A stretch of DNA of 37,367 bases from Vulcanimicrobiota bacterium (GTDB lineage: Bacteria; Vulcanimicrobiota; Vulcanimicrobiia; Vulcanimicrobiales; Vulcanimicrobiaceae). Location: positions 1 through 37,367 of the forward strand of contig DAHUXY010000089.1 of the NCBI GenBank assembly GCA_027315505.1. The letters run 5' to 3'. This document shows, piece by piece, positions 1-37,367 of this stretch. Numbering within the stretch: position 1 is the stretch's first letter; each line of letters begins with the position of its first letter. A program made the position numbers and the translations under genes. The notes beneath the pieces were generated by a model that was given only the letters and a program-made list of their open reading frames with translations, did no database searches and was not told where the DNA came from.

Positions 1-416
1 AGCATCAGCGGGGTGGCGATATTGTAAGGAAGGTTGCCCGCGACGATCCATGGAGCATCGCCGCCGTAGGCCGCGTAGTCGAAGGTGAGTGCGTCGGCTT
101 CGACGATGCGAGCCTTCTCTAATTCGCTGCGCGCTCGTAACAGCGCGATGAGTTCGGGATCGATCTCGAGTGCCGTGACGTCGGCGCCTTCGTCCAGGAG
201 TGCGAGCGTCAGCGCGCCGGTGCCCGCGCCGATCTCCAGCGCGCGAACGGGGGCCGGCGCGCCGTCGAGCGCCACGCGCGCGATGCGGCGCGCGGAGCCG
301 CGATCCATCAGGAAGTTTTGCCCGTATCGTTTTTTCGGGCGGAGCCCCCATGCTGCAAGCAGCGCTTTGGGATGCGCGAGCGCATCGGCTGCTTGCAGGG
401 AGTCGTCGTCGGCCAT
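1..416 (-). CDS. ksgA: 16S rRNA (adenine1518-N6/adenine1519-N6)-dimethyltransferase, N-terminal part (runs off window start)
   Basis: Minus-strand translation MADDDSLQAADALAHPKALLAAWGLRPKKRYGQNFLMDRGSARRIARVALDG...LEIGAGTGALTLALLDEGADVTALEIDPELIALLR...NLPYNIATPLM; QNFL, GxGxGxLT and NLPYNI(A/S)TP motifs of KsgA. Confidence 0.93.
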   Translation of the reverse strand, partial: MADDDSLQAADALAHPKALLAAWGLRPKKRYGQNFLMDRGSARRIARVALDGAPAPVRALEIGAGTGALTLALLDEGADVTALEIDPELIALLRARSELEKARIVEADALTFDYAAYGGDAPWIVAGNLPYNIATPLM

Positions 417-425
417 GCGGCCTGG

Positions 426-1472
426 TTACTTGAGGCGGTAGACCGTTACCTCGCGACGACCGAATTCGATCGCGTCGCGTAACGAGTTGAAGCCGAGGTC
501 GATGCGGTTACCGCGGATCGCTCCGCCGGTATCGCCCGCAAGCGCGAAACCATATCCGGGGATATAGAGCCGCGTACCGAGCGGGATCACGCGCGGATCG
601 ACGGCGACGATGCCGTGCCCGGCGGGGCGGCCGATGGCGGTGATGCCGCTGCAACCGCTGCATCCGGCGGTGTATGCCGTCGCGACCATGTCCATCGCGC
701 TCGCCGCGATGTATGCGGTGCGTTCGATGCCGCGGCGTGCGAAGCGCGCGAACGCGGCGTATTCGCCGACGCCCTCGGCGACGATGCGAGGCTTGGGATT
801 ACGAACGACGCGCGATGCGACGACCGTGTGTCGTACCGGGCCGTTGTCGCTTTGCGTGAATTGCACCACGACCGCTCGTTCGCCGGTGCGACCTTTTGAG
901 ACGACGCGGGACGAGCCCGGCTGCATCGAAAAATCGAGGCGGTGAACGGTTTTTTCGGCGATGGTGCGCCGCTCGTTACGTTGCCAGGTGAGAACGCGTA
1001 CGATGCGTACGACGCCGTTTGCCGGAACGCGAGCTGCGAGCGAGGGTTGAACGCGATCGTGCGCGCCCAGAACGATGCCCTGCTCTTCCAATAATGCGCC
1101 GACGTCGGTTGCCGCGCTGTCGACGCGACGATGCAGATGCATGCCGGCAATGGTGACCGGTACGGCCGCCTGGTACGTGACGTACAAGTGGTCGGAGAGT
1201 GGGACCTGTTTGCGCGGTGCCAGATAATCGTGCGCGCGGACGGTGATTCCGCGTTCGCGCAGGAAGCTACCGACCGTAGCAGCGCGAGTGGCTTGCTGGG
1301 TCACGGTTCCGTTCGAATCGAACGTAATGACGTGCTCCATGGTCCGTTGCACCACCCCATTCGCGGCGAGTGCCGACGTCGGGTAGGTGAGAAAGCCGGC
1401 ACAGACCAAGCCGGCGGTGAGAACGCTGACGGAGAGCACATGGCTCAGCCGCAGGGGGCCGCGTCCTATCAT
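426..1472 (-). CDS. YabE-like cell-wall protein (DUF348 repeats, G5 domain, C-terminal 3D domain)
   Basis: N-terminal signal/TM; two VTFDSNGTVTQQATRAATVGSFLRERGI-type DUF348 units; C-terminal MVATAYTAGCSGCSG...VDPRVIPLGTRLYIPGYG...AGDTGGAIRGNRIDLGF is the 3D domain. Adjacent to ksgA as in Firmicutes yabE-ksgA. Confidence 0.9.
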   Translation of the reverse strand: MIGRGPLRLSHVLSVSVLTAGLVCAGFLTYPTSALAANGVVQRTMEHVITFDSNGTVTQQATRAATVGSFLRERGITVRAHDYLAPRKQVPLSDHLYVTYQAAVPVTIAGMHLHRRVDSAATDVGALLEEQGIVLGAHDRVQPSLAARVPANGVVRIVRVLTWQRNERRTIAEKTVHRLDFSMQPGSSRVVSKGRTGERAVVVQFTQSDNGPVRHTVVASRVVRNPKPRIVAEGVGEYAAFARFARRGIERTAYIAASAMDMVATAYTAGCSGCSGITAIGRPAGHGIVAVDPRVIPLGTRLYIPGYGFALAGDTGGAIRGNRIDLGFNSLRDAIEFGRREVTVYRLK

Positions 1473-1793
1473 CCCTCGTTCCTTTCCTGTCCCAACCCAA
1501 CGCCAAGGGCTACCGCAACACCACGCAACGGGTAGACGATGAACGAGCGGGTCGATCAGTACGTGTGGGAGAGCCGGCGATGCCTTCTCTCGCTAAGGGC
1601 GACGGATCCAGTGGGAAACGCCTAGTTGAGTTGTACGATCGCTATTCGGGAGAACAAGACCCCGAGGGGAGTTGCCTGCCGAGCTATTGTGCGAGCCGGT
1701 CATGATGCCAAGAACGGCAGCGGCTCGCGATCCCACAGGGTGGGGATCTGAACTAACTCCGGCACTATACCACAGCGGGCTGGCGAGGAGAAT

Positions 1794-3029
1794 ATGCCAG
1801 AAGTCGCTTGCCTGGAGGACGAACCTCTTCCAACCGTGGAGGCGGGTGCCTGCGCGGCGCCAAAAGCGGGCCCGGTGGAGCATCTGCGCATCGGTTTCTT
1901 TACCGAAGTCTACCGCCCGGTGGTCAACGGCGTCGTTGCATCGGTCGATGGCCTGGCCGCCGGCTTGCGCGAACGCGGCAACGAAGTGTACTGCTTCGCG
2001 CCGCGAATGCCGGGCGCCGAGCGGAGCGACGGCGCGGTGTTTCGCATGCCGTCGCTCCCGTTGCCGTCGCGCACGCCGTACCGGCTTACCCTGCCGCTGG
2101 TGAGCCGCCGCAACGTCAATACGGTGATCAAGCGTCTCTCGCTCGTACACGTGCACTCGCCGTTCATCACCGGTTGGATGGGCCTGCGTTACGCGCGCCG
2201 GTACGGAATGCCGGTGGTGTACACGTATCACACGCAGCTCGAAGCGTACGCGCATTACGTTCCGTTCGAAGCGAACGCCACGCGCTATGCCGCGTCGCAA
2301 TTGACGCGGACGTTCGGCAATTTAGTCGACGCGGTAATCGTTCCGACCGCCGCGATGAGCGATCACCTGCGCGAACTCGGAGTGTTGACGCGCATCGACG
2401 TCGTGCCCAGCGGTATCGATATCGAATTCTACGGCGCGGGGCGCCGTAGCGAAGAATTGCGCGCGCGCCTGGGCGCGCGCCGGGGCGAACGGCTGGTGCT
2501 CTTCGTTTCGCGTCTTGCGATCGAGAAGAATCTCGACGTGGCTTTGCGCGCGATGGCTCGCGCGAACGACCCGGGGCTCAAGCTCGCGATCGCCGGGGAT
2601 GGGCCGGCCCGCGGCGATTTAGAAGAACTCACGCGGGCGCTGGGCCTCTCGCAACGCGTGGCGTTTTTAGGTGAGGTCGCGCGCGAGCAGTTACCGGATC
2701 TCTATGCGAGCGCGGATGCGTTCGTCTTCCCGAGCACGAGCGAAACGCAGGGGCTCGTGCAAGCCGAGGCGCTAGCCGCGGGCAGCCTGGTGATCGCGGC
2801 CGACACGCCGCAGAATCGCGACGTTTTGGGGGGCGTTGGAGTCCTATGCGAGGTCAACGCGGCGGCGTTCGCTACGGCCTTTCGCGCGATCCCGCTCGAG
2901 CCGGACCCCGCGACGGCCGAGCGCAGCCGGGGAGCCGCCGGCCGTTTCGCAATCGCCGACCAAGTGGATCGGACCCTGGCGATCTATTGGAGCCTCGTCG
3001 AGGGCGGGCGCATCTCCGACTCGGCTTGA
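1794..3029 (+). CDS. GT4-family glycosyltransferase
   Basis: RIGFFTEVYRPVVNGVVASVDGLAAGLRERGNEVYCFAP...SGIDIEFY...LFVSRLAIEKNLD...AIAGDGPARGDLE...FVFPSTSETQGLVQAEALAAG; RBS GAGGAG before ATG. Confidence 0.92.
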   Translation: MPEVACLEDEPLPTVEAGACAAPKAGPVEHLRIGFFTEVYRPVVNGVVASVDGLAAGLRERGNEVYCFAPRMPGAERSDGAVFRMPSLPLPSRTPYRLTLPLVSRRNVNTVIKRLSLVHVHSPFITGWMGLRYARRYGMPVVYTYHTQLEAYAHYVPFEANATRYAASQLTRTFGNLVDAVIVPTAAMSDHLRELGVLTRIDVVPSGIDIEFYGAGRRSEELRARLGARRGERLVLFVSRLAIEKNLDVALRAMARANDPGLKLAIAGDGPARGDLEELTRALGLSQRVAFLGEVAREQLPDLYASADAFVFPSTSETQGLVQAEALAAGSLVIAADTPQNRDVLGGVGVLCEVNAAAFATAFRAIPLEPDPATAERSRGAAGRFAIADQVDRTLAIYWSLVEGGRISDSA

Positions 3030-3054
3030 CATACGAACGTATGTTCGATACTCT
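3026..3054 (+). promoter_or_regulatory. Sigma70-like promoter TTGACA-17-TACTCT with an embedded LexA-type SOS box CGAACGTATGTTCG (3034-3047)
   Basis: TTGACA 3026-3031; TACTCT 3049-3054, 17-nt spacer; the spacer contains CGAAC-GTAT-GTTCG, matching the Gram-positive LexA consensus CGAACRNRYGTTYG. Confidence 0.75.
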
Positions 3055-3075
3055 TGTGGGTACGAGGGTATAGAC

Positions 3076-3498
3076 ATGCGAGCACATCACGAGCCACCAA
3101 TCGAAGCCTCCATCGCCTACGCTGCCGACGGGCGCGGCGAAGGCGTGGCCTATGCCCGGCTACGCTCCGATTCCGGAAGCCGGCTGATGCGCATCCCCTT
3201 TCGCGCCCAACGCTTTGCCGGGTTGGCATCCAGAGAGATCTCGTATGCCGCATTGAGTGCCGTGGCGGCAGCGCTCCTGGAGCGAGGCTTCAGCCGTACG
3301 CGTTTCGCCCTTGCCGACGAGGCGCTGGTGCGCGATATCAACGAACGGCGCGACGTCCCTCCCCCGCTGGTACTCCCATACGTTCGATTGGGCTGTTCGC
3401 TCAATCGGTTCGAAGAGTACGCGGTGATGTTAGCCGGAGAGGACGATGACTTAGCGCATCGAGCAAGGTCCGAGGTCGCGCTTCACGTCGCTGCTTAG
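3076..3498 (+). CDS. Small protein of unknown function, weak RNase H-like fold resemblance, predicted LexA-controlled
   Basis: ATG 15-20 nt after the predicted TSS; MRAHHEPPIEASIAYAADGRGEGVAYARLRSD...ISYAALSAVAAALLERGFSRTRFALADEALVRDINERRDVPPPLVLPYVRLGCSLNRFEEYAVMLAGEDDDLAHRARSEVALHVAA. The track ORF starts earlier (2836) but the promoter and start favour 3076. Confidence 0.7.
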   Translation: MRAHHEPPIEASIAYAADGRGEGVAYARLRSDSGSRLMRIPFRAQRFAGLASREISYAALSAVAAALLERGFSRTRFALADEALVRDINERRDVPPPLVLPYVRLGCSLNRFEEYAVMLAGEDDDLAHRARSEVALHVAA

Positions 3499-3519
3499 CG
3501 CCGGCTTGGCCTCAATGCC

Positions 3520-3548
3520 TTGAATCCCCGGCTACCCCATGTTATAGT
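3520..3548 (+). promoter_or_regulatory. Predicted rho promoter TTGAAT-17-TATAGT
   Basis: TTGAAT 3520-3525, TATAGT 3543-3548, 17-nt spacer; about 250 nt upstream of the first ATG of rho. Confidence 0.6.
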
Positions 3549-3803
3549 GGGCTCGTCACTCCCCACGTTCACGTTACCGACGCGCGCAGCAGCCTCGCTT
3601 GCGAAGCGTTTGCCGTTAGACGTGCGCGACTCTTCAAGAGAGATACTCCTCTGCAACTCGAACATCGTCCCAACGAAAACGGCCGCCCTCCTCAGGGAGG
3701 CCCGGGTGGTCGTCGTCGCCGCTCGCGACGCCGGCACGGTAGCCAGCCTTTCGGCAACAATCCACCGCATCAGGAGTTTCGTGAGCCCGACGCCGGGCCG
3801 CCG

Positions 3804-5096
3804 ATGATCACCGCCGCTCAACTCGGCGAGAAAACGAAAGTCGAGCTGAACGAACTCTCCAAGCAATTCGATATCCCAACCCCGGTAAAACTCAAAAAAG
3901 ACGAGTTGATCGCGGCAATTCTTGAGACCCAGAGCTCGCGCTCGGGCCTTGAAATGGCCAGCGGCATCCTCGATATCTTGCCCGAGGGTTACGGCTTCCT
4001 CCGACGCGGCGGCTACATCATCGGCCCGGACGATATCTACGTGAGCCAAACGCAAATCCGCCGTTTTGAACTGCGGCGAGGCGACCACGTCGAAGGCCAA
4101 GTGCGGCGGCCGAAGGAGAGCGAAAAGTACTACGGTCTCATTCGCGTCGATAAGATCAACGAACTCGATCCCGAGGCGATCAAGGGCCGCAGCCTCTTCG
4201 AAAAAGGCACGCCGATCTATCCCAACGAGCGCTTTAGGCTCGAAGTGCGATCGACGCAGCTCTCGACCCGCGTCATCGATCTCTTCTGCCCGATCGGCTT
4301 GGGACAGCGCGCGCTGATCGTCTCGCCGCCGAAAGCCGGCAAGACCACGCTCCTCAAAAACATCGCCAACGCGATCTCGATCAATCATCCGCAAGCGCAC
4401 ATCATCGCCTTGCTCGTGGACGAACGCCCCGAAGAAGTCACCGACATGCAGCGCACGATCGACGGCGAGGTCGTCGCCTCGACGTTCGACGAGCATCCCG
4501 AGAACCACACCGCGGTGGCCGAACTGACGATGGACCGCGCCAAGCGGCTCGTGGAGCTCGGCAAAGACGTGGTGATTTTGCTCGACTCGATCACGCGTTT
4601 GGCCCGCGCGTACAACCAAGTGGTGCCGAACTCCGGCCGTACGCTATCGGGCGGCTTGGACACCGCATCGCTGCATAAACCGAAACGGTTCTTCGGAGCC
4701 GCGCGAAAGATCGAAGAAGGCGGGTCGCTCACGATCATTGCGACCGCACTCATCGAGACCGGTTCGAAGATGGACGACATCATCTTCGAAGAGTTCAAAG
4801 GTACCGGTAACATGGAACTCAACCTCACGCGCAAACTCGCCGAGTCGCGCGTGTTCCCGGCCGTCGATATCAAGCGCTCGGGCACGCGACACGAAGAATT
4901 GCTCCTCTCGACCGACGAGATGCGCAAGATCTGGATGCTGCGCCGCGCGACGGCGGTACTCAACACCGGCGATATCACCGAGATCATCCTCGACAAGATG
5001 GCGCAGACGCGCACGAACGAAGAGTTCTTGCAGTCCGTTACCAAAGAGGCGCTCTCGATGTCGCGCGGCTACGAAGACGGCGGCAATAGCCGCTAG
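3804..5096 (+). CDS. rho: Transcription termination factor Rho (N-terminus may extend upstream)
   Basis: SAP-like N domain, cold-shock-like RNA-binding domain (GILDILPEGYGFLRRGGYIIGPDDIYVS), Walker A SPPKAGKTTLL, VDERPEEVTDM, LLDSITRLARAYN, GGLDTASLHKPKRFFGAAR. Confidence 0.97.
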   Translation: MITAAQLGEKTKVELNELSKQFDIPTPVKLKKDELIAAILETQSSRSGLEMASGILDILPEGYGFLRRGGYIIGPDDIYVSQTQIRRFELRRGDHVEGQVRRPKESEKYYGLIRVDKINELDPEAIKGRSLFEKGTPIYPNERFRLEVRSTQLSTRVIDLFCPIGLGQRALIVSPPKAGKTTLLKNIANAISINHPQAHIIALLVDERPEEVTDMQRTIDGEVVASTFDEHPENHTAVAELTMDRAKRLVELGKDVVILLDSITRLARAYNQVVPNSGRTLSGGLDTASLHKPKRFFGAARKIEEGGSLTIIATALIETGSKMDDIIFEEFKGTGNMELNLTRKLAESRVFPAVDIKRSGTRHEELLLSTDEMRKIWMLRRATAVLNTGDITEIILDKMAQTRTNEEFLQSVTKEALSMSRGYEDGGNSR

Positions 5097-5126
5097 CCTT
5101 CGTCCGGCGACGAACTCGCAGCGAAT

Positions 5127-5155
5127 CGAAGGCCGCGCACCACGCGCGGCCTTCG
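5127..5155 (+). terminator. Hairpin downstream of rho, possible terminator without a U tract
   Basis: CGAAGGCCGCGC-ACCAC-GCGCGGCCTTCG, perfect 12-bp stem between rho and the pseudouridine synthase gene. Confidence 0.45.
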
Positions 5156-5193
5156 TCTTCGCAGGCCTCAAGGCACGCATAGGGTAGAACACG

Positions 5194-5955
5194 ATGACCA
5201 TGGACAAACCCGCCGACGGTATTCGGCTCAATAAATATTTGGCGCAAGCGGGCGTGGCTTCGCGGCGTTATGCCGATGTGTTGATCGCTCGCGGCAAAGT
5301 GCGCGTCAACGGCAAGACGGTCCGGGAGATGGGGACGATCGTCTCGCTCTCCGATCGGGTCGACGTGAGCGGCACGCCGGTGAGCGTGCGGGACGAACCG
5401 ACCTACCTCGTATTGCACAAGCCGATCGGCGTGATGACGACGATGCGCGACCCGCAAGGGCGGCGCACCATCGTCGACCTTCTGCCCAAGAATATCCCGC
5501 GCGTCGTCCCGGTCGGCCGCCTCGATTTCGATACCGCAGGCGTGCTGCTGATGACCAACGACGGAGACCTCGCCAATCGCCTCCTCCACCCGAAGTACGG
5601 CGTGGACAAGACCTATCGCGCCGGAATCTCGGGGCGTCTCTCCCCCGAGGACATCAAACGTCTGGGCGAGGGCATCGACGCCGATTCGTTCCAGGCGGCC
5701 GGTGCCAAGGTGCGGGTCGTTTCGGTCCGGGCGGGCTACAGCGTGGTGGACATTACCGTACACGAGGGCCGCAATCGCCAGGTTCGCAAAATGTTCGAGG
5801 CCCTCGGCCACCCGGTGCAAACCCTCGTGCGCTTGCGCTTCGGGCCGATCTCGCTCGGCGACTTGGGGCTGGGGCTCGTCCGCGGGCTGACCGAGCGAGA
5901 ACTGACGGCCCTGCAGCGCATCGCCGAGCAGCCCGAAGAACGTCGCACCCCGTAA
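5194..5955 (+). CDS. rluB: RluB/RsuA-family pseudouridine synthase with N-terminal S4 domain
   Basis: IRLNKYLAQAGVASRRYADVLIARGKVRVNG (S4), VLHKPIGVMTT, PVGRLDFDTAGVLLMTNDGDLANRLLHP (catalytic GRLD), EGRNRQVRKMFEALGHPV. Confidence 0.94.
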   Translation: MTMDKPADGIRLNKYLAQAGVASRRYADVLIARGKVRVNGKTVREMGTIVSLSDRVDVSGTPVSVRDEPTYLVLHKPIGVMTTMRDPQGRRTIVDLLPKNIPRVVPVGRLDFDTAGVLLMTNDGDLANRLLHPKYGVDKTYRAGISGRLSPEDIKRLGEGIDADSFQAAGAKVRVVSVRAGYSVVDITVHEGRNRQVRKMFEALGHPVQTLVRLRFGPISLGDLGLGLVRGLTERELTALQRIAEQPEERRTP

Positions 5956-5983
5956 CCGGCACTCGTGATAGAATCGCGCAGTC

Positions 5984-6868
5984 GTGGATCGATCGATCGA
6001 TAGGAACCCCGAGCTGAAGCTCGCCGGCCGGGAAGCCCGTACCGAGCGCACCGTCGTGCGCTTGCGGAACGGGGCCGAATTTGGCGCGGAGACGCTCGCC
6101 GTGTGTGCGGGTCCGTGCTCGGTTGAGTCGGCCGGACAGATCGATCTCACCGCCTCGGGCGTGGCGCGGGCGGGCGCGAACGTTTTGCGAGGCGGCGCCT
6201 TCAAACCGCGTACGTCACCCTATGCGTTCCAAGGGCTCGGCCCCGCGGCGCTGGAGCTGCTGCGGGCTGCCGCCGACCGGGACGGGTTGGCGGTGGTTAC
6301 GGAAGTTCTGGATCCGCGCGACGTGCCGATCGTGGCACGGTATGCGGACATGTTGCAGATCGGCGCCCGAAACATGCAGAATTTTGCGCTGCTGCGCGAG
6401 GCCGGCGAATCCGGGGTGCCGATCCTGCTCAAACGCGGGCCCAGCGCGACGATTGCCGAATGGCTGATGGCGGCCGAATACATTCTGCTCGCCGGGAACG
6501 ACCAGGTCGTGCTCTGCGAACGCGGGGTCCGCTCGTTCGATCCGGCCACTCGCAACCTCCTCGATCTTTCGGCGATCCCCTTGCTGGCCGGGTTGACCCA
6601 TCTGCCCGTGATCGTGGATCCGTCACACGGCACCGGCCTCGCGCGCTTGGTACAACCGATGGCCTCCGCGGGCGTGGCGGCGGGCGCTGACGGGCTCTTG
6701 GTGGAAGTTCATCCCGACCCGGCCGCGGCCGTCTCGGATGGGCCGCAATCGCTTTCGATCGAAGCCTTTGGCTCGTTGATGGAGCGCCTCGGGACCGTGG
6801 CGGCGGCAGTAGGCCGGCGCTTGCCGGCGGCTCGGATTATTGCTCGATCGGCGCCGGCGCCGCAATAA
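5984..6868 (+). CDS. aroF: 3-deoxy-7-phosphoheptulonate synthase (DAHP synthase, AroA-beta/KDOPS-like type)
   Basis: AGPCSVESAGQ, GAFKPRTSPYAFQGLG, VTEVLDPRDV, LQIGARNMQNFALL, LLKRG, LPVIVDPSHGTG, DGLLVEVHPDPAAAVSDGPQSL. GTG start at 5984; upstream TAGAAT suggests a near-leaderless transcript. Confidence 0.94.
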   Translation: MDRSIDRNPELKLAGREARTERTVVRLRNGAEFGAETLAVCAGPCSVESAGQIDLTASGVARAGANVLRGGAFKPRTSPYAFQGLGPAALELLRAAADRDGLAVVTEVLDPRDVPIVARYADMLQIGARNMQNFALLREAGESGVPILLKRGPSATIAEWLMAAEYILLAGNDQVVLCERGVRSFDPATRNLLDLSAIPLLAGLTHLPVIVDPSHGTGLARLVQPMASAGVAAGADGLLVEVHPDPAAAVSDGPQSLSIEAFGSLMERLGTVAAAVGRRLPAARIIARSAPAPQ

Positions 6869-6920
6869 CCGGGGTTCCTTTTTCGTTGATCCGATAACAT
6901 CACTCTCCCAGAGGTACTTG

Positions 6921-8267
6921 ATGAGACCCACTTCCCGTATCGTCGCTGCCGTTGCCTTCGGGGCAGGATGCGCGCTCGTCGCACTTCCGGCGCTCGCCGA
7001 GGTCTGCCAGCATGACTTCTCGCTCGCGAAAGTCATCAAACAGGGGACGACATCCAAAGACATCGCCGGCTCGGGCACGGTGCAATTGCAGGTGCAAGTC
7101 AATGCCGATGGCTCGCACAAGGTCACCAAGGTAATTCGCTCCTCGAACAGGGGCGACAACGAAGCCGCGATCGACATCGCCAACACGTCAACGTACCGCC
7201 CGGCCCACTGCGGCTCCGCGCCGACGGTCTCGTTCTACGATTTTACGTTGAAGTTTAACGGGAAGTCGGTGCAGGCTGCCGATGCTCTGGGTAACGCCGG
7301 CGTCGAGAACCTGATCCGCAGCGGAAAGTATTCGCAGGCCGAAGCAGCCGCCCGCGCGGCACTCGCGGCCAACCCGAACGACAACGGAGCGCTGGTCTTG
7401 CTGGGCGTTGCCAGCTACTACGGCAACGATCTCCCGGCAGCCGCCGGGGCCTTTGCGAAGGCCAACCCGATTCCCAAGCCGTGGCCTGCGGTTGCGGCGC
7501 AATCGTTGGCTAACCAGGCGGTCAAACTCTCGGAGAGCGATCCCACCACGGCGCTCGCGTACGCGCAGAAAGCCGTCGCGCTCGACCCGGGTACGAACTC
7601 GCAGTTCGCGCTCGGCGTCGCTCAGGTCGGGGAGAAGCAATTTGCCCAAGGCATCGCGACGCTCAAAAGCGTACACGCGCGCCTGTTCGCCGATCCGAAG
7701 ACCAGCAAAAATGTAAAATTCGGCGTCGATAGTCATCTTTTAGCGGCGTATCTCGCGAATAACGATACCACCGGCGCGGCCGCCGTGGCAGCGGAGATGC
7801 AGGCGCTGAATCCATCGAGCACGATGGCGGCCGAACTGATGGGCAGCCATTACCTCACCCTGGGCAATCAGGATCAACAAGCCAAGAACTACGATGAGGC
7901 GATCAAGAACTACGATCTGGCTGCCGCATCGAAAGTACCGCAACTCGTCGCGAACGCATATTCGTCCGCGGTGTTCGCGATCATGAACGAGCAGAAACCC
8001 GATTATAACAAGGCGCTGATCTACGGGCAGAAAGCTCTCGCAGCAGCGCCCAACGATGTCATGACCAACTACGCCGTCGGCGTGGCACAGGCCGCGGTTT
8101 GGGCCACGGGGCATCAAGAATCGGATAAGAAGCAAGCGCTGGTATATCTCACCAAAGCAGACGGCCTAGCGAAAGCCGCCGGTAACACCCAGCTGTCAGC
8201 GCAAATCGAAACGTTCGTCGCTCATAATATCGAAGCCCCGCATACGGGCTCGACGCCGCCGCCGTAG
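6921..8267 (+). CDS. Exported protein with N-terminal TonB_C-like two-Cys domain and C-terminal TPR repeats
   Basis: Signal peptide MRPTSRIVAAVAFGAGCALVALPALAE; EVCQHDF...TVQLQVQVNADGSHKVTKVIRSS...STYRPAHCGSAPTVSFYDFTLKF; then TPR-like blocks (SGKYSQAEAAARAALAANPNDNGALVLLGVASYYGND). Confidence 0.8.
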   Translation: MRPTSRIVAAVAFGAGCALVALPALAEVCQHDFSLAKVIKQGTTSKDIAGSGTVQLQVQVNADGSHKVTKVIRSSNRGDNEAAIDIANTSTYRPAHCGSAPTVSFYDFTLKFNGKSVQAADALGNAGVENLIRSGKYSQAEAAARAALAANPNDNGALVLLGVASYYGNDLPAAAGAFAKANPIPKPWPAVAAQSLANQAVKLSESDPTTALAYAQKAVALDPGTNSQFALGVAQVGEKQFAQGIATLKSVHARLFADPKTSKNVKFGVDSHLLAAYLANNDTTGAAAVAAEMQALNPSSTMAAELMGSHYLTLGNQDQQAKNYDEAIKNYDLAAASKVPQLVANAYSSAVFAIMNEQKPDYNKALIYGQKALAAAPNDVMTNYAVGVAQAAVWATGHQESDKKQALVYLTKADGLAKAAGNTQLSAQIETFVAHNIEAPHTGSTPPP

Positions 8268-8323
8268 GGCGCCGGAGTAACCAGGATAATGCTCCCGGGT
8301 GGGCCAATGGTCCGCCCTCGGAG

Positions 8324-8350
8324 CGGCAGGTCACTGCCGAACTTTTTTCT
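8324..8350 (+). terminator. Intrinsic terminator after the TPR gene
   Basis: CGGCAG-GTCA-CTGCCG followed by AACTTTTTTCT. Confidence 0.75.
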
Positions 8351-8380
8351 TGTCTAGATGCACTCTCTAAACACCCGTAA

Positions 8381-9067
8381 ATGGGAGGGGTCGGAAAACT
8401 CGTGTTTGACGGATTCTTGAGCGTCATGAAGCAGGGCGGTCCCGATATGTGGATCCTGCTCATTCTCTCGATCACTGTAGTCGCCATCGTCATCGAACGC
8501 CTCGTGTTCTTCTCGGCGCAACATGGCGATACCAAAGGCTTGCTGCGCCAGATCGGTTCGAAAATTTCGACCGACGATCTCGCGGGCGCCATCAAAATTT
8601 GCCAATCCAACAAGGGCATGCTTCCTCGCATCCTCGAGTTCGGGTTGCTTCGTGGTGAAAAGAACCGCGCCGATATCACCGACGCGCTTTCGATCGCCCT
8701 CATGGAGCACCTCAACGCACTCGAGCGCAATCTCGGCGTCATCGGTACGATCGCCGTTATCGCCCCGTTCGTGGGCTTGGCCGGTACCGTTCTCGGTATC
8801 ATCCGCGCGTTCCAAGAAATCGCGCTCAAAGGCAACTCGTCGCCGGCCGTCGTTGCCGCCGGCGTTTCGGAAGCATTGATCACCACCTTCGGCGGTCTCG
8901 CCGTCGCGATCGTGGCCGTGATCTTCTTCAACTACTTCAAGTCGCGCATCAAAGGGTACAACCAAGAGATGATCGTCGCGGCAAACCAATTGGCCGAAAT
9001 GTTGCACTTCCACAATACCGGCGCGCCGATTCCGACCGAGCTCTATCAGCCTAAGTCGGCGAAGTAA
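8381..9067 (+). CDS. exbB: ExbB/TolQ/MotA-family proton channel
   Basis: DMWILLILSITVVAIVIERLVFF, GVIGTIAVIAPFVGLAGTVLGIIRAFQEIA, VAAGVSEALITTFGGLAVAIVAVIFFNYF. Confidence 0.94.
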   Translation: MGGVGKLVFDGFLSVMKQGGPDMWILLILSITVVAIVIERLVFFSAQHGDTKGLLRQIGSKISTDDLAGAIKICQSNKGMLPRILEFGLLRGEKNRADITDALSIALMEHLNALERNLGVIGTIAVIAPFVGLAGTVLGIIRAFQEIALKGNSSPAVVAAGVSEALITTFGGLAVAIVAVIFFNYFKSRIKGYNQEMIVAANQLAEMLHFHNTGAPIPTELYQPKSAK

Positions 9068-9085
9068 GAGCGGAAGAGGCATACC

Positions 9086-9496
9086 GTGTCAATGCTCTCG
9101 GCGCAACAAGACGCAGAGGTAATGGCGGAGATCAACATCACGCCGTTCACCGACGTGCTCTTGGTCCTGCTCATCATCTTCATGATTTTGGCCGCTATCC
9201 AGACGCCGCCGGGCTTCGAAAAAGAGCTTCCTAACCATAGCAATCAAAACGCGACAAAAAACATCAACCATAACGACATCGAAGTGGACGTGAACAACAA
9301 GGGCGTCATCTACGTCGACGGCACGAAGACGGATACCGTCGGTATCTATCGCGTGATGTATGACGCATCGAAGAAGAAGCCCAATCACCACGTCTCGATC
9401 ATCGCGGATGCCAAGGCGCCTTACGGCGTCATCATCCGAATCCTCGATGCCGCTAAGGAAGCTAATCTCAACGACGTCGGCTTCGTCACGTCCTAG
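9086..9496 (+). CDS. exbD: ExbD/TolR-family protein (copy 1)
   Basis: AEINITPFTDVLLVLLIIFMILA with ExbD Asp motif; ADAKAPYGVIIRILDAAKEANLNDVGFVT. Confidence 0.93.
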   Translation: MSMLSAQQDAEVMAEINITPFTDVLLVLLIIFMILAAIQTPPGFEKELPNHSNQNATKNINHNDIEVDVNNKGVIYVDGTKTDTVGIYRVMYDASKKKPNHHVSIIADAKAPYGVIIRILDAAKEANLNDVGFVTS

Positions 9497-9516
9497 GTGG
9501 AGGTTTAAACAGACTC

Positions 9517-9942
9517 GTGGCCGTTTCGACAGGTGGAGGCGAAGATGAAGTGATGTCAACGATTAACATCACGCCGTTTACGGATGTGTTGTTGGTCCTT
9601 CTCATCATCTTCATCATTCTCGCCGCAGTTACGAAAGAGCCGAAGCTCCCCGACGCCCATAACCGGGATAAGGTGCAGCCTTCGCAGATCGTCGTAATTA
9701 TTAACGATAAGAACGACATTCAGATCGGTTCGACGATCGTTTCGGTAAGTGGAGCGAAGCAAGCCTTTGCCGATCTCCAGAACAATACCGATCACAAATT
9801 TAAAAGCGTCATCATCAAGGCCGATCCCAAGGCGAGCTACGGGGTGATCTTACAAGTCATGGATGCTGCGAAGTCGGTCGATCTTACCGAATTCGGGTTG
9901 GCGAACCATATCGAGGGGACCCCGCAAGGGGCGAGTCAATAA
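9517..9942 (+). CDS. exbD: ExbD/TolR-family protein (copy 2)
   Basis: STINITPFTDVLLVLLIIFIILAAVTKEPKLP...ADPKASYGVILQVMDAAKSVDLTEFGLAN. Confidence 0.93.
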   Translation: MAVSTGGGEDEVMSTINITPFTDVLLVLLIIFIILAAVTKEPKLPDAHNRDKVQPSQIVVIINDKNDIQIGSTIVSVSGAKQAFADLQNNTDHKFKSVIIKADPKASYGVILQVMDAAKSVDLTEFGLANHIEGTPQGASQ

Positions 9943-9946
9943 CTTC

Positions 9947-10678
9947 ATGGCTAAAAAAGACGACTCACCGTTCATCACCACGGGCGAACGCGTTCGCCAT
10001 TTTCTTGGCTGGGCGTTCGTACTCTCGCTCGTCCTCCACACCTTGGCGATTCCGCTTTTTCCGGATCTCACCAAGCATCACGAGGATCAGCAAGTAGAGA
10101 AAGTCTCGGTAACCAAGAAGATTCGGGTTCGCGTCCCGACCCCGCCCCCTCCGACGCCCACGCCCCCTCCGACGCCGACGCCGCCTCCTCAGGCGACGCC
10201 GCCGCCGAAGAAGCAAACGGCGCCGCAGCCCAAGCTCAAGCTCAACGTCCCCAAGACTTCGAACAGTAGCTCGACGTCTTCGACCACGAGCACCTATACC
10301 GCTCCGAAGTCCGGCTCGGAAGCCGGCGTTCCGGCGGGACAGGGTACGGCTAGCCCGTCCCCGGCCACGCCCGCGCCGACGCTCGCACCAGCGTGTTCGA
10401 ATCCGACGCATGACGCGACGGTAACCAATCCGCAGGTTCCGGATTATCCGAGTTCGGCACGCGATCTCAACCTCGGGCCGGTAACGGTTCAGGTCGAAGT
10501 CACCGTCAGCGCATCGGGTTCGCTGGTGGATGCCAAGATCTATAAGTCCTCAGGAAACTTTGCCATCGACCGCAACGCCTTGCTGGCCGCACGCCAGTCA
10601 TCGTATGCGCCCGCAGCTAAAAACTGCACGCCGGTCCAGGGGCATTACCTCTTCCGAATGGACTTCACGGCAGACTAA
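9947..10678 (+). CDS. tonB: TonB-family energy transducer with Pro-rich linker and two-Cys TonB_C domain
   Basis: MAKKDDSPF...N-terminal TM, TPPPPTPTPPPTPTPPPQ linker, C-terminal VTVQVEVTVSASGSLVDAKIYKSSGNFAIDRNALLAARQSSYAPAAKNCTPVQGHYLFRMDF. Start at ATG 9947 rather than 9863. Confidence 0.9.
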   Translation: MAKKDDSPFITTGERVRHFLGWAFVLSLVLHTLAIPLFPDLTKHHEDQQVEKVSVTKKIRVRVPTPPPPTPTPPPTPTPPPQATPPPKKQTAPQPKLKLNVPKTSNSSSTSSTTSTYTAPKSGSEAGVPAGQGTASPSPATPAPTLAPACSNPTHDATVTNPQVPDYPSSARDLNLGPVTVQVEVTVSASGSLVDAKIYKSSGNFAIDRNALLAARQSSYAPAAKNCTPVQGHYLFRMDFTAD

Positions 10679-10696
10679 CCACCTGTTCGTCGACCG

Positions 10697-10737
10697 AAAC
10701 AAAGGGACGCTCCCAATGAGGGAGCGTCCCTTTGTTT
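10697..10737 (+). terminator. Strong bidirectional-looking intrinsic terminator after tonB
   Basis: AAACAAAGGGACGCTCCC-AATGA-GGGAGCGTCCCTTTGTTT, perfect 18-bp stem with flanking A/T tracts. Confidence 0.93.
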
Positions 10738-10758
10738 TGCCGTACGCCCCGATCATCT

Positions 10759-11391
10759 ATGGAGAGTCGTCGCACGCGTCGCATCTTGCTCGCAGCGTTC
10801 GTCGTTTCGCTGCTGGTGCACGCGGTGGTCGCGCTCGTGGTACGGCGGCCGTTGCAGCCGCCGCCCGAGGAACCGCAGGCGGTGACGCTGCAGCGTCGCG
10901 CGCGAATCGTCACGGTGCAGCGCAGCCTGCCGAGCCCGCCGCCGACGCCAAAGCCCGCCGTCGCCCCGCCGAAACCCGCAACAACGGCGCTCCCCGCCAA
11001 GCCGGCTCCACCCTCGGCGCGCGGCGTGCGCCGGGCCCTCGCCGTTGCGACCGCGGCTCCCCGGGCTCCCAGCCCGGCGCCCCACCCTACCCCGCAGGCG
11101 ATCGCCTGCGCGACCGCCGCCGTTCCCGCAATGCTGGTCGGCTCGCCGCCCCCGGCGGAGATTCCGCCGGCCGTGCGCGCGCAGGCGACCAGCGGGACGG
11201 CGCGCGTGCGCGTCTCGCTCGACCGGCGCGGCGCCGTAACCGGCACGAGCGTTACGCAAAGCACCGGCAGCGTCTCGCTGGATTTGATTGCCGAATCGAT
11301 GGCGAACGGGGCGCACTACGCGCCCGCCTACGCGAACTGCAAAGCGATCGCGAGCACGTACGTGTTCGGCGTGAAATTCGCGGCGTGGTGA
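10759..11391 (+). CDS. Second TonB-like protein with two-Cys TonB_C domain
   Basis: MESRRTRRILLAAFVVSLLVHAVVALVV TM anchor, Pro-rich linker, TARVRVSLDRRGAVTGTSVTQSTGSVSLDLIAESMANGAHYAPAYANCKAIASTYVFGVKFAAW. Confidence 0.85.
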   Translation: MESRRTRRILLAAFVVSLLVHAVVALVVRRPLQPPPEEPQAVTLQRRARIVTVQRSLPSPPPTPKPAVAPPKPATTALPAKPAPPSARGVRRALAVATAAPRAPSPAPHPTPQAIACATAAVPAMLVGSPPPAEIPPAVRAQATSGTARVRVSLDRRGAVTGTSVTQSTGSVSLDLIAESMANGAHYAPAYANCKAIASTYVFGVKFAAW

Positions 11392-11428
11392 TGCCCACGG
11401 CGACCCATGCGCGGCGGCGGTCGAGCGG

Positions 11429-11851
11429 CTAGAGCATACCCATATCGCGCAGGAGGTGCAGCGTATCGATGTACCGCTGGAGATGCGCCTTGGTCTCTTC
11501 GTCGATTTCGAGGAAGGCGACGCCGGTGCGGTAGCGCTGCAGCATCGGATCGTAGCGCGACCAGCGGACGATCCCGCGAATGCGCAAGACCGGCTGGCTA
11601 TCGCCGCGCAATTCGAGCTGGACGGAGATTTCGTGGTCTTTCTCGAGCTCGGCATTACTGAGCATGGCGAGGCCGCCCAGCGCGATATCGTACGTCTCGG
11701 TAAACTCCGGCGCAAAATCGTCGCCGATGCTATATGAGACGAGCAACGCGTCGCCGACACGATCGAATTTACGTTCGGACTGTAGGCCGCTCTCGTCGTC
11801 CGGTTGGGTGGTGTACTCCACGCTTTTGCGCTTCCCCCGGCGCGCAATCAA
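11429..11851 (-). CDS. PilZ-domain protein
   Basis: ERKFDRVGDALLVSYSIGDDF...TETYDIALGGLAMLSNAELEKDHEISVQLEL...IRGIVRWSRYDPMLQRYRTGVAFLEID, PilZ-like (D/N)xSxxG position and strand pattern. Confidence 0.8.
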   Translation of the reverse strand: MIARRGKRKSVEYTTQPDDESGLQSERKFDRVGDALLVSYSIGDDFAPEFTETYDIALGGLAMLSNAELEKDHEISVQLELRGDSQPVLRIRGIVRWSRYDPMLQRYRTGVAFLEIDEETKAHLQRYIDTLHLLRDMGML

Positions 11852-11902
11852 TCCTCCCCGCAGGGAGGCAGCTTCCTATGCCGGGGCGTAACCCAGGCCT
11901 TC

Positions 11903-12763
11903 GTGACAGACATCCAGGCGATCGTCCTCGCGCTCCTACAGGGTGTGAGCGAACTCTTTCCGATATCGAGCCTCGGGCACACCATCCTGGTGCCGGCTTT
12001 GCTGCATTGGCGGAATATCGACCGCTCGGGCCCGACGTTCTTGGCGTTCGTCGTCGTGCTGCACCTGGGCACGGCTCTGGCGCTCTTGACGTTTTACCGT
12101 AAGGAATGGTGGGCGATCGTTCGAGCGCTCGTTGCAAGCGTCGTGCGTGGTAAATTGAGCGACGAGCGCGACGAGCGCATCGGGTGGCTGCTCGTGGTGG
12201 GCACGATTCCGGTCGGCATCCTGGGCGTGCTCCTGCAGCATCCGGTCCGCGCGCTCTTCGGCTCGCCCGCCCCGGCAGCAATTTTTCTCGCGATCAACGG
12301 CTTGGTGATGTTCGCCGGAGAGGCGCTGCGTCGCAGGCAGCATGCGACGGTCGGACGCACCGATCATCCGATCGAACGCCTGACGTTTGCCCAGAGCGTC
12401 GGCGTGGGCTTCGCGCAATCGTTCGCGTTGCTGCCGGGCATCTCGCGCTCGGGCGCGTCGATGGTTGCGAGCTTGCTCTGCGATCTCGATCACGAAGATG
12501 CCGCGCGCTACTCCTTTTTGCTCGCCACTCCGGTAATCTTGGCGGCCTCGCTGCTGGAGATCCCTAAACTCTTCGCGCCTGACGCGCACGTCGTGGCGAT
12601 GCAAGCGATCGTCGGATGCGTCGTGTCGGGCGTTGCCGCGTATCTATCGGTGGCCTTCCTCACTCGGTACTTCAAATCGAACGACCTCCGGCCGTTCGGT
12701 TGGTATTGCCTCATCGTCGGCGTGACGTGCTTCGTGCTCGCGCGCATGGGAGTTTTAACGTGA
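11903..12763 (+). CDS. uppP: Undecaprenyl-diphosphate phosphatase (BacA/UppP)
   Basis: VTDIQAIVLALLQGVSELFPISSLGHTILVP, GFAQSFALLPGISRSGASMVASLLCDLDHEDAARYSFLLATPVI. GTG 11903 preferred over the TTG at 11804 given in the track. Confidence 0.92.
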   Translation: MTDIQAIVLALLQGVSELFPISSLGHTILVPALLHWRNIDRSGPTFLAFVVVLHLGTALALLTFYRKEWWAIVRALVASVVRGKLSDERDERIGWLLVVGTIPVGILGVLLQHPVRALFGSPAPAAIFLAINGLVMFAGEALRRRQHATVGRTDHPIERLTFAQSVGVGFAQSFALLPGISRSGASMVASLLCDLDHEDAARYSFLLATPVILAASLLEIPKLFAPDAHVVAMQAIVGCVVSGVAAYLSVAFLTRYFKSNDLRPFGWYCLIVGVTCFVLARMGVLT

Positions 12764-12954
12764 AAGTTCTGGCATTTGTGTTGGCCGCGTTCTTTTTCAT
12801 CATCGGGTTGCTTTACGGTTTGGGCTCGATCAACTTCTTGACCAAGTCCGGGACCACGCACGCGCACCACGTCTCGCACTTGGTGGTGGCGTGGATATTG
12901 AGCCTGCTCTGCCTGGTCTGGGCCCGATTCCAGGACGCTCCCGCGCGCCACTAA
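12760..12954 (+). CDS. Small membrane protein (64 aa), coupled to uppP
   Basis: GTG overlaps the uppP stop (GTGA); MKVLAFVLAAFFFIIGLLYGLGSINFLTKSGTTHAHHVSHLVVAWILSLLCLVWARFQDAPARH, two predicted TM segments. Confidence 0.65.
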   Translation: MKVLAFVLAAFFFIIGLLYGLGSINFLTKSGTTHAHHVSHLVVAWILSLLCLVWARFQDAPARH

Positions 12955-12970
12955 CCACCGGGGCGGCGGC

Positions 12971-13885
12971 CTATTTCGTCGCGATCAGGTAGATCTCGTA
13001 CGGATGCGGCGCGACGATCTCGACGTGCGGCCGCGCGTTTCGCACCAGCGATTCGAAATCGCCCAGCCGGTTCTGGGTGGTTTGCACGATGATGGTGCGG
13101 TAGTCGTCCGCTTGCGAGAGAATATTCGAAAGCGCGCGAGAATACGCCGGAATCTCCGATGCACGCGCGCCCAAAAGCGAATCGCGGTATGCGTGCTCGA
13201 TGGTAAAGTACGGGTTGCCCTGCCACCACGCTTCCCACATCCAGATGCGCGCGTCCGCGCTACGGAACGAATTGCGCGCGGGCGGTGCGAGAAAGAGTGC
13301 GTCCGCGCGCTGTGCGGCCAGCGTTGCGAGAACGTCGCCGCGGCGCACCGTGTTGCGGCGCAGGTTGGTGCCGACCACGCACTCGGTCTCCCGGATGTAC
13401 GACCACGCGAGTTCGCTCGGCTGAATGTCCTGCATGTCGTCGGGGTTCTGCGTCTTTTGCAGCCAGTAACAGAACGCGCGCCACAACCCCAGAATGGCCA
13501 GCCCGGTCTGGCCGTCGCTGCGGAGGTTCCGGACGTTATCGTGCCAGACCCCGAGATAGACGCACTGCTCTTCGGTGAAGAAGACGCCTTCCCACGCTTT
13601 GAACATATCCACCGAGTAGATCCGCCCCGGCAGCATCTCGACGATTTCGGCGACCTCGCTATCGCGCAGGATCGTCTGGTCGTTAACCACGATCCCCTCA
13701 CCCACGCGAACGAACCACTCGAGAAGATCGCCGCCGTGCACCGAGATCCCGTGGCGCTTGAGGTAGTTGAGATGCGTGGGCAGGCCCATAAACGGATCGA
13801 CCAAGCTGTGGCAGTCGTATCGCTGCAGCAATTCGAGCAATCGCGACGGGGAGACGCGCCGGGTGCGCTCGGGGAGTTCGATCAT
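12971..13885 (-). CDS. D12/COG3392-like DNA adenine methylase homologue with degenerate catalytic motif
   Basis: LVDPFMGLPTHLNYLKRHGISVHGGDLLEW resembles the D12 SAM-binding motif; FFTEEQCVYLGVWHDNVRN and GLWRAFCYWLQKTQNP are COG3392-like; the expected DPPY position reads LFLAPPARN. Confidence 0.55.
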   Translation of the reverse strand: MIELPERTRRVSPSRLLELLQRYDCHSLVDPFMGLPTHLNYLKRHGISVHGGDLLEWFVRVGEGIVVNDQTILRDSEVAEIVEMLPGRIYSVDMFKAWEGVFFTEEQCVYLGVWHDNVRNLRSDGQTGLAILGLWRAFCYWLQKTQNPDDMQDIQPSELAWSYIRETECVVGTNLRRNTVRRGDVLATLAAQRADALFLAPPARNSFRSADARIWMWEAWWQGNPYFTIEHAYRDSLLGARASEIPAYSRALSNILSQADDYRTIIVQTTQNRLGDFESLVRNARPHVEIVAPHPYEIYLIATK

Positions 13886-15066
13886 GCGTGCGCCTTCGCA
13901 GCGGTCGCGAGTGCGCGAACGACCGCCGGGTCGAATTGCGTGCCGGCCGCGGTATCGACGCGTTGCATCGGAGCTCCGCGCCCCGAACGTAGCGACGGGC
14001 GCCCTTCGCGCAGCGTGTCGAAGGCGATCGCCGCTGCCAGGATGCGGGAGCCGGCCGGGATCGCATCGTGCTTCATGCCGGCGGGCTTTCCCGTCCCGTC
14101 GTACCAAGCCGCGCGGGCCCGAAGGATCTCCGCGGCGTGCCCGAGCGTGGCGTTTTCGGCCAGGAGGCCGGCGGCAGCTCCGGCGTTCTTGGCGCGTTCG
14201 TCGATGCCCATGCGGGCGAGCGGGTCGAACTGGGCGTCCTCGACCTCGGCGCAGAACAGCTCGCCCGCACCGTAGAGGCGCACGGCCAGGCCGAGGGCGG
14301 CGCGCTGTGCGGCGTCGATGCCGGCGATTGTGGCGGTTGCATCGGCGAGCGCGTGGATGCGTCGCCAGCGCCCCGGCACGCCGTTGTGCGCGTCGACGCG
14401 ATCGGCGATCGTATCCAACAGCGTCAGATCGTCGCCCGGTGCGGCCGTTAGCGCATCGATCGGAAGCGCCGGTGCGGGAGCGTTCCCTCCGTTCAGATGA
14501 AACCACGCGGTGAACGCCCGGGCCGCATCGGGGCCGAACGAACGCCCGCTCCGGAGATAGACCGTCGCGAGCGCATCGTCGGGATCTTCGGCTCGCAGAT
14601 AGACGTCGGCCAACAGCAGGCATTGCGCCGAGCGGGGGATGCCGTTCCAGCGCAGCTGATCGGGGAATCCGGTGCCGTCCCAGCATTCGGCTTGCCAGCG
14701 AACTACGTCCGCCGTCGCTGCCGGAAGCATGCCCATCGTGGCGCAGATACGCGCTCCCTGGGCCGGAACGTCCCAGGCTTCGATGCGCGCCAGTCGCTCG
14801 GAGAGCGGGTTTGCGTTCTTCGTATAGGCCGCGTTTCCGATCGCGCCGATCGCGTGCAGCAGCCCGGCGAACGCGATGGCCGGATGCTCTTGTTCGTCGG
14901 GGCTCACGCTCTGCGCCAGAGCTGCGCCGACGGCGGCTTTGCGAAGTGCGAAGCCGCTTGGATTGCCGCATGCGGCGTCGCCCACCGCGCCATACCACGC
15001 GAGGACGTCGGCTAATCGGGCAGCCGTCGCCCGAGGATCGCCGCCGGTGTCCTGGAATAGCGTCAT
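13882..15066 (-). CDS. Tandem degenerate HD-GYP-like protein
   Basis: Two halves: GLLHAIGAIG...RWQAECWDGTGFPDQLRWNGIPRSAQCLLLADVYLRAEDPDD and GLAVRLYGAGE...RAAWYDGTGKPAGMKHDAIPAGSRILAAAIAFDTLREGRP, with loss of HD and HHE metal ligands. Overlaps the downstream gene by ATGA. Confidence 0.7.
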   Translation of the reverse strand: MTLFQDTGGDPRATAARLADVLAWYGAVGDAACGNPSGFALRKAAVGAALAQSVSPDEQEHPAIAFAGLLHAIGAIGNAAYTKNANPLSERLARIEAWDVPAQGARICATMGMLPAATADVVRWQAECWDGTGFPDQLRWNGIPRSAQCLLLADVYLRAEDPDDALATVYLRSGRSFGPDAARAFTAWFHLNGGNAPAPALPIDALTAAPGDDLTLLDTIADRVDAHNGVPGRWRRIHALADATATIAGIDAAQRAALGLAVRLYGAGELFCAEVEDAQFDPLARMGIDERAKNAGAAAGLLAENATLGHAAEILRARAAWYDGTGKPAGMKHDAIPAGSRILAAAIAFDTLREGRPSLRSGRGAPMQRVDTAAGTQFDPAVVRALATAAKAHA

Positions 15067-15091
15067 TCACTACCGCGCTTTACATATTGTC

Positions 15092-15568
15092 GTGCAGAAA
15101 CCCTCACATATTTTAACCGACGGCAGCATTTCCATGGTCGATGTCTCGGGCAAAGCGGTCTCGACGCGCACTGCGCGCGCCGAGGCTCGCGTACGGATGA
15201 GCCCCCAGGCCGCGACGGTGCTGCGCGAATCGACGCTTCCCAAGGGTGACGCCTTCGTCACCGCGCAGTTGGCCGGCATCATGGCTGCCAAACAAACTGC
15301 GGCCTTAATTCCGCTTGCCCATCCGCTGCCGCTGGCTCGCGTCGACGTGCGGATCGACTGGTTCGACGAGACCACCCTGCGGATCGTGGCCGAGGCGATC
15401 ACCAGCGCGCAGACCGGAGTCGAGATGGAGGCAATGGTTGCCGCGAGCGTGGCCGCGCTGACCATCTACGATATGAGCAAGGCGATGGACAAGGGCATCT
15501 GCATCGAATCCGTCCGGCTCCTCGAAAAAACCGGCGGGAAGAGCGGGCATTGGCAGGCCCCGGCGTGA
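15092..15568 (+). CDS. moaC: Cyclic pyranopterin monophosphate synthase MoaC
   Basis: SMVDVSGKAVSTRTARAEARVRMSP, AGIMAAKQTAALIPLAHPLPL, TGVEMEAMVAASVAALTIYDMSKAMDKG, VRLLEKTGGKSG. In-frame GTG at 15092 is the likely start. Confidence 0.94.
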   Translation: MQKPSHILTDGSISMVDVSGKAVSTRTARAEARVRMSPQAATVLRESTLPKGDAFVTAQLAGIMAAKQTAALIPLAHPLPLARVDVRIDWFDETTLRIVAEAITSAQTGVEMEAMVAASVAALTIYDMSKAMDKGICIESVRLLEKTGGKSGHWQAPA

Positions 15569-16047
15569 GCTTTACCGTGGCATTGATCGTGCTCTCCGAC
15601 CGCGCCGCCGATGGGCGGCGCGCGGATGCGTGCATTCCGGTCATGCGCGAGCGGCTCGCCGCGGGCTACGACGTCGTTCGCGAGGTCGTGCTTCCGGACG
15701 ATCCCGGAGCGCTTCAGGCCGAATTGATCGATATCGCCGACCGGGGAAGCGCGGCGCTGGTACTCACCAGCGGAGGGACGGGCCTCGGGCCGCGCGATCG
15801 AACGCCTCAGGCCACGGCCGCAATTCTGGATTACGAAGTGCCGGGCATCGCCGAGGCGATCCGCTCGGCCTCGATGCAGATCGTGCGCAGCGCGATGCTC
15901 TCGCGAGCGATCGCCGGGGTGCGCCACCGGACCCTGATCGTGAATTTGCCGGGCAGCCCCAAAGCGGTCGCCGAGTCGCTCGACGTGATCCTGCCGGTTC
16001 TTCCGCACGCGCTCGAGTTGCTTCGCGGCGACGTGATCGACGGATGA
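15550..16047 (+). CDS. mog: MogA/MoaB-family molybdenum cofactor protein
   Basis: ALIVLSDRAADGRRAD...LVLTSGGTGLGPRDRTPQATAAILDYEVPGIAEAIR...NLPGSPKAVAE. Confidence 0.9.
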   Translation: MAGPGVSFTVALIVLSDRAADGRRADACIPVMRERLAAGYDVVREVVLPDDPGALQAELIDIADRGSAALVLTSGGTGLGPRDRTPQATAAILDYEVPGIAEAIRSASMQIVRSAMLSRAIAGVRHRTLIVNLPGSPKAVAESLDVILPVLPHALELLRGDVIDG

Positions 16048-17378
16048 GCATGTCGTTCCGCCAGGCGGAGCACTATCTGCTGGGCACCATCAACGAAACG
16101 ATCTCGCGACGGCTACCCTACCGGTTGGAGCGCATGCATGCGTTCATGCGCGAACTCGGCAACCCTCAGCGCGCGTTTCTCAGCGTGCACGTCGCCGGCA
16201 CCAGCGGAAAGGGCTCGACGTCGACGATGATCGCGGCCGCGCTCCAAGCCGCCGGCATGCGCGTGGGCCTGCATACCAAGCCGCACCTCCGCTCCATGAC
16301 CGAACGCGCACGCATCGACGGCATTGCCATTCCGGAGGAGCGTTTCGCAGCATTGCTCGACGAAATGATGCCCGCGATCGAGCGGACGACGCAGGCGCAC
16401 GGCCGCCCGACCTATTACGAGACGCTTCTCGCATTGACGTTCTGTTATTTTGCGCGCGAGCGGGTCGACATCGCGGCGATCGAGGTGGGCCTGGGCGGCT
16501 CGCTCGACGGAACCAACGTCATCGTGCCGCAGGTGGGCGTCATCACCTCGATCGGTTTCGACCACATGGACGTACTGGGCGACACGATCGAAGAGATCGC
16601 GCGCGAAAAGGCCGGGATCGCGAAGCCGGATGTCCCGCTCGTTGTCGCGGTCGAAGACCCGAAGGCGCTGGCCGTGATCGAGGCGCACGCGCGCGAGGTC
16701 GGCGCACCGGTCGTACGCGTGGCGCAAGCGGCGACCGTCGAAGGTTACGAGGTCTCGCGCGCGGGGCAGCGTTTGCGCGTCGCGACGGAGCACCGCAGCT
16801 ACGATATCGCCCTGCCGGTCCTGGGGGAGTTTCAACGCGCGAATGCCACCACGGCGATCGTCGCTCTCGAAGCGCTCGACGCGAACCTGCGCCCGGGCGT
16901 CGATGCGATTGAAGCCGGATTCGCTCGCCTTGCGATTCCCGGTCGCATGGAAGTTTTTAACGGCCACCCGGACGTCGTATTCGATATTGCGCATAACGCC
17001 GAGAAAGCCGAACACCTGGCGATCTCGTTGCGCGAACAATTCCCGGGCCGCCGTTTTCGCTTCGTCGTCGCCATCGGCCAAAGCAAGGATGCCGAGCAGA
17101 TCCTGCGCGCCTTGGCTGCGGCCGGAGCCTCGTTCATTTTTACGACCTTCGCCGCCGCCGGCCGGCAGGCGATGCGGCCGGCCCACCTGGCGGCGGTTGC
17201 GGAATCGATCGGGGCTTGGGGACGCGCGATCGACGACCCGGTCGAAGCCTTGACGGTCGCGCGACGCTCCGCAACCGGCGACGACGTCGTCGTCGTAACG
17301 GGGTCGACCTTCATCGTCGCGCTGCTACGGGCGTGGTGGTTCGAGCACGTTCTCAACGTGGAAACCGCGCGTGTCTGA
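16044..17378 (+). CDS. folC: Bifunctional folylpolyglutamate synthase/dihydrofolate synthase
   Basis: VHVAGTSGKGSTSTMIAAALQAAGMRVGLHTKPHLRSMTERARIDG, IEVGLGGSLDGTNVI, SIGFDHMDVLGDTIEEIAREKAGIAKP, DIAHNAEKAEHL. Confidence 0.94.
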   Translation: MSMSFRQAEHYLLGTINETISRRLPYRLERMHAFMRELGNPQRAFLSVHVAGTSGKGSTSTMIAAALQAAGMRVGLHTKPHLRSMTERARIDGIAIPEERFAALLDEMMPAIERTTQAHGRPTYYETLLALTFCYFARERVDIAAIEVGLGGSLDGTNVIVPQVGVITSIGFDHMDVLGDTIEEIAREKAGIAKPDVPLVVAVEDPKALAVIEAHAREVGAPVVRVAQAATVEGYEVSRAGQRLRVATEHRSYDIALPVLGEFQRANATTAIVALEALDANLRPGVDAIEAGFARLAIPGRMEVFNGHPDVVFDIAHNAEKAEHLAISLREQFPGRRFRFVVAIGQSKDAEQILRALAAAGASFIFTTFAAAGRQAMRPAHLAAVAESIGAWGRAIDDPVEALTVARRSATGDDVVVVTGSTFIVALLRAWWFEHVLNVETARV

Positions 17379-18207
17379 TCGCGGGCAACTCCGCGTTCGC
17401 GACACGACGTTCGACTGGGGTAGCCGAACCTACCTCATGGCGATCGTCAACGTCACGCCCGATTCGTTTTCGGGCGACGGGGTCGAGGACGCGCAACTCG
17501 CAGTCGCGAGCGCTGTCGCCCAATGGGAGCGCGGCGCGGATATCATCGACGTCGGCGGTGAATCCACGCGCCCCGGCCACGCTCTGCTGGACGTGGAAGA
17601 AGAACTCGCTCGCGTCGTTCCGGTGATCCGAGGCGTGCGTTCGGCGCTGCCGGGCGTCCCGATTTCGATCGACACCTACAAGCCGGCGGTGGCGAAGGCC
17701 GCGTTCGCCGCGGGTGCCGACATCATCAACTGCGTCTGGGGCGCGCCGGACGACATGCTGGCGGTTGCGGTGGAGTGCGCTATGCCGTTCGTCGCCATGC
17801 ACAATCAGCACGGTACGCATTACGACGCAGACGTGATGGACGACGTGCTGACGACGCTGCGCGATGCCGTGCAACGCGCCCGGTCGTGCGGCGTGCGGAT
17901 GATCCTCGATCCGGGCATCGGCTTCGGCAAGACGGCCGATCAAAACATCGCGGTCCTCGCTTCGTTGCGGCGGCTCACGCAGCTGGGCGTCCCGACGCTT
18001 CTGGGGACCTCGCGCAAATCGACGCTCGGCAGACTCACCGGGCGCGAGCCCGCCGAGCGCGTCTTCGGTACCGCCGCCACCCCCGCGCTCGCGATTGCCG
18101 CCGGCATCGATATCGTGCGGGTGCACGACGTTGCGGAAACGCGCGACGTCATCGCGGTGAGCGATGCGATCGAGCGCGGCTGGAGGCCGCCCGCGTGGAC
18201 CGCATAG
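17371..18207 (+). CDS. folP: Dihydropteroate synthase
   Basis: AIVNVTPDSFSGDG, ADIIDVGGESTRPGH, ISIDTYKPAVAKAAFAAGADIINCVWG, LDPGIGFGKTADQNIAVL, LLGTSRKSTLG, RVHDVAETRDVI. Confidence 0.96.
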   Translation: MSDRGQLRVRDTTFDWGSRTYLMAIVNVTPDSFSGDGVEDAQLAVASAVAQWERGADIIDVGGESTRPGHALLDVEEELARVVPVIRGVRSALPGVPISIDTYKPAVAKAAFAAGADIINCVWGAPDDMLAVAVECAMPFVAMHNQHGTHYDADVMDDVLTTLRDAVQRARSCGVRMILDPGIGFGKTADQNIAVLASLRRLTQLGVPTLLGTSRKSTLGRLTGREPAERVFGTAATPALAIAAGIDIVRVHDVAETRDVIAVSDAIERGWRPPAWTA

Positions 18208-18554
18208 CGCTGCGCGGCATGCGCGTGCACGGACGTCACGGAGCGAACCCGGGAGAGCGCGATCGCGAACAGCCCTTCGATATCGACGTGCTGCTCGAAC
18301 TCGATTTGCGCGCGGCCCAGGCCTCCGACCTTCTCGGGGATACCGTCGATTACGCCGGCTTGCACGGCCGGCTCGCCGGCATCGTCCGCACGCGCTCGTA
18401 CGCGCTGTTGGAGCGGCTCGCCGGCGAATTGCTGCACGCGGTCTTTGCCGATGCGCGCGTGCGGCGCGCGCAGATCACGATTGCGAAACCGGCGCTGCTC
18501 GACGGCGCGACGCCCTCGGTCACGCTCGAGCGCGACAATCCGCGTTGGCGCTAG
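18195..18554 (+). CDS. folB: Dihydroneopterin aldolase
   Basis: GTG start: DRIALRGMRVHGRHGANPGERDREQPFDIDVLLELDLRAAQASDLLGDTVDYAGLHGRLAGIVRTRSYALLERLAGEL; FolB GYHG-like motif and E-Q-FxxD. Confidence 0.88.
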   Translation: MDRIALRGMRVHGRHGANPGERDREQPFDIDVLLELDLRAAQASDLLGDTVDYAGLHGRLAGIVRTRSYALLERLAGELLHAVFADARVRRAQITIAKPALLDGATPSVTLERDNPRWR

Positions 18555-19015
18555 CGTACGTCGGAATCGGGTCCAATCTCGGCGACCCGGCGGCGCGCGT
18601 CCGCGATGCGATCGCGGCACTGGCGAGCATCGGCTCGGTGCGCGCGCGGTCCTCGCTCTATCGCAGCGTGCCGTGGGGGAGGACCGATCAGCCGGCCTTC
18701 ATCAACGCGGTCGTCCGGCTTGAGACCGGCCTTGCGCCCGCGGCGTTACTGGACGAACTCAAGGCGATCGAGGCGCGGCTCGGGCGCACGCCGGGCGAGC
18801 GGTGGGGCCCGCGGGTTATCGATCTGGATATTCTCACGTACGACGACGAACGCGTAGAATCGGCCGCGTTGCGCGTTCCGCACCCGCACCTGTACGAGCG
18901 GGCGTTCGTGCTCGTTCCGCTGGCTGAGATCGACGATGCTTACCGGCCGGCGCGTGACGCGCTGCAGGCTTCCTCGCTCGAAGGTGTTACGCGATACGCC
19001 GGCCCGGCGGAATGA
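18545..19015 (+). CDS. folK: 2-amino-4-hydroxy-6-hydroxymethyldihydropteridine diphosphokinase
   Basis: TTG start: LALAYVGIGSNLGDPAARVRDAIAAL...SVPWGRTDQPAFINAVVRLETGL...RWGPRVIDLDILTYDD...VPHPHLYERAFVLVPLAEI. Confidence 0.94.
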   Translation: MALAYVGIGSNLGDPAARVRDAIAALASIGSVRARSSLYRSVPWGRTDQPAFINAVVRLETGLAPAALLDELKAIEARLGRTPGERWGPRVIDLDILTYDDERVESAALRVPHPHLYERAFVLVPLAEIDDAYRPARDALQASSLEGVTRYAGPAE

Positions 19016-19096
19016 GGAGGCCGGCGGCGGTCGCTTGCCCGCTGCCTCAAGCCGCGGGGCGGGGCAGGCGGGGTCCGTAGCGAAACGAAGGCGGTC

Positions 19097-19522
19097 ATGT
19101 CCGACGAGCAGTACCCATCCGGCCTCGCTGAGCGCGTGCGCGTCTTAGCGCAGGCCTTTGTTGAGAGCGACCTCCTCCGCGTTCGGGTCGAGCGCAAGCA
19201 CGAGGCGATCGAACTCGCGCGCAATCACGTCCCGGCCGAACGGCTCCCGGAGCTTGCGCCGGAGCTCGAAGCCGCATCGGCTGCCGCGCCGCTCAAACTC
19301 GATATCGTGCGGGCGGACCTCGTTGGGATCTTTCATTTGGGCCGGCCGCAACCGTTCGAGGGCGAACGTCTCGAAGGCGACCGCGAACTTGCGTATATCG
19401 AAGCCCTTGGCATCCGCAACCCGGTGCGCAGCCGTGGTGCCGGTCGCGTTGCCGCCATCCGTGCGGCCGACGGCGACCCGGTGGAGTACGGCCAGCCGCT
19501 CTTCGAACTCGACCGAGGATAA
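19097..19522 (+). CDS. AccB/BCCP-like protein lacking the biotinylation lysine
   Basis: BCCP-like N-terminus ([26 protein letters not shown]) and biotinyl-like domain [16 protein letters not shown]...[48 protein letters not shown] position reads EALGI. Directly upstream of accC. Confidence 0.8.
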
Positions 19523-19526
19523 ACCG

Positions 19527-20873
19527 ATTTTCAAAAAAGTATTGATCGCCAATCGCGGCGAGATCGCTCTCCGTATCAATCGCGCCTGCCAGGAACTCGG
19601 GGTGCGTACGGTTGCGGTATTCTCCGAAGCCGATCGGGGATCGCTGCACGTGCGGCAAGCCGACGAGGCATTCTGCGTCGGCCCGGGCCCCGTGGCCCGG
19701 TCGTATCTCAATATTCCCAACGTCATTTCGACGGCGCTGATCACCGGCTGCGACGCCGTTCATCCCGGCTACGGTTTCCTGGCCGAGAACGCTCGTTTCG
19801 CCGAGATCTGCGCCGATCACGGGCTCACGTTCATCGGTCCCAAGCCGAGCGTTATCGCCGCGATGGGCGATAAAGCGACGGCCAAACGCGTGATGCACGA
19901 CGCCGGCGTGGCGACTACGCCCGGCACCGATATCCTCGCTTCGATCGACGAAGCGCGCAAGGCGGCCAAGAAGATCGGCTACCCGGTGCTCCTCAAAGCC
20001 ACGGCCGGCGGCGGCGGCAAGGGGATGCGCACGGTCGAAAACGAGCACGACCTCGATCGGGCATTTTCGAGCGCGACGGCCGAGGCCGAAGCGAGTTTCA
20101 AAGACGGCCGGCTCTATATGGAAAAGCTCATCATCGATCCGCGCCACATCGAGGTTCAAGTGCTGGCCGATTCGTTCGGCAACGTGGTGCATCTGGGCGA
20201 ACGCGATTGTTCGGTGCAGAAGCCGTCGCACCAAAAACTCATCGAAGAGGCTCCGGCACCCAACCTTTCGCAGAAGGCGCGCAACGCGCTTCACGATATG
20301 GCGGTGCGCGCCTGCAAGCACGTCGGGTATAGCAATGCCGGCACGCTCGAATTCCTGGTGAGCGGCGATCAAGTCTTTTTCATGGAGATGAACACGCGCA
20401 TTCAAGTCGAGCATCCGGTTACGGAAATGGTCTACAGCATCGACTTGGTCAAAGAGCAGATTCGTATCGCGTCGGGCGAGACGCTGGGATACACGCAGCG
20501 CGACCTGGCGGCCCGCGGACACGCAATCGAGTGCCGTATCAACGCCGAGGATTCGTCTAATAACTTCGCGCCGCAGGCCGGGACCCTCGCGGACGTCGTA
20601 TTCCCCGGCGGCCCGGGGATCCGCGTGGATACGCACGTCTATGCAGGGGCGACCATTCCGCCCTACTACGATTCGATGCTCGCGAAAATCGTCGCGTTCG
20701 GCGAGACGCGCGACGCCGCGATCGCGCGTATGGAGCGGGCGTTGCGCGAAACGGTGGTCGACGGCGTGAACACCACCATCGGGCAGTGCCTGGAAATTTT
20801 GGCGCACCCGCGTTTTCGCGAGGGCCGTTACGATATCGGCTTCCTGCCCTCCCTGCTCAAGGCGCGGGTGTAG
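19527..20873 (+). CDS. accC: Acetyl-CoA carboxylase, biotin carboxylase subunit (apparent AUU start)
   Basis: [112 protein letters not shown]-like GAGG at 19515-19518. Confidence 0.95.
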
Positions 20874-20875
20874 CC

Positions 20876-21277
20876 GTGGCGTCCCGGCGCATGGGGCGCG
20901 AACAAGCCCTGCAAGCACTCTACTCGATCGTCGTCGGGCATCGCGATGCCGCGGATGCCTTGAGCGAAGTTATCGGCGAAACGGCTCCGGCCGAGCATCG
21001 CGCATTCGTGCGGGATCTCGTCCTCGGCTCGCTCGACTATACGGGCGAAGCCGATAGCGCGTTCGCGCCGCTCATGGAGGGGTGGTCGCTCGAACGTTTG
21101 CCGACGATCGATCGTTTGCTGCTCGAGATGGGAACGTTCGAATTGCGCTGCCGCCCGCAGACCCCCGCTCCGGTCGTGATCAACGAAGCCGTCGAGCTGG
21201 CCAAGAAATTTTCCACCGAGGATTCCGGGCGCTTCGTCAACGGCGTGCTGAGTGCGGTTGCGAACGCGAAAGCCTAA
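20876..21277 (+). CDS. nusB: Transcription antitermination protein NusB
   Basis: ASRRMGREQALQALYSIVVGHRD...LERLPTIDRLLLEMGTFELRCRPQTPAPVVINEAVELAKKFSTEDSGRFVNGVLSAV. Confidence 0.94.
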   Translation: MASRRMGREQALQALYSIVVGHRDAADALSEVIGETAPAEHRAFVRDLVLGSLDYTGEADSAFAPLMEGWSLERLPTIDRLLLEMGTFELRCRPQTPAPVVINEAVELAKKFSTEDSGRFVNGVLSAVANAKA

Positions 21278-23381
21278 GGTGCGGCGCAGCTCCGTGTGGC
21301 GCACGGTTTGGATCGGCGCGCTGCTCGTGGTGCTCTTCGGTATCGGTACGGTCGCCGGCATCGTGGCGACCTACTCGCGCAAGTTGCCGGACATCAGCCG
21401 GATGGCCGATTACCAGCCGGCGCGCTCCACGCGAATCTTTGCGCGCGACGGTACGCTTATCGCCTCGGTGTATAAAGAAAACCGCGTTTGGGTGCCGATC
21501 GCGCGCATTCCTTTGGACGTGCAGCACGCCTTCATCGCAAACGAAGACCACAATTTCTACTATCACCACGGCGTCGATTTCGGGGGCATTGTGCGTGCCG
21601 CCATCGCCGACCTCACGCACCAGCAATTCCAAGGCGCGTCCACGATCACGCAGCAACTCGCTCGCAAGCTGTTCCTGAACGACGAGGTTTCGATCTCCCG
21701 CAAGATTCAGGAGGCGCTGCTGGCGATGGAGATCGAGCGCTATTACACCAAGGACGAGATTCTCGAGCGCTATCTCAACATCGTCTACCTCGGCTCCGGC
21801 GCATACGGCGTGGACGCCGCCGCCCACACGTACTTCGGGAAGAGCGTCGACAAACTCGATACGGCCCAGGCCGCGATGATCGCCGGCGTCGTGGCCGCGC
21901 CATCGGATTATTCGCCGTTCGTCAATCTCACGTTGGCGCGGGAACGGCAGCGCCACGTGCTCGACCGCATGGTCGCGAGCGGCTTTATCACGCAGGCGCA
22001 TGCCGACGCGTCGTACAACGCGCCGCTCGGCTTGGCCAAGCAGCGCGCCTCGGGGTTGCAGGGCTATCTCTATCCGTACTACACGACGTACGTGATCGCG
22101 CAACTCGATACGCTCTTCGGCAGCCAAGCGGTAGAAGAAGGCGGCTTACAAGTCGACACGGCGTTGGACCCGCGCATGGAGCGGATCGCGCAGGATGCCG
22201 TCACCTGGGGCCTCGGGCAGGCACGAGCCGAAGGCGTCAACGCGCACGAAGGTGCGTTGGTCGCGATCCGCCCGTCCACCGGCGAGATCCTCGCCATGAT
22301 CGGCGGCAAGGGCTTCTCGTTGAGCAATCAGTTCAATCGCGCCTGGCAGGCGCATCGCCAGCCCGGATCGTCGTTCAAAGCCTATCTCTACACCGCGGCG
22401 ATCGATTCCGGTATGCCGGCATCGACGCGCATCGACGATTCTCCGGTCGGCTATCCGATGGGCGACGGCACGACGTGGTATCCCAAAGACGACGACGGCC
22501 GCTTCATGGGTCCGGTGACCTTGGCGACCGCGCTCGCGCTCTCGCGGAACGTCGTCGCCGTCAAACTTGCGGACCGGATCGGCCTGGATAAGGTGATCGA
22601 ATACGCGCATAAAATGGGCGTGCGCGCGCGCTTGGACGCGAATCTCTCGCTCGCCTTGGGGTCGTCGGTGGTGACGGTGTTGGACCAAGCGAGCGGATAT
22701 CAGACGCTGGCCGACCAGGGCATTCACATCGACCCGACCGCGCTGCGCGTGGTGAAGGACTCGCTCGGCAACGTCGTCCTGGATAACCAGTATCCGCCGG
22801 CCGACGAAGTGGTGAGCGCGGGCACCGCCTACATCATGACCAAGATGCTCGAAGGCGTGATTACGCACGGCACCGGATATCCGAATGCCGTCATCGGCCG
22901 CCCGGCCGCCGGAAAAACCGGCACGACGTCGGACTTCCGCGACGCGTGGTTCGTCGGCTACACGCCGGATCTCGTGACGGCGGTGTGGGTCGGCAACGAT
23001 AATTATTCGCGCATGAACGAGTCGTACGGCGGCGATATTCCGGCCCGCATTTGGGCGCGATTCATGAAGCAGGCTCTGGCGAACGTGCCCAAACACCACT
23101 TCGTATTTCCGGCCGATCAGGTGGTGAAGGTTCCGGCATGCGAGAGCGGCGGGTTCCCGTACTATTTGATCGGCACGCAGCCGACGGGCGGCTGCGGCGA
23201 TGCCGCACCCGCGCCGGTGGCGACGCAATTTACGCCGGCGTTACCGCTCCCCGAGGCATCGGCGGCCGCGCCGCCGGCGAATTCGGTCGGTGACGGAGAG
23301 CACTACATTCCGCTGGATTCACCCTCGCCGGTGGCTCCCGCGCCCCATCTCGCCGCCTCGGCGAGCCCACCTCCGCGATGA
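21252..23381 (+). CDS. Class A penicillin-binding protein (PBP1A-type transglycosylase/transpeptidase)
   Basis: FIANEDHNFYYHHGVDFGGIVRAA...QGASTITQQLARKLFL (GT51), transpeptidase RQPGSSFKAYLYTAAID (SxxK), KTGTTSDFRDAWFVGYTPDLVTAVWVGND. Confidence 0.95.
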   Translation: MRLRTRKPKVRRSSVWRTVWIGALLVVLFGIGTVAGIVATYSRKLPDISRMADYQPARSTRIFARDGTLIASVYKENRVWVPIARIPLDVQHAFIANEDHNFYYHHGVDFGGIVRAAIADLTHQQFQGASTITQQLARKLFLNDEVSISRKIQEALLAMEIERYYTKDEILERYLNIVYLGSGAYGVDAAAHTYFGKSVDKLDTAQAAMIAGVVAAPSDYSPFVNLTLARERQRHVLDRMVASGFITQAHADASYNAPLGLAKQRASGLQGYLYPYYTTYVIAQLDTLFGSQAVEEGGLQVDTALDPRMERIAQDAVTWGLGQARAEGVNAHEGALVAIRPSTGEILAMIGGKGFSLSNQFNRAWQAHRQPGSSFKAYLYTAAIDSGMPASTRIDDSPVGYPMGDGTTWYPKDDDGRFMGPVTLATALALSRNVVAVKLADRIGLDKVIEYAHKMGVRARLDANLSLALGSSVVTVLDQASGYQTLADQGIHIDPTALRVVKDSLGNVVLDNQYPPADEVVSAGTAYIMTKMLEGVITHGTGYPNAVIGRPAAGKTGTTSDFRDAWFVGYTPDLVTAVWVGNDNYSRMNESYGGDIPARIWARFMKQALANVPKHHFVFPADQVVKVPACESGGFPYYLIGTQPTGGCGDAAPAPVATQFTPALPLPEASAAAPPANSVGDGEHYIPLDSPSPVAPAPHLAASASPPPR

Positions 23382-24646
23382 ATGGGAACGAACGCCGCAT
23401 CGTCGGCGTCAGCGATCTCGCGCGCTACATCAAACGCATGCTCTCCGAAAGCAAAGTGCTTGCGAACGTGCGCGTGCGCGGCGAACTCTCCGGCGTTACC
23501 GAACGCGGCGGCCGAGTCTACTTCGATTTGAAAGAGCAGCACGACGTGCTCAAGTGCGTCGTGTGGTCCGACGTTGCCGCCTCGTTGCCGCCCCTGCAAA
23601 ACGGCAGCGAGGCGATCGTCGACGGCGCCTTCGACACGTGGCCCGCTCGCAGCCAATACCAACTCTCGGTAACCGCGATAGAATTGGGCGGCGTCGGCCA
23701 CCTCTACGCGCTCGTGGAGGAGCTTCGCCGTAAGTTTCGGGTCGAGGGGCTGTTCGAAACGGCTCGTAAACGAACGATGCCGCCGTTCCCCCGCAGGGTC
23801 GCGCTGGTCTCGGCGCGCGGCAAAGGCGCGGAAGACTTTCTCACGACGATGGCGCGCCGCGCTCCGCACATCGAAATCGCCGTGGTTGAGACGCGCGTTC
23901 AGGGAGAGGGCGCGCAGATGGATATCGCGGAGGCGCTCGATGCCGCGTCGCGCCTGAATGTGGATGCGATCGTGCTCGCGCGCGGCGGCGGTTCGTACGA
24001 GGATCTCTTTCCGTTCAATTTGGAACCGGTGGTACGCGCCATCGTCCGGGCGAAGCTTCCGGTATTAACCGCGATCGGTCACACCGACGATCATCACTTA
24101 GCCGACGACGTGGCCGACCGGGTGGCCGAGACGCCTTCCAACGCGGCCAACTATTTCGGCGAGATCCGCGACCGTTGGCTGGCGCGCGTCGAGCGGCTCG
24201 ACCGCGCGTTGGACCAACGCGTACGCGACGCGTCGCGAGCGTCGGCCCAACGCTTCGACGTGACGCACGAAGCGTTGCTTCGCGCGGGCGCGCAGGTGGT
24301 CGCGTCGCGGGCGCAACGCGTGCTCGTTCTCGAGCGCAGATTGGACGCGCAGACGCCGTTGGCGCGCCTTGCGCAGCGAGCGCAGCGACTCTCCCGTAGC
24401 GTCGCTCGCCTCGATACCGCGGCGCGCGCCGGGTTGAACGAAGCCAAACGCAGGCTTGAAGTGCGCACCGCGCACCTGTTGGGACAGGATCCGCACGCGC
24501 CGCTCGCGCGCGGGTACGCGATGGTGTTTGCCGGCGACACGCTGCTGCGCGATGCTTCAACGGTGCGCGGCGGTGATGAGATTACCGCCAGGCTGGAACG
24601 CGGAACGCTGCTGGCACGTGTCGAAGGGACGCGCGAAGATGGCTGA
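23378..24646 (+). CDS. xseA: Exodeoxyribonuclease VII large subunit
   Basis: VSDLARYIKRMLSESKVLANVRVRGELSGVTERGGRVYFDLKEQHDVLKCVVW, LVSARGKGAEDFLTTMARRAPH, VLARGGGSYEDLFPFNLEPVVRAIVRAKLPVLTAIGHTDDHHLADDVADRVAETPSNAA. Confidence 0.95.
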   Translation: MNGNERRIVGVSDLARYIKRMLSESKVLANVRVRGELSGVTERGGRVYFDLKEQHDVLKCVVWSDVAASLPPLQNGSEAIVDGAFDTWPARSQYQLSVTAIELGGVGHLYALVEELRRKFRVEGLFETARKRTMPPFPRRVALVSARGKGAEDFLTTMARRAPHIEIAVVETRVQGEGAQMDIAEALDAASRLNVDAIVLARGGGSYEDLFPFNLEPVVRAIVRAKLPVLTAIGHTDDHHLADDVADRVAETPSNAANYFGEIRDRWLARVERLDRALDQRVRDASRASAQRFDVTHEALLRAGAQVVASRAQRVLVLERRLDAQTPLARLAQRAQRLSRSVARLDTAARAGLNEAKRRLEVRTAHLLGQDPHAPLARGYAMVFAGDTLLRDASTVRGGDEITARLERGTLLARVEGTREDG

Positions 24647-24854
24647 ACAACGACCCGGGGCTTTCGAAGAGAAGATGGCGCGCCTCGAAGCGATCGTGCG
24701 CGAACTCGAGGGCGGAAACGTCGATCTCGATCGCGCGGTGGCACTTTTCAAAGAGGGCAAAACGCTCGCGCGCGAGTGCGAGGGGCTCCTCAAAGTCGCT
24801 CAAGACCACGTCGAGCGGGCGATGGCTTCGGCCGACGAACGCTCGGAGCAGTAG
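24639..24854 (+). CDS. xseB: Exodeoxyribonuclease VII small subunit
   Basis: GAFEEKMARLEAIVRELEGGNVDLDRAVALFKEGKTLARECEGLLKVAQDHVE. Confidence 0.94.
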   Translation: MAEQRPGAFEEKMARLEAIVRELEGGNVDLDRAVALFKEGKTLARECEGLLKVAQDHVERAMASADERSEQ

Positions 24855-24867
24855 TCCCACGGCCTCG

Positions 24868-25644
24868 ATCCGGCTCGATATCGCCGTCGCGCAAGCGGCC
24901 GGCACGACCCGCTCGCAAGCGCGGGCGCTCATTATGGAGGGGCGCGTTACCGTCGACGGCGTCCCCGCGCACAAAGCCGGCCAAAACGTCAGCCCGTCGG
25001 CCACGATCGAGGTCGCGCAACCGCGCCGCTTCGTCAGCCGCGGCGGAGAAAAACTCGACCACGCACTCGCGGCCTTCGCTATCGACGTCGAGGGGACGAT
25101 CGCTTTGGATATCGGCGCTTCGACCGGCGGTTTTACCGATGCGTTACTCCAACGTGGCGCGGCGGGGGTGACGGCGGTTGACGTCGGATACGGGCAGCTC
25201 GATTGGCGCTTGCGCAACGACGCCCGCGTGCGCGTTCTCGAACGGACGAATTTTCGCCATCTGCCCGACGACGCGTTCCCGGGCGGGTTCGATACGATCG
25301 TCATCGACACGTCGTTTATTTCGCTGCGGACGATTGTGCGACGCGCGATCGCCTATCTGCGCGACGACGGCGCGATCGTCGCGCTGGTGAAGCCCCCGTT
25401 CGAGGCCGGCCGCGAACGCCTGGGGCCGGGCGGGGTGGTGCGCGACCCGCAGGTCCATCGCGAGGTCCTGCGCGAGGTTCGCGACGCCGTCGTCGAGCTG
25501 GGACTGATCCCCGTCGCCTTAGTGGCCTCGCCCCTGCTCGGGCCGGCGGGCAATCGCGAATTTTTGATGGAGATGCGCCGGACCGGTATTCCTATCGACG
25601 ACGCACGAATCGAGCGTACCGTCGGCGAAGGGGAGCAACCATGA
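24868..25644 (+). CDS. tlyA: TlyA-family rRNA methyltransferase (S4 + FtsJ-like); start codon apparently non-canonical
   Basis: In-frame IRLDIAVAQAAGTTRSQARALIMEGRVTVDG completes the S4 domain upstream of the first ATG (24934); RRFVSRGGEKLDHAL, LDIGASTGGFTDALLQRGAAGVTAVDVGYGQLDWRLRND, LVKPPFEAGRE. Confidence 0.88.
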   Translation: MRLDIAVAQAAGTTRSQARALIMEGRVTVDGVPAHKAGQNVSPSATIEVAQPRRFVSRGGEKLDHALAAFAIDVEGTIALDIGASTGGFTDALLQRGAAGVTAVDVGYGQLDWRLRNDARVRVLERTNFRHLPDDAFPGGFDTIVIDTSFISLRTIVRRAIAYLRDDGAIVALVKPPFEAGRERLGPGGVVRDPQVHREVLREVRDAVVELGLIPVALVASPLLGPAGNREFLMEMRRTGIPIDDARIERTVGEGEQP

Positions 25645-26513
25645 CAACGCTCGCCGTCGGCAAAAAACAGATCACCCTCTACGTCGACGTCTCTCGTGAG
25701 AACGCCCGGGCGATCGCGGCGCGGGTGGCCTCGAGCTTTCGCGGCCGCGGCTTTGCAATCGGGGTTTGGAAGGACCAGAACCGAGCGCTGGGCCTGGCGA
25801 CGCCGGACGCGCGCGCCGAGGATGCATCGCTCTTCATTACGGTCGGCGGCGACGGAACGCTGTTGCGTGCGGCTCGAGTGGCGACCGAACATCACGTCGC
25901 GCTTCTCGGGATCAATACCGGGCGATTGGGCTTTCTCACCGAGCTGGACGAAGACGACGACCGCATCGACCGCCTGCCGGAGTTCTTCGAACGCGGTTTG
26001 GTGGTGGACGAGCGGGCCGCGCTGCGGGCGACGTACGCCGGGCAGTCGTTCTTCGCGCTCAACGACGTGGTGGTGCGCAAAGGGGAAGTCTCGCGTACCG
26101 TCCCCTTCGGTGTGAGTCTGGATGGCGAGCATATTGCGGACATTCCGGCCGACGGCGTCTGCGTCGCAACGCCGACCGGCTCTACGGCGTACTTTCTGTC
26201 GGCGGGCGGCTCGATTATTTCACCGCGCGTCGACGGCTTCGGTATCGTCCCGCTGCTTCCGCACACGCTCTTCTCCCGGCCGCTCATCGTGCCGGCATCC
26301 TCGCGTATCGAAATCGGCTGCGATAGCGAGATCGCGCACGCGCACCTCGAGTGCGACGGAGATGTCCTTTCGGTCCTCGCGGCCGGCACCAGCGTCAGCG
26401 TGGAACGCCATCCCAACGCGGTGCGTTTCGCGCGCATCGAACCGCTGCGCTTCTTCGAACGGCTGGAAGAGAAGATGCGCTGGGGCGTTTCGATCAAAGC
26501 CGCCTCGCGGTAA
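25641..26513 (+). CDS. nadK: NAD kinase
   Basis: LFITVGGDGTLLRAARVATEHHVALLGINTGRLGFLTEL, ALNDVVVRKGEVSRTVPFGVSLDG, ADGVCVATPTGSTAYFLSAGGSIISP. Confidence 0.96.
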   Translation: MTTLAVGKKQITLYVDVSRENARAIAARVASSFRGRGFAIGVWKDQNRALGLATPDARAEDASLFITVGGDGTLLRAARVATEHHVALLGINTGRLGFLTELDEDDDRIDRLPEFFERGLVVDERAALRATYAGQSFFALNDVVVRKGEVSRTVPFGVSLDGEHIADIPADGVCVATPTGSTAYFLSAGGSIISPRVDGFGIVPLLPHTLFSRPLIVPASSRIEIGCDSEIAHAHLECDGDVLSVLAAGTSVSVERHPNAVRFARIEPLRFFERLEEKMRWGVSIKAASR

Positions 26514-26524
26514 AGAAGCGCGAT

Positions 26525-28213
26525 ATGCTACGGCGCCTGGAGATCGAGAATTACGGGCTCATCGACCGAGCGCACATCGCGTTCGCCGGCGGTGCGACGA
26601 TGTTTACGGGCGAGACGGGATCGGGAAAGACGATGCTGCTCGGAGCCTTCGGGTTCGCGCTGGGCGCCCGCGCCGGAAGCGACGTCGTCCGCCGCAACGC
26701 CGCACGCGCCGTGGTGACCCTGGGTTTCGACCCGGACGAGGCGCTCTTCGCCCGTCTCAACGCCGATGGCTTCGAACTCGAGCCCGGCGAGGAAGCAACG
26801 TTCGCTCGCGAGATGAGCGCGTCGGGGAAATCGAGCGTGCGCGTGAACGGGCGCGCCGCGACCGCCGGATACTTGCGTGAAATCGGCACGCGCGTCGCGC
26901 AGATCGTGGGGCAGCACGAGGCGCAACGGTTGCTCTCGCCTTCCTACCATCTCGAAGCCGTCGATCGTTTCGCCGGCGATCCGGCGCTCGAGGCGAAATC
27001 GCGCGTCGCGCAAGCGTACGAGCACGTTCGCGACGCGGAGCGCCGGATGGCGGCGCTGCAAGCCGGCGATCGCCTCGCCCAAGAACGCTACGAGGACGCG
27101 CGCTTCGCGCTGGACGATATCGAGGCCGCGGCCGCGCTGGAAGGGGAGGACGCGCAACTCGACGAGCGTCGCCGTTATCTCGATCACGCCGAGCGCATCG
27201 CCGCGGCGTTGCGCGGGGCGCACGCGGCTTTGGCCGACGACGACGCGAGCGCGGGCGGCAGCCTCGGCGTCGCCAGCGTCGCGCTCGGGGGAATCGCGGA
27301 GATCTCCCAAGACCTGCGCGAGATGGCGACTCAAGCCGGCGCGCTTCAAAGTGAAGTCTCGGAATTGGCGACGCGCATCGCGCGCGAACTCGATGCCGCC
27401 GAATCCGATCCCGCGGAGCTCGAGCGTATTAACGCGCGGCTCGACGTGCTCGACCGTCTCAAACGTCGCTACGGCGGGAGTATCGAAGCGGTACACGCGC
27501 ACGCCGCCGCCGCGCGCGACATGGTTGCTGCGTTCGAAGCGCGCGATCGCGATCTCCAGAGCGTCGCGGCCAATCTCGATGCGGCCAAAGCCGCGCTCGA
27601 GCGCGAAGCCCGAGCGCTCACGGAGCTGCGTCGCGCCGCGACGGCCCGCCTGCGCGTTGCCGTCGAGGCCGAGCTGGCGGATCTCGCGCTAGCGAACGCG
27701 CGGGTCGAAGCGCAGATGATCGCGCGACCGTCGGCCGGCCCCGACGGAGCCGAATCGATCGAGTTGCTGTTCGCGGCCGATCCGGGCGAAGTCTTGCGAC
27801 CGCTTGCGAAGGTTGCCTCGGGCGGCGAGCTTTCACGCTTATTGCTCGCGCTGGTCGTCGTCCTCGCGGGCCGGCGCGAATCCAGCGCGCTCGTCTTCGA
27901 CGAAATCGACGCGGGTATCGGCGGTGCGACCGCAACCGCAGTCGGCGCCCGCATCGGCGGCTTGGCGCGTTGCGCCCAAGTCGTCTGCGTGACGCATCTC
28001 GCCCAACTCGCGGCCTGGGCCGATCGGCATTACGTCTTGGAGAAGCGCGACGAGCGAGAAGGGGTCGCCATCGCGCTCCACGAGATCGAGGGGGAGAGCG
28101 CGCGGGCCGTCGAGCTCGCACGCATGCTCTCGGGCGAGCCGCACGCGATCGCGCTGGAACACGCGCGCACGCTACTGCGCGGCGTGCGGGTTATGGAATC
28201 TGGTGCACTTTGA
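26525..28213 (+). CDS. recN: DNA repair protein RecN
   Basis: MLRRLEIENYGLIDRAHIAFAGGATMFTGETGSGKTMLLGAFGFALGARA, QIVGQHEAQRLLSPSYHLEAVD, VASGGELSRLLLALVVVLAG, LVFDEIDAGIGGATATAVGARIGGLARCAQVVCVTHLAQLAAWADRHY. Start at 26525, not 26351. Confidence 0.95.
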   Translation: MLRRLEIENYGLIDRAHIAFAGGATMFTGETGSGKTMLLGAFGFALGARAGSDVVRRNAARAVVTLGFDPDEALFARLNADGFELEPGEEATFAREMSASGKSSVRVNGRAATAGYLREIGTRVAQIVGQHEAQRLLSPSYHLEAVDRFAGDPALEAKSRVAQAYEHVRDAERRMAALQAGDRLAQERYEDARFALDDIEAAAALEGEDAQLDERRRYLDHAERIAAALRGAHAALADDDASAGGSLGVASVALGGIAEISQDLREMATQAGALQSEVSELATRIARELDAAESDPAELERINARLDVLDRLKRRYGGSIEAVHAHAAAARDMVAAFEARDRDLQSVAANLDAAKAALEREARALTELRRAATARLRVAVEAELADLALANARVEAQMIARPSAGPDGAESIELLFAADPGEVLRPLAKVASGGELSRLLLALVVVLAGRRESSALVFDEIDAGIGGATATAVGARIGGLARCAQVVCVTHLAQLAAWADRHYVLEKRDEREGVAIALHEIEGESARAVELARMLSGEPHAIALEHARTLLRGVRVMESGAL

Positions 28214-29624
28214 GCAGGTTCGTGCCGCCCGCCCCCACCGGCATGCCGGTGGTAAACGCGATCAAATCGCCGGTCCGCACGAGGCCGGCCTGCACCATCG
28301 TCTGTTCGGTGACGTAGAGCAGGACGTCGGTTGAGGTGTAGGCCGGAATGAGCAGCGATTCGGTTCCCCAAATCAGCGCGAGCCTCCGCGCGACCTCGGG
28401 GTTGGGCGTGAGCGCGATCACCCGCGCACGCGGGCGGAATGCGGCGATGTGGTGCGCGGTATTCCCGGTCGTCGTTCCGGTAACGATGAACGGGATGTTC
28501 AACTCGTCGCTCGAGCGCGTGGCAGCTTCGGCGATCGAGGTGGCGATCGTCGGCACGATGCCGTGAAGGCGGCGGTCGCGGAGCATTGCGTGCGGATAAC
28601 TCTTCTCGACTTCGCGCGCGATCTCGGCCATGGTGCGGACCGCTTCGGTGGGATACGTGCCGCGCGCGGTTTCGCCCGAAAGCATCACGGCATCGGTGCC
28701 GTCGAGAATGGCGTTGGCGACGTCGGCAACTTCGGCACGGGTTGGACGCGACGCGAAGGTCATCGACTCGAGCATCTGGGTGGCGGTGATGACGGGCTTA
28801 CTCGCGCGATTGCATTTCGCGATGAGGGTCTTCTGGATCAGCGGCACGCGCTCGAGCGGAATCTCGATGCCGAGATCACCGCGGGCGACCATGATCCCGT
28901 CGGCCGCTTCCACGATACTGTCGAGGTTCTCCAGCGCTTCGTGCTTTTCGATCTTTGCGAGGACGGGGATGCGCGCCCCGCGTTCGGCCATGAAGGCTTT
29001 GACGCGATTGATGTCTTCGGCGCTGCGCACGAATGAGACGGCCACGTAATCGACGCGTTGCTCGATACCGAACGCGAGATACTCGAAGTCGCGCTCGGTG
29101 ACCGAGGTGATGTTCAGCGAGCCGTCCGGGTAGTTGATGCCTTGCGTCGAGCGCAACTCGCCGCCGAACTCCACCGTCGTTTCGATATCGGTGGCGTTTT
29201 TGTCGACGATGCGTAGCGTGATCTGGCCGTCTTGCAAGTAAATGCGATTGCCGATCGAGACGTCGTGGGGCAAGTCCTTGTACTGCACGCCGATTCGCTC
29301 GTTCGTTCCCGGTACGTCCTGCGTGGTCAATACGAAACGCATGCCGCGTTCCAACTTCACCGAGTCGAGGCCGTCCGCGAGTTTGCCGGTGCGAACCTTC
29401 GGGCCCGGGAGGTCTTGGAGGATCGCGGTATGGATGCCGAGCTCGGCGCTCACCGTACGCGCGGTGCGAATCACTTCGGCGTGCTCTTCCGGCGTGCCGT
29501 GCGAAAAATTCAATCGCAAGACGTTCGCGCCGGAGATGAAAAGCGAGCGCATGATGGCCGGATCGCGCGATGCCGGGCCGATGGTCGCAACGATTTTCGT
29601 GCGTTTCTGTAAGACGGTTTCCAT
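28191..29624 (-). CDS. pyk: Pyruvate kinase
   Basis: RTKIVATIGPASRDPAIMRSLFISGANVLRLNFSHGTPEEH, LQDLPGPKVRTG, VLAKIEKHEALENLDSIVEAADGIMVARGDLGIEIPLERVPLIQK, TATQMLESMTFASRPTRAEVADVANAILDGTDAVMLSGETARG. Confidence 0.97.
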   Translation of the reverse strand: METVLQKRTKIVATIGPASRDPAIMRSLFISGANVLRLNFSHGTPEEHAEVIRTARTVSAELGIHTAILQDLPGPKVRTGKLADGLDSVKLERGMRFVLTTQDVPGTNERIGVQYKDLPHDVSIGNRIYLQDGQITLRIVDKNATDIETTVEFGGELRSTQGINYPDGSLNITSVTERDFEYLAFGIEQRVDYVAVSFVRSAEDINRVKAFMAERGARIPVLAKIEKHEALENLDSIVEAADGIMVARGDLGIEIPLERVPLIQKTLIAKCNRASKPVITATQMLESMTFASRPTRAEVADVANAILDGTDAVMLSGETARGTYPTEAVRTMAEIAREVEKSYPHAMLRDRRLHGIVPTIATSIAEAATRSSDELNIPFIVTGTTTGNTAHHIAAFRPRARVIALTPNPEVARRLALIWGTESLLIPAYTSTDVLLYVTEQTMVQAGLVRTGDLIAFTTGMPVGAGGTNLLKVHQIP

Positions 29625-29690
29625 AAGCGTTTGTGGCCTTGCGATGGCGCGGCTGCAGGCTCCTGCGCGCCTCGAAGCGCACTTACCCTC

Positions 29691-31055
29691 GTGCCCGATC
29701 CGACCGACCGGCGCTACCGCGAGCGGCTCGCGGGAAGCACCCTCGCATCGCTCCTGTTGCACCTCGTGCTCGCGGCGCTGCTGTTCGCGGTCGTCGCGAA
29801 CTCATCACAGGAAGGTGCGTCGGAGAGCGTCATCGGCGCGCAAATCGTAACGGTGCAGCAGCGAACGCCGGCCGTCGCCCAAGTGCAGCCGGCCGTTCCG
29901 CATCCGGCGGCCCCGCAGCCCTATGCTCCGCGCATCGCGCCGCCGCAGCATCCACCGCTCGTCCAACCCGCCCGCGAGCCCGTTCCGCCCAGCCGTCACG
30001 AGCTGGCCAAGATCGTGGCGTCGGCTCCGCCGAATCCGCCGCCGGTCCCGCAGGCGTCGATTCAGCCGGCTCCGCAGCCGACGCAAGCGGTCGTGGAACC
30101 GCACCCGGCGATGAGCGTTGCCGCGGTGCCGGTGAGCCTCCCCACCGCCTCCGCCGTCGCCGTCACGTTAAAATTCCCCCCGACCGCGGCACCATCGCCC
30201 GTCCCGACCAGCATTCCAACCGCGCGGCCGACGCAGAAGCCGCCGGCGCCGACCGCGGCGCCGTCGCGGGCTCCCGCAACCCCGGCGCCGGTTGCGAGCG
30301 CTACCTCTGCGCCCACCGCAGCTCCCGTGGCTCCCGCGGCCAAGCGTAGCCCCACCCCCGCGGCGAGCGCCTTACCGGCCGCTCGAGCGTCGGCCAGCCC
30401 GGCAAAAACCGCCGGCGTCCCGAGCCCCGGCCCGACCAGCGCCGCGGTTCCGGCCAAGACGGCGGGCAAAGCCGCCCAGCCGGGCCCGAAAGGGCACGCC
30501 TCGCCGGGTCCGCGCGCCGGCAACGCGCCGGGAAAAGCCAAGCCCGGCCCGTCGCGAGCCGTGAATCTCCCGCCGAGCCCGCCTCCGCGTCCCGGCCCTG
30601 GCGCCGCGCGCAAACCCTCGATCGATCTGAACGCCCGGCTGCGGGCGATGCTTCCTCACAATGCCGTGCACCCCGAACTCAAGCAGTACGTTCCCCCGGT
30701 CTCGCTGCGCGGCCGTCTCGTTCCAACGCCGCCGCCGGAGGTTGTGGCCCGGACCAAGTTCCGGCTCAGCGAGGCAGGCGGCGGTAGCGAGAACCGCATC
30801 GAGATGTGGGTCGCCAGCGTCCGCCATGAAGGGCCGCTCACGCTGTGCACCGGCTGGCTGTTGCGCTTTCCCCGCGCCGCCCGCCAAAATCCCGGCGGCG
30901 CGAACGGAACGCAGATCAGCATCTTCGGCGGCCACACCAAGGCGCCGCTCGCACCTTTCGATGAAGGCTTGAACCCGATCGTCGAAGCGAATGCGACGGT
31001 AACGTGCAGCGAACGGCACCTCACGCCGTTCTCGCCTGCCTCCTCGTCGCCGTAA
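29691..31055 (+). CDS. Pro/Ala-rich TonB-like membrane-anchored protein with uncharacterised C-terminal domain
   Basis: GTG start 29691; STLASLLLHLVLAALLFAVVA TM anchor, about 270-aa Pro/Ala-rich linker, C-terminal LKQYVPPVSLRGRLVPTPPPEVVARTKFRLSE...NRIEMWVASVRHEGPLTLCTGWLLRFPRAARQN not resembling TonB_C. Confidence 0.7.
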   Translation: MPDPTDRRYRERLAGSTLASLLLHLVLAALLFAVVANSSQEGASESVIGAQIVTVQQRTPAVAQVQPAVPHPAAPQPYAPRIAPPQHPPLVQPAREPVPPSRHELAKIVASAPPNPPPVPQASIQPAPQPTQAVVEPHPAMSVAAVPVSLPTASAVAVTLKFPPTAAPSPVPTSIPTARPTQKPPAPTAAPSRAPATPAPVASATSAPTAAPVAPAAKRSPTPAASALPAARASASPAKTAGVPSPGPTSAAVPAKTAGKAAQPGPKGHASPGPRAGNAPGKAKPGPSRAVNLPPSPPPRPGPGAARKPSIDLNARLRAMLPHNAVHPELKQYVPPVSLRGRLVPTPPPEVVARTKFRLSEAGGGSENRIEMWVASVRHEGPLTLCTGWLLRFPRAARQNPGGANGTQISIFGGHTKAPLAPFDEGLNPIVEANATVTCSERHLTPFSPASSSP

Positions 31056-31071
31056 CGCGCGCGATTCCCAC

Positions 31072-31100
31072 TTGAAGGCCGATCTTTGTCGCAGTAAAAT
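31072..31100 (+). promoter_or_regulatory. Sigma70-like promoter TTGAAG-17-TAAAAT ahead of the rimP-nusA leader
   Basis: TTGAAG 31072-31077, TAAAAT 31095-31100, 17-nt spacer. Confidence 0.7.
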
Positions 31101-31105
31101 GGAGG

Positions 31106-31339
31106 CGTACCCGATGGGTACGGACTTCGTGAAGTGACGAACGAAGGAGGGCGGTTGGAACCGCAAGATCCACCGGGCAATTACGCCCGCGAGGCACGCG
31201 CAACATAGGGCCACGCTCCCTGCGGACTGAGCCCACGCAAGCCGGACGATACTCCGGTCGCGCGTAGATCGCATCAGAACGTTCGAGACCGAAAACGTCG
31301 GGCCGCACCCACCGCGGGGTTGCGGCCCGACGTGTTTTT
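31106..31339 (+). ncRNA. Putative structured leader or standalone ncRNA upstream of rimP-nusA-infB (no known family recognised)
   Basis: Promoter, serial hairpins (CGTACCC-GAT-GGGTACG; ACTTC-GT-GAAGT; GCGGTT-GG-AACCGC; CGGGC-AATTAC-GCCCG; CCGGA-CGATAC-TCCGG) and a terminal intrinsic terminator. Confidence 0.5.
31295..31339 (+). terminator. Intrinsic terminator/attenuator before rimP
   Basis: ACGTCGGGCCGCA-CCCACCGCGGGGT-TGCGGCCCGACGT followed by GTTTTT; 13-bp perfect stem plus inner CCC/GGG. Confidence 0.88.
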
Positions 31340-31419
31340 CGGTATGCTGAGGACGGTTTTCGATCGTAAGCGTGGGCAGGTCCCGCGCTTCGTTGTTGTA
31401 GGGGGGCGCTTTCGGCGGC

Positions 31420-31926
31420 ATGGACAAGGAGAGCCTGGTCATCGCTTTCGAACGCGAACTCGACGCGATCGTCCACGATCCGGCGTATGCCGATGTCGAG
31501 GTGGTGCTGCATGCGGCGCGCCCGCACCGCAAGGCCGTCGCGCTCAGCGTGACGATCGATAAGGTCGGAGGCGTCGATCTTGCGACCTGCGAGCGAATCG
31601 CGGCGCGGATCAACGACGCACTCGAAACGATCGAAGAGGAGTATTCGCTGGAAGTCGAATCCGCGGGGCTCGAGCGGCCGCTCGTGCGTCCGGCCGACTA
31701 CGAGCGATTCGCCGGAAAGAAAGCCCGCGTGGTGACCACGCTGACGATCGCCGGCGCAAAGACGCACCGTGGCATCCTTCGGGGGCTACGAGGCGAAACC
31801 GTCATTCTGGAAACCGAGAACGGCGAACTGCCGTTGCCGGTAGCAACGATCAAATCGGCGAATTTGGAGTACGATCCGCGCGCCGATCTGCAACGCGATA
31901 AACGTGAACGGAAAACACATGGCTGA
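31420..31926 (+). CDS. rimP: Ribosome maturation factor RimP
   Basis: LDAIVHDPAYADVEVVLHAARPHRKAVALSVTIDKVGGVDLATCERIAARINDALE...YSLEVESAGLERPLVRPADYERFAGKKARV. Confidence 0.92.
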   Translation: MDKESLVIAFERELDAIVHDPAYADVEVVLHAARPHRKAVALSVTIDKVGGVDLATCERIAARINDALETIEEEYSLEVESAGLERPLVRPADYERFAGKKARVVTTLTIAGAKTHRGILRGLRGETVILETENGELPLPVATIKSANLEYDPRADLQRDKRERKTHG

Positions 31927-33154
31927 ACCGGTAGCTGAAGAAAAACTCATCGACGTTCTGTCCTTCATTGCGAAAGAACGCAACATTCCATTCGAGATGC
32001 TGCTCGAAGCGCTCGAAGCCGCACTGCTAACGGCGTACAAGCGCCATTACGGCAGCGAAGCGAATGCGATCGTCACGGTCGATCGTCAGAGCGGGGATTA
32101 TCGCGTGTACCATCGGCGCAACGTCGTCGAAGAGGTCGTCGATCCCAAGCTCGAGGTCTCGCTCAAGCAGGCCGGCGCTCCGTACCAGGCGGGCGACTTC
32201 TACGACGAAGAGGTCACGCCCAAAGAGTTCGGTCGCATCGCCGCGCAGACCGCCAAGCAAGTCATCGTGCAGCGCATCCGCGAAGCCGAGCGCGACACCG
32301 TCTTCAATAAGTACGCTCGCAAGCTCAACGATTTGGTGACGGGCTCCGTGCAGCGCTACGAACAGCGCAACATGTACGTGCTGCTCGAGGGACGCGACGA
32401 AGCGATTTTGCCGCTCTCGGAGCAAGTCCCGGGCGAGGCGTTCCGGATCAACGATTTCATCCGCGCCTACGTTGTCGACGTGCGTAAATCACCCAAGGGC
32501 CCGCAAGTGGTGCTCTCGCGCTCGGCCGAAGGGCTGGTGCAACGTCTGCTCGAGCTGGAAGTCCCCGAAATCGCGGACGGCACCGTCGAGATCATGGCGA
32601 TCGCACGCGAGGCCGGGAGCCGCTCCAAGGTTGCAGTGCGCAGCCTGCGCTCCGAAGTCGATCCGATCGGCGCGTGCCTGGGGCCAAAATCCAGCCGGAT
32701 CGCGAACGTCTCGGATAACTTGCGCGGCGAGAAGATCGACGTCATTCGTTACGACGCCGAACACGAAGCCTTCATCATGAACGCGCTCGCGCCGGCCAAG
32801 GTGATCTCCGTCGAATTGTTCGAAGACGACGGGGTTGCGTTGGTCGTGGTTCCCGATTACCAACTCTCGCTCGCGATCGGGCGCGAGGGCCAGAACGTGC
32901 GTCTCGCCGCGCGTCTCACCGGCTGGCGATTGGATATCGCGAGCGAAACCGAAGCCGACGAAGCGCGCGAGCGCTATCTGGCCGAGAGAACGGAACGCAC
33001 CGCCGAGGACGGTACGCTGGAAGCCGCTACCGAGCCCGAGGCCGTCGCCGCAGAAGCGCAAGCCGAGCCGGCGGCAGCCGCCGAAGGCATCGACGCCGAT
33101 CTCATTCGGAAGCTCGAAGAGTTCCGTCGCGAGCGGCTGGGAGATGGCGAGTAG
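31919..33154 (+). CDS. nusA: Transcription termination/antitermination factor NusA
   Basis: LLEALEAALLTAYKRHYG, VTPKEFGRIAAQTAKQVIVQRIREAERD, LSRSAEGLVQRLLELEVPEIADGTVEIMAIAREAGSRSKVAVRS, DPIGACLGPKSSRIANVSDNLRGEKIDVI, LAIGREGQNVRLAARLTGWRLDI. Confidence 0.96.
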   Translation: MAEPVAEEKLIDVLSFIAKERNIPFEMLLEALEAALLTAYKRHYGSEANAIVTVDRQSGDYRVYHRRNVVEEVVDPKLEVSLKQAGAPYQAGDFYDEEVTPKEFGRIAAQTAKQVIVQRIREAERDTVFNKYARKLNDLVTGSVQRYEQRNMYVLLEGRDEAILPLSEQVPGEAFRINDFIRAYVVDVRKSPKGPQVVLSRSAEGLVQRLLELEVPEIADGTVEIMAIAREAGSRSKVAVRSLRSEVDPIGACLGPKSSRIANVSDNLRGEKIDVIRYDAEHEAFIMNALAPAKVISVELFEDDGVALVVVPDYQLSLAIGREGQNVRLAARLTGWRLDIASETEADEARERYLAERTERTAEDGTLEAATEPEAVAAEAQAEPAAAAEGIDADLIRKLEEFRRERLGDGE

Positions 33155-33392
33155 GCCGCTCCGTACGTGCGTCGGGTGCCGCAAGCGATTCCCGCAATCC
33201 GATTTGGTTCGATTCGTTCGCGGGCCGGCCGGTTGGAAGGCGGATCTCCCGGCATCCAGACGCAAACAACCGGGGCGGGGCGCCTACCTGTGTTCGGCGG
33301 CCTGCGTCGCCCGGGCGGCAAAGAATCGCCGGTACCCGGGGCTTGCATCCGTCGCCGACGAATATGGGTTACTAAGTAGTTCGTTGAAATGA
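33144..33392 (+). CDS. ylxR: YlxR-family (DUF448) RNA-binding protein
   Basis: RPLRTCVGCRKRFPQSDLVRFVRGPAGW...RKQPGRGAYLCSAACVARAAKN. Confidence 0.9.
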   Translation: MASRPLRTCVGCRKRFPQSDLVRFVRGPAGWKADLPASRRKQPGRGAYLCSAACVARAAKNRRYPGLASVADEYGLLSSSLK

Positions 33393-33591
33393 GTGAAACA
33401 ATGATAACGAAGACGAGCGACCGGCCGTCCTAATGCGATGAGGGACGCAAATTGATCACGTAGCGGGGTAGCCGGCCGGATGGTTGGGGGGCCCCGCGTA
33501 ACACGCGGGAGGCGTCGTTCCGGTTCTTGAGCCGAAACGGTCCCTCTCCAACTTGATGAGGACCCTAGCGCGCAGACCGCGTTGGGGAGAG

Positions 33592-36459
33592 ATGTTGGCT
33601 ACGGGTAAAGTACGGATTTTCGAGCTCGCCAAAGAGGTAGGGCTCACGTCCAAGGAACTAATCGTGCTCTTTAACGAGCGCTTGGGCGGGATCTTCGAAG
33701 CAAAGAATCAGCTCAGCGTGGTCCCCGAGCAGATCGCGGACCTGGTTCGCAGCGTGCTCAAACCGGCCGCAGCGCCGGCGCGGGCCGCGGCTCCGGCCGC
33801 TAAAGCTGCGGGCACAGCCAGAGGCGCGACCGCAGTTGCCGAGCCTCCCGTAGCGCCGCCGGTTGTCGCAGCGGCTCCGCCCGCCGCCGCCGTCGCCGAA
33901 GCGCCGGTGAGCAAGCTCAAGCCCGTGACCGGCACCACGCGAACGCCGGCCAAGAGCAAGCCGAAGGTCGCCGCCCCTGCCGCGGTTGCCGCACCCGTGC
34001 CCGAAGAGCAACCCGAAGCCCAGGCTCCGGCTCCCGCGGCGCCCGCGCTCGTTCCGGAGACCGCCCCGCTTCCCACCCCGGCTCCCGCCCCGGCCGCACC
34101 TGCGCCGGCGCCCGCCGCGATCCCCGAGCACCCGGCCAAGGCAGCTCCGCCCAAGGCCGCCCCGGCAACGCCGGTCGCGCCTCGTCCGGCCGCCCCGCGG
34201 GTAGCGAAGCCGCCCGTTCCCGACATGCCGATTCCGCAGTTACGCCCGGTTCCGGCCGGCCAGTCCTCGATTGCGCGCCGCGCGCCCGCGCCGACGACGT
34301 CGGCTTCAGCCTCTCCCGGCCCACAGACCGGCATGCCCGGGCGTCCGGGCGTCGCTCCGCGTCCCGGCGAAGCGCTTCCCGGCCAAGGCGGCAAGGGACT
34401 CATCTCCCCCGCGCCGCCGCGCGCTCCGGGAGCGCCGATCCCCATGGCTCCGCCGCGCCGGCCGGTCGGCAACGGCCCGTTCCGCCCGCTCGCGCCCGGC
34501 TCGCGCCCGATGCCGCCGCGTCCCGGCGTCCCATCCTCGCCGACCGACGGCCCCGCGCCGTCGGCAGGCGGACGCCCGGGCGACCGCTCGCGCATCCACG
34601 ACGACAAATCGACCTCCAAGAAAGATCGCGAAAAAGAACTTCTGATCGAAAAAGAGCGTCAGCGTAAGAAGAAGACCGGCGATCACGCGCCGATCGCTCC
34701 GGCGCGAACCCTCGAAGCGATCGAGATCCCCGATCTGTTGACGGTGCAAGAACTTGCGACCTCGATGATCGTTCCGGTCAAAGACGTTATCACCGAGCTC
34801 ATCAAGATGGGCACGATGGCGACGATCAACCAGAACATCTCCAGCGACGTCGCAATCGCAGCCGCCAAAAAATTCGGTTTCAATGCGGTCGTTAAGGAAG
34901 CCGGCGAAGAAGTCACCGTCGAGCAAGAAGAAGACAAACCGGAGATGCTTACGACGCGTCCGCCGGTCGTAACGGTCCTCGGACACGTCGACCACGGTAA
35001 GACGTCGCTGCTCGACCGGATTCGCGTCGCCAACGTCGCCGGCGGCGAAGCCGGCGGCATCACGCAGAAAATCGGTGCATACACCGTCGAATCGAAGGAT
35101 CGCAAGATCACCTTCATCGATACGCCGGGCCACGAAGCGTTCACCGCCATGCGCGCCCGCGGCGCGCGCGTCACCGACGTCGCGATCCTCGTGGTCGCGG
35201 CCGACGACGGCGTCATGCCGCAAACGCGCGAAGCCGTCGCGCACGCCAAGGCCGCGAACGTGCCGATCGTCGTCGCCATCAATAAGATGGACAAACCCGA
35301 CGCTCAGCCCGACCGCGTCAAACAGCAACTGATGGAACTCGGTCTGCAGCCCGTCGATTGGGGCGGCAAGGTCGAAATGGTTCCGGTTTCCGCCAAGAGC
35401 GGCGAGGGCATCGAATCGTTGCTCGAAACCGTCTTGCTCGAAGCCGACATCCGCGATCTCAAAGCCAACAAGAATCGCCGCGCCACCGGCGTGGTGATCG
35501 AATCGCAGCTCTCCAAGGGCCGCGGTGCGGTTGCGACCGTGCTGATTCAGAACGGTACGTTACGCGTCGGCGACATCATCGTCGTCGGCGGTACCTTCGG
35601 CAAGGTTCGCGCGCTCATCGACGACAAAGGCAAGCAGGTCAAGAAAGCCGGGCCTTCGATCCCGGTCGAAGTGATGGGCCTCTCCGACGTCCCCGCAGCG
35701 GGCGATACGCTCATGGTCGTCAGCGACGAACGCGTAGCGCGCGAAGCTGCCGAGAAACGCAAGACGCGACGTCGCGACGTGCGCATCGCGGGCACCGGCT
35801 CGCAACGCATCTCGCTCGAAACGTTCATGCAGATGCCGACCGAGGGCAAGAAGACCCTCAACCTCATCATCAAAGCCGACGGGCAAGGCTCGCTCGAAGC
35901 GTTGCGTACGCGCATGGAATCGCTCTCGACCGAAAACGTCGATATCCGCGTCATTCACGGCGGCGTCGGTGCGATCTCACCGAACGACGTCAACCTCGCC
36001 AGCGCCTCCAATGCGGTGCTGATCGGCTTCAACATCCGTCCGGACGAAACGGCAAAGCGTCTGGCCGATAACGAAGGCGTCGATCTGCGCTTCTATCAGG
36101 TGATCTACGAGATCGAAGAAGACCTCAAGAAGGCGATGAAAGGCATGCTCGCGCCGATCGAACGCGAGGTCGTCCTCGGCCACGCCGAGGTTCGCGCGGT
36201 GTTCAAGGTCAGCAAGGTCGGCACGATCGTCGGCTGCTACGTCAAGGACGGCAAGATCACGCGCAATGCGAAGATTCGCCTGCTGCGCGATTCGGCGGTG
36301 GTCTTCACCGGCGAAATCGAGAGCTTGCGCCGCGTCAAGGACGACGTTCGCGAAGTCGCCGAAGGGTACGAGTGCGGCATCCAAATCGCCAAGTACCAGG
36401 ACCTCAAAGAAGGCGACATCATCGAAGCCTACATGATCGAGAAGGTCGCAGCGGAGTAG
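33592..36459 (+). CDS. infB: Translation initiation factor IF-2
   Basis: [26 protein letters not shown], long Pro/Ala linker, [77 protein letters not shown]. Confidence 0.97.
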
Positions 36460-36492
36460 GGCTCGTCTTTGGTTGGCGGGCCGGCGGCACAT

Positions 36493-36580
36493 GGGGTGGC
36501 GGGCACGCGCGCATTTTTACATCCATGTAAAAATGCTACTCGGTTCAGCTCCCCTCCCGCCATCCTGGCTCCGGGGAGCT
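36493..36580. repeat. Nested inverted repeats including a 26-nt A/T-rich palindrome
   Basis: GCATTTTTACAT-CC-ATGTAAAAATGC (36511-36536) inside GGGTGGCGGG (36494-36503)/CCCGCCATCC (36556-36565), overlapping AGCTCCCC/GGGGAGCT (36547-36554/36573-36580). Confidence 0.8.
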
Positions 36581-36681
36581 CTCACACGGCCCACAACCCC
36601 ACATCGCCCTCGCTCACCCGAGCACGCAACTCCAACGAGAAAGTCCCAACGCGACGCGCGAAACGCTAGCGTGCGGCGTTG

Positions 36682-37367
36682 TTAGATGTGGTCGGTGCTC
36701 CAGATGCCGTCGGCGGAGGAAGGAGATGCGGCCGTAGCCAGCCATTTTTTTGCGGCGGCGCTCAGCGGTGCGGCCATGAAGATTGCGTCGCGGCGTTTGC
36801 GTACGGAGCCGCGGGGCAACAGTTCGCGGGCGCCGTCGGGCGGTAACCAGCCGACGATGCGGCGCAGATCGCCCGCGGCGGCGCGTAGCAGCGCCGGAAG
36901 GAGAGCTGCGGCTTCGTCGTCGGCGACGCCGAATTCGTCGATGATGTATGCATCGTGTTCGGGAGCGCGTACGCCCAGAACGTAAGCCGCGATGCTACGC
37001 CCGCGACGCAGGACGAGATTGGTCTCTACGCCGGCCGTATGTTCGGATCCGGGGCGATTTCGCAAACGGATCCAGTCCCAAACGAGCGGGGTGCGAAGCA
37101 TCGCCCAAGGGCGAGTTTTCTCCGATAGATCGAAGCAGCGTCGCACGCCGCTCCAGTCCCGGTCCTCGAGACGGGCGACTTCGATGCGCACGTCGGCGAG
37201 CGTGTCTGCGCGCAGCGAGATAGCGCGCGAGGGCAGCTGCGCGAAGCCGAGCTCTTCGTAGAAATGCGGGCGGATGTCGGAGAAGAGATATGCGAAGTCG
37301 TCGCCGTCGTTGCGAGCACGATCGAGGAGCATGGCGAGCATCGCGCTGGCATAGCCTCGGCCGCGAA
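36682..37367 (-). CDS. GNAT-family N-acetyltransferase (partial, runs off window end)
   Basis: RGRGYASAMLAMLLDRARNDGDDFAYLFSDIRPHFYEELGF: GNAT motif A and C-terminal FYxxxGF; frame open to the window edge on the minus strand. Confidence 0.82.
   Translation of the reverse strand, partial: RGRGYASAMLAMLLDRARNDGDDFAYLFSDIRPHFYEELGFAQLPSRAISLRADTLADVRIEVARLEDRDWSGVRRCFDLSEKTRPWAMLRTPLVWDWIRLRNRPGSEHTAGVETNLVLRRGRSIAAYVLGVRAPEHDAYIIDEFGVADDEAAALLPALLRAAAGDLRRIVGWLPPDGARELLPRGSVRKRRDAIFMAAPLSAAAKKWLATAASPSSADGIWSTDHI

Follow-up and report, generated by a model that had tools for sequence, protein, structure and literature searches.

What a gene in the accB position does when its product has lost the lysine that would carry biotin is the question raised by the open reading frame directly upstream of accC in the window, a stretch of 37,367 nucleotides from a Vulcanimicrobiota genome (assembly GCA_027315505.1, contig DAHUXY010000089.1). 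The initial annotation had proposed that the biotinylated lysine of an AccB homologue was replaced here without a frameshift, and both points are borne out by the sequence. The frame starts with ATG, is free of stops and frameshifts throughout and reads EALGIR, which places Gly105 (codon GGC, 19409-19411) at the biotinyl-lysine position (Table 1). The Pfam profile Biotin_lipoyl matched the protein with 25.2 bits, over its cut-off of 22.1, and the NCBIfam BCCP profile TIGR00531 matched it weakly, with 34.7 bits under an equivalog cut-off of 115.2. The top phmmer match in the PDB was the E. coli BCCP (4hr7_B, E 1.5e-6), and by sequence and fold BCCP is the nearest known family.

Table 1. Features of the lysine-less gene and of the start of accC in the window.
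Feature	Position	Strand	Basis
Lysine-less BCCP paralogue (BADC-like) ORF, 141 aa	19097..19522	+	Profile matches, AlphaFold2, Foldseek
BCCP N-domain: N-terminal helix (residues 10-23) and beta-hairpin (residues 28-33/36-41)	19124..19219	+	DSSP on model
Variable low-confidence linker, residues 42-66, pLDDT <50 at 48-62	19220..19294	+	Model and homologue alignment
Biotinyl-domain fold, residues 67-139, thumb loop ~5 residues shorter	19295..19513	+	pLDDT mostly >90, Foldseek
Hairpin-tip motif E102-A-L-G105-I-R107 in place of E-A-M-K-M	19400..19417	+	Sequence
GAGGA resembling a Shine-Dalgarno sequence, in the terminal part of the lysine-less gene and 7 nt ahead of the accC ATT	19515..19519	+	Sequence
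accC, biotin carboxylase; likely start ATT at the canonical Met position	19527..20873	+	TIGR00514, start analysis

The predicted structure of the protein agrees with this assignment. An AlphaFold2 model (m4399e2486e01) was obtained with a mean pLDDT of 80.9, from an input alignment made of true AccBs, which favours a BCCP fold in the model. Both the N-terminal helix and hairpin and the biotinyl-domain fold of AccB are present in this model, the biotinylatable lysine of the AMK(M/L) motif is absent, and Gly105 occupies the hairpin tip where the lysine is expected. The shorter thumb was measured against aligned outer-class BCCP-like proteins (alignments A2 and A4). The best Foldseek match was the biotinyl domain of E. 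coli BCCP (1bdo, TM-score 0.81 by target length), and the top five included Arabidopsis BCCP1 (9a87) and 4hr7. A lipoyl-like domain unrelated to BCCP was considered as a candidate and rejected, as phmmer and Foldseek both point to BCCP.

The search for a second BCCP and for a biotin ligase gave a positive answer on both counts. A canonical AccB with an EAMKL site is encoded on contig C167 of the window genome, passes TIGR00531 with 118.7 bits and is flanked by ORFs that were read as hisS-like and gmhA-like. BirA is encoded on C5 and passes TIGR00121, accA lies on C175 with an accD-like candidate ORF next to it, and EAMKM is found in two acyl-CoA carboxylase alpha chains. Because the genome encodes AccB with EAMKL, BirA, AccA and a putative AccD, the loss of biotin dependence that had been suggested for this locus is unsupported for the cell as a whole, and a loss of biotin use was rejected in view of true AccB and BirA. 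Two marks of a BADC are found in the window genome: the protein is a BCCP homologue without the AMKL motif, and its gene coexists with true BCCP, BC, CT (accA and the accD candidate) and biotin ligase. A second carboxyltransferase-like pair was seen at G000:C121:25300-26486 (L335, L338), besides the accA/accD-like pair on C175. True AccB with intact EAMK is encoded elsewhere in 56 of 60 relatives, a count that includes the window genome. BCCPs that do not adjoin accC carried EAMK in 15 of 16 cases in the first locus set from the same genomes, the exception (L219) being a lysine-less copy truncated by the end of its contig; all 30 BCCPs fetched from these genomes in the search for true AccB had EAMK, and none lay beside accC.

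A homologue or paralogue of the window protein was matched in 59 of 60 relatives, and the profile matched in 129 of 136 genomes of Vulcanimicrobiota/Eremiobacterota. Loci were fetched for most of the matching genomes. None of the relatives had EAMKM at the accC-adjacent locus: the BCCP-like ORF directly upstream of accC was without canonical AMK in 118 of 118 fetched loci, a few genomes being counted as two overlapping loci, so that slightly fewer than 118 genomes are represented. A recurrence of this extent goes far beyond chance. The residue at the lysine site was G in 94 of these loci, K in 9, R in 8, N in 5 and S in 2. Stop-to-start gaps between the lysine-less gene and accC were mostly -4 to about 50 nt. 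The gene is also carried by a single-contig relative (G008, 3,508,363 bp; site ETLGIRNP), which is taken as the cultured Vulcanimicrobium alpinum WC8-2. In two genomes (G021, G094) the lysine-less gene is present and cut by a contig edge, in G090 accC lies at the contig end, and G057 and G065 have N-type forms of the gene. The lysine-less gene was not found in G003, G032, G076 and G127, where accC matches reached merely about 47-52% identity, and the locus is taken as missing from these assemblies. Neither a BCCP-like nor an accC match was obtained in seven phylum genomes (G060-G062, G130-G133), and these lineages may do without the usual acetyl-CoA carboxylase.

Eight of the nine lysine-bearing loci read EALK[LV] and belong to family f3; the ninth reads ESMKF and belongs to the outer class. 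As far as their sequence goes, these nine forms may be biotinylated. Close relatives of the EALK[LV] members read EALR, and both residues occur within one genus, g42 (K in L050 and L054, R in L049), an alternation which argues that the lysine is unnecessary in family f3. The members of this family (L044, L047-L050, L052-L059, L062) combine EALK or EALR with an added C-terminal tail that mostly ends in PPR[LIM].

An alignment of homologues showed that the AMK-free site is a consistent character and that the tip which replaces it is strongly conserved. Among 81 distinct homologues from the family and order, E102 and G105 were invariant and R107 was found in 80; the mean entropy was 0.62 bits at the hairpin tip versus 1.46 bits elsewhere in the domain. 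Pairwise dN/dS values for ten pairs of lysine-less homologues were 0.07-0.30, and the gene is under purifying selection. In a tree of 73 rows, all lysine-less forms fell on one side of a single branch, which had a support of 79/96 and occurred in 76% of bootstrap trees; the phylum's true AccBs formed a single clade (support 92/97). This topology fits one ancient duplication after which the accC-adjacent copy would have lost its lysine, with moderate support and several long outer branches in the tree.

Outside the phylum, the lysine was found in all 140 BCCPs examined. A broad genome scan for AccB in other phyla gave lysine in 80 of 80, a result that is biased because one of the two motifs in its search pattern admitted N or K alone at the site. 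With the window protein as query, for which N-type forms may miss the E-value limit, lysine was present in 30 of the best 30 matches in the Gastranaerophilales/cyanobacterial phylum and likewise in 30 of the best 30 in the Pelotomaculum phylum; no lysine-less copy was seen among the best matches from the 246 genomes of the cyanobacterial phylum. Confinement of the lysine-less form to Vulcanimicrobiota/Eremiobacterota is not proven by these searches, and Chloroflexota and Armatimonadota are among the phyla outside them. A bacterial non-biotinylated BCCP was not found in an open-access collection of papers, most subscription journals being outside its scope.

The closest parallel is described in plants. 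BADC proteins are 25-30% identical to BCCP, have no AMKL motif and promote BC-BCCP assembly in reconstitution, although an inhibitory model also exists, and they are described as unique to plants (PMC11926652). Going by that description, the window protein has in common with Arabidopsis BADC1-3 that it is a BCCP paralogue without AMK, in a heteromeric acetyl-CoA carboxylase system that also has true BCCP and BC (PMC11926652). Unlike plant BADC, it is bacterial, is encoded directly upstream of accC and has no plastid targeting. Since the best matches in the cyanobacterial phylum carry the lysine, the bacterial form is probably independent in origin. With E. coli AccB the protein shares the fold, the architecture of N-domain, linker and biotinyl domain and the place before accC; it differs from bacterial AccB in the missing lysine, the shortened thumb, the TIGR00531 score already given and the presence of a separate true AccB in the genome. 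In BC1 of Chloroflexus aurantiacus, the BC tetramer is made by a barrel of interlocking BCCP hairpins (PMC11077971). The N-domain hairpin of the window protein may act on the model of this barrel, although the Chloroflexus BCCP forms one chain with BC and carries biotin at Lys553. Some bacterial acyl-CoA carboxylases contain non-catalytic 'glue' subunits that aid assembly, a role that by description resembles the one proposed here; in contrast to the window protein, they are not described as BCCP paralogues in that source (PMC11926652).

The gene is best explained, with a probability of roughly 70%, as encoding a BCCP paralogue without catalytic function or biotin, which serves AccC as a dedicated partner and co-assembles with AccC and true AccB as an analogue of BADC. 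The predicted structure retains the N-domain helix and hairpin that bridge BC dimers in another carboxylase, and by this analogy contacts of the N-domain with AccC and with further BCCP chains would be expected. With Gly105 in place of the lysine, BirA would be unable to biotinylate the protein at the hairpin tip, and CO2 would not be carried there. The protein most likely joins AccC and the separately encoded AccB and sets the arrangement of BC and BCCP in their sub-complex or the ratio between them, a role that would resemble the one reported for BADC in plant plastids. The BADC-like subunit of the initial annotation stands as regards BCCP homology and fold, phylum-wide and conserved loss of AMK, accC adjacency, purifying selection and co-occurrence with true AccB and BirA, all established by computation; for its biochemical core, we infer that the protein carries no biotin in vivo, binds AccC and AccB and acts in assembly.

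The main sub-alternative is an inhibitory decoy, in which the protein would take AccC sites from biotinylated AccB and thereby lower acetyl-CoA carboxylase activity. The same anatomy would serve this purpose, co-expression with accC would allow its dosage to titrate AccB, and the first model proposed for plant BADC was inhibitory (PMC11926652). The two roles are inseparable by sequence alone; a near-universal single gene that is fixed and tightly spaced to accC rather resembles a constitutive subunit, and the decoy is considered unlikely. Reuse of the BCCP scaffold for a role outside acetyl-CoA carboxylase would account for a conserved EALGIR tip that departs from the BCCP motif, as if a new surface had been selected. 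The gene nevertheless adjoins accC in all 118 loci in which both genes are assembled, and the seven genomes free of any match to it are likewise without an accC match, which makes such moonlighting very improbable.

The idea that the protein still works as a carrier, with biotin or some other group attached at an unusual site on another residue, could draw on the nine loci that do have a lysine. Gly, Arg, Asn or Ser at the site in all other loci, the exchange of K and R within one genus and the canonical AccB in the same genomes speak against it and render it highly unlikely. Sequencing error or local decay of accB would be conceivable in a fragmented draft of 291 contigs such as the window genome. 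This explanation was rejected and is given next to no weight, as the loss of AMK is shared by the 118 loci of relatives from many families, among them the single-contig 3.5-Mb genome, and the gene is under purifying selection.

The surrounding genes are only partly those expected from the initial annotation, which had described a Firmicutes-like order of accB, accC, nusB and xseA. Upstream of the lysine-less gene lie folP, folB and folK, and accC is followed by nusB, a bifunctional penicillin-binding protein, xseA and tlyA. Because the penicillin-binding protein is located between nusB and xseA, the resemblance is merely approximate. The accC gene itself matches TIGR00514 above the threshold (653.8 bits, cut-off 626.5), and it is separated from the lysine-less gene by 4 nt.

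Analysis of the accC start revealed ATT or ATC at the canonical Met position in 27 of 117 accC loci from Vulcanimicrobiota/Eremiobacterota, including the window (ATT, 19527-19529). In five of the loci, which represent four genomes (L160, L162, L177, L024/L171), the frame is closed by a stop 2-4 codons upstream of this position, and ATG, GTG, TTG and CTG are all absent between the stop and the ANRGE of accC. This arrangement forces a non-canonical start unless translation begins inside the conserved core. In 70 of 70 control loci from other phyla, an NTG codon was found near the Met position. On these counts, accC of the Vulcanimicrobiota clade probably starts with AUU or AUC. A more far-reaching version of the preferred reading, in which acetyl-CoA carboxylase would require the protein as a fifth subunit, independently evolved in the phylum and building the AccC-AccB complex, with stop-start-coupled AUU/AUC translation of accC in one family, is put forward tentatively and is rather doubtful. 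If the assembly reading holds, BCCP subunits without biotin have evolved at least twice, and a simpler bacterial counterpart of BADC would offer a tractable system for the debate on whether BADC acts as glue or brake. The presumed cultured carrier, Vulcanimicrobium alpinum WC8-2, makes co-assembly testable. For any BCCP-like gene next to accC, an annotation as AccB can be in error. AUU and AUC starts also occur in infC, where they are repressed by IF3 (PMC5472188).
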